From: Haloplanus rubicundus
GTDB lineage: Archaea; Halobacteriota; Halobacteria; Halobacteriales; Haloferacaceae
NCBI RefSeq assembly: GCF_003342675.1
Contig: NZ_CP031148.1
Coordinates: 1,860,001 to 1,924,000 of the forward strand
Length of the DNA stretch: 64,000 nt
Reading direction: 5' to 3'
In this document: positions 1 to 64,000 of the stretch, piece after piece
Numbering within the stretch: the stretch's first letter is position 1
Layout of the letters: each line of letters starts with the position of its first letter
The notes under the pieces: model-generated
The model's database searches: none
Told to the model about the DNA's origin: nothing
The model's input: only the letters and a program-made list of their open reading frames with translations
Program-made: the position numbers and the translations under genes

Positions 1-144
1 ATCAAATCCGCCGGAACCGAACGTCGGATCTGAAACCAATCGCCGACAGCGGTCGGAGCGAATCACGCGTCAGCGCCCCGATACGCGAGCGACGACGGTT
101 GACAGACATCCGTCATACACGTATCAGAATTGATAATTGAAGGA

Positions 145-160
145 CAACGATTAAAGTACG
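145..160 (+). promoter_or_regulatory. Possible promoter of the arl operon
   Basis: This is an AT-rich patch (core attaaagta) in otherwise GC-rich DNA, about 65 bases before the first arl start codon. It is a plausible archaeal TATA/BRE element. A second AT-rich patch lies at about 126-140. Which of the two is used cannot be decided from sequence. The rest of 1-223 shows no gene. Confidence 0.3.
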
Positions 161-223
161 GCACGCACATAGGGAACACGATAGAATGGGTTCGACGGGT
201 TGTCGGGTGACGGGAGGGACCGC

Positions 224-1603
224 ATGGAACTCCTAGAGCGGTTCCTCGGCGGTGACGACGACGACGGCAGCGACGCCGAGGGCGACGACGACATGTTCTT
301 CGAGGAGGACGACGACCTCGACGACTTCGGCGGCGACGACTTCGGCGGCGACGACGGACTCGGATTCGACGACGGCGACGACGGCGGCGGCGCCGCGACC
401 GCCGAACTCGAAGGCCGGATCGACGAACTCGAAAACGAGGTCGCCAGCCTCTCCTCGACGGTGAGCACCATCCGCAGCGAGAACGAGGAGATCAGCAACA
501 CCGTCGAGGACGTGGAGGAGAACGTCCGCAAACTGCTCGACATCTACGAGATGGTCACCCGCGGCGTCAACCCCTTCGTCGACGACGTGCAGGCCGGCGG
601 CGGTGGGTTCGACGGCGGCGGCGGGTCGCTGGGTCTGTTCGACGACGAGGACGAGGAAGACGAAGCGGATCTGGACGACGACATCGCCGGCGCCGACGCC
701 GAGGACTTCTTCGACGACGACTTCCTCGACGAGGAAGAGGACGACGATTTCGGCGACTTCGACGACGCGAACACCGATACCATGTCCGACGATTCCGACG
801 ACGGAGACGATTCCGGGAAATCGTTCGAGGAACTGAAAGACGAGTACGAAAGCGGCGACGCCGACTGGGCCGACGACGGGGACGCGACCAACGGCGACGC
901 CGCCGATATCGAGGACGGCGACGACTTCGGTGACCTCGACGGCGACGACCTGGGAGGCATCGACGACGGCGACGACGACTTCGGTGGTCTCGGCGACGAC
1001 GACTTCGAGGACGACGGCGATTTCGGGGACGTCGACGACGACTTCGAGGACGACGACGGCGATTTCGGGGACGACGACGGCGACTTCGGGGACGTCGACG
1101 ACACCGCCGACGTCGAGGCCGACCCCGCGCCCGCCGAGATGGCGGCCGACGGGGCGACGGCAGCGGACGAGTCGGCGGCGAGGGCGGACGAACCGACCGA
1201 CGCGGGCGACATGCAGTTCGCCGCCAACACGATGATGCAGGGATCGGGCACGTCGAAACCCTACCTGGAGACCGTTCCGTCGGGCTACGTCGGCGACCTC
1301 CTCGTGATGGAGTGGCTCGAATACCTCGTCGAGGAGGGCGACGTGGAGGATGCGGCCCGGGCGGTGGAGTACTACCGACGCATCCAGTGGGTCGGCGAGG
1401 ATGCCGCGGACGAACTCCGCGATTTCCTCGTCGGCTTCGGCGAACTCGACGCGGACCGGGAGGTGACCGGCGCCCCGTCGACGCTCGCCATCGACCACCA
1501 CGTCGCCAGCCTGCGCTACATCAGCCGACTGACTGGGTCGACCGCCGACTCGGTCGTCTTCGACTGCTGGAGCGGTGGCGGAGGTGTCCCCTTTGGGCTT
1601 TAG
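224..1603 (+). CDS. arlCE: Archaellum accessory protein ArlCE (FlaCE fusion)
   Basis: This is a cytosolic archaellum motor ring / switch-complex protein that links the motor to the chemotaxis relay (family knowledge). Of 459 residues, about 1-58 are very acidic, 59-115 form a heptad-like ArlC coiled coil (ELEGRIDELENEVASL), and a long Asp/Gly/Phe-rich low-complexity stretch follows to about residue 330. The last 115 residues, opening with KPYLETVPSGYVGDLLVMEW, are the ArlD/E domain. The ATG at 224 gives MELLERFLGG. A TTG 24 bases upstream in the same frame is less likely. It is first in a tightly packed plus-strand operon, and its end overlaps arlF by 29 bases. Archaellin genes and any separate arlD must lie outside the window. 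Confidence 0.9.
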   Translation: MELLERFLGGDDDDGSDAEGDDDMFFEEDDDLDDFGGDDFGGDDGLGFDDGDDGGGAATAELEGRIDELENEVASLSSTVSTIRSENEEISNTVEDVEENVRKLLDIYEMVTRGVNPFVDDVQAGGGGFDGGGGSLGLFDDEDEEDEADLDDDIAGADAEDFFDDDFLDEEEDDDFGDFDDANTDTMSDDSDDGDDSGKSFEELKDEYESGDADWADDGDATNGDAADIEDGDDFGDLDGDDLGGIDDGDDDFGGLGDDDFEDDGDFGDVDDDFEDDDGDFGDDDGDFGDVDDTADVEADPAPAEMAADGATAADESAARADEPTDAGDMQFAANTMMQGSGTSKPYLETVPSGYVGDLLVMEWLEYLVEEGDVEDAARAVEYYRRIQWVGEDAADELRDFLVGFGELDADREVTGAPSTLAIDHHVASLRYISRLTGSTADSVVFDCWSGGGGVPFGL

Positions 1604-2024
1604 CGTCAGCGGGTCGGCCGCGATCATCTTCGTCGGTATCTTCCTCGCCTTCTCGACGGCGTACACCGCCTCGGCCAACGGGTTCGAGCGGGTGAACGAC
1701 GCCCGATCCGCGGTGGACGAGGAGGCCCTCGAACGGCAGAACACCGCCCTCACGGTGACGAACGCCACGTACGACGCCGGCACCGACACCCTGACGGTCG
1801 AGGCAGTCAACGAGGGATCGACGACCCTCGACGTCGCGGCCGTCGACCTCATCGTGGACAACGCGTACCGAGACGACTTCACCGCGCGGACCGTCGGCGG
1901 CGACAACTCGACGGCGCTGTGGCTCCCCGGCGAGCGCCTCCACCTCGAAGTGAACGCCACGACCCGCCCGAACCGCGTGAAACTCGTCTCCGGTCCCGGC
2001 GTGGCCGACGTGGAGGTGATCTGA
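1575..2024 (+). CDS. arlF: Archaellum stator protein ArlF
   Basis: The product has 149 residues with one N-terminal membrane helix (about 12-32, [20 protein letters not shown]) and an extracytoplasmic beta-rich domain with NATY and NEGSTTLDV segments, as in FlaF. FlaF/FlaG form the pseudoperiplasmic stator that contacts the S-layer (family knowledge). The GTG start lies inside the end of arlCE, so the two are translationally coupled. The next gene, arlG, begins on the base after this stop. Confidence 0.88.
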
Positions 2025-2471
2025 GTGGCCAGCGTCTCCGCCTCTCACCTGATCCTCTTCATCGCGAGCCTCGTCATCGCCGCGGGCGTCGCCGGCACGT
2101 TCACGCAGGGCATCTCGCGGCTGAGCGATGGTATCGACGACCAGAGCCTCGAAGTCTCGGAGGAGGTGCGCACCGACATCGAGGTCATCAGCGACGCGGG
2201 CAGTCCGGTCTACAACAATTCGACGAACACCGTGACGCTCCTCGTGAAGAACACGGGGACCGCCAACATCCCGGCCGACTCACGGTTCATCGAGATACTG
2301 GTCGACGGCCGGTACCGGACGAACGTCACGATCACCGTCGTCGACGGCGAGACGTGGCAGCCAAACAACGTGATCCGCCTCGAAATCAACGGGACGGACC
2401 TCTCGCCCGGCGACCACCGGGTGAAACTGATCGTCAACGGCGACGAGGAGGTGTTCAGGTTCCGCACATGA
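2025..2471 (+). CDS. arlG: Archaellum stator protein ArlG
   Basis: The product has 148 residues. One N-terminal helix (about 5-25, [19 protein letters not shown]) is followed by an archaellin-like beta domain with [16 protein letters not shown]. This is the FlaG layout, the filament-forming partner of ArlF in the stator. It starts at a GTG directly after the arlF stop and overlaps arlH by 4 bases. Confidence 0.88.
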
Positions 2472-3226
2472 GTGGGACTGGTTCCAACCTGCTGTCGCTC
2501 GGATTGGAGGATCACGACCGCCTGAACAAGGAACTCGGCGGCGGCGTCCCCCGCGGGAGCATCGTCCTCGCCGAGGGCGACTACGGCGCCGGCAAGAGTG
2601 CCCTGTCCCAGCGGTTCACCTACGGCTTCTGCGAGGAAGGCCACACCGTGACCTACCTCTCGACGGAGTTGACCACCCGCGGGTTCATCGACCAGATGCA
2701 CTCGCTGTCGTACGACATGGTCGACCATCTACTCGACGAGAACGTCCTCTTTCTCCACGCCGACTTCGACACCGGCGGCCGCCTCTCCGACGAGGGGGAG
2801 GGCGAGCGCAAGGAACTCCTCAAGCGTCTGATGAACGCGGAGATGATGTGGAACTCGGAGGTCGTCGTCGTCGACACCTTCGACGCCATCCTCCGTAACG
2901 ACCCGAAGTTCGAGGCGCTGGTCCGGCAGAACGAGGAGCGCCAGGCCGCCCTCGAGATCATCGGCTTCTTCCGCGACGTCATCTCGCAGGGGAAGGTGAT
3001 CGTCCTGACGGTCGACCCCTCCACCGTCGACGAGGAGGCCATCGGCCCCTTCCGCTCCATCGCCGACGTGTTCCTCGAACTCGAGATGGTGGAAGTGGGC
3101 AACGACGTGCGCCGGCAGATTTCGGTCAAGCGGTTCGCGGGCATGGGACAGCAGGTCGGAGACACCATCGGCTACTCCGTCCGCTCGGGGACGGGGATCG
3201 TCATCGAGAGTCGTAGCGTCGCATAA
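2468..3226 (+). CDS. arlH: Archaellum ATP-binding protein ArlH
   Basis: This is a KaiC/RecA-like ATP-binding protein that docks on the ArlI motor inside the ArlCE ring. In 252 residues a Walker A motif GDYGAGKS is visible at about 37-44 (Lys43). A hydrophobic strand ending in Asp ([11 protein letters not shown]) serves as Walker B. The ATG at 2468 gives [20 protein letters not shown] and overlaps the arlG stop. Longer reading-frame extensions upstream run through arlF/arlG and are not real. The stop overlaps the arlI ATG by one base. Confidence 0.93.
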
Positions 3227-4899
3227 TGACAGAACTCGGAACCGCCACCCCCTCGGACGAACTGAAACAGATCGCGGCCAACAGGCCCCACCTGCGCGAC
3301 CACCTCAAGAAGTTCAAGCAGATCACCGGCGAGTTCCCCCTGCTCATCGACGAGCCGACCAGCGACTACGAGACGAGCCGTCCGAACGTCCTCTATCCCA
3401 TCGGTGGCCCCATCTACTGCCACATCTACGGCGACCTGGGACAGGACATGAAGTACTACGCCATCGAACCGTCGCTCTCCGGCGACGAGCAGAGCCTGTT
3501 CGCGAAGATCCGTGACGAGCTCCTCGACCGCAGCGTCAGCAAGGCCGTCCCGGAGGAGGAGTCGGAGTACGACGACCGGATCGAGGAACTCCTTCAGGAG
3601 ACGACGACCATCGAACAGGATCGGAGCGGCCTGCGCTACTGGATCGACCGCCTGCTGGACTTCCTCGGTCTCAGTAACTACCGCGTCAGCGAGCAGACCT
3701 ACGAGAACATCCGCTACCGGCTCAACCGCGACATCGTTGGCCTCGGCCCGCTCGAACCGGTCATGCGCGACCCGGCCAACGAGGACGTTCACGTCATCGG
3801 TCCCCACCAGTGCTACGTCGACCACGGTACCTACGGCCTCATCGAGACCACCGTCGACTTCGGGACGCCGGAGCAGTTCGACTCCTGGATCCGGAGCATG
3901 GGCGAACGCATCGGCGACCCCGTCTCCGACTCCAACCCTATCGTCGACTCCACACTCCCCGACGGCTCGCGTCTCAACGTCATCTACTCCGACGACGTGA
4001 GCGTCCAGGGGCCGAGCCTCACCATCCGCCAGGGCGACGAGACGCCGCTCTCGATCAACCAGATCACCAAGTGGGGGACGCTCTCGCCCGAACTCGTCGC
4101 CTACCTCTGGCTCTGTCTGGAGAACGAACAGACCGTCTTCGTCGTCGGCGAGACGGCCTCCGGGAAGACGACGACGCTCAACTCGATCATGTCCTTTATT
4201 CCCCGGGACTCGAAGATCTACACCGCCGAGGACACCGCCGAGGTGCTCCCGCCCCACGACACCTGGCAGCAGTTGCTCACCCGCGAGGGCGGCGGCGAGG
4301 AGAACTCCGACGTGGACATGTTCGACCTCGTCGCGGCCGCCCTGCGCTCTCGCCCCGACTACATCGTCGTGGGCGAGGTCCGTGGCGAGGAGGGGCGGAT
4401 GGCGTTCCAGGCCGCCCAGACCGGCCACCCCGTCATGCTGACCTTCCACGCCAGCGACATCGTCTCGATGATCCAGCGGTTCACCGGCGACCCGATCAAC
4501 GTCCCCGAGACGTTCATGGACAACGCCGACGTGGCGCTGTTCCAGAACCGGGTGAAACAGGGCGACGACGTGCTCCGGCGGGTCACGAGCGTCCAGGAAA
4601 TCGAGGGGTACTCCAAGGAGATGGACGGCGTCGTCACCCGGCAGGTGTTCAGCTGGGACCCCGTCGAGGACGAAATCGTCTTCCAGGGCATGAACAACTC
4701 CTACGTCCTCGAAGAACAGATCGCTACGCTCCTCGGCTACGCCGACACGCGTGACATCTACGACGACTTGGACTTCCGGGCGCGACTGGTCGAGCGCATG
4801 ATCGAGGAGAACATCCTCGAGTACCACGAGGTCAACGAGGCCATCAAGTCCTTCCAGCGCGACGGTGTCGAGGGGCTCCCGTTCGATATCCACAAATAA
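3226..4899 (+). CDS. arlI: Archaellum motor ATPase ArlI
   Basis: This is the secretion-ATPase-superfamily (PilT/VirB11-like) hexamer that powers archaellin export, filament assembly and rotation. It has 557 residues. An N-terminal domain is followed by the RecA-like core with Walker A GETASGKTT at about 308-316, an Asp box (YTAEDTAEV), and a Walker B/His-box region around DYIVVGEVRGEE and TFHASD. Length is typical of the haloarchaeal protein. It overlaps arlJ by one base. Confidence 0.95.
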   Translation: MTELGTATPSDELKQIAANRPHLRDHLKKFKQITGEFPLLIDEPTSDYETSRPNVLYPIGGPIYCHIYGDLGQDMKYYAIEPSLSGDEQSLFAKIRDELLDRSVSKAVPEEESEYDDRIEELLQETTTIEQDRSGLRYWIDRLLDFLGLSNYRVSEQTYENIRYRLNRDIVGLGPLEPVMRDPANEDVHVIGPHQCYVDHGTYGLIETTVDFGTPEQFDSWIRSMGERIGDPVSDSNPIVDSTLPDGSRLNVIYSDDVSVQGPSLTIRQGDETPLSINQITKWGTLSPELVAYLWLCLENEQTVFVVGETASGKTTTLNSIMSFIPRDSKIYTAEDTAEVLPPHDTWQQLLTREGGGEENSDVDMFDLVAAALRSRPDYIVVGEVRGEEGRMAFQAAQTGHPVMLTFHASDIVSMIQRFTGDPINVPETFMDNADVALFQNRVKQGDDVLRRVTSVQEIEGYSKEMDGVVTRQVFSWDPVEDEIVFQGMNNSYVLEEQIATLLGYADTRDIYDDLDFRARLVERMIEENILEYHEVNEAIKSFQRDGVEGLPFDIHK

Positions 4900-6644
4900 T
4901 GGCGTCCGAACCGACCGCGGAGAACGGCACCGGCATCACCGCCTCCGAGACGGTCGCGTCCATCGTCGAGGCGTACGAGCGCATGGACATGGAGATGTCG
5001 CGGTATCTCCTCTTCATAGTCTTCCCCTCCGTCCTCTTTTTCGCCGGCACCGTCGCCGTCGCCGTCCTCGTCGAGTTGCCGCTCTCGGTGCGACTCCCGA
5101 TACCCCTCCTCGGTGGCCTCGTTCTGTTCGCCGCCGTTGCCTACCCGAAACTCCTCGTCAGTCAGGAACGCGTCGAGATGGAGAACCAGTACCACCTCCT
5201 GATGACGCACATGACCGTGCTGTCGACGACGAACATCGACCGCATGGAGGTGTTCCGAAAGCTCGGCGAGGAGGAGGAGTACGGCGCCCTCGCGGACGAG
5301 ATCAATCGCGTCGTCCAGCTCGTCGACACCTGGAACCAGAGCCTCGACGACGCCTGTCGTCGCCGCGCCCGGAACATCCCGAGCGAACCCCTCGCGGACT
5401 TCTTCGACCGGCTCGCCTACACCGTCAACGCCGGACAGGAACTCAGCGAGTTCCTCCTCAGTGAACAGCAGGTGATGATTCAGAACTACGTGACGATGTA
5501 CGAGAGCACGCTCGACAACCTCGAGGTCATGAAGGACCTCTACCTGTCGATGGTGCTCTCGATGACGTTCGCGCTGGTGTTCGCCATCGTCCTCCCCATC
5601 CTGACGGGGACGGACCCGACCATGACCGTGGGAGCGGTCATCGTCCTCTACGCGTTCGTCCAGACCGGCTTCTTCCTCGTCATCCGGACGATGTCGCCCT
5701 ACGACCCCATCTGGTACTACCCCGACGACGTGCGCCCGGAAGGGGAGTGGTCGATGATCGCCAGCCTGGCCGCGGGAGCCGTCCTCTCCGTCGTGCTCGT
5801 CGTCCTCGTCGCCGGCGACCTGTTCGGTGGCGTGCCCGGGCTGACCGACCTGCTCCCCGTGTCGTCGATTCCCCGCCCGCTCTACATGGCCATCCCGGTC
5901 ACGCCGCTCGCGATTCCGGGCGTCGCCTTCCGCGTCCAGGAGGAGCGCATCAAATCCCGCGACGACGAGTTCCCGAGTTTCATCCGGGCGCTCGGTGCGA
6001 GCGAGACGGCGAAGCAGTCGACGACGACGGCGGTGCTCAAGACCCTGCGCAAGAAGGATTTCGGTCCCCTCACCGAGGACGTCGACGACCTGTTCAAGCG
6101 GCTGAACATGCGGCTCGAACCGGACCGCGCGTGGGACTACTTCACCGCCAACACGCGCTCCTACCTCATCCAGAAGTTCAGCGAGATGTACCTCGTCGGC
6201 AGACAGATGGGCGGCGAGCCGAAACAACTGGGTGAACTCATCAGCGAGAACATGAACCACGTCAACCAGCTCAGACAGCAGCGCCAGCAGGCGACGGTGA
6301 CGATGATCGGCCTCCTCTACGGTATCACCGCCGCCTCCTCTTTCGCCTTCTTCATCGGGTTCAAAATCGTCGACATCCTCGCGGGGATGTCGCTCGACCT
6401 CACGGCGAGTTCCCAACTCAACGTGGGGCGGCTCATCCACACCCAGGTGTACGACCTCCCGCTCATACAGTTTCTCCTCCTGGGCGTGGTGATGATCAAC
6501 GCCGTCCTCTCCGCGCTCATCATCCGGACGGTGGACGGCGGCCACAAGGCAAACGCCCTCCTGCATTTCGTGATGCTGACGTGGATCGGCTGTGCCGTCG
6601 CCGTGCTCACCATGTCGGTCGTAGGAGGGCTGTTGAATGTCTGA
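4899..6644 (+). CDS. arlJ: Archaellum membrane platform protein ArlJ
   Basis: This is the polytopic membrane core (GspF/TadC-related) on which ArlI acts. It has 581 residues. Hydrophobic segments lie near 33-85, 210-270, 285-340, 465-490 and 525-580. Two cytoplasmic helical regions lie between them, including the conserved KFSEMYLVGRQMGGEP stretch. Its 3' end overlaps cheF by 8 bases, coupling motor and taxis-adaptor expression. Confidence 0.94.
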   Translation: MASEPTAENGTGITASETVASIVEAYERMDMEMSRYLLFIVFPSVLFFAGTVAVAVLVELPLSVRLPIPLLGGLVLFAAVAYPKLLVSQERVEMENQYHLLMTHMTVLSTTNIDRMEVFRKLGEEEEYGALADEINRVVQLVDTWNQSLDDACRRRARNIPSEPLADFFDRLAYTVNAGQELSEFLLSEQQVMIQNYVTMYESTLDNLEVMKDLYLSMVLSMTFALVFAIVLPILTGTDPTMTVGAVIVLYAFVQTGFFLVIRTMSPYDPIWYYPDDVRPEGEWSMIASLAAGAVLSVVLVVLVAGDLFGGVPGLTDLLPVSSIPRPLYMAIPVTPLAIPGVAFRVQEERIKSRDDEFPSFIRALGASETAKQSTTTAVLKTLRKKDFGPLTEDVDDLFKRLNMRLEPDRAWDYFTANTRSYLIQKFSEMYLVGRQMGGEPKQLGELISENMNHVNQLRQQRQQATVTMIGLLYGITAASSFAFFIGFKIVDILAGMSLDLTASSQLNVGRLIHTQVYDLPLIQFLLLGVVMINAVLSALIIRTVDGGHKANALLHFVMLTWIGCAVAVLTMSVVGGLLNV

Positions 6645-7506
6645 GCGCGTCATCGCGGACTTCGTCGGCCACTTCTTCGTGACCGACATGAACCGCGATG
6701 ACCCCGTCCGCGGGCGGATCGTGATGAGTCGGAAACGCCTCGTGCTCGTCGGCGACGACCACAAGGTGACGGTGCCCACCGCCGCGATGTTCGACATCGC
6801 CGTCGGGCACGTCCCGCCCGAGATGCGCTCGTTTTTCAGCGACTCCGTCACCGTCGCCTACCGGACCGACGAGGGACGACGCATGGCCGTCGTCGAAGCC
6901 GAGAGCGAGACGGTCGATAAGTTCGCCACAGTCCTGTTCAAAGCCCACCTGAACGGCCGGACGGTGACGGTCGAACACCCCGCCGAGCGTGGGGGACGCG
7001 TCGTCGACTCGGCGATCCGCAAGGCGAAACTCTCCGTCGACGACGGCGCCCTCGCGTTCAACGGCCCCGACGTGGACTTCGCCATCGATCTGGCGACGGT
7101 GACCGACTTCGAGAAGGAGACGCGGACGCTCGGCGGCGAGTCCCGACCGGCGCTTTCGGTCCGTCACGTCCCGGGACGGACCGCCCTCCTCTCGGTCGTC
7201 GCCCTCCCCTCCGAACGCGTGATGAACCTGCTCGGCCGCTACTTCCGCTTGGAGTACAGCGACATCGTCGAGGACTTACAGGACGTATCGCTCTCCGACG
7301 AGGAAGTGCAGGTGCTCGTCGCCGTCTACTCCGCCGGCGAGGGCGTCGATCCGCTGGAGGTAGTCGCCGCCGACGCCAGCCAGACGACGATGGTGCTCAA
7401 TGGCCTCCGCGAGAAGGGTCTCGTCGTCGACGGCGACGGCGGCACGGCGCTGACGCCGAAGGGTCGGGTCGTGATCAACAGCCGGCTGGAGGAAGTGAAC
7501 GCGTGA
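6637..7506 (+). CDS. cheF: Chemotaxis adaptor CheF (first copy)
   Basis: CheF (DUF439) is the archaeal adaptor that carries CheY-P to the ArlCDE switch complex (established in Halobacterium). The 289-residue protein has the expected beta-rich N-terminal part (RGRIVMSRKRLVLVGDD). A winged-helix-like C-terminal part follows (LSDEEVQVLVAVYSAGEGVDPLEVV). It starts inside arlJ. A second, diverged copy sits 1 kb away on the other strand, as in other haloarchaea. Confidence 0.88.
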   Translation: MSERVIADFVGHFFVTDMNRDDPVRGRIVMSRKRLVLVGDDHKVTVPTAAMFDIAVGHVPPEMRSFFSDSVTVAYRTDEGRRMAVVEAESETVDKFATVLFKAHLNGRTVTVEHPAERGGRVVDSAIRKAKLSVDDGALAFNGPDVDFAIDLATVTDFEKETRTLGGESRPALSVRHVPGRTALLSVVALPSERVMNLLGRYFRLEYSDIVEDLQDVSLSDEEVQVLVAVYSAGEGVDPLEVVAADASQTTMVLNGLREKGLVVDGDGGTALTPKGRVVINSRLEEVNA

Positions 7507-7574
7507 CGCTCCCGTCACGCGCCGGCCGGCCACGTCGAACGCGACACGACCGATCGGTGGGAGGCTGATCGACG

Positions 7575-8429
7575 GTGGTCTATCGATGGCGGTGTCGAAC
7601 GTGTACGTTTAGTCTCTGGGCGGCGAGCGCCGACGCCGCGGCCGAGGCGATCAGGTCCCACCTGTTCGACCACGCCGAATCGAACCTCCGCCGTGACGAC
7701 CTGCGGACCGTGTGGCGGTGTCCGCACTGTGGGGCGCAGGGGGAGACCTACGCGGGCGACGGTGCGCTGGAGTCGTTCAAGTCACACTTGTTCGGCCACG
7801 TGGAGTCCCAAATCGAGGCCGATGCCCACGTCGTGGACGCCGTCGGCGGCACCGGCAGCGTCCTCGTGCTCGCCCCAATCGACTGCGACGCGGCGGCTAA
7901 CGCCCGCGCGCATTTCCTCTCCCGGGGCGACGCTGCGGTCGTCGTCACGGCGGACCCGGCCGCTCGTCTTCGACTGCTGGATCGTAAACTCCCCTCGTGG
8001 CCGGCCTCGACGACCCTCGTTACGACGGCCGCGGAGCCCCTATCCGGGCTCGATGTCGATCCACCGACCGAGCTGGCGGTCGTGACGGTCGACGGCCAAC
8101 CGGATCTGAGCGGCGTCGGCGAGACCCTCTCGCGGACGATCCAATCGACCGAGGCACGCGGCGCGCTCTCCGTCGAGTTCGACATCCTCACCGAACTGGT
8201 CGATACGTTCGAACTGCAGACGGTGTTTCGCTTTCTCCATCTCCTCTCGTCGCGGCTCGAACAGGCGGGCGCGCTCGCGCACTACTACCTCGACCCGCAA
8301 CGGGTCCAGCAGGCGAGCATCAACGTGCTCGAACAGGTGTTCGACCTGGTGATTCGGGCCGACGGTGCGGTGTTTACGTCCGAGTCGGTGAACCGGTCGA
8401 GCAGAACGCGTCCATCGACGCCGTCCTGA
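7575..8429 (+). CDS. DUF7504-like zinc-ribbon protein, probably frameshifted at its end
   Basis: The 284-residue reading frame begins with two zinc-ribbon-like units (CRTC with HLFDH; CPHCG with HLFGH, residues about 6-75). A KaiC/RecA-like fold without a clear Walker A follows. The segment LQTVFRFLHLLSSRLEQAGALAHYYLDP matches my memory of haloarchaeal DUF7504 proteins. From about base 8372 the frame reads SESVNRSSRTRP. The +2 frame (starts at positions leaving remainder 2 on division by 3) reads VYVRVGEPVEQNASIDAVL and runs to a TGA at 8471-8473 with mostly G/C third positions. A one-base loss near 8370-8375 is likely, so the intact gene would end at 8473. A role in taxis is inferred from position only. 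Confidence 0.62.
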   Translation: MVYRWRCRTCTFSLWAASADAAAEAIRSHLFDHAESNLRRDDLRTVWRCPHCGAQGETYAGDGALESFKSHLFGHVESQIEADAHVVDAVGGTGSVLVLAPIDCDAAANARAHFLSRGDAAVVVTADPAARLRLLDRKLPSWPASTTLVTTAAEPLSGLDVDPPTELAVVTVDGQPDLSGVGETLSRTIQSTEARGALSVEFDILTELVDTFELQTVFRFLHLLSSRLEQAGALAHYYLDPQRVQQASINVLEQVFDLVIRADGAVFTSESVNRSSRTRPSTPS

Positions 8430-8466
8430 CCGGGCTCTCAACGGACAACGAGTTCGGCCGGCCGCG

Positions 8467-9333
8467 TTACTGATCGTTCATCGCTTCGCTGGCGATGTTG
8501 CGCCCGCGGGCGTTGAGCGCGACTTCGCGGCGCACCCTGATCTCCTCGACCACTTCGAGTTCGAGGAGGCGGTCGAACACCGACTCAACCTCGTCGACGT
8601 CCATCCCGAGGAAGTCGGGCACCTCGAACGGCGAGACGCCGGAGTAAAGCGCCATCAGCACCTCGTTTTCTCGCTCCGAGAGGTCGACGCCGATTTCGCT
8701 CCGGCTCTCGCCTTTCCGGAGCAGGGTTTCGAGGATCGCACACCGGCGTTCGGTCCCGGAGATGTACGTCTGGACGCTGGTCCCCTCCTCGCTGTGCTCG
8801 ACTTCGAGCACCTGCCGCTTCTCCTCTCTGACCGACCGCTCGTTGGCCTCCATCGAGCCGATGTCGTCGAGATCGATCTCCACGAACGACCCGTCGGCGA
8901 CGGCGAGGGCGACGGCCCCTTCCTCGATTTTCAGCCGCGCCTTCTCCCACTCGGCGTCGGTGACGACGCCTCCCTCGACCGCCGGGTGGCGGGCGAGGAC
9001 CATCTTGCGGTCCAGCAGCGCCCGGTAGAGCATCCGCTCGAAGGATTCGGGGTCCTCCGCCGAGACGAGCACCACGTCGTCGGTCGCCAACTGGAGGCTC
9101 ACGTAGCCCGACACCTTCGCCACCAGTTGGTTCACGTCCGTCCGACCGTCGAGGCTCCGAATCTTGGGGAGTGGGATCGTTCGCTTCCCGCCGTTGCCCG
9201 CGAGGATCAGCCGCTTGTTCGACAGCAGGATACGCCCGCCGGTCCACTCCGCGTCGTTGAGTTCGCGGCCGTCCTTGACCACCTGAGTGAACTTCCCGCG
9301 GGTGTCGACGACCTTGCGTTCGCCCTCGCTCAT
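8467..9333 (-). CDS. cheF: Chemotaxis adaptor CheF (second copy)
   Basis: The second CheF/DUF439 protein has 288 residues. Its N-terminal half reads GRILLSNKRLILAGNGGKRT. The C-terminal half has LSERENEVLMALYSGVSPFEVPDFLG, a winged-helix-like unit as in the first copy. The ATG at 9333 gives MSEGERKVVDTRGKF and overlaps the end of the HEAT-repeat gene by 4 bases. Upstream in-frame codons lie inside that gene and are ignored. Two CheF paralogues with different partners are known in Halobacterium. It is last in the minus-strand che operon. Confidence 0.87.
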   Translation of the reverse strand: MSEGERKVVDTRGKFTQVVKDGRELNDAEWTGGRILLSNKRLILAGNGGKRTIPLPKIRSLDGRTDVNQLVAKVSGYVSLQLATDDVVLVSAEDPESFERMLYRALLDRKMVLARHPAVEGGVVTDAEWEKARLKIEEGAVALAVADGSFVEIDLDDIGSMEANERSVREEKRQVLEVEHSEEGTSVQTYISGTERRCAILETLLRKGESRSEIGVDLSERENEVLMALYSGVSPFEVPDFLGMDVDEVESVFDRLLELEVVEEIRVRREVALNARGRNIASEAMNDQ

Positions 9334-10547
9334 CGACGCCCTCCGAGTTTCGACAGCGCCGCGAAGGCCTGTTTGCGGACCTCCTCGTCGTCGGCCCGAT
9401 CCAGTAGTTCCTCCAGTTGCTCGCGGGCACGCTCTCCGCCCACCTTGCCGAGGACGAACACCGCCTTCGACCGGGCCGCCTCGGTGCACTCGGGGTCTTC
9501 GAGCAGGGCGAGCAGTTCGTCTTCCACCCGCTCCCCGTCGAGTTCGACGAGGCTCGTCGCCGCGAACTGGGCGGTCGTGCCGTCGTCGGCGTCGAGGGCG
9601 TCGACCAGCGCCCCGACGGCGTCGTCGATTCCCTCGTCGCTGGCGACGCGACCGAGGAGCCACGCCACGTTACGCCGCTCGCGGGGTTGGCTGCTCTCTT
9701 CTAACAGTTCGACGAGCGGGTCGACGACGCTGCGGTCGGCCGCGCCCAGCCGGTCCACGACCGTCTCGCGGATGCGGTGGCTCTGCTCGGTCGGTGCGGA
9801 CGCGAGTAGTTCCACGATGGAGAAGACGGCCGCCCGCCGCACCACGTCGCTGTCGTCGTCGAGCGCGCCGATCAGCGGGTCGATGGCTTCCGGACCCCGA
9901 TACCCACCCAGCGCCATCACCGCCGCGTAACGCACCTCGTCGTTCTCGTCGGCGGCGGCGTCGAGGAGGGGTTTGAGCGCCCGGTCGGTGCCGATGGCGG
10001 CGAGGGCGTCGGCGGCCTCCCGGCGCACCTGTCCGACCGGGTCGTCGAGGCGCGCCCCGAGCGCGTCCGTCGCCCGTTCGTCGCCGATGGCGCCACAGGC
10101 CCGCGCGACCCGGGCGCGAACCCGCGGATTCGGGTCGTCGAGCGTCTCGACCAGCGCCGGGAGCGCCCCGCTATCGCCGAGTCGGCGAAGCGCGTTCGCG
10201 GCCGCCATCCGCAGCTCCGGGCGGTCGGCGGAGAGCGTCTCGACGAACGCCTCGGCGCGCACCCAGTCGGCGCCATCCGCGCCGTCGACTCCCGCCATCT
10301 CCGCCACCAGTCGCTCGATGGCCTCGCTCCCGATGGCGTCGAGGGCGTCGATGGCGGCGCCCCGGACTGCCTCGTCGTCGTCCTCCTTGGCCGTCCGGAC
10401 GAGGGCGTCGACCGCCTGTGGCTCGTCGTCGACGACGTCGCCCAGAATCTCGGCGGCCCGCTGCCGAATGGAGGGGTTGTCGCTGAGTTTCAGGTGATCG
10501 AGCAGGGAGTCGGTGTCGCCGTCCTTTTCGAGCTGGTAGAGCGACAT
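9330..10547 (-). CDS. HEAT/PBS-lyase-repeat protein of the taxis cluster
   Basis: The product has 405 residues, almost all of them about twelve helical HEAT-like repeats of about 31 residues (for example DSDVVRRAAVFSIVELL and DPNPRVRARVARACGAIG). A HEAT-repeat protein is encoded beside cheF in Halobacterium, where it interacts with taxis proteins. A scaffold between Che proteins and motor is therefore the likely role. It lies one base downstream of cheR and overlaps cheF, so it is co-transcribed. Confidence 0.8.
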   Translation of the reverse strand: MSLYQLEKDGDTDSLLDHLKLSDNPSIRQRAAEILGDVVDDEPQAVDALVRTAKEDDDEAVRGAAIDALDAIGSEAIERLVAEMAGVDGADGADWVRAEAFVETLSADRPELRMAAANALRRLGDSGALPALVETLDDPNPRVRARVARACGAIGDERATDALGARLDDPVGQVRREAADALAAIGTDRALKPLLDAAADENDEVRYAAVMALGGYRGPEAIDPLIGALDDDSDVVRRAAVFSIVELLASAPTEQSHRIRETVVDRLGAADRSVVDPLVELLEESSQPRERRNVAWLLGRVASDEGIDDAVGALVDALDADDGTTAQFAATSLVELDGERVEDELLALLEDPECTEAARSKAVFVLGKVGGERAREQLEELLDRADDEEVRKQAFAALSKLGGRR

Positions 10548-10548
10548 G

Positions 10549-11367
10549 TCAGGCTCGCCGGTAGACGCGCCGCCGTTTGTCGACCGTTTCGACCGCGTCG
10601 CGGCTCTCCCGCGGCAGCGTCTCCGTCATCCCGATGACGAGGTAGCCCCCCTCGCGGATCGAGGAGAGGACGGTGTCGACGACCGCCCGCTTCGACTCCG
10701 TGTTGATGTAGATGAGGAGGTTCCGACAGAGCGCGAGGTCGACGTCCCGCTTCGGCTCGTCCGCGATCAGGTCGTGCTGTTCGAAGGTGACGAGCTCTTT
10801 CACCGCGTCGCGTACGGCGAACGTATCGCCCTCGCGGTCCACGTACTGCTCCGCGTCGTCGAGCGGTTCGAGTTCGGCCGCCACGTCGCGGGTCTTCGTC
10901 GTCCGGTAGACGCCCTCGCGTGCCCGGTCGAGGACGTCTTCGTTGATATCCGTCCCCACGATGTCGAGTCGCCGGGTGCGAATCTCGTCGTCGTCGAGGG
11001 CGAGCATCGCCAGCGAGTACGACTCCCGCCCGTCCGAACAGGGGGCGCTCCACACCGTTGCCCGGCCGCGTCCGGCCGTCACCTCCCGCAGGGCGTCCCG
11101 GATCGGCTCCCACGCCTCGGGGTTGCGGTAGAAGCTGGTGACGTTGATCGACAGCGAGTCGAGCAGCGCCGTCGGCTCCTCCGGGTCCGAGCGAACCAAG
11201 TCGAGGTAGTCCTCGTAGCTCTCCACGTCCCGACGGCGCATCCGGGCCGAGATCCGGCGGTCGAGATACGACTCGTTGTAGTACGCCGACTCGAAATCGA
11301 GGTCCGTCGAGAGGTGATCGAGCAACCGGTCGAACGCCTCGTCCTCGGTTGTGGGGTTCGGGGTCAT
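10549..11367 (-). CDS. cheR: Chemoreceptor methyltransferase CheR
   Basis: CheR transfers methyl groups from S-adenosylmethionine to receptor glutamates. The 272-residue protein has the CheR N-terminal helical domain with SINVTSFYRNPEAW. The SAM-binding fold follows, with VWSAPCSDGRESYSLAML (canonical motif is SAGCSTGEEPYS-like) and DIVGTDINEDVLDRAREGVY. A later motif reads DLALCRNLLIYI. It sits between the HEAT gene and cheA, four bases after the cheA stop. Confidence 0.93.
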   Translation of the reverse strand: MTPNPTTEDEAFDRLLDHLSTDLDFESAYYNESYLDRRISARMRRRDVESYEDYLDLVRSDPEEPTALLDSLSINVTSFYRNPEAWEPIRDALREVTAGRGRATVWSAPCSDGRESYSLAMLALDDDEIRTRRLDIVGTDINEDVLDRAREGVYRTTKTRDVAAELEPLDDAEQYVDREGDTFAVRDAVKELVTFEQHDLIADEPKRDVDLALCRNLLIYINTESKRAVVDTVLSSIREGGYLVIGMTETLPRESRDAVETVDKRRRVYRRA

Positions 11368-11371
11368 CGGC

Positions 11372-13333
11372 TCACAGGGTCACCACGTCGAGGATCGGAA
11401 CGATGTTTCCGTCGCCGAGGACGGCCGTCCCGCTGAGCCCCGGAATGCCGCTCAACACGCCCTCCAGTGGCTTGACGACGACTTCCTCCTGTTTGTTCAC
11501 GCTGTCACAGCGGAGCGCGGCCCGCCGTTCGGATTTCCGGATGCGCAGGAGCATGCCGTCCCCGTTTTTCGTCTCGCTCGGCACGTCGAGTTCGGCGGCG
11601 AGGTCGACCACCGGGTAGATGTCCTCGTCGTGTTCGATCATCGGCTGTTCGTTGATCGTCTCTATCTCCGGGATGCGGCTCACCTCGTCGATGTTCTTGA
11701 TCGGGACGCCGTACTCCTCCTCGCCGACCTCGACGAACAGGACCTTGACGATGGCGACGGTCACCGGCAGGCGCAGGGTGACGGTCGTTCCCTCGCCCCG
11801 CTCGCTCTCGACGTTCACCGAGCCGTCGAGTTGTTTGACCGTGCTGTGGACCACGTCCATGCCGACGCCGCGCCCGCTCACGTCCGTCACCTCGTCGGCG
11901 GTGGAGAAGCCGGGATGGAACACGAGGTCGTACACCTCCGAGTCCTCCATCGAGTCGAGTTCCGCCTCGCTCCGGACGCCCTTCTCCAGCGCCTTCGTTC
12001 GGAGTTCGTCCACGTCGAGGCCGCGGCCGTCGTCCTCGACCGTGACGGTGACGTGGTCGCGCTCCCGCTTGGCCCGGAGCTCGATGGTGCCTTCGCGGTC
12101 CTTGCCCGCCCGTTCGCGCTCCGCGGGGGGTTCGATGCCGTGATCGACCGCGTTGCGGAGGATGTGCATCAGCGGATCGCTGATCTCGGTGAGGATGGTG
12201 CGGTCGAGTTCGATGTCCTGGCCCTCCATCCGGAAGTCGATCTCTTTCTCCTGTTCGCGGGCGAGGTCCCGGACCAAGCGCGGGAACTTGCTGATCACCT
12301 TTCGCATCGGGATCAGCCGCATGTCCATCACCGTGTTCTGGAGATTGCCGGTGATCTTATCGAGTTCGCCGAGCGTGTCCGTCGCGCCCCCCACGTCGCC
12401 GTCGTCGACGGCGCGCCGGAGTTTGATCCGGCTGGTGACGAGCTGTTCGACCAGCCCGTGCAGGTCGTCGAGTTGGTCCACGTCGACCCGGACGGAGCTG
12501 ATTTCCCGGGAGGAGCCGTTGGTCTCGCCGCTCGTGCGGTCCTCGCTGTCGTCGCCGTCGTCGCTCGTCCCGTCGTCGTCCACATCGTCGTCGGCGTCGA
12601 GGTCAGCGGCGTCGTCCGCCACTCCCTCGTCTTCGACGCCCGCCTGCGAGAGCGTCGCGTCCTCGATGGCCGAGACCCTGTCGAGCGTCGCCTCCAGTTC
12701 GTCGGCCGTCGTCGAGGCGACGACGAGGTCGAACTCCTCCTCGTACTCGCCGTCCTCGATACTCTCGGGGTCGGGCGTCGCGTCGACCAGATCGCACTCC
12801 TCGCGGATGGCTTCGAGGACGAGCATCCCGTCGACGCCTTTCATCTCCGAGTCGCCCACCTCGACGGTCACCTCGAAGGTGTCGACCTGGTCGGCGTCGT
12901 CGTTCGCGTCCGTCTCGGCGTCAGCTTTCGCTCCCGTGTCGTCGCCAGTCGCGCCGCCGGCCTCGATAATCGTTCGGATGTCGTCTTCGAGGTCGGCCGT
13001 CTCCACGTCGACGGTGCCGTCCTCGTCGATGGACTCGACGGCGAGTTCGAGACGGTCGACGCCGGCGAACACGAGGTCCATCACCTCGGGCGTCACGGCC
13101 ATCTCTCCCTCCCGGAGCTCGTCGAGAAGGTCCTCGATGGCGTGAGCGAGGTCGCTGGCCTCGTCGTAGCCCATGGCCCCGAAGTTACCTTTCAGGGTGT
13201 GGGCGGTCCGGAAGATGTCGTCCATCGCCTCGCGGTCGTCGGGATCGGACTCCAGCGCCAGCAGCGAGTTGTTGAGGTCGGTTAGCTGTTCCTCGCTCTC
13301 GTGGACGAACGCTTGGACGTACTCTTCGCTCAT
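11372..13333 (-). CDS. cheA: Chemotaxis histidine kinase CheA
   Basis: The product has 653 residues. The P1 phosphotransfer domain carries the H-box TAHTLKGNFG with phospho-acceptor His45. A very acidic P2/linker lies at about 140-270. P3 dimerisation is followed by the P4 kinase domain (N box LMHILRNAVDHGIE, G1 VEDDGRGLD, G2 VSGRGVGMDVV). The P5 CheW-like domain ends at the C-terminus. It takes receptor input through CheW and phosphorylates CheY and CheB. Its start overlaps the cheB stop by 2 bases. Confidence 0.96.
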   Translation of the reverse strand: MSEEYVQAFVHESEEQLTDLNNSLLALESDPDDREAMDDIFRTAHTLKGNFGAMGYDEASDLAHAIEDLLDELREGEMAVTPEVMDLVFAGVDRLELAVESIDEDGTVDVETADLEDDIRTIIEAGGATGDDTGAKADAETDANDDADQVDTFEVTVEVGDSEMKGVDGMLVLEAIREECDLVDATPDPESIEDGEYEEEFDLVVASTTADELEATLDRVSAIEDATLSQAGVEDEGVADDAADLDADDDVDDDGTSDDGDDSEDRTSGETNGSSREISSVRVDVDQLDDLHGLVEQLVTSRIKLRRAVDDGDVGGATDTLGELDKITGNLQNTVMDMRLIPMRKVISKFPRLVRDLAREQEKEIDFRMEGQDIELDRTILTEISDPLMHILRNAVDHGIEPPAERERAGKDREGTIELRAKRERDHVTVTVEDDGRGLDVDELRTKALEKGVRSEAELDSMEDSEVYDLVFHPGFSTADEVTDVSGRGVGMDVVHSTVKQLDGSVNVESERGEGTTVTLRLPVTVAIVKVLFVEVGEEEYGVPIKNIDEVSRIPEIETINEQPMIEHDEDIYPVVDLAAELDVPSETKNGDGMLLRIRKSERRAALRCDSVNKQEEVVVKPLEGVLSGIPGLSGTAVLGDGNIVPILDVVTL

Positions 13334-14391
13334 GCGTTGACCTCCAGTGTGATCGCGTCGAGAATCCCCTCGGGCACGTCGTCACCCGCGAGCACGTCGT
13401 CGACGCAGCCGCGCTCGATGGCGCGTTTGGGCATTCCAAACACCGCCGAGGACGCCTCGTCCTGGGCGATGACGTGGCCGCCGGCGTCGGCGATGGCCTG
13501 TACGCCGGCGGCACCGTCGGCACCCATGCCGGTGAGGACGACGCCGACGAGCGGGTCGTCGACCGTCTCGGCCGCCGAGCGCATCGTCACGTCGGCGGCC
13601 GGGCGGACGCCGTGTTCCGCCGGGTCCTCGGTCAGTTTGATCCGGAGTCGCCCGCCGCCGGCGCCGGCGACGACGAGGTGCTTGCCGCCCGGGGCGACGA
13701 GCGCCTCGCCGCCGCCGATTCGGTCGCCGTCTTCCGCCTCCCGCACGTCGTACTCGCTCGCGGCGTCGAGGCGGTCGGCGAACCGCCCGGTGAACGCGTC
13801 GGGCATGTGCTGGACGACGATGACCCGGAAGTCGGCGTCGCGGGGGAGTCCGGCAACGACCCGCTCGACGACCGTCGGCCCGCCGGTCGAGGAGGCGATC
13901 AGCACCGTCCCGCCGTCCCGATGGTCGCCGTCGGTCGTCGCCTCGGCCGACCGGGACCGATCCGCCGTCGACGGTCCGCCGCCCACGTCGGCGCCGGCGA
14001 CGGCTTTCACCTTGCGCACGAGTTGGTCTTCCTTGCTCGACATCCGGGTGCTGACCTCGCCGCCGGGTTTGGTGAAGAAATCGACCGCCCCCTTCTCCAG
14101 CGCCTCGAAGGTCACGTCGGCGCCGTCCGCGGTGTGGGCGCTCAGCATGAGGATCGGTGTCGGCCGTTCGGCCATGATGCGCTCGACGGCCTCCAACCCG
14201 TCGACCTCCGGCATCTGCAGGTCCATCGTCACCACGTCCGGTTCGTGTTCGAGGACGGCGTTCACGGCCTCGGCGCCGTCCGCGGCGGTGTCGACGACCG
14301 TCACGCCGCCGTCTTCGAGCATGTCCGAGAGCATCGTCCGCATGAAATGAGAGTCGTCGACGACGACGGCTCGCGGCGTCGGTCGACTCAT
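13330..14391 (-). CDS. cheB: Chemotaxis response regulator and methylesterase CheB
   Basis: The product has 353 residues. The receiver domain has an acidic pair D12/D13 and phospho-acceptor Asp57 in MDLQMPEVDG. The C-terminal methylesterase has IASSTGGP (nucleophile Ser), VVQHMP (His) and LTGMGADGAAG (Asp). The ATG at 14391 gives MSRPTPRAVVVDDSHFMR. A longer in-frame extension to 14520 does not look like protein. It is first gene of the minus-strand operon cheB-cheA-cheR-HEAT-cheF. Confidence 0.95.
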   Translation of the reverse strand: MSRPTPRAVVVDDSHFMRTMLSDMLEDGGVTVVDTAADGAEAVNAVLEHEPDVVTMDLQMPEVDGLEAVERIMAERPTPILMLSAHTADGADVTFEALEKGAVDFFTKPGGEVSTRMSSKEDQLVRKVKAVAGADVGGGPSTADRSRSAEATTDGDHRDGGTVLIASSTGGPTVVERVVAGLPRDADFRVIVVQHMPDAFTGRFADRLDAASEYDVREAEDGDRIGGGEALVAPGGKHLVVAGAGGGRLRIKLTEDPAEHGVRPAADVTMRSAAETVDDPLVGVVLTGMGADGAAGVQAIADAGGHVIAQDEASSAVFGMPKRAIERGCVDDVLAGDDVPEGILDAITLEVNA

Positions 14392-14497
14392 CGACGGGTC
14401 GCCCCGCTGTACGACCGGTAGGTCGCGACGGCCGGCCGTTGCCCGTCGGTTTCCGGGGGGGTTCGTCCGATCATAGGTTAGTCCTTGGTTCCGGCAG

Positions 14498-14516
14498 AAC
14501 TGAAATAAATACACCG
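14498..14516 (-). promoter_or_regulatory. Possible promoter of the cheB operon
   Basis: An AT-rich stretch (gaaataaataca) lies in the 243-base divergent gap between cheB and cheW. It could be the TATA element for the minus-strand operon with a leader of about 85 bases. No clear TATA element was found for cheW in the same gap. Confidence 0.3.
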
Positions 14517-14634
14517 GCACGGTTATCAGATCGGATAATGCAACCAGTACGCTTAACCCCGATTTGACCGACGGATCGTGTATGGAGCCACACGGGGCGC
14601 GGGATCGACGCGACGCCGAACGGGGTGACGAACG

Positions 14635-15072
14635 ATGAGTGAGACGACGGCCCGCAGTCGGACCGTCCAGTTACTCGAGTTCGAACTGGGCGACGAGTCG
14701 TACGCGGTCGACATCGCACACGTCGCCGAAATCGTCGACGTGAACGACCTCACGGTCGTTCCCAACTCGGCACCACACGTCGAGGGCGTGATGGATCTGC
14801 GGGGCAAGACGACGACCATCGTCGACCCGAAGGCCGTCTTCGGCATCGACGGCGACGGCGCGCGAAAGCGGATCGTGGTGTTCGACCGCGAGCGAACCGC
14901 CGACGGCAAGTCGGTCGGCTGGATCGTCGACGAGGTAGAGCAAGTCGTCGAGGTCGACCGGGACGACGTCGAGTCGTCGCCGGTCGACGACGGCGACGAC
15001 GCGGTCCGTGGCGTCATCAAGCGCGAGGACGACTTCGTCATCTGGGTTCGCCCGACGGTCCTCGATGCGTAG
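14635..15072 (+). CDS. cheW: Chemotaxis coupling protein CheW
   Basis: CheW bridges chemoreceptors and CheA. The 145-residue protein is a single CheW domain. Visible segments are LLEFELGDESYAVDIAHVAE, VMDLRGKTTTIVDPKAVFG and GWIVDEVEQVVEV. It diverges from cheB, so the two transcription units share a control region. Length and motifs fit the family closely. Confidence 0.94.
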   Translation: MSETTARSRTVQLLEFELGDESYAVDIAHVAEIVDVNDLTVVPNSAPHVEGVMDLRGKTTTIVDPKAVFGIDGDGARKRIVVFDRERTADGKSVGWIVDEVEQVVEVDRDDVESSPVDDGDDAVRGVIKREDDFVIWVRPTVLDA

Positions 15073-15258
15073 CGCCCGCGCCGCCGATCTTATATCAATG
15101 TCGATAATTCGGCCAACACATTCATATGCTGGGAGCCGAACCGAACAACCGAAGATTCGCCGGCGAGACGCCGACTTCGGCGCTTTCCGGCTCCCCGGCT
15201 CTCCGACCGCGGCGACCCGTGCCCGTCGGCGCGCCACACTCGATCAAGGATCCCGAAC

Positions 15259-15858
15259 ATGACGACCACGCTCTCGGACGCGACAGTGCTCATCGTCGAC
15301 GACGAGCAGTCGCTGGCGGACCTGTACGCCTACTGGATCGACGAGTTCGCCGAGGCCCACACGGCGTACGACGGGACCGAGGCGATCGAGAAACTCGACG
15401 ACGGGATCGACGTGATGCTCCTCGACAGGCGGATGCCCGGCCTCTCCGGCGACGAAGTCGTCGAGGCCGTCGAGGAGCGCGGGCTCGACGTGCGCATCGT
15501 CATGGTGACGGCCGTCGACCCCGGATTCGACATCGTCGATATGGGCATCGACGACTACCTGATCAAACCGGTCGATCAGCCCGAACTCGTCGACACCGTC
15601 GAACGCATGGTCGTCCGGAGCTCGTACGACGATCAGCTGCAGGAGAAGTTCCAGCTCGTCGAAAAGAAGGTGACCCTCGAGGCGGCGAAGACACCCCACG
15701 AACTGGAAGAGAGCGAGGAGTACGCCGAACTGACCCGGCGACTGGAGGCCGTCGAGCGCGAACTCGACTCCGCCGTCGAGGAGTTCGACGACACCGACTT
15801 CTCGGTCGCCTTCCGGGAACTGCCGGACGGCGGTCCGATCGATTCGACCGAAGGGTAG
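15259..15858 (+). CDS. HalX-type response regulator
   Basis: The product has 199 residues. An N-terminal receiver domain has the acidic pocket D14/D15, phospho-acceptor Asp56 in LLDRRMPGLSG, Thr in VMVTAVD and Lys in DYLIKPVD. The C-terminal 75 residues are charged and helical with coiled-coil character, matching the HalX domain seen only in haloarchaeal response regulators. There is no classical DNA-binding domain, so its output partner is unknown. No kinase gene is adjacent. The gap 15073-15258 has an AT-rich patch near 15090 that may be its promoter. Confidence 0.85.
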   Translation: MTTTLSDATVLIVDDEQSLADLYAYWIDEFAEAHTAYDGTEAIEKLDDGIDVMLLDRRMPGLSGDEVVEAVEERGLDVRIVMVTAVDPGFDIVDMGIDDYLIKPVDQPELVDTVERMVVRSSYDDQLQEKFQLVEKKVTLEAAKTPHELEESEEYAELTRRLEAVERELDSAVEEFDDTDFSVAFRELPDGGPIDSTEG

Positions 15859-15861
15859 TCG

Positions 15862-16290
15862 TTATCTGACGACCGTCACCGGTACCGGGGACCGCCGGAC
15901 GACCGACTCCGCCACGCTCCCGAGGAGGACGCGCGTGACCCCCTGTCGGCCGTGGCTCCCGATGACGATGCCGTCGATGTCGTTGTTCTCCGCCCACTCG
16001 ACGATAGCCCGGGAGGGCATTCCGATCACCGTCTCCGCCGTCACCGTCATGTCGTGATCGGCGGCCCGGGATTCGGCCTCGTCGAGGACCTTCTGGGTCC
16101 GCTCCTCGGCGCTCTCCTGGAGGTGTTCGAACGTACTCGGGGCCGCCTCGATGGAGCCGTAGCCCACGTCCGTCGGGTCGATGACCGAGAGCACCGTGAT
16201 GTCGGCGTCGGGATACTCCTCGAGGGCGAACTCGAGGGCGGCGTCTGCGGGGTCCGATCCGTCTACCGGGACGAGCAGTCGTTTTGCCAT
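15862..16290 (-). CDS. Universal stress protein (UspA family)
   Basis: This is a single-domain Usp of 142 residues. The ATP-binding signature GSHGRQGVTRVLLGSVAE lies near residues 112-129 and the first strand reads RLLVPVDGSDPAD, so this is the nucleotide-binding subtype. It is cytosolic and its target is unknown. It ends 4 bases from the convergent response regulator, so the two converge tail to tail. Confidence 0.9.
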   Translation of the reverse strand: MAKRLLVPVDGSDPADAALEFALEEYPDADITVLSVIDPTDVGYGSIEAAPSTFEHLQESAEERTQKVLDEAESRAADHDMTVTAETVIGMPSRAIVEWAENNDIDGIVIGSHGRQGVTRVLLGSVAESVVRRSPVPVTVVR

Positions 16291-16417
16291 ACACCCAGTC
16301 CGTACGACACCCTCCTAAGCGTGGGGGATCGCTCCTCGTCGGTGGGAAGCGGGGCGGCAACGTCTCCTGCCCGGACGGGATAGTCAGGTTTTCGTAGGAT
16401 GGCCCGTATCTCCCGGT

Positions 16418-17059
16418 ATGGGAAGCGATCGTTCCGTCTCGCGACGTGGATTTCTGACGACCGTCGCGGGCACCGCGGCGACTGCGGCCGCCGCCGGCAC
16501 CGCCACGGCGCAGGCGTCGTTCGACGGGTGGATGAGCGACGTCGGTAACTACAGCGAAGTCGCCGACGCGACCGGACAGGACGAGGTGAACATCACCGTC
16601 GGTGCGTCGGGCAACGGCGGGAACTTCGCGTTCGGCCCGCCCGCCGTCCAGGTCGACCCCGGAACGACGATCGTCTGGGAGTGGAACGGCGAGGGCGGCC
16701 AGCACAACGTCGTCGCCGAGGAGGGCGGCGAGTTCGAGAGCGAACTCACCGCCGAAGCCGGCTTCACCTTCGAACAGACTTTCGAGTCCGAAGGCGTGAT
16801 CAAGTACTTCTGTCAGCCCCACCGCGCGCTCGGCATGAAGGGCGTCCTCGTCGTCGGCGCGATGCCCGACTCCGGCGGCGGCGGTGGCGGCGGTGGCGGC
16901 GGTGGTGGCGGTGGCGGTGGCGCCAGTGCCCCGGCCGTCCCGGACAGCGCCAAGTCACTCGCCGTCGGCCTGACGACCATGCTGGTGTCGGTGCTCGGTC
17001 TAGCCTACTTCTTCATCCGCTACGGCGGCGACTACGGCGAAGAGTTCGAAGGCGCCTGA
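16418..17059 (+). CDS. Halocyanin-type blue copper protein with C-terminal anchor
   Basis: The product has 213 residues. A Tat signal (SRRGFLTTVAG) precedes an Ala-rich cleavage region ending TATAQ. The cupredoxin domain has ligands His in GGQHNVV and Cys-His-Met in YFCQPHRALGM. A poly-Gly linker follows (about 155-170), then a C-terminal membrane helix (SLAVGLTTMLVSVLGLAYFF). It is likely a membrane-tethered electron carrier on the outer face. It stands alone between uspA and the histidine-kinase remnant. Confidence 0.9.
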   Translation: MGSDRSVSRRGFLTTVAGTAATAAAAGTATAQASFDGWMSDVGNYSEVADATGQDEVNITVGASGNGGNFAFGPPAVQVDPGTTIVWEWNGEGGQHNVVAEEGGEFESELTAEAGFTFEQTFESEGVIKYFCQPHRALGMKGVLVVGAMPDSGGGGGGGGGGGGGGGGASAPAVPDSAKSLAVGLTTMLVSVLGLAYFFIRYGGDYGEEFEGA

Positions 17060-17064
17060 GACGG

Positions 17065-17266
17065 CATAATCGTACGAGCCGCGTCGGTCCCGTCGACCGT
17101 TTCGACGCCGGTCACCTCGAAGCGAGCGCCGCCCGCCTCGCTCTCACCGATCCGAATCGACCAGCCGTGGCGTCGACCACGTCACGGACGATGGTGAGAC
17201 CGACCCCTGTCCCGTCCGCTCCCGCCGAGTATCCCGCGTCGAATATCCGATCCGCTCGATTCGATA
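17065..17266 (-). pseudogene. Histidine kinase C-terminal remnant, frameshifted
   Basis: On the minus strand this gap reads RADRIFDAGYSAGADGTG then VGLTIVRDVVDA. That is the F and G2 region of a haloarchaeal histidine-kinase ATPase domain. A shift of one base near 17168 then gives HGWSIRIGESEAGGARFEV, the expected end of the domain. No dimerisation domain, N box or start codon remains, because thiR abuts the upstream side. This is a decayed, truncated gene fragment of about 65 codons. Confidence 0.72.
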
Positions 17267-17280
17267 TCGCGACATTCGGT

Positions 17281-18219
17281 TTACGGTTCACTCGGCGCTC
17301 GGTCACGGCCGCCGGTCCGGTCGACGATCCGCAGCGCTCGCTCGACGGCGTCGACCGCCCCCGTTCCGAGGACGTAGGTAATCGGCTCGACGCCGAACGC
17401 CCCCTCGTGATAGAGGACGCCGGGGACGCCGTCGGAGAACAGGTCGTCGAGGCGGCGGCGCCGGTTCTCGTACCCGGCGTCGAACGCGACGGGGTCCAGT
17501 TCGTCCGGGACGGCCGCCAGCAGTTCGTCGCTGGTCGCGAGGTTGACCGCCCCACGGACGGTCGGATCGGCGCTCGTCGCGGCCAGCACCGTCGTGGCCA
17601 CGTGGTGTGACGCCCCGAACTCGGGGTTCGCGGGCACGTTGACCCGCCCCCGCATCGCGTGGATGCGGCCCGGGACGGCGGCCACGTCCGTCTCGTCGGC
17701 GGCGTCGGGTAGCGCCATCGCCACGTTCGTCCCGACGTTCGGGACGTGTGCGAGCACGCCCGTCGCGTTCGCAAACTGTCGGACGGCCCGCCGGACGTTC
17801 GACAGCACCTCGCGTTCGGCCTGTACCGCGGTGTCGCGCCCGCGCACGCAGAGATCACACCCCAGCCCCGCGAGCGCCGGCATCTCCTCCTCGTGGATCG
17901 CACAGATCGGCCCTCGATCCTCGAACGCACGGACGAGTTCCAGCAGTTCGGCCAGCGCCTCGTAGTCGTCCATCGTGCCGGCGTCGAACCCCTCGGCGAT
18001 GCGCTCGACCGTCGCCTGCGTCCGTGGATGATCGAGGAACCGCTCCTCGCCACGGCGCTCGCCCGCGAGATACTGGCTCACCGCCGCCTGTGAGACGCCG
18101 AGACGGCTGGCGATTTCGCGCTGGGCGAACCCCCGATCCGACAGCTCCGCCGCGAGCATCGACCGAACCGTCGGCAGAAATTTGTCGACGACGATTTCGC
18201 TCGGCAACTGCACCGTCAC
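17281..18219 (-). CDS. thiR: HTH plus ThiN-domain regulator (ThiR-like)
   Basis: The product has 312 residues. An N-terminal helix-turn-helix (FAQREIASRLGVSQAAVSQY) is followed by a region with cysteines (CAIHEE, CDLCVRG). The C-terminal ThiN domain reads VPNVGTNVAMALPDA, GASHHVATTVLAA and GVPGVLYHEGAFGVEP. ThiN fused to HTH is the archaeal thiamine-pathway repressor ThiR, which senses thiamine phosphate. In-frame sequence extends further upstream but is antisense to the cupin gene. I chose the GTG at 18219 (MTVQLPSEIVV); a GTG at 18213 is also possible. Its targets are not nearby. Confidence 0.78.
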   Translation of the reverse strand: MTVQLPSEIVVDKFLPTVRSMLAAELSDRGFAQREIASRLGVSQAAVSQYLAGERRGEERFLDHPRTQATVERIAEGFDAGTMDDYEALAELLELVRAFEDRGPICAIHEEEMPALAGLGCDLCVRGRDTAVQAEREVLSNVRRAVRQFANATGVLAHVPNVGTNVAMALPDAADETDVAAVPGRIHAMRGRVNVPANPEFGASHHVATTVLAATSADPTVRGAVNLATSDELLAAVPDELDPVAFDAGYENRRRRLDDLFSDGVPGVLYHEGAFGVEPITYVLGTGAVDAVERALRIVDRTGGRDRAPSEP

Positions 18220-18321
18220 GGTTCCACCTGCTGCCCGTCCATACCGTTCACTCGTCGGGCCGGGCCTTAATTCTCGGCCGGCGGCGGTGCCCTTTAGACG
18301 ACGCCGCGCCACACTCGGCCC

Positions 18322-18666
18322 ATGCAACCCGTCCCCTTCGACGAGGCCGAGACGTACGAACCCGACGAGGGCTGGCGCCGGGTGTCGCTGGCCGGTAGCG
18401 ACCGATTCACCTTCGAGTGGTTCGAGAAACCGCCGGGTCACTCCTCGCCGATGCACGATCACGAGAACGAACAGGTCTGTCTCGTCCTCCAGGGCGAGAT
18501 GACCGTCTACACCGAGGACGACGAGGTGACCCTCGGCCCGTACGACTCCGTCCATCTGGAGGCCTGGGAGTCCCACCGGGTCGAGAACACGGGCGACGAA
18601 CGCGCCGTCGGCCTCGACGTGTTTGCGCCGGGGCGCTCCTTCGACTTCTGGACCGACCGGGAGTAG
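18322..18666 (+). CDS. Small cupin-domain protein
   Basis: This is a single-cupin protein of 114 residues. Cupin motif 1 (GHSSPMHDHENEQVCLVLQG) carries the His-His-Glu metal triad. Motif 2 is partly kept (YDSVHLEAWESHRVEN). It probably binds a divalent metal and is cytosolic. Substrate and partners are not evident. It diverges from thiR and converges with the dehydrogenase. Confidence 0.8.
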   Translation: MQPVPFDEAETYEPDEGWRRVSLAGSDRFTFEWFEKPPGHSSPMHDHENEQVCLVLQGEMTVYTEDDEVTLGPYDSVHLEAWESHRVENTGDERAVGLDVFAPGRSFDFWTDRE

Positions 18667-18675
18667 GCCGAGCCA

Positions 18676-19635
18676 CTATCGCTCGGCCGGCGTCGCCGTG
18701 TAGCGCTCGGGGGCCCCCGAGCCATCGAGCATGCCGAACACGTTGTCGACGAGCGTCCGGACGATGTCGACGCGCGTCTCGGTCGTCGTCGCGGCGACGT
18801 GTGGCGTCGCGACCACGTTGTCGAAGTCGTGGAGCGGCGAGTCGGCCGGGAGGGGTTCGGTTTCGAACACGTCGAGGCCGGCGCCGGCTATTTCGCCTCG
18901 CTCCAGCGCGTCGATCAGGGCCGACTCCGAGACGATAGGCCCCCGCGCCGTGTTGATCAGGATGGCCGAGTCCTGCATCCGGGCGAACGCGTCGGCGTCG
19001 ATCAGATCCCGCGTCTCGTCGGTCAACTCGGCGTTGACGGTGACGATGTCGCTCCGCGAGAGCAGGTCGTCGAGATCGGTGAGTTCCGCACCCGTCACGT
19101 CGGTGTCCTCCTCGAAGACGTAGGGGTCGTACGCGAGGACCTCCATATTGAGGCCGGCAAAGAAGGCGGCGACGCGACTGCCGGCGTCGCCGAAGCCGAC
19201 GATGCCGACGGTCCGGCCGTTGACCGTCGTGTTGAGGTCGGTCTCGTCGCGCCAGCCACCGGCTTCCAGCAGGCGGTCGTTGTGGACGATGTCCCGGGAG
19301 ACGGCGATGGCGAGGCCGAGGGTGTACTCCGCGACGGCGGCGGCGTTCAACCCCGGCGTGTAGGTGACGCCGATGCCCAGGTCCGCCGCCGCGTCGAGGT
19401 CCACGTTGTCGATGCCGGTCCCGATCTTGCCGACCACCTGCAGGCTCTCGGCCGCCGCGAGCACGTCGTCCGTGATCGGGAGGCGAGAGGTGGTGAAGAG
19501 CACGTCCACCCCGTCGAGGGCGTCGACGAGGGCGGCTTCACTGGCCTCGACGCCGACGGTCAGGTCGAGGCGGTCGTCCACCCTCGTTTCGAGCACCGCA
19601 AACGGCTGGACGTCCTGATCGACGAGTGCCTTCAT
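18676..19635 (-). CDS. D-2-hydroxyacid dehydrogenase (NAD-dependent)
   Basis: The 319-residue protein has the SerA/PdxB fold. The NAD-binding loop is GIVGFGDAGSRV, with a slightly altered GxGxxG. Catalytic Arg lies in NTARGPIV, Glu in GAGLDVFETEPL and His in ATPHVA. There is no C-terminal ACT or allosteric domain, so it is not a full-length 3-phosphoglycerate dehydrogenase. Glyoxylate/hydroxypyruvate-type reduction is more likely. It lies one base downstream of the M29-like gene and probably forms an operon with it. Confidence 0.83.
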   Translation of the reverse strand: MKALVDQDVQPFAVLETRVDDRLDLTVGVEASEAALVDALDGVDVLFTTSRLPITDDVLAAAESLQVVGKIGTGIDNVDLDAAADLGIGVTYTPGLNAAAVAEYTLGLAIAVSRDIVHNDRLLEAGGWRDETDLNTTVNGRTVGIVGFGDAGSRVAAFFAGLNMEVLAYDPYVFEEDTDVTGAELTDLDDLLSRSDIVTVNAELTDETRDLIDADAFARMQDSAILINTARGPIVSESALIDALERGEIAGAGLDVFETEPLPADSPLHDFDNVVATPHVAATTTETRVDIVRTLVDNVFGMLDGSGAPERYTATPAER

Positions 19636-19636
19636 C

Positions 19637-20614
19637 TCAGAAGAAGGTGAACTCGCCGTCTTCGAGGACCACCTCGCCGTCGAGTTCGAGCGTGGGCTCG
19701 GCGATCATGGCGTCGAAGTGCACGGGTGCGCGGGTGGTGCCCCCGAGGTTGCTGCTCGTCCCGATGCCGAAGTGGACGTTGCCGTACCGGCCGTGGTCGT
19801 TGGAGAACCAGCCGTTGAACTCGGGACACTCGGGGTTCATGCCGACCGCGAGTTGGGCGATGTTGTAGACGGCCGGGTCGTCGTGTTCGGCCCACACGTC
19901 CGCGATGCGCTGGGCCTCACGGCCGCCTTCGACGGACGTCACGGCGCCGTCTTCGATTTCCATCCGGACCGGCTCCTCCAGCACGCCGATGTCGAGGTTG
20001 GGGATGGCGCCGTCGAAGACGACCGTTCCCTCGGTCGTTCCCTCGACGGGCGAGATGTTGGCCTCGATGTGGACCAGCGCGGTGAACTCGCCGGGTTCGT
20101 GGGCGATGCCGGGGTGGGCGTTCCCGTCCCGACCCTCCAGGCCGACGGTCACGTCGGTCCCCTGTGGCGACGTGATGCGGGCCTCGTCGGCCTCGCCGAA
20201 CTTCCGGGCCATCTCCTCGCAGTGGGGGCGCATCCCCTCGTAGTCGGCGTAGAGGCCGCCGGTTTTGAGCTGTTCGGGGGTGAACTTCACCATACTGATG
20301 AGGCGTGCGCCGGCCTCTCTGGCCGCCGCCGCGGCGCTCGAGTGAGTGATCGAGCGGTGGACGGGCGTGATGATCACCTCGGCTTCGAGCATCGCGGCCG
20401 CGACGGACGGCTCCGGCTCGTTGCCGTCGTACTCGCGGGGGTCCATCAACGTCATCGTCACGTTCGCGCCCCGTTCGTTGGCGGCTGCGGCGACGCGTTC
20501 GGCCACGTCGGCTACCTCCCAGTCCGAGACGACGAGGACGTCTTCCCCGGCCTCGATGCCCGCGCAGGTGTCGACGACGATGCTCGCGCCACCCATCTCC
20601 TGAACCGAGTCCAT
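19637..20614 (-). CDS. Leucyl aminopeptidase-like (M29 / aminopeptidase T family)
   Basis: The 325-residue product resembles the M29-type metallopeptidase family, which also includes 2,5-dihydroxypyridine dioxygenase relatives. A Rossmann-like N-terminal half (GEDVLVVSDWEVADVAERVA) is followed by a C-terminal metal-binding half with HIEANISPVEGTTEG, GMNPECPEFNG and HFDAMI. The ATG at 20614 gives MDSVQEMGGASIVVD, with a TATA-like element 27 bases upstream. A longer in-frame extension to 20761 lacks protein character. Substrate cannot be settled from sequence. Confidence 0.72.
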   Translation of the reverse strand: MDSVQEMGGASIVVDTCAGIEAGEDVLVVSDWEVADVAERVAAAANERGANVTMTLMDPREYDGNEPEPSVAAAMLEAEVIITPVHRSITHSSAAAAAREAGARLISMVKFTPEQLKTGGLYADYEGMRPHCEEMARKFGEADEARITSPQGTDVTVGLEGRDGNAHPGIAHEPGEFTALVHIEANISPVEGTTEGTVVFDGAIPNLDIGVLEEPVRMEIEDGAVTSVEGGREAQRIADVWAEHDDPAVYNIAQLAVGMNPECPEFNGWFSNDHGRYGNVHFGIGTSSNLGGTTRAPVHFDAMIAEPTLELDGEVVLEDGEFTFF

Positions 20615-20638
20615 ACCCCACACCCCGTCCGGCGATGT

Positions 20639-20648
20639 CAATAAATCT
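20639..20648 (-). promoter_or_regulatory. TATA-like element of the M29-like/dehydrogenase operon
   Basis: An AT-rich octamer (aataaatc on plus, reading gatttatt on minus) is centred about 28 bases before the ATG at 20614. That is the spacing expected for a leaderless haloarchaeal transcript. Confidence 0.5.
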
Positions 20649-20745
20649 ACTCCACGCCGGCGACGACGCGGACAGCACGCCCGTGTCGGCCGTGAACGCG
20701 ATGGGCCGTGCGCACGCCGGCGGATCAGCGCCACACGCAGATTTG

Positions 20746-20766
20746 ATATAGCGACATACAATTTAT
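20746..20766 (+). repeat. Left inverted repeat flanking the recombinase module
   Basis: This is a 21-base AT-rich element. On the minus strand it matches 23122-23142 on plus at 20 of 21 positions, including the perfect 15-base core TGTATGTCGCTATAT. It lies 21 bases past the end of the recombinase gene. It is too far from the 20614 start to be that promoter. It is a possible recombination or protein-binding site. Confidence 0.8.
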
Positions 20767-20787
20767 AACTTCCCGAACGGCGCCCAC

Positions 20788-21804
20788 TCAGGTGAGTTGG
20801 TATATGTTGTCCTCGTACGTCCGGCGCACCCGATCACCCCAGTCGTGGGTGTAAGTGTCGATGATGTCGCTGGCCACGTCGCCGCGGAGGTACTTGACGA
20901 TGCCCCGGTCGCCCGTGCGGTCCCGGAGGTGGGTCGTGAAGAAGTGCCGGAAGTAGTGGGGCGTGACGTTCTCCTCGGCGCCGCCGCCGTCGCGGTGCCA
21001 CCCGCGCTCGCGCGCGTGCGATTCGACCATGTGGTGGACGACGTGTGGCGTGACACGCGCTCCCCAGTCGTCGCGGGTGCTCACGAACAGTGGTTCCGCC
21101 CGGGTGGCGGTGTCGGGTCTGATGGCGAGCCAGCGCCGCAGGACGATCCGCAGTTCGTCGTCGACGGGGATCACCGTCGCGCGCTTGCGTTTGTTGGCCG
21201 CCGTCCGTCGCTCGCCGTCGATTTCGTCGCCGACGGCGCGGTCGGCGGCGACGAACAGGGCGTCCCCGCGGCCGTCGAGCTGCGGACGGATCGGTACGTC
21301 CAGCGTCTCGCGGGTGATTGGCACCGAGAGATCACGCAGGTCGAGATTGCAGAGCTCGCCCACCCGGATGCCCGTCTTGAGCATCGTCACGAGGAGCGCG
21401 CGGTCGAGCGGATGGGCGACGTCGGCGAGGAAGTCGCGCATCTCCGGGACGGCGATTTCCCGCCGCGTCGGATCGGTGTTGATGCGCTCGTCCATCTCCT
21501 CGGCGACGAGCGTCATGGGGTTCGAATCGAACGCCCCGACCTGCGTCATGTACGCGTAGAAGCGGTGGAGGTAGGCGGCGTAGGTGGCGACGGTGCTCTC
21601 GGCGACGGTGCCGCGCAGCTGGTGGACCCACGCCATACAGTCCCGGTGCTCGGCCGTCGCCGGGGTCGCCCCTCGCTCGTCGGCGAGGAAGGACTCGAAC
21701 GTCCGGAGGACGCGCTCGTAGGCCGCGCGCGTGCGGTCCGTCTTCCCGTGGTAGGTCATGTCCTGCAGGAAGTAGCCCACGGGATCGTCGACGTCGTCGC
21801 TCAC
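20788..21804 (-). CDS. Tyrosine recombinase (XerC/D-like integrase)
   Basis: The product has 338 residues. The N-terminal SAM-like core-binding domain (DRTRAAYERVLRTFESFLAD) covers about 20-110. The catalytic domain has Arg in TGIRVGELCNLDL, a Lys in NKRKRATVIPVDDE and the His-x-x-Arg box HYFRHFFTTHL. Tyr lies in IIDTYTHDWGDRVRRTY. There is no viral or plasmid gene beside it. It overlaps the DUF5805-type gene by 4 bases, a pairing I recall as common on haloarchaeal chromosomes. That suggests a resident recombinase rather than a phage integrase. Confidence 0.88.
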   Translation of the reverse strand: MSDDVDDPVGYFLQDMTYHGKTDRTRAAYERVLRTFESFLADERGATPATAEHRDCMAWVHQLRGTVAESTVATYAAYLHRFYAYMTQVGAFDSNPMTLVAEEMDERINTDPTRREIAVPEMRDFLADVAHPLDRALLVTMLKTGIRVGELCNLDLRDLSVPITRETLDVPIRPQLDGRGDALFVAADRAVGDEIDGERRTAANKRKRATVIPVDDELRIVLRRWLAIRPDTATRAEPLFVSTRDDWGARVTPHVVHHMVESHARERGWHRDGGGAEENVTPHYFRHFFTTHLRDRTGDRGIVKYLRGDVASDIIDTYTHDWGDRVRRTYEDNIYQLT

Positions 21805-22175
21805 GACTCCTCCACGAGCCGGTAGCCGCCCTCACGACCGCTGTACTGGACGACGTTCCGTTCCTGGAGCGACTCCAGCGCCTCCTCCAGCCGGTCCTCG
21901 ACCCCGTCGGTCACGGATTCGAGGAGGGCGTCCCACGAACGGTGGTCATCCCCGCTGAGGGCGTCTTTCACCCGGGGTTCGAGCCCCGAAGACGTGTCTT
22001 CGGCGGGTTCCTCGGACGACGGCCGATCGGGCACCTCGAAGTCGCGGCGGCCGGCCTGCACCATCGTCCGCACGAACTCGCTTTGACTCATGCCGAGTCG
22101 GTCGGCGTGTTCGCGCCAGCGCTCCTTCTGGTAGGGCGGCACGTACGTCTTCACCGGAACGGAGTCGTCTGCCAT
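21801..22175 (-). CDS. DUF5805-type small DNA-binding-like partner of the recombinase
   Basis: The product has 124 residues. The N-terminal 45 residues (VPVKTYVPPYQKERWREHAD then MSQSEFVRTMVQAGRR) look like a ribbon-helix-helix unit. The C-terminus looks like a small winged-helix (LEEALESLQERNVVQYS, EGGYRLVEE). The ATG at 22175 gives MADDSVPVK. A longer frame to 22262 is unlikely. Overlap with the recombinase implies coupled expression, and a directionality or accessory factor role is inferred. Confidence 0.7.
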   Translation of the reverse strand: MADDSVPVKTYVPPYQKERWREHADRLGMSQSEFVRTMVQAGRRDFEVPDRPSSEEPAEDTSSGLEPRVKDALSGDDHRSWDALLESVTDGVEDRLEEALESLQERNVVQYSGREGGYRLVEES

Positions 22176-22274
22176 ATTGGCCCCTCGATTGCCGGTTACT
22201 TCAAAGTAGTCCCACTCAGGGGGATAAGGGTCTTTATCTGGGGTTGTAGTGCCGGAATTCACCCCGCAATGTCG

Positions 22275-22335
22275 TTGTATTTGTGAATATAGTCTTACTA
22301 TGGCACTGATGACAGTCCGACACTCACAAATACAA
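22275..22335. repeat. 12-base perfect inverted repeat inside the recombinase module
   Basis: TTGTATTTGTGA at 22275-22286 and its exact reverse complement at 22324-22335 are separated by 37 bases. They lie just past the end of the SRAP gene and about 100 bases before the DUF5805-type start. It could be a terminator for the SRAP gene or a binding site. The left arm with its following bases loosely resembles the outer flanking repeats (12 of 18 positions). Confidence 0.7.
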
Positions 22336-22346
22336 ATATTCCCTGC

Positions 22347-23048
22347 TCACGCCGCCCCGTCTGCCCGCTCGACCAGTGACGGGTCGTCGTTCCGCGGATC
22401 GTTCACCTGCGTCGAGACGGGGTAGGCGGTCAGGTCGTCGGTAGGGTAGGGATCACAGCAGTCGAGGGCCGCTTCGACCGACCCGTGGAGCCACGTCGAC
22501 TCCTCGCTCGGGTCGAGGATGACGGCCATCCGGTGGTGGAGGTCGCTCACCAGGTCGTTCGGCTCCGTGGTCACGATGGCGAAGGTGTGGATCGGCTCGC
22601 TCTCGCTCGACGCCCCCGCACTCCCGAACTCGCCGAGCCCCGTCTGTCGCGTCGGTGGCTCCCACCGCGACCAGATACCCGCCATCGCGAACGGGCGGTC
22701 GTCCTCGAAGGCGACGCGGTAGGGTCGCTTTCCCTCGTCACGGCTCACCCACTCGTAGAAGCCGTCCGCGGGGACGAGACAGCGCCGGTGTTCGACCGCC
22801 TCGGCGAACGTCGGCTTCTCCGTGATGGTCTCCGAACGGGCGTTGATCGGGGGGTTCGCGTCGTCGTCGGCCCACTCCGGGACCAGTCCCCACTGCTGGT
22901 GAGTGAACTGCTTTGGGTCCGCCCCGGTCACCACCGGGAGCTCTTGCCCCGGCGCGCAGTTGTACCGCGGTTCGACGTTCGGCGACTGCGTCCCGAACCG
23001 CTCGGCCAGTTCCTCGGCCGACGTGAAGAGCGTGTACCGGCCACACAT
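22347..23048 (-). CDS. SRAP-domain protein (YedK/HMCES family)
   Basis: SRAP proteins crosslink through Cys2 to abasic sites in single-stranded DNA. The 233-residue protein starts MCGRYTLFTSAEELAERFG. It has the Asn-Ala-Arg loop (INARSETI), the catalytic Glu in PADGFYEW and His in LHHRMAVIL. All key residues are intact. It lies inside the inverted repeats that also enclose the recombinase. Its start is preceded by a TTTAA-like patch about 26 bases upstream. Confidence 0.92.
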   Translation of the reverse strand: MCGRYTLFTSAEELAERFGTQSPNVEPRYNCAPGQELPVVTGADPKQFTHQQWGLVPEWADDDANPPINARSETITEKPTFAEAVEHRRCLVPADGFYEWVSRDEGKRPYRVAFEDDRPFAMAGIWSRWEPPTRQTGLGEFGSAGASSESEPIHTFAIVTTEPNDLVSDLHHRMAVILDPSEESTWLHGSVEAALDCCDPYPTDDLTAYPVSTQVNDPRNDDPSLVERADGAA

Positions 23049-23121
23049 ACCTGCTCCTTCGGTCGGAGTGGGTTAAAGCGCCCGCCGGACGACTCGCACG
23101 TCGGTACCGTTGCCCGCAACG

Positions 23122-23142
23122 ATAAACTGTATGTCGCTATAT
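23122..23142 (+). repeat. Right inverted repeat flanking the recombinase module
   Basis: This is the partner of 20746-20766 in opposite orientation, with 20 of 21 bases matching. It lies 74 bases before the SRAP start and about 140 before the toxin-antitoxin operon. The pair encloses the recombinase, the DUF5805-type gene and the SRAP gene. Confidence 0.8.
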
Positions 23143-23281
23143 AGAGTCTATCGGGGGCGTAGTCGAGACCGGCTGTCTCGATGCATACGGCCCTTCGTCC
23201 AGAGCATGTACTCCCCTTCGGCGTTTTCGTATCTTTCACTCCTAACACTCTTTACAGTAGATGATGTACCTCGATTCGACG

Positions 23282-23653
23282 ATGTCCATCGATCGAGACA
23301 CCTTCGAGAACGCGAGTGAGGGCGAACTCGCGGACCTTTCGGTCCCGGATCAGGTGCTCGGCTTCCTCGCAGCCAATGCAGATCACGCGTTCAAAGCCCG
23401 TGAAATCGCGTCGCGAATCGACGTCGACGAGGGAGCAGTCAGCACCGCTCTTTCGCGGTTGAAGAGTCGCGACCTAGTCGAACACAAGGCGACGTACTGG
23501 GCGGTGATCGACGACGACGAGCGACTCGAAGGATACCGCGGCTACGAGCGAGCAACCGCACTGTTCAACGACCAACTCGGGACGGAAGACGCGGCGGCGT
23601 GGCGCGAGCACGCACCCGAAGAATCACACCCGAGCGTCGAGGACGAACGGTGA
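23282..23653 (+). CDS. MarR-like winged-helix protein, likely antitoxin
   Basis: The product has 123 residues. Its wHTH reads HAFKAREIASRIDVDEGAVS, then LSRLKSRDLVEHKATYWA. It overlaps the following PemK-like gene by 4 bases, which is the usual antitoxin-toxin order. I chose the ATG at 23282 (MSIDRDTFEN) because related proteins start there. An in-frame ATG at 23261, 27 bases after an AT-rich patch, is also possible. Confidence 0.78.
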   Translation: MSIDRDTFENASEGELADLSVPDQVLGFLAANADHAFKAREIASRIDVDEGAVSTALSRLKSRDLVEHKATYWAVIDDDERLEGYRGYERATALFNDQLGTEDAAAWREHAPEESHPSVEDER

Positions 23654-24000
23654 CCGACGAAGAGACACCGATCTTCGAGCGTGGGGATGTCGTCTACGGT
23701 GCTGATCCGTTCAAAGGTGACGAGAACGCTCGGCCCTGGCTCGTTCTCTCGAACCACGACGGCCGTCCGTTCCACGGCGAGCAGTATATCGCGCTGACGC
23801 TGACGTCGAAATCGTGGATGGATGGCCTGATCGAGATTCCGGAGACGAGTTGGGTTCGTGGTGGGACACCGGATGACAGTCGGATCGTTCCATGGGCCGT
23901 CCAGTCGATCGACTACGAGGACATCGACTTCTGGCAGGGTCGTCTCGACAGTGCCCTCGTCGACGGCGCGGTTGCGTCCCTCGTCGACGAACTCCAGTAG
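23650..24000 (+). CDS. PemK/MazF-like toxin
   Basis: The 116-residue protein has the CcdB/MazF barrel pattern. The opening FERGDVVYGADPF is followed by GDENARPWLVLSN, the RPWLVLSN-type motif of PemK-like RNases. GEQYIALTLTSKSWMDGLIE and SRIVPWAVQSID come next. These toxins cut mRNA in single-stranded regions. The GTG at 23650 overlaps the antitoxin stop. The pair sits just outside the inverted-repeat module. Confidence 0.8.
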   Translation: MTDEETPIFERGDVVYGADPFKGDENARPWLVLSNHDGRPFHGEQYIALTLTSKSWMDGLIEIPETSWVRGGTPDDSRIVPWAVQSIDYEDIDFWQGRLDSALVDGAVASLVDELQ

Positions 24001-24086
24001 CGCGCGTTGTCGTCTCGACCTGTCGACAACGAGATTGCATCTCGAAGCCCGCCATCGTGAACTAGGCGCTCGGCTGGATCGGGCCC

Positions 24087-25796
24087 TCAGAAGCACCGGT
24101 CGAGAATCTCGTCGGCCGTCCGGGCCGCGAGCGCCTGCCCCGTGTTCGTGGGGTTCGCCCCGCCGACGCCGTTCGGGAGCGCCGAGTGGTCGGCGACGAA
24201 CAGTCGCTCCACGTCGTAGGCCTCACACGCCTCGTCGAGTACCTTCCCCATCCGCATCGTACTGTGGACGTGCAGGGCGGTCGGCGGCGAGTCCGACCGG
24301 TGGACGTGCGAGGCGCCCGCCTCCCTGAGGATTTCCGCCGCGATGGTCGCGAGTTCGTCGCGGCGCTTTTGATCCCCTTCGCTCGGCTCGTAGTTCACGA
24401 CGGGAATCGGCCCGTGTTCGTCCGCCAACCCCGGCGTCACGGTGACGCCGTTTCGCCGGTGGGGCCGGTCGTCGCTCACGACCAGTACCTGCAGCATCCG
24501 ACGGTAGTCCGCGAGCAGTCGCTTCAGTTCCGGGCCGGCCAGCCGTCCCATCGTGTCCCACGGGGCGTCCGCGGTGTCGTTCTGGAACGTAAAGCCCGAT
24601 GCGCTGGCGCCGAAGCCCAGTATCGCGCCGACGCCGGGCGTGGTGCCCACCGTCTGTAACATCCCCAGTCCCGGGTAGTCGAACCGGGCGGCGATGTCCT
24701 GCCCCTCGTGTTGGTCGACCGTGTCCTTGCCCAGTAGTTCGTCCAGATCGTCCTCGTTCCACAGCCCCATCACGTTGTCACCGAAGTGGATGGTCAGTCC
24801 CCGGCCCACCCACTCGTTGTCCGGCAGGTCCGCGTTCAGCCAGAGGCGCGGCGTCTCGATGGCGCCCGCGGCGAGAACCACCACCTCGGCGTCCACGCGT
24901 TCGGTCCGGCCGGACCACGTGTCCCGGAACGTGACGCCCGTCGCCGTGGGCCTATCGCCGAGTGACGTCTCCGTCCGCACGTCCGTGACGAACGCGTTCG
25001 GGCGAATCGTCACGTTGCCCGTCTCGAGTGCCGCGGGTACGAAGCTGACGTTGCTGGATCGCTTCGCCTTCTCCTCGTAGGGCGCCCCCCGTGGATGGGG
25101 ATTCCCCGCGATGTTGCCGAGCGCGAGGGTGTCACCCTCCACCTCGGGATAGCTAAAGTCGCCGTCGTAGCCCGCGTCGACGTGGAGTTTCGGATCGGGC
25201 CGTCTGATCGCGTTCGGTTGCGGTCTGTATCCGGGTTCGGTGACGTTCAGGTCGTGGAGGAGGTCCCAGCCCGCCCGCGCCGCTCCGCGGAAGAACAGTT
25301 CCTCCTTCGCGGTGACGGGCGCGGGGCTCACCTCACACATCGCCTCGATCTCTCGGTAGTACGGGAGCAGGTCCGCGTAGTCGATGGGCCAGTGGCCCTG
25401 CTCGTCGACCGACGCCGGGTAGGCCCGGGGATGACAGCCGGTGTAGTGAAGCGTCGTCCCCCCGACGCCCGCACACTGGAGGATCGCCCCGTCGCCGGGG
25501 AACTTCCGGAACCAGAAGCCCCGCTCGTGGTCGGCCGGCCCGAAGAGCAGTTTGTTCACCATCTCGAACTCTCGGGTCGTGAACTGCTCGTCGAGCAACT
25601 CGCCGCTCAGGTCCGTGCTGCTGGACGACGCCTCTCCACCCGACTCCTCGCTCGGCTTCGGCCACTGCTCGTTCCCGTAGAACGGTCCGGCTTCGAGGAC
25701 GAGTACCGACAGCCCCGCCTCGGCTAGCTTCCAGGCCGTCACGGGGCCGTCACCGCCCGCACCGACGACGACGACGTCGTAGTTAGGTGCGACCAT
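24087..25796 (-). CDS. GMC-family FAD oxidoreductase
   Basis: The product has 569 residues. The FAD-binding site VVVVGAGGDGPVTAWKLAEA lies near the start. ACGVGGTT-type GMC motif 1 is seen as CAGVGGTTLHYTGCHPRA and motif 2 as VLAAGAIETPRLWL. The C-terminus carries HSTMRMG and NPTNTGQALAARTADEIL. The ATG at 25796 gives MVAPNYDVVV. There is no signal peptide. The next gene encodes a subunit-3-like protein, so the pair resembles gluconate 2-dehydrogenase-type membrane or soluble complexes. The polyol or sugar-acid substrate is unknown, and no cytochrome c subunit is adjacent. Confidence 0.87.
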   Translation of the reverse strand: MVAPNYDVVVVGAGGDGPVTAWKLAEAGLSVLVLEAGPFYGNEQWPKPSEESGGEASSSSTDLSGELLDEQFTTREFEMVNKLLFGPADHERGFWFRKFPGDGAILQCAGVGGTTLHYTGCHPRAYPASVDEQGHWPIDYADLLPYYREIEAMCEVSPAPVTAKEELFFRGAARAGWDLLHDLNVTEPGYRPQPNAIRRPDPKLHVDAGYDGDFSYPEVEGDTLALGNIAGNPHPRGAPYEEKAKRSSNVSFVPAALETGNVTIRPNAFVTDVRTETSLGDRPTATGVTFRDTWSGRTERVDAEVVVLAAGAIETPRLWLNADLPDNEWVGRGLTIHFGDNVMGLWNEDDLDELLGKDTVDQHEGQDIAARFDYPGLGMLQTVGTTPGVGAILGFGASASGFTFQNDTADAPWDTMGRLAGPELKRLLADYRRMLQVLVVSDDRPHRRNGVTVTPGLADEHGPIPVVNYEPSEGDQKRRDELATIAAEILREAGASHVHRSDSPPTALHVHSTMRMGKVLDEACEAYDVERLFVADHSALPNGVGGANPTNTGQALAARTADEILDRCF

Positions 25797-25798
25797 GG

Positions 25799-26695
25799 TC
25801 ACTCCGGGTAGGGCTCCGCGTAGCCGCTCGTGTCGTAGTCGTTCTCGCGGAACGAACCGGGTTCGCGGGCGATCCGAACCGATCCGGATGCGTCTATCGT
25901 CGTCCAGACTTCGCCCTCGCCGAGCGGCCCGTCGTCGCTCCCGAGATACCCCCGTAAGGCGGCGTAACCGTCGCTGAAGCCGGGATAGCCCGTCTGCCGC
26001 CAGCTCTGCACGGCCGTGGAATCGTTCGGATGCACGCGGTCGCTCGGCCGCTGCGTGAACTCGTCGTAGCCCTGCCACTCGCTGTAGTAGATCATCTCGG
26101 TGAACCCGACGACGAGTTGGCCGACGAGTCCGCCGTCGAACTCGAACAGTTCGTCCTCGAACTGGTTGAGTTCGAGTTCGAGTTCGTCGAGCAGGCCGAT
26201 GGCGCGGAGGCGGTCCCGTCGGGACAGTTTCGAGAACGGGCCGGCCGCTCTCCGAACCGTCCGGGGCGACGCCTCGCCCGGAGCCAGTAACGAGACGGGG
26301 CGGTCGTCGTCCAGTTCCCCCGTGTTCGCTTCCCGGTCGACGAGCCGCAGCGCCGCGAGGTCGAGGATTTGGGCGATGGGGTCGGCGAGCGGAATGTTCC
26401 CCCGCGGGCCGACGTACGGCAACCCGAGTTGGAACCCGTCGTCGACGTACGTGACGGCGAACTCCTCGAGACCGACCGCCAGCCCGCCGGGGACGTGTTC
26501 GGGACCGAGTTCGGGGTCGAGTTCCGGCGTCTCCGGCACCACCGCGTCGACGATTGCCCGAAAGGTGACGACGGTGTGGAGTTCCACGTCCTCGGTGTCC
26601 GAGACGACGTCGGCGAGGAGTTCCAGGGCCGACGCGGCCCCCCGCAGGACGGCGTCGATCCACCGACGAAGCCGACGCAGTTGTTCGTTGGGCAT
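25799..26695 (-). CDS. Gluconate 2-dehydrogenase subunit 3-like protein
   Basis: The product has 298 residues. The segment VVTFRAIVDAVVPETPELDP is typical of subunit-3 proteins of GMC dehydrogenase complexes, and GLVGQLVVGFTEMIYYSEWQGYDE is the helical C-terminal part. Bacterial subunit 3 usually carries a Tat signal that exports the complex. None is seen here, so the complex would be cytosolic. It ends 3 bases before the GMC start. Confidence 0.72.
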   Translation of the reverse strand: MPNEQLRRLRRWIDAVLRGAASALELLADVVSDTEDVELHTVVTFRAIVDAVVPETPELDPELGPEHVPGGLAVGLEEFAVTYVDDGFQLGLPYVGPRGNIPLADPIAQILDLAALRLVDREANTGELDDDRPVSLLAPGEASPRTVRRAAGPFSKLSRRDRLRAIGLLDELELELNQFEDELFEFDGGLVGQLVVGFTEMIYYSEWQGYDEFTQRPSDRVHPNDSTAVQSWRQTGYPGFSDGYAALRGYLGSDDGPLGEGEVWTTIDASGSVRIAREPGSFRENDYDTSGYAEPYPE

Positions 26696-26713
26696 GCTCC
26701 CCTATTCGTCAGC

Positions 26714-26729
26714 GAGATAATAATATTGT
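26714..26729 (-). promoter_or_regulatory. TATA element of the GMC operon
   Basis: The patch ataataatattg lies 22-33 bases before the ATG at 26695 on the minus strand, in a GC-rich setting. The spacing fits a leaderless transcript that starts at the subunit-3 gene. Confidence 0.6.
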
Positions 26730-26736
26730 CGCGGGA

Positions 26737-26988
26737 TCACTCCTCGTCTCGAGACGGCGTCGCCTCGGTCGCTCGGTCGAAGCCGAGAAACAGCAACACG
26801 CCGCCGGCCACGCCGGTCGCGACGAAATCGAGCGTCCAGTGCCACGGATACGGAGCGGGTGGTTCCCGAACGCTGTCGGGCAGGTCTTCGAGCGCGGGGA
26901 TGTACCAGAACAGATACGCGACGAGGTAGAAGCCGCCGATGATCATCCACAGCCACTCGACGCGTCTGAGCCACTCTCGAAGGGACAT
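26737..26988 (-). CDS. Small two-helix membrane protein
   Basis: The product has 83 residues with two predicted membrane helices (about 12-31, EWLWMIIGGFYLVAYLFWYI, and 51-70, DFVATGVAGGVLLFLGF). A Pro-rich loop lies between them and the tail is charged. No family was recognised. It precedes the GMC operon on the same strand but has a likely promoter between, so functional linkage is open. Confidence 0.6.
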   Translation of the reverse strand: MSLREWLRRVEWLWMIIGGFYLVAYLFWYIPALEDLPDSVREPPAPYPWHWTLDFVATGVAGGVLLFLGFDRATEATPSRDEE

Positions 26989-27031
26989 ATCCGGAGATAC
27001 GTTCGCCCCCGTGCTAAGCCTATCTCCCGCT

Positions 27032-27676
27032 CTACGGTTCGGAGTGCGGTCGGTCGGCGTCGGATCGCCTCCGCCACGCGAGGTATCCGCCGATCAGCAG
27101 GAGGAGTCCGAGGACGGCCGGCCGTCGCCACCGCCTGCGGGTCGACCGTGACTCGCGTTGCGCCCCCCACGAGAGCGACCGGGCGGCCACGTACTCGTCG
27201 ACGGTGTCGTCCTCGACGATGTCGAAGGTGGCCGCGCCGAGAAACCCGAACGGGTCGAGCAGCGACCGCATCACGTCGACGAACCGTTCCGCGTCCTCGA
27301 CGGTGGCCCACTCGTACAGTTCGAGGAACTCGCCCTCTCGCCGACCGGCCAACCAGAGTTTGCGCCGAAAGCCGGGCATCCCGGCGAAAAACGGGGTGGC
27401 GACGTTCGCGGCCGGATCGAAGAGCACGCTCCGAATCGTCGCGCCCGTCTCCCTGTCGGCACTCTCCAGTCCGAAGACGAGGACGACGCCGTCGTCACGG
27501 TCGGCCTCGACGGCCGGCCGGAGCGCCGTTTCACGGTAACAGACGAAGCGGTCGCCCTCCGACAGTTCGAGGACGTCGCCGAGACGGCCCCGCGGGAACT
27601 CGATCCGGCCCCGGAGGAGGTAGCCGACGGATCGAACGAGCGCCTGCAGGAACACGAGTGCGGTTTTGGGGGTCAT
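27032..27676 (-). CDS. Conserved-looking protein with C-terminal membrane anchor, function unknown
   Basis: The product has 214 residues. An N-terminal amphipathic helix and a globular alpha-beta part (VVLVFGLESADRETGATIRS, YEWATVEDAERFVDVMRSLL) precede a single helix near the C-terminus (RPAVLGLLLLIGGYLAW). The globular part has a ferredoxin-like barrel feel, but no family is claimed. It is followed closely by the two-helix protein gene on the same strand. Confidence 0.55.
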   Translation of the reverse strand: MTPKTALVFLQALVRSVGYLLRGRIEFPRGRLGDVLELSEGDRFVCYRETALRPAVEADRDDGVVLVFGLESADRETGATIRSVLFDPAANVATPFFAGMPGFRRKLWLAGRREGEFLELYEWATVEDAERFVDVMRSLLDPFGFLGAATFDIVEDDTVDEYVAARSLSWGAQRESRSTRRRWRRPAVLGLLLLIGGYLAWRRRSDADRPHSEP

Positions 27677-27912
27677 GTAGTACTCCGACGGGGCACCGTC
27701 CCTGTAGCCACGGACGGCACCCGTATCACTACCTATTGGACAGGGATCATCTTAGGTGCTCGTCCCGCCCACGGTCAGTCCGCCGGATTCCCCGTCGGTC
27801 GTGGTGGGGGCGACTCCGGACGCCACACGCCGTGTCGACACGGCTCCGATCCCCGCTCCGTCGGTCGGTTGAGACGGAACGGTAATCCCCTTCCATCCCG
27901 TACCTCCCACGG

Positions 27913-29484
27913 ATGCCCTCCCTCGACGAACTCCTCGTCGTCCTTCGGGACCGGTTGCGCCGACTGTACGAACGCGACCCACGGGCGGCGGTCGGCCTGG
28001 TCGCCGTCGTGGCGGCGGTCGGTCTCGCGCTCGCGTGGTACTTCCGCCCGTGGCTTCATTCGGCGGTCTACGGGATTTACACGACGCCGATCCTCCCGCT
28101 CGCCGCCGTTCTCGGCCTCGGCCTCGGTCTTCTCGCCAGACGGCGTCTCGGCACCTTCGTCGGCGGCCGAGTCGGACTCGCCGTCTTCTTCGCCCTCCTC
28201 GTCACCGGGTCGAGCGTCGCCGGGTTGCTGGCCGGGGAGGACCTCGGCAAGGCGACGATGGAGCAGGCGGGCACCGCCGAGGAACTGCGCGAGACCGACC
28301 CGGCGAAACCGCGCGTGGTGACGAAAGCCGTCGCGTCACGCTACGCCTCGAACACGCTCAATTTCCCGCAGTATCGGATCGCGGGGGGCGACATCACCGT
28401 CCGGAACGGCACCCCCTACTGGTCGTACGCGCTCGCTCCCGACGGCGCGTTCAACTACTACACCAAGCGCCAGCACGGGACGGTGCTGGTCGACATGACG
28501 CGACAGAACGCCGACGTCGACACCGTCGTCGGCGACCTGGAGAAAGGCGTCGGTCCGGCCTTCTACAACAACTACCGGTTCGCGACCCTCAAGCGGGCGA
28601 ACTACCTGGTCGAGTACGACGATCCGTTCATGGTCGTCCACGAGGGCGACCAGTACATCGCCGTCCCCTACACGAAACCGGAGTTCCACTGGCTTCCCCT
28701 ACCCTACACGACGCCGGAGTGGGGTGGGGTGGTGTTGATCGACGGGCAGGGTACCATCGAGGATCTCTCGCCCGCCGAGGCCCGCGCCCACCCCGTCCTG
28801 CAGGAACAGAAGCTCTACCCCTTCGAACTGACCCGGGAGCGGATCGCGGCGACGAAGTACCGCAAGGGCATCGTCAACACGTTCACCGCCCACGAGGACG
28901 AAATCGAGGTCGCGCCGGTGCCCGGCGAGGGCAACGACCAGCCGTTCCTCGTGTTCACCGAGGCCGGGCCGGAGTACGTCGTCGCCGTCGAACCCTACGG
29001 CGAGGCCCAGGGACTGAAGGAGGTGTGGACGGTCGACGCCCGCACCGGCGAGTACGAAATCTACACGCCGACCGAGTCGCTGTTCGGCGCGCGCAAGGCG
29101 ACCGACTACGTCAGACAGGCCGCGCGCACGACGGACTGGAACCGCTTCCGGCCGTCCGAACCCATCCCCGTCGTCATCGACGGCGAACTCTACTGGGAAG
29201 TCAGGGTCGTCCCGAGCGACAGTAGCGGCATCGCGTACACCGCCTTCGTGAACGCGCGCACGACCGACGTCCACGAAGTCGGTACGACCGCCGAAGTGCG
29301 GGCGTTCCTCGAAGGCACGCCGGTCGAGGCGTCGCCCGACGAGGGTGAGACGGCGGGCCGGACGCCGACCATCGTCGTCGAACGCGTCGCCCCCAACGGG
29401 ACCGTGATCGAGACGCTCGAAATCTACGGCAACGAGACCGTTCGCGTGGTGAGCGGGACGACCAACGCGACGGCGAGCGACTGA
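27913..29484 (+). CDS. Large membrane-anchored protein with extracellular domain, function unknown
   Basis: The product has 523 residues. Three N-terminal membrane helices lie at about 23-43, 55-76 and 83-108. A long exposed domain of about 400 residues follows, rich in Tyr and beta strands (YNNYRFATLKRANYLVEYDD, YIAVPYTKPEFHWLPLPYTT). It ends NGTVIETLEIYGNETVRVVS. No catalytic motif was recognised. It stands alone on plus, opposite to the neighbouring minus-strand genes. Confidence 0.6.
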   Translation: MPSLDELLVVLRDRLRRLYERDPRAAVGLVAVVAAVGLALAWYFRPWLHSAVYGIYTTPILPLAAVLGLGLGLLARRRLGTFVGGRVGLAVFFALLVTGSSVAGLLAGEDLGKATMEQAGTAEELRETDPAKPRVVTKAVASRYASNTLNFPQYRIAGGDITVRNGTPYWSYALAPDGAFNYYTKRQHGTVLVDMTRQNADVDTVVGDLEKGVGPAFYNNYRFATLKRANYLVEYDDPFMVVHEGDQYIAVPYTKPEFHWLPLPYTTPEWGGVVLIDGQGTIEDLSPAEARAHPVLQEQKLYPFELTRERIAATKYRKGIVNTFTAHEDEIEVAPVPGEGNDQPFLVFTEAGPEYVVAVEPYGEAQGLKEVWTVDARTGEYEIYTPTESLFGARKATDYVRQAARTTDWNRFRPSEPIPVVIDGELYWEVRVVPSDSSGIAYTAFVNARTTDVHEVGTTAEVRAFLEGTPVEASPDEGETAGRTPTIVVERVAPNGTVIETLEIYGNETVRVVSGTTNATASD

Positions 29485-29534
29485 CCGCAGTCCCGCACCT
29501 ATTTGTCGGTCGGCGAAGAGTATCGACTGCCCTC

Positions 29535-30314
29535 ATGTCACTCGACATCCCCGCCGCGTTAGAGAACGGACTCTCCCGCATTCCGACGCGCGTCGCCGCC
29601 ATCCTGTTCGTGGCGTATCTCGCCGTCGGCGCGGTATCGACCGTCGCCGCGCAGACGCTCAGCCTCGCCGTCGTCGACGCGCTCCAGACGGCGGTGCCCG
29701 CCGACGCCACCGCTCCGACGACGCCCGGGATGGGCGGCGGTGCGCTCGCGCTCGACGTGGGGCTGCCCGTCGCCGCCGCCCTCTTTCTGGTACAGGTCGT
29801 CCTCGCACAGGTCGTCGGCGTCGTCGGGATTCGGACGTTCGTCAGCGACGCCCGGTCGTCGTTCCCGTCGGGGCTGACCAGCCACCTGACGTGGGTGGTG
29901 CTGAACGCCCTCGTCGCCGGCTTCGTGGTCAACGTGTTGATCGGTCTCGGCACCATCCTGCTCGTCATCCCGGGCATCTACCTCGCCGTAGCGCTCTATT
30001 TCGTCCAGTTCGAGGTGATAATCGAGGACAAAAACGCCATCGAGGCCCTGCGCACCGGGTGGGAGCTGACGAAGGGGGAACGGCTCGGCGTCTTCCTGCT
30101 TCTCCTGGTCATCTTCGCGCTCGGCCTGGCGAGTGCCGTCCCCAGCGTCGCCCTCGGGTTCGTCGGCGCGCCGACCCTCGTCGTCGTCGCCGTGAGCGTC
30201 CTCGTCGGCGCGGTGGCGGGCCTCCTCTCCGTCGCCATCGGCGCCCGCGCGTACGTGCAGTTGAAGCCCGACGGCTGGTCGCCGTCGCTCGGCGCCCCCT
30301 CGCCGTTCGCGTGA
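29535..30314 (+). CDS. Polytopic membrane protein (DUF7847-like)
   Basis: The product has 259 residues and about six hydrophobic helices. The conserved-looking segment LGTILLVIPGIYLAVALYFV is followed by NAIEALRTGWELTKGERLGV. This resembles the membrane domain found with glycerophosphodiester phosphodiesterases and the haloarchaeal DUF7847 group. Its role is unknown. It lies 50 bases after the preceding gene on the same strand. Confidence 0.62.
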   Translation: MSLDIPAALENGLSRIPTRVAAILFVAYLAVGAVSTVAAQTLSLAVVDALQTAVPADATAPTTPGMGGGALALDVGLPVAAALFLVQVVLAQVVGVVGIRTFVSDARSSFPSGLTSHLTWVVLNALVAGFVVNVLIGLGTILLVIPGIYLAVALYFVQFEVIIEDKNAIEALRTGWELTKGERLGVFLLLLVIFALGLASAVPSVALGFVGAPTLVVVAVSVLVGAVAGLLSVAIGARAYVQLKPDGWSPSLGAPSPFA

Positions 30315-30359
30315 GCGGCCAAGCGCGACGTTTTTGACCCCCGACTCACCACTACCGGT

Positions 30360-31109
30360 GTGCGCATCGAGAACAGCTTCATCCCCATTCGCGGCGTGGG
30401 CGAGGCGACCGAACGCCGCCTCTGGGAGGCCGGCATCACCCACTGGGACACGTTCGACGGCTCCGTCGTCGGGCCGACCACCGCCGACCGGATTCACGAG
30501 TTCGTCGACGTAGCTACCGACCACCTCAGCCGGGGGAATGCCCGCTTCTTCGACGACGCCTTCCCCTCCGGGGCGCGCTGGCGCCTCTACGAGAACTTCC
30601 GCGACGACGCGCTCTTTTTCGACATCGAGACGACCGGTCTCGACGCCGCGCGCAACGACGTGACGACGGTGAGCGTCCACCGCGACGGCGACACCGACAC
30701 CCTCGTCCGTGGCGACAACCTCACCGCCGACGCCCTCCGCGAACGGTTCGCGGACGCGCCGCTGATCGTCTCGTTCAACGGCGCGCGCTTCGACGTGCCC
30801 TTCCTCGAGGACTCGTTCCCTCTCTCCATCGACGCCCCGCATCTCGACCTGATGTACCCCTGTCGCCGCCTCGACCTGACCGGCGGCCTCAAACGCATCG
30901 AACGGGACGTAGGGATCGACCGGGACCGGCCGGACCTCTCGGGGAAGGACGCCGTGCGCCTCTGGCGCGAGTACGAACGCGGCGACGACGCCGCCCTCGA
31001 TACGCTCGTCTCGTACAACCGCGAGGACACGCGGAACCTCGAACGGCTCGCGGACCTAGTCACGAACCGCCTCCACGACACCTGTTGCCCCGAAGACACG
31101 ACGTTTTAG
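30360..31109 (+). CDS. RNase H-fold 3'-5' exonuclease (YprB-like)
   Basis: The product has 249 residues. The N-terminus (FIPIRGVGEATERRLWEAG) looks like a helix-hairpin-helix unit. The DEDD exonuclease fold has Asp/Glu in FFDIETTGLD, Asp in FNGARFDVPFL and a last Asp in YNREDTRNLERL. It probably trims nucleic acid in the cytosol. The GTG at 30360 was chosen as the first start. Its stop codon lies inside a palindromic operator. Confidence 0.8.
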   Translation: MRIENSFIPIRGVGEATERRLWEAGITHWDTFDGSVVGPTTADRIHEFVDVATDHLSRGNARFFDDAFPSGARWRLYENFRDDALFFDIETTGLDAARNDVTTVSVHRDGDTDTLVRGDNLTADALRERFADAPLIVSFNGARFDVPFLEDSFPLSIDAPHLDLMYPCRRLDLTGGLKRIERDVGIDRDRPDLSGKDAVRLWREYERGDDAALDTLVSYNREDTRNLERLADLVTNRLHDTCCPEDTTF

Positions 31110-31121
31110 GTAAACCTAAAA
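31104..31121. promoter_or_regulatory. Palindromic iron-box-like operator
   Basis: TTTTAGGTAAACCTAAAA is a perfect 8-base palindrome with a 2-base centre. Its TTAGG/CCTAA halves resemble binding sites of DtxR-family metal repressors (SirR/Idr) in haloarchaea. It ends 30 bases before the glycosyltransferase ATG, where a TATA element is expected. Binding would therefore block transcription of that gene. Confidence 0.65.
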
Positions 31122-31151
31122 GCTCAAGTGGGGCGACTCACAGGTAGGGAT

Positions 31152-31880
31152 ATGAGCGAGTACACCTTCGCCGACGTGGCCGTGGTCATGGGCACGTACA
31201 ACGAGGAAGAGGCCATCGGAAGCGTTCTCGCGGACATCGACCGGGTGACCGACGGGCAGGCCGAGGTGGTCTGTGTGGACGGGTCGAGCGACCGCACCCC
31301 CGAGATAGCGCGCGGGATGGGTGCCCGCGTGATCGAACAGGAGCCACAGGGCTACGGCGTCGCCGTCCGCGAGGCGGTGCTCACGCCGGACCGGCCGGTG
31401 GTCGTCACCACCGACTGCGACGACACCTACCCGATGGAGCGCCTGCCCGACTTCCTCGAACTCGTCAACGAGGGCTACGACGTGGTGAGCGGCGACCGCA
31501 TCTCGCCCGGTCCGGAGACGATGCCCGCGCTCAACCGACTGGGAAATCGTGCGTTCGCGGCGCTCGCCAGTCTCCTCCTCGGCCGTCGGCTCCACGACGT
31601 GACGACGGGGATGCGCGCCTACCGGCGTGATCTGCTCCACCGCATCGAGTGGACCGAGAACACGGGGCTCTCCGCGGAACTCCTGATGCGCCCCGTCGCC
31701 CGCAACCACCGGGTGACGGAGGTGCCCATCGACTACGACGAACGCGCGGGCGAGACGAAACTCGATCCCTTCCGGGGCGGCGCCGCCATCGCGAAGTCCA
31801 TCTTCCGGGTCGGCATCGAGGAGCGGTTCGGGACGTCGCTGGATGCGGTGACGACGACGGACACGGTCGAACGGACGTAA
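31152..31880 (+). CDS. Family 2 glycosyltransferase (dolichol-phosphate type)
   Basis: The product has 242 residues. The GT-A fold has VVMGTYNEEEAIG, nucleotide site VVCVDGSSDRTPEIA, and the metal-binding acidic motif in TTDCDDTYPMERL. GRRLHDVTTGMRAYRRD is the usual DxTxGxRxxR segment. It lacks C-terminal membrane helices, so it is a soluble or peripheral enzyme that likely makes a polyprenyl-phosphate sugar. The ATG at 31152 gives MSEYTFADVAVV. An iron-box-like operator sits just upstream. Confidence 0.85.
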   Translation: MSEYTFADVAVVMGTYNEEEAIGSVLADIDRVTDGQAEVVCVDGSSDRTPEIARGMGARVIEQEPQGYGVAVREAVLTPDRPVVVTTDCDDTYPMERLPDFLELVNEGYDVVSGDRISPGPETMPALNRLGNRAFAALASLLLGRRLHDVTTGMRAYRRDLLHRIEWTENTGLSAELLMRPVARNHRVTEVPIDYDERAGETKLDPFRGGAAIAKSIFRVGIEERFGTSLDAVTTTDTVERT

Positions 31881-31904
31881 TCGCGGGCGCCGCCGAACGG
31901 GACC

Positions 31905-32102
31905 CTATCGCACGATATCGCCGATCCGCCGCGGCTCGCCACCCAGCGACGGATTCTTCTCGACCATCTGCAACACCTCGTGGTCGGTCACGTCGGGGTA
32001 GGATTTCCCGACCGCCTCCTCGATCAGTGCCTTCTCCAGTCTGAATTCGGTTCCCTCGTAGACGACGTCGACGCCGTTCTCGTCGAAGGAGAGCGCAGTC
32101 AT
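31905..32102 (-). CDS. Small conserved haloarchaeal protein (DUF5800-like)
   Basis: The product has 65 residues: MTALSFDENGVDVVYEGTEF, followed by a charged helix and a tail GEPRRIGDIVR. I recall a haloarchaeal family of this size and pattern (DUF5800), without assigned function. It is soluble and acidic. It converges with the glycosyltransferase gene. The 189-base gap to the next plus gene shows nothing else clear. Confidence 0.68.
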   Translation of the reverse strand: MTALSFDENGVDVVYEGTEFRLEKALIEEAVGKSYPDVTDHEVLQMVEKNPSLGGEPRRIGDIVR

Positions 32103-32291
32103 GGCCGGCCGTAGTCGTCGGCCGCAAAAAACCCTGCCGTCACGTCGGCGACGGCTTCGCCCTCCGTCCGACGTCGCTCCGATACCTCGCTGTCGTCGGA
32201 CTGTCCGACTCCCCGAGGAGCGTGGCTTCCCACCCCCCGTCAGCCCTGCGTCTGACGGCCGTTTTAATACGAGAAGCGTGAACACACGCGC

Positions 32292-33143
32292 GTGGCACTC
32301 GGGAGGGACCCGCTCGACGCGCTGGAGATTCCCGACGGGACGACCGTCGAGGAGCACGACCTCGTCACCGACGGCGACGTGATCGTCGGCGGACAGAGCA
32401 CCGTCGAGTTCGGCGTCCGCGGCCGCAACGTCGTCGCCGGCGAGCGCGTCCGCTTCGGCGGCGACATCGAGGCCGAGGGGGACTGCCGGCTCGACATGTG
32501 GTCGGACGTGGCCGGGAACGTCCTCGTCGGCGACGACGCCTACCTCGGCGAACGCGTCCACGTCGGCGGCCAGTTGATGGTCTCCGGCGATCTGGACATC
32601 GGCGACGACGTGGAGATCGAGGAGGGGTTCGAGGCCAACGGCTGGATCGTCATCCGGAATCCCGTCCCGACGCTCGTCTTCTACTTCATCGTCCTCTCGC
32701 AGCTCCTGCGGGTGGGCGAGACCGACGCCGCCGACGAAATCGCGGAGGCTCTCGGCGGCGACGCCCCCGACGATCCGCTGGTGATCCCCCGCGGCGGCGA
32801 CGTCTCCGACGACTCGTGGCAGGTGTCGACGCCCGCCACCGTCGGCGACGGCTGTCGCCTCCACGGCAACCTCCGCGCGAAATCCATCGACATGGGTGCC
32901 GACAACAACGTCTTCGGGAGCCTGCGCGCCCGCGGCGACATTTCGGTCGACTCGGGCACCCGCATCCACGGCGACGTGACCACCCGCGGCGGCACCGTCC
33001 AGTTGGCCGAGGACGTGCGCGTCCTCGGCGACGTCTCCTGTAACGACCTCGAACTCCACGAGGACGCGGTGGTCGACGGCTCGATCCGGTCGCGTGGCGA
33101 GATGCGGATCGTTCGGTCGGAGGCGAAACGGGAGATCGAGTAG
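32292..33143 (+). CDS. Bactofilin-like polymer-forming beta-helix protein
   Basis: The product has 283 residues of short strand-turn repeats typical of right-handed beta-helices (VFGSLRARGDISVDSGTRIH, GDVSCNDLELHEDAVVDGS). A hydrophobic insert with a possible membrane helix lies near residues 125-141 (TLVFYFIVLSQLL). Bactofilins polymerise into cytoskeletal sheets or filaments. The hydrophobic stretch in the middle splits two half-helices and is unusual. The GTG at 32292 was taken as the start. Confidence 0.75.
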   Translation: MALGRDPLDALEIPDGTTVEEHDLVTDGDVIVGGQSTVEFGVRGRNVVAGERVRFGGDIEAEGDCRLDMWSDVAGNVLVGDDAYLGERVHVGGQLMVSGDLDIGDDVEIEEGFEANGWIVIRNPVPTLVFYFIVLSQLLRVGETDAADEIAEALGGDAPDDPLVIPRGGDVSDDSWQVSTPATVGDGCRLHGNLRAKSIDMGADNNVFGSLRARGDISVDSGTRIHGDVTTRGGTVQLAEDVRVLGDVSCNDLELHEDAVVDGSIRSRGEMRIVRSEAKREIE

Positions 33144-33246
33144 CGCCTGCGGATCATCACACACCCGACCGAACGCGGCCTTCCATCCGGAAACGGTCGG
33201 TGCGTATGGCCTCTACCTTATCTCGTCTCCCGGACTACATATCGGC

Positions 33247-34236
33247 ATGACCGGGACAGGATCGTCGACATCGGCACTCGTAGCGGCCGCCGAGTCGGCA
33301 GGGGCTGACGCCATCGAGGCCTTCGGGATCGTGGGCAACGAAACGCGATTGGCGATTCTGCTGGCGCTCTGGGAGGCTTTCGATCCGTACACGGAGGACA
33401 ACGCGGTGTCGTTTTCCGAACTCCGTGCCCGCGTCGACGTGCGCGATCCGGGGCAGTTCAACTACCATCTCCGCAAACTCACCGGACGGTTCGTAAATAA
33501 GACAGACCGTGGCTACGAACTGCATCCGGCCGGTCTCCACCTCGTTCAGACCGTCATCGCGGGCACCGGTATAAAGAAGGCCGTGATCGATCCAATCGAG
33601 ATCGACGCTCCATGTCTCCGTTGCGACGCCCCAACTGCCATGAGTTACCAGGACGGGTGGCTCTACTACTTTTGTACGGAATGTGATGGGTTCGTCGGGG
33701 GACGTACGGGACAGCCCGAGGGCATCCTTTTCTCGCAGGCGCTCCCCCCGGCTGCCCTGTCGAACCGGACTCTGGAAGAAGTCTTCGTAGCGGGCGTGTC
33801 CCGTATGTTACAGGCGTTCGTCATGAAAATGGCCGGAATCTGTCCACGCTGCGCCGGGGTAGTCGGGTCGATGTTCGAGATTTGTGAGAACCACGATCCC
33901 CCGTCGGACGGGGTGTGCCCAACCTGCCGGAGGCAGTACGAGGTGGCCGTCAAATGGACCTGTAGCGTCTGCAAGTACCGGGGACAGGCACCGCCGTGTG
34001 TGGCCGCGATAATCCATCCGGCAGTCTGTGCCTTCTATCACGACCACGGCATCGATATCGGCTACACTATCGATAGCTTCGAGCGTAGCCAACAGCTCCT
34101 GTCCCTCATGGGGAAACACGAGCAAGAGCTCGTTTCGATTCACCCGGCACGTGTTCTCATCACGATCTGCTACGAGGGTGACGAACTGCGCTTGACTTTC
34201 GACGAGGCGATGAACGTCGTCGAGTCGAGCACGTGA
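33247..34236 (+). CDS. ArsR-type winged-helix regulator with zinc-ribbon C-terminus
   Basis: The product has 329 residues. The N-terminal wHTH (GIVGNETRLAILLALWEAF, VSFSELRARVDVRDPGQFNY) is followed by dimer-like helices. The C-terminal half has several CxxC pairs (CLRCDAP, CTECDG, CPRCAG, CPTCRRQY, CSVCKYRG), which are probable zinc ribbons. I recall haloarchaeal families DUF7347/DUF7351 with this layout. Local GC is lower than that of neighbours, hinting at a different history. Its target genes are unknown. Confidence 0.75.
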   Translation: MTGTGSSTSALVAAAESAGADAIEAFGIVGNETRLAILLALWEAFDPYTEDNAVSFSELRARVDVRDPGQFNYHLRKLTGRFVNKTDRGYELHPAGLHLVQTVIAGTGIKKAVIDPIEIDAPCLRCDAPTAMSYQDGWLYYFCTECDGFVGGRTGQPEGILFSQALPPAALSNRTLEEVFVAGVSRMLQAFVMKMAGICPRCAGVVGSMFEICENHDPPSDGVCPTCRRQYEVAVKWTCSVCKYRGQAPPCVAAIIHPAVCAFYHDHGIDIGYTIDSFERSQQLLSLMGKHEQELVSIHPARVLITICYEGDELRLTFDEAMNVVESST

Positions 34237-34255
34237 GAGGCATCGGTACTCGCCG

Positions 34256-34846
34256 TCACGTGTTCTGACGGCTGCAGTCCACCGGCCTGACCCACGTCGT
34301 CGCGGGCATTCCGGCGGGTACGCCGAGGAACGTCGCGTAGGCCACGGCGTCGTCCGTCGTGCTGGGGTTAGATGCGATGTGGACGTTTCCTTGCCCGGGG
34401 TCGACGAATGCCTCGCCCGTCGCGTAGGTGCGGACGACGCAGTCGCGCTCGTTGAATACCTCGATTTCGCCGTCTACGATGCTGACGATGACTGGCCCAG
34501 GGTGGGTGTGCCACCCTGACGTCCCCTCCGGTTGCCAGGTCACCTTGGCAACGATGACGCTCGACGCGTCGAGCGGAAGGTCGGAGACGACGGCACCGTC
34601 GTACCCCTCGTACTCCATCTGGAACCTCGCGCTCACTCTGTTGGGGAACGTCGCGTGTTTTGCGAGGACTTCGACGCCGTACCCGGCGGCGCTGTCGACT
34701 TCGTTCTCGGCTCTGCGTCCGTTACTACCCTCCAGATGTCTGGCGGCGACGGGGGCGCTCATTCCGAGTGCACCCACCGAGACGGCGCCGGCTTTCAACA
34801 CCGTTCGACGCGATACACCGTCGACTGGATCGATTTCGTTGGACAT
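34256..34846 (-). CDS. Tat-exported cupin protein
   Basis: The product has 196 residues. The twin-arginine signal SRRTVLKAGAVSVGALGMSA lies at about 12-31. A cupin domain carries metal-site motif GTSGWHTHPGPVIVSIVDGE and second motif GEAFVDPGQGNVHIASNPS. It is secreted or lipid-free extracellular and probably metal-binding, with unknown ligand. The ATG at 34846 (MSNEIDPVDG) fits the Tat layout. A second ATG 12 bases upstream is possible. Confidence 0.78.
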   Translation of the reverse strand: MSNEIDPVDGVSRRTVLKAGAVSVGALGMSAPVAARHLEGSNGRRAENEVDSAAGYGVEVLAKHATFPNRVSARFQMEYEGYDGAVVSDLPLDASSVIVAKVTWQPEGTSGWHTHPGPVIVSIVDGEIEVFNERDCVVRTYATGEAFVDPGQGNVHIASNPSTTDDAVAYATFLGVPAGMPATTWVRPVDCSRQNT

Positions 34847-34875
34847 GGTATTCCACACTCACCGACGTGCTATCA

Positions 34876-34888
34876 GCGTATATACCTA
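34876..34888 (-). promoter_or_regulatory. TATA element of the exported cupin gene
   Basis: The AT-rich stretch gtatatacct lies about 32-40 bases before the ATG at 34846, reading ggtatatac on the minus strand. It is the clearest TATA-like motif in the 280-base divergent gap to ychF. A second AT-rich run at 34894-34910 could serve an alternative start. Confidence 0.5.
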
Positions 34889-35126
34889 ATCTGAATTACA
34901 TTTCTATAACCGGGGAAGCAGAAGTCCCATTCTGCGAGTTCACTGACAGTATCTCGCTTGCCGGACGAGCGCTTCGACGATTCCGCACTACCCGCTGTGA
35001 TTCGTTCTCCCCGCCGGATCGTCCCGGGGGCGCCGCGGACGTACGACTGTCGAAAGTGGTTGCCAGCGACGACGAGATTCGTGGACCGACCGAAACTAAA
35101 TTCCCCGCCACCCACCACTCCCCACT

Positions 35127-36308
35127 ATGCTCTCTCTCGCGCTCGCGGGCAAGCCCAACGCGGGTAAGTCCACCTTCTACAAGGCGGCGACCCGCGCCGA
35201 CGTCGACGTAGCGAACTACCCCTTCACGACCATCGACGCCAACCGCGGCGTCACCCACGCCCGCACGGACTGCCCCTGTCTCGCCCGCGACGAGCGCTGT
35301 GGCAACGAGCGTTGTCACGACGGGAAGCGGTACGTCCCCGTCGAACTCCTCGACGTGGCCGGACTCGTCCCCGGCGCCCACGAGGGGAAGGGCCTCGGCA
35401 ACCAGTTTCTCGACGAACTCACCAACGCCGACGCCATCCTGAACGTCGTCGACGCCTCGGGCGGGACGAACGCCGAGGGCGAACCGGTCGAGGTGGGGAC
35501 CTACGACCCCGTCGAGGAGGTGGACTTCGTCGAACGCGAGATGGACCAGTGGCTCGCGGGGATCATCGCCCGCAACTGGGAGAGCGTGGAACGCAAGTCC
35601 CGCTCCCCCGACTTCGACATCGACGACGTGCTCACGGAACTGCTCACCGGGTTCGGGGCGACGGTGGCAGACGTGGCCGCCAGCCTCCGGACGCTGGAGT
35701 ACCCCGAGGACCCCATCCAGTGGACCGACGCGGACCGGGCGAACCTCGCCGAGCAGATTCGGGCGCGAACGAAGCCGCTCGTCATCGTCGCGAACAAGGC
35801 CGACGTGGCGCCCGCGGAGAACCTGCAACGCCTGCGCGAGACGGACAAGCCCGTCATCCCCACGACGGCGGACGGCGAACTCGCCCTGCGGACTGCGGCG
35901 GAGGCGGGGGTCGTCGACTACGACCCCGGCGACGAGGGATTTAGCATCACGGGCGACGTGACCGACGCCCAGCGCGAGGGGCTGAACCGCATCCGCGAGG
36001 TCATGACCGAGTACGGCGGCACCGGCGTCCAGGCTGCTATCGATCACGCCGTCTACGACCTGCTGGATCGGATCACCGTCTTCCCCGTGCAAAACGAGAC
36101 GAAGTGGACCGACGGGTCCGGAACCGTCCTGCCCGACGCCGTCCTCCTGCCCCGCGGGTCGACGCCGCCGGACCTCGCCTACGCCATCCACACCGACATC
36201 GGCGAGGGCTACCTCCACGCCGTCGACGCGCGGTCGGATCGACGGATCGGCGAGGACCACGAACTGTCGGAGGGCGACGTGATCAAAATCGTGAGTACGG
36301 CGAAGTGA
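35127..36308 (+). CDS. ychF: YchF/OLA1-type ATP/GTPase
   Basis: The 393-residue TRAFAC-class P-loop NTPase binds ribosomes and is redox-regulated in other organisms. Walker A is AGKPNAGKST, G2 lies in PFTTIDAN, G3 is DVAGLVPGAHEGKGLGNQFL and the nucleotide specificity motif is VANKAD. A cysteine cluster in CPCLARDERCGNERC and a C-terminal TGS-like domain are seen. Length and layout are normal for the archaeal form. Confidence 0.9.
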   Translation: MLSLALAGKPNAGKSTFYKAATRADVDVANYPFTTIDANRGVTHARTDCPCLARDERCGNERCHDGKRYVPVELLDVAGLVPGAHEGKGLGNQFLDELTNADAILNVVDASGGTNAEGEPVEVGTYDPVEEVDFVEREMDQWLAGIIARNWESVERKSRSPDFDIDDVLTELLTGFGATVADVAASLRTLEYPEDPIQWTDADRANLAEQIRARTKPLVIVANKADVAPAENLQRLRETDKPVIPTTADGELALRTAAEAGVVDYDPGDEGFSITGDVTDAQREGLNRIREVMTEYGGTGVQAAIDHAVYDLLDRITVFPVQNETKWTDGSGTVLPDAVLLPRGSTPPDLAYAIHTDIGEGYLHAVDARSDRRIGEDHELSEGDVIKIVSTAK

Positions 36309-36575
36309 GACGGTCCATCGTACGTCGGTATCGGTGGTTCGCCGAGAGGGTCCGGTGAACAGTTACAAGAGTTCGTACAGAAGGGAGGGGAGAGACGATC
36401 CGATTCGTCAGCGGGCACGCAAACTTACGGCGCGTGGATAGTTTAACGTAGCGCTTGTGCCACTTCTGCCAGTTTATTCACGTTTATTTCCGATGTGGCC
36501 GTTCGGCGGGGTGGAACTGCGTGATCGTCACGCCTTCGGGGGCGTCACCGGTCGCAAAACCGTCGGCCGCCCGCC
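36309..36575. other. 267-base gap between convergent ychF and aminotransferase genes
   Basis: The first part is GC-rich. An AT-rich patch at about 36435-36490 contains gtttaacg and gtttattcacgtttatt. No coding frame, hairpin of note or tRNA was seen. It may hold terminators or a small RNA, but nothing can be supported. Confidence 0.3.
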
Positions 36576-37706
36576 CTACGCCCGCAGGTCCGCGAGGACG
36601 CCTTCCATCACGTCGAGTGCCTCGCGGAGCGACTCGGTGTCGTTGGCGTAGGAGAGGCGGGCGTGGCCCGCGCCCCCGTCGCCGAACGCCTCGCCGGGGA
36701 CGACGATCACCCCACGGTCGATGCAGGCGTCGACGAACCCCTCGGGCACCTTCGGCATCGCGTAGAAGGCGCCTTTCGGCGTCGGCACCTCGACGCCCAT
36801 CTCCGAAAAGCGGTCCAGCAGGAGGTTCCGGCGCTCCTCGAACGTCTCGCGCATCTCGTCGACGACGCCCTGCGGGCCGGTCAGCGCCGCTTCGGCGGCG
36901 TACTGCGCCGGCGCCGACGCGCAGGCCTGGATGTACTGGTGGACGCGGAGCATCCGCTCGATCCGGCGGGTCGACGCCGTCACCCACCCCAGCCGCCACC
37001 CCGTCATCGAGTAGGTCTTCGAACAGCCGTTGACGACGACCACGCTGTCGGTGTCGGCGTAGGAGATGGGGGAGTGGTGGTCACCCTCGAAGACGAAGGG
37101 TTCGTACACCTCGTCGGAGAGACAGACCACGTCGTGTTCGTCGGCGATGCGGGCGAACTCCCGGACGTCGTCCTCGGGCGACACTGCGCCCGTCGGGTTG
37201 CCGGGGCTGTTGACGACGAACATCGCGGTGTCGTCGGTGATCGCGTCCTCGACGGCGGCCGGATCGAGCGTCAGGTCGTCGCGCAGGGGGACGGGCTTGG
37301 GCGTCCCGCCGGCCACCTTGGTCAGGGCGTCGTAGGAGACGAAGCCCGGATCGGGGAAGATCACTTCCTGCCCCGCGTCGACGTGGGCCTCCATGGCGAG
37401 GTGGAGCGCCTCGCTCCCCCCCGCAGTCGCGATGACGTCGCCCGGGTCGACGGCGACCCCCTGATCGCGTTCGTGTTTCGCGGCGATGGCCTCGCGGAGG
37501 GGTTCGATCCCCTTGTTGCCGGTGTAGGCGTCGGCCTTTCCGGCCTCGATGGCCTCGACGGCCGCCTGTCGCGCGTGGGCCGGCGCCGGGAAGTCGGGTT
37601 GGCCGAGGCCGAGGTTGATGGCGTCCTCGCCGGCGGCTTCGAACACCTCGCGGATGCCGCTGATCGAGATGGCTTCGACGCGTGCGGAGAACTCGCGTCC
37701 GCTCAT
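36576..37706 (-). CDS. Class I/II pyridoxal-phosphate aminotransferase
   Basis: The product has 376 residues. It shows GLGQPDFPAPAH and the PLP-pocket motif TAGGSEALHLAM. NSPGNPTGAVSP carries the conserved Asn, DEVYEPFVFEG the Asp and Tyr, and NGCSKTYSMTGWRLGW the Schiff-base Lys. It is cytosolic and of the aspartate/aromatic type, with substrate unknown. The ATG at 37706 overlaps the small upstream gene by 4 bases. A longer in-frame extension runs antisense to the helicase. Confidence 0.9.
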   Translation of the reverse strand: MSGREFSARVEAISISGIREVFEAAGEDAINLGLGQPDFPAPAHARQAAVEAIEAGKADAYTGNKGIEPLREAIAAKHERDQGVAVDPGDVIATAGGSEALHLAMEAHVDAGQEVIFPDPGFVSYDALTKVAGGTPKPVPLRDDLTLDPAAVEDAITDDTAMFVVNSPGNPTGAVSPEDDVREFARIADEHDVVCLSDEVYEPFVFEGDHHSPISYADTDSVVVVNGCSKTYSMTGWRLGWVTASTRRIERMLRVHQYIQACASAPAQYAAEAALTGPQGVVDEMRETFEERRNLLLDRFSEMGVEVPTPKGAFYAMPKVPEGFVDACIDRGVIVVPGEAFGDGGAGHARLSYANDTESLREALDVMEGVLADLRA

Positions 37707-37861
37707 TCCTCCCCCTCGTGGGCGTCTCGCAGCGTCGAGACGTGATCGCCCAGTCGCGAGAGGGCGGCGTCGGCGTCGATGTATCCGTCGTCGTACTCGT
37801 CGTAGACGCGTTCGGCTGCGTCGAGAAAGTCCGTCACGGCCGTATCGATGTCGTCGGTCAT
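37703..37861 (-). CDS. 52-residue acidic helical protein
   Basis: The product is MTDDIDTAVTDFLDAAERVY followed by a second amphipathic helix and the tail RDAHEGEE. It overlaps the aminotransferase start by 4 bases, so the two are translationally coupled. It is too short for family assignment. It diverges from xpb with 52 bases between. Confidence 0.65.
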   Translation of the reverse strand: MTDDIDTAVTDFLDAAERVYDEYDDGYIDADAALSRLGDHVSTLRDAHEGEE

Positions 37862-37913
37862 ACCCCATCGGCGGGGCGGAGGGCATATATTTCCACCCCT
37901 CGAAGCCCGCGCC

Positions 37914-39263
37914 GTGACGCTTCGCCTCCGGTTTGCCGACGGCGCGATCGTCGTCGAAGGCGACGTTCCCGACCCGCCCGGCGTCGACGCCCTCCCGCTC
38001 ACCCCCGACGACCGCGACCGGACGCTCCGCGCCCCCGCCCACCGCTACCCCGACCTGCGACGCGCCCTCGACGACGCCGGCGTCGACTACGAGGACGGCG
38101 TCGGCGACCTGCCCGCTCTCGACCTATCGACCGACTACGACCTCCGGGAGTACCAGCGAGAGGCGCTCGACGCGTGGACGGCGGCGGGTCGGCGGGGCGT
38201 CCTCGAACTCCCGACCGGGAGCGGCAAGACCGTCGTCGCCGTCGCCGCGATGGCCGCGCTCGATACGCCGACGCTCGTCGTCGTCCCCACCGTCGACCTC
38301 CTGACGCAGTGGCGACGCGAACTGGAGACCGAATTTTCGATCACGGTCGGCCAACTCGGCGGCGGCGAGCAACGCGTCGAAGACGTGACCGTCTCCACGT
38401 ACGACTCGGCGTACCTCCGCGCCGACGACGTCGGCGACCGCTTCGGGCTCGTCGTCTTCGACGAGGTGCACCACCTCGGCGGCGAGGGCTACCGCGACGT
38501 GGCCCGACTACTCACCGCGCCCGCCCGCCTCGGCCTCACGGCGACGTTCGAGCGTCCAGACGGCGCCCACGAGGTGATCGAGGACTTGGTCGGCCCCGTC
38601 GTCTACGACCTCGCTGTCGACGACTTGGCAGGCGAACATCTCGCTGACTACGAACTTCGGCGGATCGAGGTCGAACTGACGGACGAGGAACGCGAGGCCT
38701 ACGAGGACGCTCAGGGCACCTTCGTCGACTACCTGAAGACCACCGGCCTCACCTTCTCCTCCGGCAGCGACTACCAGGAACTCGTGATGCGTTCCGGAAA
38801 CGATCCGCGCGCCCGCGAGGCCCTGCTGGCCAAACAGGAGGCTCGCGAGATCATGATGAACGCGGACGCGAAAGTCGAGGCGCTCGCCCGCCTGCTGGAT
38901 CGCCACCGCGACGACCGGATCATCGTCTTCACCGCCCACACCGACCTCGTCTACCGCCTCTCCGAACGATTCCTCCTCCCCGCGATCACCGGCGAGACGG
39001 GGGCGAGCGAGCGCCGGGCCATTCTCGACCGGTTCCGCGAGGGGACGTACGGTCGGATCGTGACTGCGAACGTCCTCGACGAGGGGGTGGACGTGCCCGA
39101 CGCGAACGTCGCCGTCGTCCTCTCGGGGAGCGGGAGCGAACGCGAGTTCACCCAGCGACTGGGGCGGGTTCTGCGCCCCAAATCCGACGGCGGCCGGGCG
39201 CTGCTCTACGAAGTCGTGAGCGCCGAGACGGCGGAGGAGCGGGTGGCCGAACGCAGGCGGTAG
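37914..39263 (+). CDS. xpb: XPB/Rad25-type DNA helicase
   Basis: The product has 449 residues. An N-terminal damage-recognition-like domain covers about 1-75, then the SF2 core follows. Motif I is ELPTGSGKTV, motif II FDEVHHLGG, motif III LTATFERPDG and motif VI QRLGRVLRP. A thumb-like insert is seen around YLKTTGLTFSSGSDYQELVM. Archaeal XPB unwinds or translocates DNA and works with nuclease Bax1, whose gene lies at 41606-43108. The GTG at 37914 gives MTLRLRFADGAIVVEG. Confidence 0.9.
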   Translation: MTLRLRFADGAIVVEGDVPDPPGVDALPLTPDDRDRTLRAPAHRYPDLRRALDDAGVDYEDGVGDLPALDLSTDYDLREYQREALDAWTAAGRRGVLELPTGSGKTVVAVAAMAALDTPTLVVVPTVDLLTQWRRELETEFSITVGQLGGGEQRVEDVTVSTYDSAYLRADDVGDRFGLVVFDEVHHLGGEGYRDVARLLTAPARLGLTATFERPDGAHEVIEDLVGPVVYDLAVDDLAGEHLADYELRRIEVELTDEEREAYEDAQGTFVDYLKTTGLTFSSGSDYQELVMRSGNDPRAREALLAKQEAREIMMNADAKVEALARLLDRHRDDRIIVFTAHTDLVYRLSERFLLPAITGETGASERRAILDRFREGTYGRIVTANVLDEGVDVPDANVAVVLSGSGSEREFTQRLGRVLRPKSDGGRALLYEVVSAETAEERVAERRR

Positions 39264-39326
39264 GGCCGTCGGTCGCGCCACGCCGACGGTCGAATCATCT
39301 TTGTGCCGACGAGCCGTACCCGCACC

Positions 39327-40745
39327 ATGTCGCGAACGGCCCGCACGGTCCTGGTTGCCCTCGCCCTCCTCCTCGTCGTTGCCCTCGCGGGGTGCGGTGG
39401 GGCCGTCGGGCCGACCGACACATCGGCCCCAGCGGCGACGGAGACGGGAACGGGGACGGGAACGGAAACGGGCGCCGACGGGATCGTCGAAGTCCACTTC
39501 ATCAACGTCGGGCAGTCGGTGAGCACGCTCGTCGTCGGGCCGACTGGCGAGACGATGCTGGTCGACACCGGCCACTACAACGACGACGGCGCGTACGTGC
39601 TGACGTATCTGGAGCGCCGGGGGATCGACCGCATCGACCACCTCGTCGTCTCGCACAACGACGCGGATCACATCGGCGGCAACGCGGCGATCATCGACTA
39701 CTACGAGCGTGAGGCCGCCGGCATCGGCGCCGTCTACGACCCGGGCATCGCGGCGAGCACCCAGACGTACGGCCGCTACCTCGACGCCGTCGAGGAACAC
39801 GGGGTGACGCTGTACGAGACGCGAGAGGGCGACGAGATTCGGTTCGAGGGCGTCGACGTGGCGGTGCTCGGTCCTCCCGACCCCTACCTCGAAGACGGCG
39901 CCCGCAACGAGAACAGCATCGTCCTCAAACTCACACACGGCGAGACGAGCGTCCTCCTCACCGGCGACGCCGAGGACGACCAGGAGGCCTACCTCGTCGA
40001 CCGGTACGGCGACCGGCTCCGAGCGACCGTCCTGAAGGCCGGCCACCACGGCTCGTCGAGTTCCTCCAGCGGCGCCTTCCTCGACGCGGTCCGGCCGAAC
40101 GCCGTCGTCGTATCGAGCGCCTACGACTCCCGGTACGGTCACCCGACCGAGGCGGTGCTGGAGCGGTTCGCCGACCGCTCGCTGCCGACCTACTGGACGG
40201 CGACCCACGGCGACATCGTCCTCGTCAGCGACGGACGCGGGGTCACCGTGCGGACGCAGGCGGCGGTACCAACCGATCCACTCGACCTCCGCGACGCCGA
40301 CGACGTCGAGCCCGGGAACCAGAGCGTGCTCGCCGACCGCGCTCGCTTCGAGGGTGGCGAGGGGACGGTCCTGACGGCGGCACCGACCGTGACCGACGGC
40401 GGCACCCCGACCGGCCGTTTGGTCGTCGCGGAGATCAACCCCGACCCCGACAGTCCCGACCGGGAACACCTCGACGACGAGTACGTCGTCTTCGAGAACG
40501 CGGACGACGAACCCCTCGACCTCTCCGGCTGGACGGTCGAGGACGAGGCGGGTCGGACGTACACCTTCCCCGACGGGTACGTCCTCGCAGCCGGCGGAAC
40601 GGTGACGCTGCGGACCGGCACCGGAACCGACACCGACGCCGAGCTGTACTGGGGATCGGGATCGGCCATCTGGAACAACGACGGCGACACGGTGATCGTC
40701 CACAACAGTGACGGTGACCCCGTGCTTCGGGAGACGTATCCATGA
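39327..40745 (+). CDS. Secreted ComEC-like metallo-beta-lactamase lipoprotein with lamin-tail domain
   Basis: The product has 472 residues. The lipoprotein signal ends in LAGCGG, so it should be anchored outside the membrane. The MBL domain (about 52-310) carries SHNDADHIGG, NENSIVLKL, LTGDAEDDQE and LKAGHHGSS, the pattern of the nuclease-like domain of DNA-uptake protein ComEC. The C-terminal 110 residues (LVVAEINPDPDSPD, LSGWTVEDEAG) form a lamin-tail beta domain often found on extracellular nucleases. It probably acts on extracellular nucleic acid or nucleotides. It overlaps the DUF3006 gene by 4 bases. Confidence 0.83.
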   Translation: MSRTARTVLVALALLLVVALAGCGGAVGPTDTSAPAATETGTGTGTETGADGIVEVHFINVGQSVSTLVVGPTGETMLVDTGHYNDDGAYVLTYLERRGIDRIDHLVVSHNDADHIGGNAAIIDYYEREAAGIGAVYDPGIAASTQTYGRYLDAVEEHGVTLYETREGDEIRFEGVDVAVLGPPDPYLEDGARNENSIVLKLTHGETSVLLTGDAEDDQEAYLVDRYGDRLRATVLKAGHHGSSSSSSGAFLDAVRPNAVVVSSAYDSRYGHPTEAVLERFADRSLPTYWTATHGDIVLVSDGRGVTVRTQAAVPTDPLDLRDADDVEPGNQSVLADRARFEGGEGTVLTAAPTVTDGGTPTGRLVVAEINPDPDSPDREHLDDEYVVFENADDEPLDLSGWTVEDEAGRTYTFPDGYVLAAGGTVTLRTGTGTDTDAELYWGSGSAIWNNDGDTVIVHNSDGDPVLRETYP

Positions 40746-41059
40746 CCGATGTCGACGCGCTGGCGGACGGCTGTTACACGGCGGTCGTCGATTCCGTCGA
40801 GGACGGCGTCGCGACCGTCTTCTTCGAGGACGATGGCGAGGAAGTCGGGAACGCGGTACTCGACGCCGCGGCCTTACCCGAGGCGGCACGACACGAAGAC
40901 GCGATCCTGCGTGTCACGGTCGTCGACGGGGCGCTGGTCGGGAGCGAGTACGACGCCGAACGGACGGCGGACCGGGCCGAACGGGCCCAGGATCGGTTCG
41001 ATCGGCTGTCCGAGCGACCGCCGTCGGACGGTGATAGGGATCATCGGAAGTCATCGTAG
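40742..41059 (+). CDS. DUF3006 protein
   Basis: The product has 105 residues. The barrel-like opening CYTAVVDSVEDGVATVFFED and the downstream YDAERTADRAERAQDRFDRL fit DUF3006. That family is regularly encoded next to ComEC-like MBL proteins, as here. The ATG overlaps the MBL stop. Function is unknown, and a partner or regulator of the MBL protein is inferred. Confidence 0.75.
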   Translation: MTDVDALADGCYTAVVDSVEDGVATVFFEDDGEEVGNAVLDAAALPEAARHEDAILRVTVVDGALVGSEYDAERTADRAERAQDRFDRLSERPPSDGDRDHRKSS

Positions 41060-41110
41060 GTTCTCACCGGACCGGCCGGCGAGAACCTCCGGACAGGTAC
41101 GATGATCCCT
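41036..41110. terminator. Nested inverted repeats between convergent genes
   Basis: An outer 11-base perfect pair (AGGGATCATCG at 41036-41046 with its complement at 41100-41110) encloses an inner 12-base pair with one mismatch (41059-41070 and 41076-41087, loop of 5). It lies at the 3' ends of the DUF3006 gene and the convergent lipoprotein gene. A two-way transcription terminator is the simplest reading. There is no T tract. Confidence 0.6.
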
Positions 41111-41134
41111 CTGAGTCGTAGTCGCGGACGCCCC

Positions 41135-41515
41135 CTACACCCACCCCGAGTTTAGCGACCCGTTACCCGAGAAGTCCTCGTACTGCACGTCGGCAAAGTC
41201 GAAGACCACGTCCTGTTGGGTGCCGCCGGGGACGGTCACGTCCCGTTGCTGTTCGGTCCGGATCTCGCCGGCCCGGACCCGGATGCGGAGCCGCCGCGTC
41301 CGCTGGGCGTTCGTTCCGTTGCGGACCGTGGCGACGACCCGGAGGTGGCCGTCGTCGGCCTCCTCGACGGCGAGGTTCGTCACCTGCAGCGACCGGGTCG
41401 GCGCGGCGGTCGGTTCGCTCGGCGTCGGCGGGGTGCGCGGCCCGGTCGCACCGGGGAGGTCCGAACAGCCGCCGAGGAGGGCAACGGTGAGAGCGAGGAG
41501 GCGACGCCGTTCCAT
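41135..41515 (-). CDS. Small lipoprotein with beta-sandwich domain
   Basis: The product has 126 residues. The signal MERRRLLALTVALLGGCSDL has a lipobox with Cys at about residue 17. A Pro/Thr linker precedes an FxLYD-like beta domain (LQVTNLAVEEADDGHLRVVA, GTNAQRTRRLRIRVR). It is probably anchored outside the cell. The ATG at 41515 was preferred because it places the signal at the N-terminus. Confidence 0.72.
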   Translation of the reverse strand: MERRRLLALTVALLGGCSDLPGATGPRTPPTPSEPTAAPTRSLQVTNLAVEEADDGHLRVVATVRNGTNAQRTRRLRIRVRAGEIRTEQQRDVTVPGGTQQDVVFDFADVQYEDFSGNGSLNSGWV

Positions 41516-41605
41516 ACCCGACGGCTCCCCCGCGACGGACAAGAGCGTTTCCCACCACGACGGCGAGGGTGAGGGTCTTTACGCCCACCGCCCCCACACC
41601 CGTCC

Positions 41606-43108
41606 GTGCTCACGAAGGACCTCCTCCGGGTGTCGCGGGCCGGCGGCGGCTACCACCCGCAGTTCACCGACCGGAGCCACCGCCCGCTCGCCGCGCGCGT
41701 ACTGGGAACCTTCGAGGCTCACGTCGGCCGGCCGCGCGCGGATCTGGAGGCGGCGCTCGCCGATCTGGAACCCGAGGCCGACCACTTCAAACTCGTCCGG
41801 GGGTTCGCGGCGCTCTGTGAACGCGACGCGACCTTCGAGACGCGGGCGGCGGTGCCGCCGGAGCGCGCCCGTCGGGCCGCGTTCGAGGCCGGCGAGGCCG
41901 TCGGCGTGGTGACCGAGGCCGACCGCGACCGGGCACTCGCCCGCGCCGCCGACCGTCTGGGCGCCGAGGCGGACGCCCTCGTCGACTCGCTGTACGCCGA
42001 CCGTGATCCCCGACAGGTGCTCGCCGACTTCGACCCGCGGTGGGACCCGGACGAACTCCTCGCCCAGTACGACCTGTCGCTGGCCCAGACGGCGCTCTTC
42101 GACGCCGTCGAGGTGCGGGTCCGGAGCTCCGACCCGCGGGCGCTGATTTCGGCCGTGAAGCGCCTCGGCCTCATGTACGAGGTGCGCCGGACCGATTCGG
42201 GGCGGGAAGTCGTCGTCACCGGGCCGGACCACCTCTTTCGGCGCACCCGCCGCTACGGCACCGCCTTCGCCCGTCTGCTGCGCTCGGTCGCCAAGACGGC
42301 CGAGTGGCGTCTCGAAGCCACCGTCGACGACCGGGGGACCGAGCGCGAACTCGTCCTCACGGGAGCGGACGTGTCGGTGCCGGGGGTCGAACCGGTCGCC
42401 GAACCCACCTACGACAGCGGCGTCGAGGCCGACTTCGCCGCCCGATTCGGTTCCCTGAATCTCGACTGGGACCTCGTCCGCGAGCCCGAACCACTCGCCG
42501 CGGGCGCGCGGGTGATGATCCCCGACTTCGCCTTCGAGTACCGCTTCGCCGACTTCACCGTCTTCTTCGAGATCATGGGCTTCTGGACCCCCGAGTACGT
42601 CGCGAAGAAACTCGAACAGCTCGCCGACCTGGAGGACGTGGAGATGCTCGTCGCCGTCGACGAGAGCCTGGGCGTCGGCGAGGAAATCGAGGCCCGCGAC
42701 GGCCGCGCCATCCCCTACTCCGGATCGGTGCGCGTGAAGGACGTGGTCGACGCCCTCCGGCGCTACGAGGCCGAGTTGGTCGCCGAGACGCGTGCCGACC
42801 TGCCCGACGAACTCCGGCCCGCGGCGGACGCCGTCGGTCTCGACGAACTCGCCGCCGATCACGGCGTGAGCGTGGACGCCCTCGACTCGGTCGCGTTCCC
42901 GGAACACGAACGCGTCGGCCGGACGCTCGTCCGTCCCGCCGTCCTCGACGCGTTGCGCGACCGGATCGAACCCGGCCAGTCGCTCTCCGACGCGGATGGC
43001 GTCCTCGACGAGTACGGCCTCGACGACGCCAGCGCCGTCCTCTCGACGCTCGGGCTCCGGGTCGAGTGGGAGGGACTGAGCGGCGGGACGGTCCGACAGT
43101 CGGAGTAG
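41606..43108 (+). CDS. bax1: Bax1 nuclease, partner of XPB (DUF790)
   Basis: The product has 500 residues. The opening MLTKDLLRVSRAGGGYHPQF is characteristic of DUF790. The restriction-fold nuclease site is IPDFAFEYRF with FFEIMGFWTPEYVAKKLEQL (catalytic Asp, Glu and following Lys). Archaeal Bax1 binds XPB and cuts DNA near bubbles in a repair pathway (family knowledge). It is 2.3 kb from xpb instead of adjacent, because a ComEC-like gene, a DUF3006 gene and an antisense lipoprotein gene intervene. It starts at a GTG. Confidence 0.9.
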   Translation: MLTKDLLRVSRAGGGYHPQFTDRSHRPLAARVLGTFEAHVGRPRADLEAALADLEPEADHFKLVRGFAALCERDATFETRAAVPPERARRAAFEAGEAVGVVTEADRDRALARAADRLGAEADALVDSLYADRDPRQVLADFDPRWDPDELLAQYDLSLAQTALFDAVEVRVRSSDPRALISAVKRLGLMYEVRRTDSGREVVVTGPDHLFRRTRRYGTAFARLLRSVAKTAEWRLEATVDDRGTERELVLTGADVSVPGVEPVAEPTYDSGVEADFAARFGSLNLDWDLVREPEPLAAGARVMIPDFAFEYRFADFTVFFEIMGFWTPEYVAKKLEQLADLEDVEMLVAVDESLGVGEEIEARDGRAIPYSGSVRVKDVVDALRRYEAELVAETRADLPDELRPAADAVGLDELAADHGVSVDALDSVAFPEHERVGRTLVRPAVLDALRDRIEPGQSLSDADGVLDEYGLDDASAVLSTLGLRVEWEGLSGGTVRQSE

Positions 43109-43185
43109 ATGCGGCACACGTCTCGGCTCGTCACCTCGGTAGTAGCGAAGCCAGGTGTTCGAGCCGGGTGACCAGCCTTGCCAAC

Positions 43186-43210
43186 CCTTATGTTTAGACG
43201 CGTCTAATCT
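43186..43210. promoter_or_regulatory. Palindromic operator and TATA region of the metal operon
   Basis: TTAGACGCGTCTAA at 43194-43207 is a perfect 14-base palindrome. An AT-rich patch cttatgttta just upstream overlaps its left edge. A mini reading frame starts at 43217, the distance expected for a leaderless transcript. The TTAG/CTAA ends recall DtxR-family sites. Repressor binding would occlude the promoter of the oxidase/ZIP/plastocyanin genes. Confidence 0.62.
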
Positions 43211-43216
43211 TTAGTT

Positions 43217-43291
43217 ATGATGTCATCGAGTAGCACAGGAGAACCACGGTCACGACGGTCAGTGCCTTGTCGGAACGTGGGGGATTGTTGA
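43217..43291 (+). CDS. Possible 24-residue leader peptide with two cysteines
   Basis: A short frame reads MMSSSSTGEPRSRRSVPC then RNVGDC and stops in TGATG, which overlaps the ATG of the multicopper oxidase by one base. It begins at the expected leaderless start behind the palindrome. Stop-start overlap suggests translational coupling. The Cys residues could bind metal, but this is speculative and the frame may be chance. Confidence 0.35.
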   Translation: MMSSSSTGEPRSRRSVPCRNVGDC

Positions 43292-44562
43292 TGCCCTCGA
43301 CCACGTACGGCCGCGCACGGGCGCTCACCGAACGACTGGAGACCCGACTGATCGACTCGCTAACGTCCGAGTTGACGACGACCCGTCGGTCGGTTCTCGG
43401 TGGTCTCGGACTGGCGGGCGGGGCGGCTCTCACCGGGGTTGGTCGGGCGGACTCGCACGACCCCGCGGCGGCCAGCCACGACGACGACCACTCCCACGGC
43501 AACTTCGGCGCCGTGGGCGAGTACCGCGACCTCGATTTCGACCCGCACGACTACCTCACCCGCTACAACACGGGCAACGGCGAGAGCGACAACGTCCCGC
43601 AGGACGTGTACGAGGAAGACGGCCGGACGGTCCGGGAGTTCACGCTCACCGCCGTCGACACCACGATCACCATCGCACCGGGTATCGAATTTTCGGCGTG
43701 GGCGTACAACGGGCAGGTGCCCGGCCCGACGCTTCGGGCCGTCGAGGGCGACCTGATCCGCGTCCACTTCGAGAACCTGAGCCGGCACGCCCACACCATC
43801 CACCCCCATCTCCGCAACCTCGACCCGGCGATGGACGGCGTGCCGACGAACGGTCCCGGCGTCCTCGATACGGGCAACTCCTACACCTACGAGTGGATCG
43901 CCCAACCCGCGGGCAGTCACTTCTATCACTGCCACTCCCTGCCGCTGAAAGAACACATCCACCGGGGGCTGTACGGCGCGATCATCGTCGACCCCGACCC
44001 CGAACGGGTCGCGGAGCGCCCCGAGGACTACTGCGACTTCCACCCGTCACAGATCACCGACGACCTCCGCGCCGACCTGGTCGCCGAGGCGGAGACGCGA
44101 AACCACACCTACGACGCCAACGACGCCGTCGACGAACTGGTGATGGTGATGAACGGGTTCGACACCAACTTCGACGGCGACAACGAGGTGTACGCCGTCA
44201 ACACCCGTGCGTTCGCGTACGGCGTCGGCGAGACGGACGGGCAGGGCGACTGGCAGGCCGGGGAGACGAAACGGCCCATCCAGGTGGATCGGACGCGGCG
44301 CCAACGCGTCTACCTGATCAACGCCATCGAGTTCGACCCCATCAACTCCTTTCACACCCACTCGCAGTTCTTCGACTACTACGACCACGGGACGACGTTG
44401 CGTCCCACCCACCAGACGGTGGACACGATCATGCAGTGTCAGGCACAGCGCGGCATCATCGAACTCGACTACTCGAACCACGACCCCGGACTGTACATGT
44501 TCCACGCCCACCAGTCGGAGTTCGCGGAACTGGGCTGGATGAGCTTCTTCGAGGTGATCTGA
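43291..44562 (+). CDS. Exported two-domain multicopper oxidase
   Basis: The product has 423 residues. A Tat signal (TTRRSVLGGLGLAGGAAL) lies unusually far in, at about residues 30-48. A His/Asp-rich stretch follows (HDPAAASHDDDHSHGN). Domain 1 holds HTIHPH and FYHCHSLPLKEHIHRG, including a complete type 1 copper site (His, Cys-His, His). Domain 2 holds SFHTHSQFF and MFHAHQSEFAELGWM, where the type 1 Cys is Ala. The trinuclear-site histidines are all present. A metal oxidase role (Fe, Mn or Cu) is inferred from the ZIP transporter encoded next. Confidence 0.86.
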   Translation: MPSTTYGRARALTERLETRLIDSLTSELTTTRRSVLGGLGLAGGAALTGVGRADSHDPAAASHDDDHSHGNFGAVGEYRDLDFDPHDYLTRYNTGNGESDNVPQDVYEEDGRTVREFTLTAVDTTITIAPGIEFSAWAYNGQVPGPTLRAVEGDLIRVHFENLSRHAHTIHPHLRNLDPAMDGVPTNGPGVLDTGNSYTYEWIAQPAGSHFYHCHSLPLKEHIHRGLYGAIIVDPDPERVAERPEDYCDFHPSQITDDLRADLVAEAETRNHTYDANDAVDELVMVMNGFDTNFDGDNEVYAVNTRAFAYGVGETDGQGDWQAGETKRPIQVDRTRRQRVYLINAIEFDPINSFHTHSQFFDYYDHGTTLRPTHQTVDTIMQCQAQRGIIELDYSNHDPGLYMFHAHQSEFAELGWMSFFEVI

Positions 44563-44563
44563 G

Positions 44564-45793
44564 ATGAGTCAACCGGATGGCGGCACGACGATACACCGCT
44601 CCGATCGACCGCTGGGACTGCCGCGCTGGGTCGCGGCCGTCCTCCCACTCGTCCTCCTCGCGCTGATCGTCGGCGGGTTCTTCGCGGCGACGCCGTTCGC
44701 GTCGCTCGACACCGGCGGCGAACCCCTCCCCGACGTGACGATCACGCACACCACTCTGCCGGACGACGAGACGGTCGTCCTCCACGTCACGAACAACGGT
44801 CCCGACCCGGTCACCATCTCGCAGGTGCTCGTCGCCGACGCGTACTGGAACTTCGACGTGCAGGGGGCTGGCGGTGACGCGACGCTCGCCCCGCGCGAGA
44901 GCGCGCGTGTCGTGATCCCATACCACTGGAATCCCGGCTGGGACCTGTCGTTCGCGCTCGTCCTCTCGGACGGCGCGACGATCCACCACACGCTCGTCGC
45001 GCCCAGCGAGTCGCCCGGACTGACGACCGACCTCCTCGTGACGATGGTCGTCGTCGGCCTGTTCGTGGGCGTCATTCCCGTCGTGCTGGGGATGCTGTGG
45101 TTCCCCTTCCTGCAGTCGATGAGCGAGCGCTGGCTCCACGCCATCCTCGCCTTCTCCGCGGGGATTCTGGTCTTTCTCGCCTTCGACGCCGGCTTCGAGG
45201 CCTTCGAACTCGCCGAGCGGGTTCCCGGGGCCTTCGAGGGACCGGCGCTCGTCGCCCTCGGCATCCTCGGCGCCCTCCTCGCGGTGCAGTCCGTCAGCGC
45301 GTGGCGACAGGGCCGCGCCGACGACGGCGACGCCCGCGCGGAGAGCGGCCTCTGGATCGCCTACCTCGTCGCGCTCGGTATCGGCCTGCACAACCTCGCG
45401 GAAGGCCTCGCCATCGGGAGTTCGTTCGCGCTCGGGCGCGTCTCGCTCGGCGCCTTCCTCGTGATCGGGTTCATGCTCCACAACGTGACCGAAGGACCGG
45501 CCGTCGTGGCGCCGGTCGCCCGCGGCGAGCGCCCGCCTCTCGCACACTTCGTCGGACTGGGGGTCCTCGCCGGCGCGCCCGTCATCCTCGGTGGGTGGAT
45601 CGGGAGTCTGGCCTACTCCCCGACGCTCGGCGCGCTCTTTCTGGCTATCGGCGTCGGCGCCATCCTCCAGGTGGTCTGGGAACTCCGCGGGATGATCGGC
45701 CGCCGGGGTCGCGCAGGAACGGCGCTCAACCTCGTCACGTTCCTCGTCGGTCTCGTGGTGATGTACGCCACCGACCTCTTCGTCGCCCTCTAA
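44564..45793 (+). CDS. ZIP-family metal transporter with extracellular N-terminal domain
   Basis: The product has 409 residues. A first helix (about 22-43) precedes an exposed beta domain of about 100 residues (VVLHVTNNGPDPVTISQVLV). Eight ZIP helices follow, with metal-site motifs GIGLHNLAEGLAIGSS and GFMLHNVTEGPAVVAPV. Ordinary ZIPs lack this outer domain, so it may receive ion or contact the oxidase. The start is 1 base after the oxidase stop, giving tight coupling. The natural ion is unknown (Zn, Fe or Mn). Confidence 0.88.
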   Translation: MSQPDGGTTIHRSDRPLGLPRWVAAVLPLVLLALIVGGFFAATPFASLDTGGEPLPDVTITHTTLPDDETVVLHVTNNGPDPVTISQVLVADAYWNFDVQGAGGDATLAPRESARVVIPYHWNPGWDLSFALVLSDGATIHHTLVAPSESPGLTTDLLVTMVVVGLFVGVIPVVLGMLWFPFLQSMSERWLHAILAFSAGILVFLAFDAGFEAFELAERVPGAFEGPALVALGILGALLAVQSVSAWRQGRADDGDARAESGLWIAYLVALGIGLHNLAEGLAIGSSFALGRVSLGAFLVIGFMLHNVTEGPAVVAPVARGERPPLAHFVGLGVLAGAPVILGGWIGSLAYSPTLGALFLAIGVGAILQVVWELRGMIGRRGRAGTALNLVTFLVGLVVMYATDLFVAL

Positions 45794-45816
45794 CCCCCTC
45801 GGCTCGACCCCCGACC

Positions 45817-46227
45817 ATGCACAGGCGTCACGCCCTTCGACTCGGCGGTGCGGTGGGACTCGCGGCGATAGCCGGCTGTTCGTCCGCCGGGGAGTCGACC
45901 GACACGAAACGCGTCTCGATGACCGACGACTTCGCGTACGACCCCGAACGCGTCACCGTCGCCCCCGGCACCACCGTCCGCTGGGTCAACGACGACGACG
46001 TCGGCCACTCGGTGACGGCCTACGGGGACGCGATTCCGGCCGGCACCGACTACTTCGCCAGCGGCGGCTTCGACACCGAACGCGCCGCCCGCAACGACAT
46101 CGCCGGCGGCCTGATCGCGGCCGGCGACGCCTACGAACACACGTTCACCACCACTGGCACCCACGACTACTTCTGTGTCCCCCACGAGGGGTCCGGCATG
46201 ACCGGCCGCGTGATCGTCCGAGGTTAG
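45817..46227 (+). CDS. Plastocyanin/halocyanin lipoprotein
   Basis: The product has 136 residues. The signal MHRRHALRLGGAVGLAAIAG ends in the lipobox AGCS. Cupredoxin ligands are His in DVGHSVTAYG and Cys-His-Met in YFCVPHEGSGM. It is anchored outside, where it can take electrons from the multicopper oxidase or feed the respiratory chain. It lies 23 bases after the ZIP gene. Its last 4 bases overlap the convergent hydrolase. Confidence 0.88.
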   Translation: MHRRHALRLGGAVGLAAIAGCSSAGESTDTKRVSMTDDFAYDPERVTVAPGTTVRWVNDDDVGHSVTAYGDAIPAGTDYFASGGFDTERAARNDIAGGLIAAGDAYEHTFTTTGTHDYFCVPHEGSGMTGRVIVRG

Positions 46228-47033
46228 ACGAACCGCGCCACTTCCTCGTTGAACCGCTCCGCTTCCTCCCAGAACGGGCAGTGACCGCTGTCCCCAAAGG
46301 GGACGTGCGTCGCGTCGGGCATCGCGTCTTCGAGCCACGCGCCCACGTCCGTCGGGAAGATGTCGCTCTGCTCGCCGTAGATCAGGAGCGCCGGCACGTC
46401 CACCTCGCTCACGACCGGCCGGAGATCGGAGTACGTCATGTCGAGGAAGATGTCGACGGTCACGCTCGTCGGCGTCTTCGTCGTCTCCGCGTACATCTCG
46501 TCGACGAGGCTCTCGTCTATCTCGTCGGCGAACATCGCCTGCACGAACGGCTTGGCCGCCGACGGCCGGTTGTACTCCAGATTCGTCGCGAGTTCCGTCG
46601 CCGCCTCGCCCGAGAACTCGCCGAGCAGGCCGTGTTCCCACTCGTCGTCGGTGTGGAACTTCGGGCTCTGGTCGACGAAGACGACCTTTTCCAATCCATT
46701 CGTCCCGAACTGGTCGACGTAGTTGAGGATCACGGCAGTCCCCATCGACCACCCGACCGGCGTCACGCCGTCGAGGCCGAGATGGTCGATCAACTCACGC
46801 ACGTCGCGGCCGTACTGCGCCAGCGTGTGGCCCGCGTCCGTCTTCCCGGACTTGCCGTGGCCCCGGAGGTCCATGGCTACCACCTGATACCCCGCCTCGA
46901 CGAGGGCGTCGACGTTGTGTTGCCACCAGTACGTCGAGTTCATCGTCCACCCGTGGATCAGGAGGATCGGATCCCCCTCGCCGCGGTCGGTGTAGTAGAT
47001 CGGTACGCCGTCGGTGGTCTCGAAGTACGCCAT
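46224..47033 (-). CDS. Alpha/beta hydrolase
   Basis: The product has 269 residues. The oxyanion loop is LIHGWTMNSTYWW, the nucleophile elbow VGWSMGTAV (Ser), the acid Asp lies in IYGEQSDIFPTDV and the catalytic His in FGDSGHCPFWEE. The fold resembles non-heme chloroperoxidases and esterases. It has no signal peptide, so it is cytosolic. Substrate is unknown. Confidence 0.87.
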   Translation of the reverse strand: MAYFETTDGVPIYYTDRGEGDPILLIHGWTMNSTYWWQHNVDALVEAGYQVVAMDLRGHGKSGKTDAGHTLAQYGRDVRELIDHLGLDGVTPVGWSMGTAVILNYVDQFGTNGLEKVVFVDQSPKFHTDDEWEHGLLGEFSGEAATELATNLEYNRPSAAKPFVQAMFADEIDESLVDEMYAETTKTPTSVTVDIFLDMTYSDLRPVVSEVDVPALLIYGEQSDIFPTDVGAWLEDAMPDATHVPFGDSGHCPFWEEAERFNEEVARFV

Positions 47034-47112
47034 CCTGAAACACCGTTCAGTGAGACGACAGGTAGGGAGTTAGCTGTACGGGTCGCCCCAACTGCCGTCG
47101 CGGTCGGCCCGA

Positions 47113-47730
47113 TCAGATGTCGAGCGTCAGCGCGAAGTTGGCGAACTTCGCCGCCGTCCCCGCGGTCGTCGTGAGTTCGACGATGTCGGCGTCGCTGTAG
47201 CCGTGGTCTTTGAGCGCTTCCACGTCGTCGGCCGTCACGTCCGCCGGTGCGTCGACGCTCTCGACGGCGAATTCGATGGCTGCGCGTTCGTCGTCGGGCA
47301 GTTCGTCCTTCCGCTCGTCGAACTGCTGGACGATTCCGAACCGCTCGGGGTCGACGTCTTCGAGTTCGGCGCTGGTCGTGTGCCACGCGATGCAGATCGA
47401 CGCCCCGCGTTCGTGAGCGATGACGGCCGCGAGGAGTTCCTTGAAGCCACGGTCGAGGTCCCCACCCTCGAAGACCTGTCCTTCTTCGGCCCACCAGATC
47501 TTGAACGTCTCCGGGTGGTGGGCGAGGATGCCGGTGAACGTGAATCCCCACTCCTCTTCGGTCGCGTACTTGTCCGGCACGTCCCCGTCTTCGAGCGCGC
47601 CGAGAATCGCTTCGGCCCGTTCCATGTTCGCCTTCGCGGCCTCGGGCGCCTCCTCGAGGATCGCCTGGACTTCCTCCGGTGCTTTCGGCTCGACGCGCGG
47701 ACCGGTCGCGTGCGGGTTCTCGATGCTCAT
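47113..47730 (-). CDS. AhpD/carboxymuconolactone decarboxylase-like protein
   Basis: The product has 205 residues. The helical core GDLDRGFKELLAAVIAHERG is followed by ASICIAWHTTSA, matching the AhpD active-site helix (usual CxxC...H). Here the first Cys is Ser or Ala and only one Cys remains, so classical disulfide peroxidase chemistry is unlikely. The proton-relay His is present. It probably forms helical oligomers. The gap 47731-47905 downstream of its start shows nothing clear. Confidence 0.75.
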   Translation of the reverse strand: MSIENPHATGPRVEPKAPEEVQAILEEAPEAAKANMERAEAILGALEDGDVPDKYATEEEWGFTFTGILAHHPETFKIWWAEEGQVFEGGDLDRGFKELLAAVIAHERGASICIAWHTTSAELEDVDPERFGIVQQFDERKDELPDDERAAIEFAVESVDAPADVTADDVEALKDHGYSDADIVELTTTAGTAAKFANFALTLDI

Positions 47731-47905
47731 ACGTGGACGAATCGTCCGCGTGGCGGTTCAATCACACGCCGCTGGCTACGTTTCCCGCAGTCTACGACGC
47801 TCCGTGGACCAGCAGTGACGGCCTGTCCGGGCCTCCGTGGGGTGATGCGTGCGGTCCATCGGGCGGAGACGGCGTACTAGAAATCAGAAAAGCTTGCTCG
47901 TTGAC

Positions 47906-48018
47906 GACGCTCGCCGCCCCTACTCCGGCGGCGATAACGACGCTCGCCGCCCCTATTCCGGCGGCGATAACGACGCTCGCCGCCCCTATTCCGGCGGCGA
48001 CAACGACGCTCGCCGCCC
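47906..48018. repeat. 33-base tandem repeat at the 3' end of a coding gene
   Basis: Three complete 33-base units (47906-47938, 47939-47971, 47972-48004), nearly identical, are followed by 14 bases of a fourth. Read on the minus strand in the frame of the adjacent gene, every unit codes GRRASLSPPE plus a stop. The real stop lies in the third unit and the other two copies lie beyond it. This looks like slippage duplication of a gene tail. Confidence 0.85.
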
Positions 48019-48497
48019 TTTCGGCACCACCGACCGCAACTCGTCGTGGACGTACAGGCCGACGCCGATGGGTTCGACGCCGCCCGCGAGTTCGTGAGCG
48101 ACGATCAGGTAGCCCCAGTCGCCGTCCCAGTCCGGTTCGAGGTCCTCGCCGGCGAGGAAGCGTCGGGCCGCGTCGGGTGCGAGTTCGATCACGTTCCTGC
48201 TCGCTTCGCGCCCGAACCGCTGGACGGCGTTCGTCGTCGGCTTCCAGTGTTCCTGTCGCGTCCGCAGGAACGTCATGCCCAGACCCTCCACGTCGGTCGG
48301 GGAGGGGAGGTCGGAAGCGAAGATCCAGATTTTGCCGGCGCCTTTCTCCCAGAAGGTGAAGCCGTCGAAGGTGTCGTCGGGCAGGCCGAACCGGTCGACC
48401 CACCACTCGATCACCTCGGCGCGACTCGCCCGCCCCGTCACCTCGCGGTCCGCGGCGGTGGCGGGCAGGCGGTCGAACCGCTGGCCGTCGTTGTCGG

Positions 48498-48501
<4 letters not shown>
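47986..48501 (-). CDS. PUA-like protein paired with an RNA methyltransferase (DUF7122-like)
   Basis: The product has 171 residues. The conserved-looking segments EVIEWWVDRFGLPDDTFDG, GAGKIWIFASDLPSP and PIGVGLYVHDELRS match the PUA-like fold that Nop2/RsmB methyltransferases often carry as a C-terminal domain. Here it is a separate gene overlapping the methyltransferase by 4 bases, so it probably supplies RNA binding. The start MTDNDGQRFDRLPATAADR lies at 48501. The C-terminal tail is made of the 33-base repeat. Confidence 0.75.
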
Positions 48502-49430
<929 letters not shown>

Positions 49431-49454
49431 CGACGGGGATTCGCGGGGGGAGGG

Positions 49455-50306
49455 TTAGTGGGTTTCGACCGGCGACGCCATCGCGTCCGCCTCCCCTTCC
49501 AGCACGCTCACGTCGAAGTCGGCTTCGAGCAGGCGCGAGCCACAGCCGGAACACGACATCGCGATCACGTCGCGGTCGCGACAGCAGGAGCGCACGACTT
49601 CGTGGTCGAGCGTCAGCGCGGCGTCGCAGGCCGGACAGCGCTCGAGGAACAGCCTGAGCGCCCCGAGCAGTTCGCTCCGCGCGGCGAGAGGGATGGAGCG
49701 CCACCGCGGCACCCAGTCGTCGAGTTCGCGCGCGGCGGCCACGTCGGCGACGAACGCCGCACGCGACTCCCAGCGGCCGATCCGCTCGGCGTCGAGGTTG
49801 GCCACCACCGCGTCGCCGTAGCGCTGGATGTCGAGGGCGTCGGCGTCGAGGTCGGTCAGCGCGGCGAGTTCGACCGCGTCGAGGCGGTCGGCGTCGGCGT
49901 CGCTCAGGCCGTCGCGTTCGGTGTCGATGTCGGCCATGCGCTCCGCCCACGCCGTCGCGAACCGCGGATCGAGGACGAGGTCTGTCGCCTCGTCGTGAAG
50001 GACACCCGCGGCGACGAGCATCTCCTCTACGTCGGCCGAGGAGGGAGTCGGGTCGGCCTTGTCGAAGACGGCGAGGAGCCAGTCGGGGAAGTACCGCCGG
50101 GTGAACGCCGGCGTCCCCGGGACGAGGTAGCCCCGGAGGTAGATGGTGAGCAGAGCGCCGAGGAAGGCGACGGCCCCGAGCGGCGGGGCGACGGCCGCCA
50201 CCGCCAGCGAGCCGAGGGCCGCGATGGCGACGTTCGTGATCGTACACGGGACACACCGGTTCGATCCGGTGTAGGCGGGGTTCTGATATCGGTGAAGGAT
50301 CGTCAT
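49455..50306 (-). CDS. Membrane protein with zinc-ribbon C-terminus, function unknown
   Basis: The product has 283 residues. The N-terminus NPAYTGSNRCVPCTITNVAI has a CxxC, and two close membrane helices follow (about 25-58). A helical cytosolic middle precedes a C-terminal ribbon (CPACDAALTLDHEVVRSCC, MSCSGCGSR). The layout is common in haloarchaea but has no assigned function. It is one of three minus-strand genes ahead of the SipW/TasA-like cluster. Confidence 0.65.
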   Translation of the reverse strand: MTILHRYQNPAYTGSNRCVPCTITNVAIAALGSLAVAAVAPPLGAVAFLGALLTIYLRGYLVPGTPAFTRRYFPDWLLAVFDKADPTPSSADVEEMLVAAGVLHDEATDLVLDPRFATAWAERMADIDTERDGLSDADADRLDAVELAALTDLDADALDIQRYGDAVVANLDAERIGRWESRAAFVADVAAARELDDWVPRWRSIPLAARSELLGALRLFLERCPACDAALTLDHEVVRSCCRDRDVIAMSCSGCGSRLLEADFDVSVLEGEADAMASPVETH

Positions 50307-50310
50307 GGTG

Positions 50311-50937
50311 TTACGGCCGCCGTCGGTCGGCGTCTCGATGGGTCTCGACGCGTGATTCGGGCATAGGTATGGCCCGCCTGCCGACTCCGATCCGTCGACG
50401 GAACAGCCGTTCGACCGTCCGCCGGACGCGCCAGCGGTCGTCCCAGAGTTGGACGGCGCCGGAGACGGCGAAGAGGGCGAGCGTGCCGCTGGCGGGAAGC
50501 AGGGGATCGATGGCGCCGACGACCGGCAGGCCGGTCAGCGAGCCGATCACCAGCGTGAGTCCGAACACCCCGAGGGACCGGTAGTACTCGCCCCAGGTGA
50601 TCCCCAGACCGTTCACCACGTCCATGTGGCGGTCGACCTGCCGCACGGCGGGGCGGACGTGAACCAGACTCCGCTCGCGGTCGTACTCGACGACGCCCAC
50701 CGCGTGCAGTTTGGGGAGGTGGGTCTGGTGGAGGGAGGTGTAGACGCTCTCGCGGACCCGCGTCGGCGGCGGCGACTGTCCCGTCTCCGTCTCCGCGATG
50801 GCCGTCGATAGGTCGCGCACGGTGACGGTCCCGGTCGAAGCGTCCAGGCGTTCGATCACCGCTCGCCGCCGTTCGTTGGCGAGCAGTCCGTGAATCTGAC
50901 ACTCCGTCATCGACCGTCGCGTAACCTGCTGACTCAT
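50311..50937 (-). CDS. DUF7344-type wHTH regulator with two membrane helices
   Basis: The product has 208 residues. A winged-helix part (IHGLLANERRRAVIERLDAS, VRDLSTAIAETE, ESVYTSLHQTHLPKLHAVGV) is followed by two membrane helices (about 137-155 and 160-180). DUF7344 proteins of this kind are often found beside cell-surface gene clusters. It diverges from the SipW/TasA-like cluster starting at 51236, making it the obvious candidate regulator. The ATG at 50937 gives MSQQVTRRSMTE. Confidence 0.72.
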   Translation of the reverse strand: MSQQVTRRSMTECQIHGLLANERRRAVIERLDASTGTVTVRDLSTAIAETETGQSPPPTRVRESVYTSLHQTHLPKLHAVGVVEYDRERSLVHVRPAVRQVDRHMDVVNGLGITWGEYYRSLGVFGLTLVIGSLTGLPVVGAIDPLLPASGTLALFAVSGAVQLWDDRWRVRRTVERLFRRRIGVGRRAIPMPESRVETHRDADRRRP

Positions 50938-51235
50938 CACTAGCGAGTGGGACGCGAGAACCGGGTATAGGTATAGACGCCGAACCACCTGTGCCCGTTC
51001 GGTGTAACGGTCGGTTAAGCGAATACCGGGCGAGCCATCCACCTCGCCGGTCGGCTACAGGGTCGCCCTGACGATTCCTACGAACCCCGGAGACGCCGCT
51101 ACGGAGGCCGTAGAATCCGCTATGGCGTCGTTCGGCCGTGGGGTGTCGGTGATTACCTATGTCCCCTGGCCACCCAGGGTTGGCTGACCCGAACCGAGGT
51201 ACGACTTCCGTCGGCCACGGCGGGCAAACAACACC
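50938..51235. promoter_or_regulatory. Divergent control region before the SipW/TasA-like cluster
   Basis: This 298-base gap lies between the membrane regulator and the first surface-protein gene. It holds a perfect 6-base hairpin CTACGGAGGCCGTAG at 51099-51113 and an AT-rich patch gattacctatg near 51150-51160 that may be the cluster promoter. No coding frame was seen. Confidence 0.4.
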
Positions 51236-53068
51236 ATGACCAACGACCGACAATTCAGCATTTCGCGGCGGAAGGTACTCGCCGGACTCGGGACCATCGG
51301 CGTCGCCTCCGCGGGGGCGGGCCTCGGCACGACTGCATATTTCTCCGACCAGGAGACGTTCCAGAACAACCAGCTGACGGCCGGCACGCTCGACATGCTC
51401 GTCGACTGGGAGGAACACTACTACAACGGGACGATCGGCGGGGAGTTCGCCCGGCTGGCGAGCCCCGAAGATCCCGGCGCGTACGTGCTTCCCGGCCCCG
51501 TGAACAACCCCGACTCGCGCTCCATCGCCATCGAGTTCATCGGCGACGACGACCCGCAGGCCGCCAAGGACCTGTTCTGGGACGCCACCGCCATCGAGGC
51601 GCTCCCGGACGAGAACGACGACGGCCAGCAGGACGAGTTCGACGACGCCGTCGTCTGCACCGAGGATATCCTCGTGAACGTGGGCGGCGCCGAGGACGGC
51701 CTCAGCTCCGACCGCCGGACCGAGAGCTCGGTCGGCGAACCGCTGATCAGCCTCGACGACGTGAAGCCGGGTGACTTCGGCGAAGTCACGTTCAGCTACC
51801 ACCTGTGTGACAACCCCGGCTACGTCTGGATGAACGGCGAACTCGTCAGCGCGGCCGAGAACGGTCACACCGAACCCGAGGCGAGCGACCCCCAGACCGG
51901 TGGCCCGTCCGACGAAGTGAGCGGCCCGATGGACCTCTCCACGAGTCAGGTCGAACTCCTCGACGAACTGCGCGTGCGTATGTGGTACGACCCCGACTGC
52001 AACAATCAGATCACCGAGAGCAGCGAGGACCTCGACATCATGATCGTCGTCGACGCGTCGGGCTCCATCAACGGCAACAGCGGAACCGAGGGCACCGAGG
52101 CGTACAACCTCGTCCAGGGTGTCAACGCGTTCATCGGTGCGCTGCCCACCAACGGCAGCGTGCAAGTCGGCTCGCTCCTCTTCGGCGAGAACAACGACAT
52201 CACCCGCTTCCAGGGCCTCTCCAGTCCGAGTGGCTTCGGCGTCAGCTACCCCAACTCCGGCCGCGGCAACACGCCCTTGCCCCCGGCGCTCGACATCGCC
52301 GAGCAGGAACTGTTCAACGGTAGCAACGCCCGTCCGGGCGCGCAGAAGGCGATTGCCGTGTTCACCGACGGCGGTCCGAACTACGAGTCCGGCGTCGAAT
52401 ACTCGGGCGGCGGCTACACGGCCCCGCGCGGTGCCACCGGCTACTCGAACGACCCCGGCGCAACCGGCTACGAGGGCGGCACCGCAGACAGCAGCGTCGA
52501 TGTCAACGAACTCGACGAAACCGCCAACGTGGCGGACGAAGTGCGCAACTCCGGCACCCCGGTCCGCGTCGCCGTCGTGAACGTCGGTGACAACCCAACG
52601 GAGGCGCTGACCGGCCCCGCCATCACCCAGTACACGGATCTGCCGACGTACTTGGAAGACGAGATCGCGTCGACGAACTTCTACTTCGACATCGACCTCG
52701 GCAACCTGACTGCGGCTGCGGACAGTCTCGTCGCCAGCGTCGTCGTCGGCGAAGAAGTGTTCTTTACGAGCGGGACGCTCCGCGAGGCGCTCGTCGCCCT
52801 CTCCGGCAACGAGGGTCGCGGCATCCCGCTCGACGGCGACCGCGGAACCGGCTTCGACGAACTCCACGGCGACGAGAACGATCCGCAGCGCGACTGCTTC
52901 ACCGGCGGCGGCACGACCCACTGTGTCGGCCTGCAGTGGTGGCTCCCGGTCGACCACGCGAACCAGATTCAGGGAGACTCCGTCGCCTTCGACGTCGGGT
53001 TCTACACCGAACAGTGCCGCCACAACGACGGTACTGGGATGGTCCCGGAGGAGCAGGTCGAGGCGTAA
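51236..53068 (+). CDS. SipW/TasA-type secreted protein with inserted von Willebrand A domain
   Basis: The product has 610 residues. The signal SRRKVLAGLGTIGVASAGAG runs into LGTTAYFSDQETF, the pattern cut by SipW-like peptidases. The TasA-like core (about 35-255) has DVKPGDFGEVTFSYHLCDNP, then a vWA domain with MIDAS motif IVVDASGSING (about 272-282). The core resumes near residue 500 and ends LPVDHANQIQGDSVAFDVGF then CRHNDG. The next gene encodes the same core without insert. Metal-dependent binding to another surface or matrix component is inferred. Confidence 0.82.
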   Translation: MTNDRQFSISRRKVLAGLGTIGVASAGAGLGTTAYFSDQETFQNNQLTAGTLDMLVDWEEHYYNGTIGGEFARLASPEDPGAYVLPGPVNNPDSRSIAIEFIGDDDPQAAKDLFWDATAIEALPDENDDGQQDEFDDAVVCTEDILVNVGGAEDGLSSDRRTESSVGEPLISLDDVKPGDFGEVTFSYHLCDNPGYVWMNGELVSAAENGHTEPEASDPQTGGPSDEVSGPMDLSTSQVELLDELRVRMWYDPDCNNQITESSEDLDIMIVVDASGSINGNSGTEGTEAYNLVQGVNAFIGALPTNGSVQVGSLLFGENNDITRFQGLSSPSGFGVSYPNSGRGNTPLPPALDIAEQELFNGSNARPGAQKAIAVFTDGGPNYESGVEYSGGGYTAPRGATGYSNDPGATGYEGGTADSSVDVNELDETANVADEVRNSGTPVRVAVVNVGDNPTEALTGPAITQYTDLPTYLEDEIASTNFYFDIDLGNLTAAADSLVASVVVGEEVFFTSGTLREALVALSGNEGRGIPLDGDRGTGFDELHGDENDPQRDCFTGGGTTHCVGLQWWLPVDHANQIQGDSVAFDVGFYTEQCRHNDGTGMVPEEQVEA

Positions 53069-53169
53069 ACTCACCCCGATCTGAGCCACGCTCGGTAGCC
53101 GTCGACCCGCGGCTCCCGTTCGTCCTGAGACACTCCCCACGCGGAGCGCCCGGTACGGCGCGGCCGTTC

Positions 53170-53186
53170 GGTGGTTCGACCCCGCC
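53170..53186 (+). promoter_or_regulatory. Leader hairpin (copy 1) before the second surface-protein gene
   Basis: GGTGGTTCGACCCCGCC folds as a 5-base stem (one G-T pair) with a 7-base loop, ending 20 bases before the ATG at 53207. A near-identical hairpin sits before 55676, and both are followed by a GGTGGG...CCCC stretch and preceded by CGGTACGG. It is a probable shared 5' regulatory element. Confidence 0.5.
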
Positions 53187-53206
53187 GGTGGGGCTCCCCC
53201 CATACT

Positions 53207-54712
53207 ATGACCCACAAACTCACACTCACCCGCCGCCGCCTCCTCGCCGGTCTCGGCACCGTCGGCGTCGCGTCCGCGGGTGCCGGCCTCGGCACCACGG
53301 CCTACTTCAGCGATCAGGAGACGTTCGCGAACAACGAACTCACCGCCGGCGAGTTCGACCTCACGCTCGACTGGCAGGTGACCTACACCGGCCCGAACGG
53401 CTTCGAGTACGTCACCGCATCGCCGGACGAGTATCGGAACGACCCCGACGATCCGACGCAACTGGCCGAGAACCCGGACTTCTTCAACCCGTTCGTCGAG
53501 GGTCCCGACGACGTTCGCGATCCGATATTCACGCGGGACGAACTCTCGATGATGCGTTACGGTGTCGACTTCGACGAACTCGACGCGGATCGACAGGCGA
53601 CGGTCGAGACCCAGTTCCGCTCGCAGTTCGCGGACGTTCCACAGGACCTCGTCGAGGCGCGGCCGATCATCGACCTCGACGACGTGAAACCCGGCGACCA
53701 GGGGACCGTCTCCTTCAGCCTCCACCTGTTCGACAACCCCGGCTACATCTGGCTGAACGGCGGTCTGACCGAGGCCCGCGAGAACGGCCACACCGAACCC
53801 GAGGCGTCCGATCCCGACACCACGGGCGCCCCCGACGAGGTGGCGACGGGCCTCGACAACGACGTGGAACTCTTAGACGAGATTCGCGTCACCGTCTGGT
53901 ACGACACGGACGGCGACGCTGAAGTGGACGCCGGCGAACCCGTCCTGCTCGGCGGCAACGCCGACCCGACGGCGAACCCGACGCTCCGGCAGGTGCTCGC
54001 GCTCCTGTCGACGGGCGACGGGATTCCGCTCGCCGGGGACGGGGACACCGGGGCCGACGCCGTCGGCCGCGCCTGTTTCGAGAACTCGACGACGTACTAC
54101 GTCGGGTTCCGGTGGGAACTCCCCGTCGACCACGCGAACCAGATCCAGTCCGACGGTGTCACCTTCGACGTGGGCTTCTACGCCGAGCAGTGCCGCCACA
54201 ACGACGGGGGCGGCATGGGCGCCGCGGTGGCGATCCGGAACGCAGCGGCCATCTCACTCGCCGGATCGGAGACGGCGGATACGGGTGGCTCGCCCCCGAG
54301 CGCCCTCGGATTCGACGTGGAGAACGGCCTCGCCGAACCGATCGCGCTGACGAGCGTCACCGTCGTGCCCGCCGATCCGTCGCTCACGCTGTTGAGCGAC
54401 GACGTGGCGGACCCGGGGAGCCGGTACGGCTACGAGGTGTACGTCGACGCCTCGACGCCCGGCTACACCGACACCGCCGGCGGGGTTGGGCTCCCCGGCA
54501 CTATCGCCCTCGGAAGCGACGGCTACAGCGACGGCGCCGATCAGGAGCCGATCCTGACCTCCGGCGAAGTCGCCGACGCCACGCTGACCGGGTTCCGCGA
54601 CGCGGGCGGCGCCAGTGTCGACATGAGCGGCCGGTCGGTCACGATCAGCCTCACCTACCGTGGGGAGACGAGCGGCACGACGGGGACGGAGGTCGTGACG
54701 GTCGTCGGGTGA
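53207..54712 (+). CDS. SipW/TasA-type secreted protein
   Basis: The product has 501 residues. The signal TRRRLLAGLGTVGVASAGAG plus LGTTAYFSDQETF is almost identical to that of the preceding gene. The TasA-like core has DVKPGDQGTVSFSLHLFDNP and ELPVDHANQIQSDGVTFDVG, and the conserved tail QCRHNDGG. A C-terminal domain of about 160 residues (SVTVVPADPSLTLLSDDVAD, SVTISLTYRGETS) resembles pilin/archaellin-like beta sandwiches. Likely a main fibre or matrix subunit. The ATG at 53207 was chosen over an upstream in-frame start because it gives a compact signal. Confidence 0.8.
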   Translation: MTHKLTLTRRRLLAGLGTVGVASAGAGLGTTAYFSDQETFANNELTAGEFDLTLDWQVTYTGPNGFEYVTASPDEYRNDPDDPTQLAENPDFFNPFVEGPDDVRDPIFTRDELSMMRYGVDFDELDADRQATVETQFRSQFADVPQDLVEARPIIDLDDVKPGDQGTVSFSLHLFDNPGYIWLNGGLTEARENGHTEPEASDPDTTGAPDEVATGLDNDVELLDEIRVTVWYDTDGDAEVDAGEPVLLGGNADPTANPTLRQVLALLSTGDGIPLAGDGDTGADAVGRACFENSTTYYVGFRWELPVDHANQIQSDGVTFDVGFYAEQCRHNDGGGMGAAVAIRNAAAISLAGSETADTGGSPPSALGFDVENGLAEPIALTSVTVVPADPSLTLLSDDVADPGSRYGYEVYVDASTPGYTDTAGGVGLPGTIALGSDGYSDGADQEPILTSGEVADATLTGFRDAGGASVDMSGRSVTISLTYRGETSGTTGTEVVTVVG

Positions 54713-54726
54713 CCGCGTGTCACCCG
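54706..54726 (+). terminator. Hairpin at the end of the second surface-protein gene
   Basis: CGGGTGA and its complement TCACCCG, 7 bases each, are separated by 7 bases and include the stop codon. There is no T tract. It may attenuate transcription into the next gene, which starts 20 bases later. Confidence 0.4.
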
Positions 54727-54745
54727 CGTCCCTCCGGAGACTCTC

Positions 54746-55528
54746 ATGACGACGCTTTCGCGCCGCCAACTCCTGCTCGGCCTCGGCGCCGTCGGCGCCT
54801 GTAGCGCGGGCGCCGGATTCGGCTCGGTGGGCTATCTCACCGACCGGGAACGCGTCCCCAACGTCACGACCGCCGGCACCCTCGAACTCAAACTCGGCTA
54901 CCGGTCGACGTACAACGGCGAGCCGCTGGCGTCGGCGCCCGGCGAGGACGAAGCGGTCGACTGCGACACCCCCGGCCTCGTCGACGGCGACGGCGTCCCG
55001 GTGATCGAACTCGCGGACGTGAAACCCGGCGACTGCGGCACGCTGACGACGACCCTGTACGTCTGCGGGAACCCGTCGCGGCTCTGGCTGGCGGTCGATA
55101 TCGTCGACGCGGCGGAGAACGACCGCCGCCCGGAAGAGATTCTCGCCGGCGACGAGACGGTCGAGGCGGGCGAACTGGGGGACCTCGTCGACGTGTCGGT
55201 CCGGATCGACGCCGACGGTGTCGTCGACGAGACCGACCGCGTCGTCTACGAGGGGACGCTCGCCGGACTGGCGACGGCGGCCGGATCGGGGCTCCTCCTG
55301 ACCCGCGACGACGGCCCGACCTGCGAGGCCGAGACACTCACCGTCACGGTCGACTGGTGTCTCCCCCTCGACGGGCCGGATCACAACCGCGCGATCACCG
55401 ACTCGGTCGCGTTCGACTGTCGGTTCGCGGCGGTCCAGTGCCGGCACGACCCGGACGGCTGGAACCCGTTCGAACCGGCCGCCGCCGGCGACACTGCGGC
55501 GTCTACGAACGAGACAGCCACGGAGTAG
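54746..55528 (+). CDS. SipW/TasA-type secreted protein, cysteine-rich short form
   Basis: The product has 260 residues. The signal LSRRQLLLGLGAVGACSAGA is followed by GSVGYLTDRERV. The core keeps DVKPGDCGTLTTTLYVCGNP and ends SVAFDCRFAAVQCRHDPDGW. Six or more Cys residues suggest disulfides, which is unusual for haloarchaeal surface proteins. A short Ala/Thr tail ends the protein. It could be a minor or capping subunit (inference). Confidence 0.75.
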   Translation: MTTLSRRQLLLGLGAVGACSAGAGFGSVGYLTDRERVPNVTTAGTLELKLGYRSTYNGEPLASAPGEDEAVDCDTPGLVDGDGVPVIELADVKPGDCGTLTTTLYVCGNPSRLWLAVDIVDAAENDRRPEEILAGDETVEAGELGDLVDVSVRIDADGVVDETDRVVYEGTLAGLATAAGSGLLLTRDDGPTCEAETLTVTVDWCLPLDGPDHNRAITDSVAFDCRFAAVQCRHDPDGWNPFEPAAAGDTAASTNETATE

Positions 55529-55549
55529 GGTCGTCCTGAACCCTTCGAA

Positions 55550-55581
55550 ATCGGGGTACGACGGGCATACCTAACCCCGAT
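55550..55581 (+). terminator. Inverted repeat after the third surface-protein gene
   Basis: ATCGGGGT at 55550-55557 and its exact complement at 55574-55581 are separated by 16 bases in the 147-base gap. Position suggests a terminator, so the following gene probably has its own promoter. Confidence 0.4.
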
Positions 55582-55633
55582 CACCGCGCAGTAGTAGCGT
55601 TCGAAAACGACACGACCCACACGGGACGGTACG

Positions 55634-55650
55634 GGCGGTTCGACTCCGCC
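55634..55650 (+). promoter_or_regulatory. Leader hairpin (copy 2) before the fourth surface-protein gene
   Basis: GGCGGTTCGACTCCGCC forms a perfect 5-base stem with a 7-base loop, ending 25 bases before the ATG at 55676. It closely matches the element at 53170-53186, including flanking CGGTACGG and GGTGGG segments. It looks like a tRNA T-arm, but no other tRNA part is present. Confidence 0.5.
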
Positions 55651-55675
55651 GGTGGGCTTCCCCTCGGGGATTCCA

Positions 55676-56512
55676 ATGACACACGGTTCACCACTCACAC
55701 GCCGGAAACTCCTGGCCGCCATCGGCGGCGTCGGCCTCCTCGCGGCCGGGCCGCGGGCCGTCGGCGCCATGGGTCACGACCCGGCGTTCACGCAGTACAC
55801 GTACGCCCAGTCCACCGGCCCGAACCTCCGTGTGGCGTGGTACGAGCGATACAACGGCACTCTGGCCGAGGAGAGCAACCGCTTTACCGACGGCCCGCCG
55901 CTGACGAACGATTCGGACTCGTTCAACACGTCGGACGACGCCGGTCGATTCGTCGACGTGACGGGTCCCGACGCCGTCGCCGCGGGGCCGGTACTCTCCA
56001 TTCCCAACGCGCAGCCGGGGGACGAGGGCCTCCTCCTGATCGGCCTCCGGGCCGAGGGCGCCGACGCCCGCGCCTGGCTCAGCATCGAGGCGTCCGAGTT
56101 CGCGGAGAACTCCCTCGTGGAGCCGGAACGGGCCGAGGGCGACACCACCACCGACGACACGGCGACTGACGCCGGTGAACTCCAGCATTACGTCGACGTG
56201 GAATGTTGGTACGACACGGGCCGACTCGGCGTCGGCGGCTGTAACGGCCGCCGGGACTTCAGCGAGGAGGCCGTCGTCGCCGCGGGCACGCTGGCCGAGG
56301 TTAGCGACGCGCTCTCCGGCGGCGTTCCCCTGACGTTCGGCCTCGTCGACGACCCTTGTATCGACGCGGGGGCGCAACGCTGTCTCGCGCTGCGCTGGCG
56401 CATCGACCCCTCGGTGGCTAACGTCATCCAGAGCGACTCGGCGCGTCTCGACATCGCCTTCGCCGCGACGGCCTGCGACGAGACGACGAACCCGTTCGGA
56501 GGGGGCGAATGA
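55676..56512 (+). CDS. SipW/TasA-type secreted protein, diverged
   Basis: The product has 278 residues. The signal LTRRKLLAAIGGVGLLAAGP precedes a core that keeps NAQPGDEGLLLIGLRAEGAD and ends WRIDPSVANVIQSDSARLDI. The N-terminal AYFSD element is replaced by AMGHDPAFTQYTY, so processing by the same peptidase is less certain. It overlaps the next gene by 4 bases and starts the second transcription unit of the cluster. Confidence 0.7.
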   Translation: MTHGSPLTRRKLLAAIGGVGLLAAGPRAVGAMGHDPAFTQYTYAQSTGPNLRVAWYERYNGTLAEESNRFTDGPPLTNDSDSFNTSDDAGRFVDVTGPDAVAAGPVLSIPNAQPGDEGLLLIGLRAEGADARAWLSIEASEFAENSLVEPERAEGDTTTDDTATDAGELQHYVDVECWYDTGRLGVGGCNGRRDFSEEAVVAAGTLAEVSDALSGGVPLTFGLVDDPCIDAGAQRCLALRWRIDPSVANVIQSDSARLDIAFAATACDETTNPFGGGE

Positions 56513-57687
56513 GCGACCGGGACGAACTCCGGCTGAACCGCCGGCGTCTGCTGGCCGCCATTTCGACGGTCGGTGCCGCCGGTGCGCTGACCGGCCGCGG
56601 CGCCGCCGCGTACCTGACTGACCGCGAGACGTTCGCCGACAACCGCATGACTGCGGGGTCGGTGACGCTCGCACTCGACGGAAACGACACTCGACGGGTC
56701 GACCTGTCCTTCACCGTCGACGACTACGGCTTCGAGCACCGGAACACCGAGACGGTCTGTCTCGGCCTCGGCGACGAGTCAAATCCCGGTTGGCTGTGGG
56801 TTCGCGCCTGCCCCACCGACCCCGTCGCGGACGCGCTCGACGCCCGACTGCGCGTCGACGGGACGACGGTCTACACCGGCTCGCTCGGTGGCCTCCTCGA
56901 CACCATCGCCGGTCCCGGCGGCGACGGCGTCCTCCTCACCGCCCTCGCGGGCGACGGCGACCCCGTGTCGCCCGGCTCCGAAGGCGCGGTGTGTCTCGCG
57001 GTCGACGTCTGGGCCTCGACGACGCTCGCCGACGACCCCGGTACCGTCCGGGCGCTGAAGGCCGCGTCGCCGTTCGCCGTCGGCGTCGACGCCTACGCCG
57101 AGCAGTCGCGACACGTCCCGACGCCGCGGCGGCCGACCGCGGGGGAGAACCCCTCGTTCACGTTCCCGCCGTGTGCGCCCACGGGCGGTGGCGAGGGCGG
57201 CGACGACGGCGACGACGGCGGCTACGCCATCAGCAACGTCTCGCTGTGTACGTCGTCGGAGTCGGTCGATCCCGGCGCCGTCACGTGGACGGTTCGCGAC
57301 CCGGAGACGGGCGCCGACGCCACCGGCGCGGTCGACGAGGCGTTCGTCGTGACGGTCACGGCGCCGGTTCCGATCCAGTACGCCGTCGTCAAGGCCGGCC
57401 CGGAGTTCCGGCGCTTCGACGCCGGCGGCACGACGACGATAACCGTCTCCTCGACGGGCGGGACGCTCCTCGACGTGCCGGCGAACTTCTCGCGGTGTGC
57501 CTGCGAGGGCACGGGCGCCAAACTCGACGACTGGAACGGGTCGGCGGGCACCTTCGACGCCGTCGTCGCGCTCTCGTGTGACGACGGGGGGTCCCGTGGC
57601 GGCCCACCGACGAACGACCCGACTGCGACGGAATCGACCGGGAGCGACGCTCCCGACCCGAGCGATGCGAGCGGTGAGACGAAATGA
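56509..57687 (+). CDS. SipW/TasA-type secreted protein with C-terminal Ser/Thr-rich tail
   Basis: The product has 392 residues. The signal NRRRLLAAISTVGAAGALTG then AAAYLTDRETFADNRMTAG has the SipW-type layout. The core shows SVTLALDGNDTRRVDLSFTV and FAVGVDAYAEQSRHV. A second beta domain (about 240-365, VSLCTSSESVDPGAVTWTVR) resembles matrix-adhesion modules, followed by a tail rich in Asp, Pro, Ser and Thr. It overlaps the signal-peptidase gene by 4 bases, coupling substrate and processing enzyme. Confidence 0.72.
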   Translation: MSDRDELRLNRRRLLAAISTVGAAGALTGRGAAAYLTDRETFADNRMTAGSVTLALDGNDTRRVDLSFTVDDYGFEHRNTETVCLGLGDESNPGWLWVRACPTDPVADALDARLRVDGTTVYTGSLGGLLDTIAGPGGDGVLLTALAGDGDPVSPGSEGAVCLAVDVWASTTLADDPGTVRALKAASPFAVGVDAYAEQSRHVPTPRRPTAGENPSFTFPPCAPTGGGEGGDDGDDGGYAISNVSLCTSSESVDPGAVTWTVRDPETGADATGAVDEAFVVTVTAPVPIQYAVVKAGPEFRRFDAGGTTTITVSSTGGTLLDVPANFSRCACEGTGAKLDDWNGSAGTFDAVVALSCDDGGSRGGPPTNDPTATESTGSDAPDPSDASGETK

Positions 57688-58829
57688 ATCACACTATTCG
57701 GCAGACTCTGCGGCCCCCGACGGTCGGACGAGCGTTGCTCGCCGTCGTCTTGCTGGCCCTGATCGCCCCCTTCGTCGTCTACGCGGTCCCCGCGACCGTC
57801 GGCGCCGAAGCGAGCTACGTGGTCCTGACGGCCAGCATGACACCGGCCATCGCGCCGGGCGACGTGGTGATCGTCGACTCGGTGCCGGCCCGGGATATCG
57901 CCGTCGGCGACGTGATCGTGTTCGAACAGCGGGCCGGCGACGCCATCCCGATCACCCACCGGGTAATCGGTGTGGAGCGCTCCGCCGGCGCCCCGCCCGC
58001 GTTCCAAACCAAGGGTGATGCGAACGAGGACGCCGACCTGACCCCCGTGACGCCGGACCGCGTGATCGGGCGGGTCGTCTTCAGTATTCCACTGATCGGT
58101 CACGTCATCCAGTTCGTCGGGACGCCCGCCGGCTTCGTCGCGCTCGTCGTGCTTCCGCTCGGCCTGCTGGTCGTCTCGGAAGTCGCCGACTTGCTCCGTG
58201 CGGGACGGTCCGGCGCGGCGGCGAGCGACGCGGCCGACGCGGATGCGCCGACCGATTCCGACGCGGCCGTCGCGACGACGGCCACGGCCACTGACCCCGT
58301 CCCCGACGACCAGGTCGTGTTCACGCCCGCGGACCTGACGCTGTCGAGCGTCGCCCTCGGCGCCTTCACCGTCTACGCCGGCTACGTCGCCTTCGGGACG
58401 CCGACGGCCGTCTCCGTGACCCTCGCCATCGCCGTCGGGGCGCTGTTCCTCCTCGCGGTCGCGCTTCGACTGTTCGCGCCGTTCGACGCGGCGACGGCCG
58501 CCGACCGACTGACGGTCGCCCCGACGGTGCGCATCGGCGATGGGCGTCCGACCGGCCCGACCGTCGACGTGGCGACGCCGGCCGACCTGTCGGCCATCGC
58601 CGCCACCCTCGGCCGGCCACTCCTGCGCGACGACCGCGACCGGTACGTCGTCCTCGACGGTGCGGTGACGTACGCCTGCGACGTGCCGACGGGTCCCGAC
58701 GACGCGAGCGCCGAAGTCGACGCCATCGAGCGACACCTCGGGCCAACGGGCGACGCCGACGCTGGCGTCCCGATGGAGTCGGAGCCGCTCCCGTCGGCGC
58801 CCGTCGAACCGAGGAGCGCGGGTCGATGA
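57684..58829 (+). CDS. SipW-like signal peptidase I with C-terminal extension
   Basis: The product has 381 residues. The first helix (about 18-40) leads to catalytic Ser in VVLTASMTPAIAPGDVVIV. His lies in ITHRVIGVERS instead of the bacterial Lys, the archaeal/ER type. The acidic GDANEDAD follows. A second helix (about 138-158) is the usual SipW end. About 215 more residues follow with two further membrane helices (SSVALGAFTVYAGYVAFG, AIAVGALFLLAVALRLF) and a cytosolic domain, not found in short SipW. It likely matures the five upstream proteins. Confidence 0.85.
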   Translation: MNHTIRQTLRPPTVGRALLAVVLLALIAPFVVYAVPATVGAEASYVVLTASMTPAIAPGDVVIVDSVPARDIAVGDVIVFEQRAGDAIPITHRVIGVERSAGAPPAFQTKGDANEDADLTPVTPDRVIGRVVFSIPLIGHVIQFVGTPAGFVALVVLPLGLLVVSEVADLLRAGRSGAAASDAADADAPTDSDAAVATTATATDPVPDDQVVFTPADLTLSSVALGAFTVYAGYVAFGTPTAVSVTLAIAVGALFLLAVALRLFAPFDAATAADRLTVAPTVRIGDGRPTGPTVDVATPADLSAIAATLGRPLLRDDRDRYVVLDGAVTYACDVPTGPDDASAEVDAIERHLGPTGDADAGVPMESEPLPSAPVEPRSAGR

Positions 58830-60106
58830 CACCCGAGCACCGCGCCGTCCTGCCCGTCGTCGTCGCCTGCTGGCTGACGTTCGCGGCGGCGTTCGGCGGC
58901 GTCTACACCGTCGCCGTGTTCAGCGACACCGGCGGCGTCGACGCCACCGTCGACGTGTCCGGCCTGCCGGTGATCGAACCCGTCGTCCCGCCCGGCCCGC
59001 CCACCGTGGCCGGAGCGGCGGCGCCGGGGAACGGCGCCGGCAACGCGAGCATCGTGAGCACGACCGGAAACGCGAGCGACGACGGCGAACCGGGCCAGCC
59101 GTCCGCGTCACGGTCCGGCGGAGCGAGCGCCGGGGGTAGCTCGGATCGGGCGTCCGGTTCCGGGGCGTCCAACGCGCCCGACGCGGAGGACGACGACGGA
59201 TCGGACACCGACGGGCCGGCTCCCGACGGCGGGCCGACCGACGCCGATACCCGGGCGGACGGTGACGACGACGCCTCGGACGACGGTGCCGAGAGCGGCG
59301 ACGCCGGCGACTCGGGTCGTACGGACGACGGGTCGAACGCCGACGGCTCCGCCGGTACGGACGGGGACGACGCCGACTCGGCCGGCGGGTCCACGACCGA
59401 CGGAGCGGACGGCGACTCCGGAAACGCCGGCGATTCGGGTGGCGCGGACAACCGCAATTCGAACGGCGGCGACGCCGGTGGGTCGAGCGACGCCGGCGGT
59501 GACGGCTCGGACGCCGGCAGTTCGGACGGCGGGGACTCCGGTGGAGCGAGCGATGCCGACGCCGGCGATGCCGGGAGTAGCGACGGCGGAGCGAATGGCG
59601 GCTCGGACGCCGGCAGTTCGAGTGGTGGCGATTCGGATAGTGGCAGCTCGAGCGGCGGCGATTCGGACAGCGGAAGTTCGAGCGGTGGCGACTCGGGAAG
59701 CACGAGTAGTGGTGACTCGGGAAGCTCGGGTGGTTCGGACAGCGGAAGTTCGAGCGGCGGTGACGCCGGAAGTTCGAGCGGTTCGGACAGTGGCAGTTCG
59801 AGCGGCGGTGACTCGGGAAGTTCGAGCGGTTCAGACAGCGGCAGTGACTCGGGAAGTTCGAGCGGTGGCGACTCGGGAAGCACGAGTAGTGGTGACTCGG
59901 GAAGCTCGGGTGGTTCGGACAGCGGAAGTTCGAGCGGCGGTGATTCGGACAGTGGTAGTTCGAGCGGTGGCGATTCCAGCGGATCGGGCGGTGACTCCGG
60001 CGGATCGAGCGGTGGTGACTCCGGCGGATCGAGCGGTGGTGACTCCGGAGGTTCGAGCGGTGGTGACTCCAGCGGGTCGAGTGGCAGCGATACGAGCACT
60101 GACTGA
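58826..60106 (+). CDS. Long Ser/Gly/Asp-repeat surface protein of the cluster
   Basis: The product has 426 residues. One N-terminal helix (LPVVVACWLTFAAAFGGVYT) runs into AVFSDTGGVDA, which echoes the AYFSDQE site of the other members, so it may also be processed. From about residue 85 it is low-complexity Ser/Gly/Asp. From about 260 to the end it consists of short repeats such as SSGGDSGSSSGG. The tail is unfolded and strongly acidic, suited to binding water and cations in a matrix. It overlaps the peptidase gene by 4 bases. Confidence 0.75.
   Translation: MTPEHRAVLPVVVACWLTFAAAFGGVYTVAVFSDTGGVDATVDVSGLPVIEPVVPPGPPTVAGAAAPGNGAGNASIVSTTGNASDDGEPGQPSASRSGGASAGGSSDRASGSGASNAPDAEDDDGSDTDGPAPDGGPTDADTRADGDDDASDDGAESGDAGDSGRTDDGSNADGSAGTDGDDADSAGGSTTDGADGDSGNAGDSGGADNRNSNGGDAGGSSDAGGDGSDAGSSDGGDSGGASDADAGDAGSSDGGANGGSDAGSSSGGDSDSGSSSGGDSDSGSSSGGDSGSTSSGDSGSSGGSDSGSSSGGDAGSSSGSDSGSSSGGDSGSSSGSDSGSDSGSSSGGDSGSTSSGDSGSSGGSDSGSSSGGDSDSGSSSGGDSSGSGGDSGGSSGGDSGGSSGGDSGGSSGGDSSGSSGSDTSTD
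59600..60100 (+). repeat. Short tandem DNA repeats coding the Ser/Gly/Asp tail
   Basis: Imperfect repeats of 15-30 bases built from units like ggcgattcggacagtggaag recur for about 500 bases within the coding frame. A block of about 60 bases around 59690-59755 recurs at 59866-59930 almost unchanged. Such DNA is prone to length change by slippage. Confidence 0.75.
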
Positions 60107-60190
60107 CGGAGGCGTCGGTATCGGCGCTCGGCCGCTCCGTCTCGACGGAGCACCGAAACGCAGTGACGGCGGTCGGCAGAGCCGATCGGC

Positions 60191-60868
60191 TCAGATCGGA
60201 TCGATCCCCGACCGCCGGCCGTCGAGGACGGCGAACCGCTCGCCGCGACGGCGTTCGAGCCAGTGGAGCAGCCGTTCGGCCCACACGAGCTTCCGCCGTT
60301 TCTCGGGGCCGACGCTCGCGTCGTCGAAGTCCCAGCCGGGGAATCGGAGCGAGGCGGCGCCGAACGCGTCCGCGAGGAAGGCGGCCCGGTCGCCGTCGGT
60401 GAACCCGCCGTAGTTGCGCACCGGCCCGGTTGGCTCGGCCTGCGTCGTCGGTAGGACGTGTTCGCCGTCGAATCGCGGCACCCACCGCTCCACGGCGGGG
60501 ACGTTGTCGCCATGGGCGTGGACGGCGACGGGGACGCCCTCGCGGGTCAGGTCGCGGGCGGTGGCCGGCGTCTTGTCGAGGTCGGTGACCATCAGGTCGA
60601 CGGTGACGCCGACCTCGCGGAGTCGGTCGGCGGCCACCGAGGCGGCGATCACCATCTCCGCGTCGGCGGCGACGCCCGCCTCGGCTTCGAGCGACGGGCC
60701 GGCGCCGGCGACGGCGACGACCGCTCCGTCGAGCCAGCCGAGTCGTGACTCGTCGAAGGCGGTCACGAGCGCCGCGAGGCGGTCACGGGCGCGTTCGTCG
60801 CCGGCGCGGTCGTACCCGAAGTCGTCGAGGATGCGTTCGTACACCGGGAGCCACGTCTGGTAGTTCAT
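60191..60868 (-). CDS. mptE: 6-hydroxymethyl-7,8-dihydropterin pyrophosphokinase (MptE-like)
   Basis: The 225-residue protein matches the archaeal DUF115/MptE family. VAVAGAGPSLEAEAG is the nucleotide-binding loop and VDLMVTDLDKTPA the conserved acidic motif. VHAHGDN and GFTDGDRAAF follow. It diphosphorylates the pterin alcohol on the route to folate or methanopterin-like cofactors. The folP-like gene lies 175 bases upstream on the same strand, which fits. The ATG at 60868 gives MNYQTWLPVYE. Confidence 0.87.
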   Translation of the reverse strand: MNYQTWLPVYERILDDFGYDRAGDERARDRLAALVTAFDESRLGWLDGAVVAVAGAGPSLEAEAGVAADAEMVIAASVAADRLREVGVTVDLMVTDLDKTPATARDLTREGVPVAVHAHGDNVPAVERWVPRFDGEHVLPTTQAEPTGPVRNYGGFTDGDRAAFLADAFGAASLRFPGWDFDDASVGPEKRRKLVWAERLLHWLERRRGERFAVLDGRRSGIDPI

Positions 60869-61042
60869 TGCACAATAAGACCACAGTAGCCGGACCGACA
60901 CCAAGTACCCCTACCCGTGTGCCGCTCCGGCTTCCACGTCCGTTGTTCTGAAGCGTCCGGCATAAGCTTTCTCTTACTATACAGTCGTGTCGTCGACCGA
61001 TAGTGCCCGATCACACGACCGTGGCCGGGCGGTTTCGGCGCG

Positions 61043-62182
61043 TTACGCGAGTGCCTCGGCGACGGCGGCGAGCGCGGCATCGAGGGCGTCGGACCGCCCC
61101 GACGCCGATTCGACGACGGCGGGCAGGTCCGCGGGCGTCCCGACGAGGAGTCGGTGCGCGCCCTCGCCGGCGACGGTCACGGGCGTCCCCCGGGCGGCGT
61201 CGGCGAGCGTCTCGCGTTCGGCGGGCGAGAGCCCCGAGAGTCCGAAGGTGCGGACGACGCCGCGCCGGGCGGCCGCCGCCTCGCCGCCGATCCGATCCAG
61301 ATGGCGGCGAAGCTCCCCGACGCTCGTCACGTCGAGTTCCTCGACGGCCACCTCGTCGGTCGTCCGCAGGCGGTCCCGCGCGAACACCTTGCCGATCAGG
61401 GCGGCGTCCCGCGTCTCCGCCACGTCGTGGGTGCGGATCACGTGCGCGCCGCGCTCGACGGCCATCGCGGTGGCCGCGAGGCTGACGGGGAGGGCTTCCT
61501 CCGTCGACCGGCCGGCGAGGTCACGGAGGAAGTTCTTGCGGTTGATCGAGACGAGGATCGGACGGTCGAGGGCGCGAAACTCCCGCAGGCGGCGGAAGGT
61601 CTCGCGGTCGTCTTCGAGGGTTTTGGCCTCGCTCCACCCGCCGAACGCGGGGTCGACGATGGTCTTGTCGGTGAGCCCCTCCCGTTGCAGGGCCGCGTAG
61701 ATGTCGTCCACGGCCTCGACGGCACCGGGGCGTTCGAGGTTCGGCGGGCTAGCCATCTTCGCGACGGCCACGTCCCGTTCGGCACAGACCCGCGGCATCT
61801 CGGGGTCCGCGAACCCACAGATATCGTTCACCATGTCGAAGCCGGCGTCGAGGGCCGCCTCGGCAACCTCGTGGTAGCGGGTTTCGATGGAGAAGACGGC
61901 GTCGCCGGAGACGCTCTCTATCGCCTGGACGGCGGTGTCGAGGCGGTCGAGTTCCTCCTCCGCGGTGAGCACCTCGAAGCGCTTGTTCGCCGACTCCAGC
62001 CCCACGTCGACGATGTCGGCACCCTCGCCGATCAGGTCCTCGTCGACGTACGCGGCGGCTTCGTCCGGGTCGTCGAAGACGCTCGGCGAGTACGGCGACT
62101 CCTCGCTGACGTTCAACACCCCCATGATCCGTGGCGGGTAGTCGTCGCCGATGCCGAGGCCCGCGGCGTCCACGTTGCGCAT
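61043..62182 (-). CDS. folP: Dihydropteroate synthase-like protein
   Basis: The product has 379 residues. The TIM-barrel core shows RIMGVLNVSEESPYSPS, ADIVDVGLESANK, MVNDICGFADPEM and ILVSINRKNF, in the order of FolP motifs. The last 110 residues form an extra domain without known function. It probably condenses the pterin diphosphate made by MptE with an aminobenzoate. The ATG at 62182 (MRNVDAAGLGIGDDYPPRI) was chosen because related proteins begin there. In-frame ATGs lie further upstream. Confidence 0.82.
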   Translation of the reverse strand: MRNVDAAGLGIGDDYPPRIMGVLNVSEESPYSPSVFDDPDEAAAYVDEDLIGEGADIVDVGLESANKRFEVLTAEEELDRLDTAVQAIESVSGDAVFSIETRYHEVAEAALDAGFDMVNDICGFADPEMPRVCAERDVAVAKMASPPNLERPGAVEAVDDIYAALQREGLTDKTIVDPAFGGWSEAKTLEDDRETFRRLREFRALDRPILVSINRKNFLRDLAGRSTEEALPVSLAATAMAVERGAHVIRTHDVAETRDAALIGKVFARDRLRTTDEVAVEELDVTSVGELRRHLDRIGGEAAAARRGVVRTFGLSGLSPAERETLADAARGTPVTVAGEGAHRLLVGTPADLPAVVESASGRSDALDAALAAVAEALA

Positions 62183-62279
62183 GAGCGTCCGTGGGGACGC
62201 GACGACCATATGCGGACCGGTCGGGGTGACGGTGGGCCGGACGATGTCGACCGATTCGCCGCGCGGACGGCGAGACACG

Positions 62280-62310
62280 CTCTTTTTATCCGCCCGGCCG
62301 CTACCGGGCG
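62280..62310 (+). promoter_or_regulatory. TATA element and start-proximal hairpin
   Basis: The run ctttttat at about 62282-62289 lies 25-32 bases before the ATG at 62314, as expected for a leaderless promoter. Between them CGCCCGG (62291-62297) and CCGGGCG (62304-62310) form a 7-base perfect inverted repeat with a 6-base centre, at the transcription start. It could be an operator. Confidence 0.5.
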
Positions 62311-62313
62311 ACA

Positions 62314-62910
62314 ATGGCTAAGGTCAACATCGGGCTTCGTGGCTGGCGCTTCGAGGAGTCCGAGGTGTTCACCGAGGACGGCGAATTCAAGCCCCTCGAC
62401 GAGGTGCCCGAGGAGCCTCGGGAACGGCTCGTTCGACTCACCTACCTCGTCGAACAGCCCTGCGACGCCTGTTATCTGATTCACGGCGAGGCGGACATCG
62501 AGCGGTGCGCACAGGCGGCCATCGTCTACGGCGAACCCGGCGACGAACTCCTGTTGTGTGCCGACCACGAGGCCGACTTCCTCTACTGGTACCGCGAAGA
62601 GGGGGGCAAGGCACACCGCGGCGAACCGACCTTCCGCGACCGCTTCCACGAGTGGTTCGCCGACGGCGGCCGCGCGCCGGCGGGCTACGAGGGGCTGGAT
62701 CACGTCGATACCGACCCCGACGGGCTTCCCGACCCGCCGGACCCCGAGGAGATCCATCGGCGCTTGAACGAGGGGTTCGAGGGCCGGCGGATCGACCTGC
62801 GTGAGGGGTGGGACGACGCGGACGACGCGGACGACGCGGACGAGAGCGAAGACGCCGAGGAACTCGACCTCGACGACGTCGACCTCGGCACCGACTACCC
62901 GTCGCGATGA
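62314..62910 (+). CDS. Conserved-looking cysteine-containing acidic protein, function unknown
   Basis: The product has 198 residues. A metal site is suggested by CDACYLIHGEADIERC and LLCADHEADFLYWY. The tail is a run of Asp-Asp-Ala repeats and further acidic residues (about 165-190). It overlaps the methyltransferase gene by 4 bases, so a role with RNA modification is possible but unproven. I recall similar haloarchaeal proteins without assigned function. Confidence 0.65.
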   Translation: MAKVNIGLRGWRFEESEVFTEDGEFKPLDEVPEEPRERLVRLTYLVEQPCDACYLIHGEADIERCAQAAIVYGEPGDELLLCADHEADFLYWYREEGGKAHRGEPTFRDRFHEWFADGGRAPAGYEGLDHVDTDPDGLPDPPDPEEIHRRLNEGFEGRRIDLREGWDDADDADDADESEDAEELDLDDVDLGTDYPSR

Positions 62911-63680
62911 GCCACGACCGCGACCCGCCGGTCGTCGTCGTCGTGGACGCCGAGACGCCGGGCAACGTGGGCACCATCGCCCGCGCGATGAAGAACTTCG
63001 GGCTGTCGGAGCTCAAGCTGGTGAACCCACCCGAACTCGGTCGCGACAGCGAGGCGTACGGCTTCGCCGGCCACGCCCGCGAGGACGTGCTCCCGAACGC
63101 CGAGGAGGTGACGTTCGACGAGGTGGTCGAGAACTACCACACCGTCGGCTGTACGGCCATCACCGGCGAGGACAGCCGTCGACACGTCCGCTTCCCGTTC
63201 AAGACGCCGCGGGAGCTGGCGGAGAGCCTGCGGACGGTCGATGCGCCGACGGCGCTCGTCTTCGGCCGGGAGGGCCGCGGCCTCGACAACGGGGAACTCG
63301 CCCGGCTGGACGAGGTGTGTTCGATCCCCGCGAGCGCCGACTACCCCGTCCTGAACCTGGGACAGGCGGCGACTATCCTCCTCTACGAACTCCGCGAGCT
63401 GACCGTCGAAGAGACGCAACTGCCCGACGTGGAGCGAGAACGCGCCGCGGAGGCGGACGTCGAGCGGTTCCACGACTTCGTGGCGGAGTTCCTCGACGCC
63501 AGCGGCTACAAAGAGATAAAGCGGGACAAGACCCGGCGACTGGTCCGCCGGCTGATCGGCCGCGCCCACCCGACCGACCGCGAGATTCACACCTTGCTCG
63601 GCGTGTTGCGTCGGGCGACGGGTCAGCTCGAACACCGATCCGAACTCCTCGCTGAGTACGACGAGCCGGATCGGTGGTGA
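62907..63680 (+). CDS. trmJ: SPOUT tRNA 2'-O-methyltransferase (TrmJ-like)
   Basis: The product has 257 residues. VVVVVDAETPGNVGTIARAM is SPOUT motif 1, VFGREGRGLDNGEL motif 2 and YPVLNLGQAATILLYEL motif 3 of the SAM-binding knot. The C-terminal 85 residues are a charged helical domain as in TrmJ, which methylates the ribose of nucleotide 32 of tRNA in known cases. Position specificity here is inferred. Confidence 0.88.
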   Translation: MSHDRDPPVVVVVDAETPGNVGTIARAMKNFGLSELKLVNPPELGRDSEAYGFAGHAREDVLPNAEEVTFDEVVENYHTVGCTAITGEDSRRHVRFPFKTPRELAESLRTVDAPTALVFGREGRGLDNGELARLDEVCSIPASADYPVLNLGQAATILLYELRELTVEETQLPDVERERAAEADVERFHDFVAEFLDASGYKEIKRDKTRRLVRRLIGRAHPTDREIHTLLGVLRRATGQLEHRSELLAEYDEPDRW

Positions 63681-63707
63681 CTCGTACGGTTTGCTGTGAA
63701 TCCGTAT

Positions 63708-63741
63708 CGGTGGTTCGCCAAGACGGACGAGCGAACCACCG
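63708..63741 (+). terminator. Inverted repeat downstream of trmJ
   Basis: CGGTGGTTCGC at 63708-63718 and its exact complement at 63731-63741, with a 12-base spacer, lie 27 bases after the trmJ stop and before a convergent small gene. It is a probable terminator without T tract. Confidence 0.5.
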
Positions 63742-63824
63742 GTACACAGTCACAACAATCGTCTCACGCCCCGGACCCCGAACACCTTGCCGTTACTTCC
63801 CGACCCACTGCTCCGTCCACGGCG

Positions 63825-63983
63825 TCAAACGACGCCGAGGACGATGGCGAAAAAGAGCAGTGCGGCCGTCACGAGCACGATATGACCGGCGGCTCCCACG
63901 ACTGCCGCGAGGCCGGCGGCGACGCGCTCCGGAATCGTCAACGGTTCGCCGAACAGTTCCCCTTCGAGGGAACGGACGCTCAT
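63825..63983 (-). CDS. 52-residue single- or two-helix membrane protein
   Basis: The minus strand codes MSVRSLEGELFGEPLTIPER, then Ala/Val-rich hydrophobic sequence to the end (AAGLAAVVGAAG, VLVTAALLFFAIVLGVV). It begins at an ATG at 63983 and ends at a TGA at 63825-63827. It is a small integral membrane protein of unknown role. It converges with trmJ. The segment continuing beyond the window edge may hold its promoter. Confidence 0.6.
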   Translation of the reverse strand: MSVRSLEGELFGEPLTIPERVAAGLAAVVGAAGHIVLVTAALLFFAIVLGVV

Positions 63984-64000
63984 TGTGACTCACCTCGGTT

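Follow-up and report, generated by a model that had tools for sequence, protein, structure and literature searches.

What does a recombinase do with two inverted copies of a short sequence that enclose its own gene? The question is raised by a 64-kb stretch of DNA from Haloplanus rubicundus (the window), in which a 21-bp element at 20746-20766 on the minus strand recurs at 23122-23142 on the plus strand, with 20 of 21 bases identical and a perfect 15-base core. A search of the window for this core, allowing up to 3 mismatches, gave 3 matches where 0.08 were expected. Chance therefore does not account for two perfect copies of the core that flank a tyrosine recombinase gene in opposite orientations. 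In this study, we follow the element from the window to other haloarchaea and propose that it is probably the core recombination site of the recombinase (Int), and that such sites form units around core operons that are organized like dif modules.

The bracketed genes and the anatomy of the site

Three genes, all on the minus strand, lie between the two copies: int (20788-21804; Pfam Phage_integrase, 3e-15), which encodes an Xer-like tyrosine recombinase of 338 aa; a gene for a DUF5805 protein of 124 aa (21801-22175; Pfam DUF5805, 7e-25), which overlaps the int start; and an SRAP gene (22347-23048; Pfam SRAP, 7e-69). Both the inverted element and the three gene assignments had been given in a preliminary description of this DNA, and both are confirmed here. 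A weight matrix built from the sites of other species indicates that the conserved unit is slightly longer than the 21-bp element, namely a 28-bp site. Site A (TATAAATTGTATGTCGCTATATCAAATC; 20740-20767, minus strand) has the top score of the window, 50.3, and is found about 20 bp beyond the int stop codon, pointing in the same direction as int. Site B (GATAAACTGTATGTCGCTATATAGAGTC; 23121-23148, plus strand; score 40.0) is oriented opposite to site A and precedes the SRAP start by about 73 bp; its central spacer, GTCGCT, is identical to that of site A. A third site (CGTAAACCGAATGTCGCGATATCGAATC; 17258-17285, minus strand), with a score of 33.8 and 2 mismatches to the consensus pattern, is located at the 3' end of an HTH-ThiN domain gene (17281-18219), and in two relative genomes (G005 and G001) the orthologue of this gene has a site at its 3' end as well. 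The reversed window, which served as a control, reached a top score of 14.7. Rfam and tRNA scans of the region yielded no matches.

The consensus of the site is RTAAAYYRTAT-NTCGCT-ATAYNRAAT (28 bp with flanking bases). Its AT-rich arms are inverted relatives of each other (approximately AWWYNRTAT) that differ in their outer parts, and the central 6 bp (NTCGCT) are asymmetric, which gives the site its direction. The arms are strongly conserved and the first base of the spacer is almost free. Judged by this anatomy, the plan of the site would be that of a tyrosine-recombinase core site.

The best sequence matches of Int among solved structures (PDB) are XerA and XerD, and its best match to a curated family (NCBIfam) is archaeal XerA, NF040815, at 105 bits, short of the family cutoff of 220. 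In Foldseek, the model of Int matched XerA, Cre, the Tn1549 integrase and XerH, with TM-scores that are modest because the two domains are differently placed; the match to an integron-integrase profile was weak. Residues R147, K205, H283, R286 and Y318 are invariant in an alignment of 33 Int homologues, the catalytic tyrosine (Y318) being assigned by motif. Each of the 31 relative genomes that are at least 90% complete encodes Int once.

The DUF5805 protein, a family unmentioned in the open-access papers found, gives a weak NikA-like (ribbon-helix-helix) match at its N-terminus (2e-4, below the Pfam cutoff), and its model shows two helices at the N-terminus and a winged-helix-like part at the C-terminus. 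Comparison of its fold and sequence with the PDB returned nothing significant. Since the structural match is not significant, it is the NikA-like match, together with the conserved overlap with int, that suggests a DNA-binding protein co-encoded with Int.

On the outer flank of site B are found a gene for a MarR-like winged-helix protein (23261-23653, plus strand; Pfam MarR_2, 1.4e-6) and, overlapping it, a gene for a PemK/MazF-like protein (23650-24000, plus strand; Pfam PemK, 3e-4, below cutoff); by their predicted families, the two could possibly constitute a toxin-antitoxin pair. Relatives of the MarR-like gene (family f35) adjoin sites in three other genomes (G001, G006 and G007). The outer flank of site A carries an M29 aminopeptidase-like gene (19637-20614, minus strand; Pfam M29, 1.6e-5, below cutoff), which is missing at the corresponding place in the gene order of G005.

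Distribution of the sites in haloarchaea

A search of 60 relatives for the core, allowing 1 mismatch, found it in 17 genomes, and many of the copies lie beside orthologues of int, DUF5805 or SRAP. For a broader view, 80 loci encoding Int relatives were taken from named Halobacteria (one genome per species, genes called with a simple codon model) and scanned with a weight matrix trained solely on sites no more than 500 bp past the int stop. A first iterative matrix with a loose threshold had drifted to generic AT-rich sequence and was discarded. A site is present 3' of int in 76 of the 80 loci, without exception pointing the same way as int and 9-399 bp past its stop codon (median approximately 57 bp), and scans of the whole loci place a partner on the opposite strand 1.8-6.5 kb upstream of int in 67-68 of the 80. 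Most true sites score 30-47; the reversed loci, about 1.3 Mb, contained 2 matches scoring above 25. The two copies in the window thus form a pair of sites associated with the recombinase, as the preliminary description had supposed, and the element, whose absence near homologous gene pairs was to have counted against that description, is indeed present there. A further suggestion, that the SRAP gene ties recombination to DNA-damage handling, finds no support. SRAP lies within the bracket mainly in Haloplanus and its near relatives and just outside it in Haloferax, the gene orders of most int loci have no SRAP nearby, and the other bracketed operons (rio2, rpl15e, gcv) do not consist of DNA-damage genes.

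These other operons and the genome-wide spread of the sites had gone unnoticed, as had the third site of the window. A pattern search of 40 relative genomes with up to 3 mismatches found 305 sites, whereas the reversed pattern gave 5. Most genomes have several sites, the maximum being 16, and the genome from which the window was taken carries 12. Of the pairs formed by nearby consecutive sites, 46 of 56 in Haloplanus and 67 of 80 at the int loci point outward, and few point inward (6 of 56 and 0 of 80, respectively). Nearly all brackets are of one polarity, with the TAAA arm on the inner side. Across 11 Haloplanus genomes, the units bracketed in this manner are rio2-rpl15e, gcvT-gcvH-DUF7838, SRAP-DUF5805-int and a short gap beside rpl31e-tif6. 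A site is present at 24 of 30 rio2 loci, other genera included, and at 16 of 30 gcvT loci, mostly in Haloplanus, while the reversed control gave 1 in these 60 loci. In G018, a genome from a different genus, the bracketed gcv operon is longer, with two additional long genes separating gcvH from the DUF7838 gene. The persistence of the rio2 brackets across genera suggests a function beyond mobility.

Several arrangements are described here as side observations. Beside rpl31e, the same gene of about 590 aa (f97) lies between two outward-facing pairs of sites in G000 and G009 (L184 and L226); the same position holds a different gene in G002 and none in G003, G006 and G008, and this spot is apparently a cassette position. 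In two divergent genomes (L300, G045:C116; L301, G043:C10), rio2 and int, both with sites, are about 1.4 kb and 14 kb apart, and their location on one stretch may be the ancestral arrangement. A good single site adjoins a shorter phage-integrase-family gene in L016 (G003:C1, near 178448). On plasmids or secondary contigs (L180, G000:C1:51000-57000; L161; L031), a good site occurs once, within a 1.7-kb unit that is homologous among the three and contains a DDE transposase gene, and L180 and L031 have a second, different integrase-like (Phage_int_SAM_5) gene about 1.3 kb away.

Inversions and synteny breaks at the sites

Comparison of int loci between species reveals REARRANGEMENT at the sites, with the left and right flanks of one int segment found on the opposite sides in the other. 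The flanks are swapped in this way between Halorussus litoreus and Halorussus halobius, between two Halegenticoccus species, and between Halobium and Haloferax. In the 15 loci that show both groups of anchor genes, the int segment has one orientation in 11 and the other in 4, with 0 contradictory loci, and on the int tree this distribution takes no fewer than 4 changes. Throughout the Haloplanus genomes with informative flanks, the segment is found in one orientation.

Breaks in synteny are concentrated at the sites. For the same genes, the neighbour is conserved in 24.5% of comparisons across the site, versus 68% (loose gap) or 89% (tight gap) on the far side, these being counts that are not phylogenetically independent. 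An earlier count, in which conservation was 13% across sites as opposed to 66% and 92%, was biased by the choice of regions and was set aside. The dabA-dabB genes abut the gcv, rio2 or rpl31e unit (modules G, R and L, respectively) in different Haloplanus genomes. This inorganic-carbon transporter operon and a regulator adjoin a site in five Haloplanus genomes (L183, L204, L213, L221 and L233). At the level of nucleotide identity, a conserved site surrounded by intergenic DNA that has diverged would in part produce a break in homology at its edge anyway, and therefore the clear case of Halorubrum aquaticum and Halorubrum cibi is used alone: 89% identity extends through the module and ends at the outer edge of site B. 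No second site was found at the far end of the inserted flanks in the cases examined, and simple integration of a circular cassette is for this reason not adopted.

Known tyrosine recombinases require matching spacers in the two sites that they recombine. The same rule is stated in a paper on the dif modules of Acinetobacter. The 6-bp spacers of the haloarchaeal sites are identical within a pair in about 20% of pairs, versus 7-11% in shuffles, and outside Haloferax the agreement among spacers of one genome is no closer than that among spacers from different species of the same genus. A module would rarely flip by itself because the spacers within a pair usually differ. Inversion at the window's own pair is possible, since its spacers match.

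A proposed route of exchange and its alternatives

From these observations we infer the following route. Int, present once per haloarchaeal genome, would bind and cut the sites, with the DUF5805 protein assisting, and strand exchange would take place within the asymmetric 6-bp spacer between the two inverted half-sites. Recombination between inverted sites with matching spacers would flip the module; recombination between the sites of different modules, or with those of incoming DNA, would exchange the flanks. Where the spacers of a pair differ, a core operon would be protected against flipping and loss, and yet it could be exchanged with matching partners. A bolder extension, which we offer tentatively and consider rather doubtful, is a natural recombinase-mediated cassette exchange in Halobacteria, in which brackets with mismatched spacers resist flipping and loss, core operons, namely int itself, rio2-rpl15e and gcv, can be swapped as units with the homologous cassettes of other cells, and the sites shape chromosome rearrangement throughout the class.

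Alternatively, the paired sites might not be recombined at all but be bound by Int/DUF5805 or another factor to insulate, loop or regulate transcription units, with breaks gathering beside them as the flanks are unselected. Such a role would agree with the tight bracketing of complete operons, with its persistence around rio2 across genera, with the position of the rio2 site, which in some genera abuts the start codon, and with the spacers, which mostly differ inside pairs. We nevertheless consider it unlikely: the occurrence of sites at 3' as well as 5' ends is at odds with plain operators, the int segment does invert between species, the catalytic residues of Int are kept, and the site has the anatomy of a recombinase site.

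It is less probable still that the sites represent the missing haloarchaeal dif, at which Int would resolve chromosome and plasmid dimers and inversions would arise as by-products. Int is a conserved single-copy Xer-like enzyme, a dif site lies near xerA in Sulfolobales, in two copies at one place in S. solfataricus (PMC2958812), and no dif has been reported for Haloferax volcanii, in which the role of Xer-like enzymes is stated as open (PMC7776575). Four xerC/D genes of this species have already been deleted, and the cells stayed viable (PMC7776575). The haloarchaeal system shares with archaeal XerA/dif (Pyrococcus abyssi, Thermoplasma and Sulfolobus, the dif of Sulfolobales being beside xerA; PMC2958812, PMC8371274) an XerA-related recombinase, with the catalytic Arg, Lys, HxxR and Tyr in Int, as well as inverted half-sites and a 6-bp spacer. 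Against this, Int falls below the XerA cutoff, a genome has several sites in inverted pairs and not one dif, and the half-sites differ in both sequence and spacing. Set beside the 11-6-11 inverted repeat of archaeal dif, the haloarchaeal site is 28 bp long, with arms that agree in approximately AWWYNRTAT and diverge further out; its TAT and ATA triads are 6 bp apart, whereas those of the P. abyssi dif are reportedly separated by 10 bp.

The preliminary description had predicted inversion of the 2.4-kb segment. This is borne out between species, but not as a local, ongoing switch. The two sites of the window are inverted and share the spacer GTCGCT, as a phase-variation switch that often flips the segment would demand; most pairs, however, have mismatched spacers, and with identical spacers in only about one fifth of pairs a frequently flipping switch is unlikely. 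The single orientation relative to informative flanks throughout Haloplanus also argues against a switch, as do the segment's own promoter, which moves along with it, and the variable flanking genes, so that we regard this explanation as very improbable. Finally, DDE transposons or MITEs, with the sites as their terminal inverted repeats, are hardly a credible explanation. The idea is prompted by the outward-facing inverted ends and the DDE transposase gene near the single plasmid copies; against it stand chromosomal modules without a transposase, a plasmid unit that has one site and no detectable inverted partner, and rio2 and int brackets that are conserved across genera. In Acinetobacter, there are known insertion sequences with dif sites as their targets (PMC10132070).

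As core sites of Int, the reading that we favour, the haloarchaeal elements invite comparison with the dif (pdif) modules of Acinetobacter, in which genes located between inversely oriented Xer sites are moved by XerC/XerD and the modules move or flip when spacers match (PMC13141974, PMC12907356). In both systems, genes lie between inversely oriented sites composed of two arms and a 6-bp spacer that varies between sites, inversions are seen between species or plasmids, and an Xer-type recombinase acts in trans, as Int would be expected to do. The outer half of the site also resembles Xer half-sites (e.g. ATTTCGTATAA in Acinetobacter pdif sites). There are also differences. The TAT and ATA triads are 6 bp apart in the haloarchaeal site versus 10 bp in Acinetobacter pdif sites, and Acinetobacter modules alternate C and D polarities, whereas the haloarchaeal brackets are nearly all of one polarity. 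Unlike their Acinetobacter counterparts, the haloarchaeal sites are chromosomal and bracket core operons across an archaeal class, the recombinase gene is itself bracketed, and a single recombinase with DUF5805 stands in the place of XerC and XerD.

Two other systems share some of these features. The invertible regions of phiCh1/phiH1-type haloviruses likewise combine a tyrosine recombinase with inverted repeats in haloarchaeal DNA, and they act on viral genes. The sites described here are instead intergenic, chromosomal and class-wide, and an exact search of IMG/VR contigs for the site gave no match, leaving virus-borne sites without support. Integrons, too, have a tyrosine recombinase with genes between sites, but the haloarchaeal loci have no attI/attC array, their sites are not cassette-borne direct repeats, and the genes between them are core operons.

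The open-access papers found describe no haloarchaeal dif or Xer site. What the present analysis adds is a recombinase that occurs in single copy, a defined site of 28 bp and a map of its occurrence across the class. If the proposal is true, haloarchaeal genome rearrangement and chromosome resolution would become directly testable in Haloferax, and a dif-module-like organization would exist in Archaea, on core operons rather than on resistance genes.
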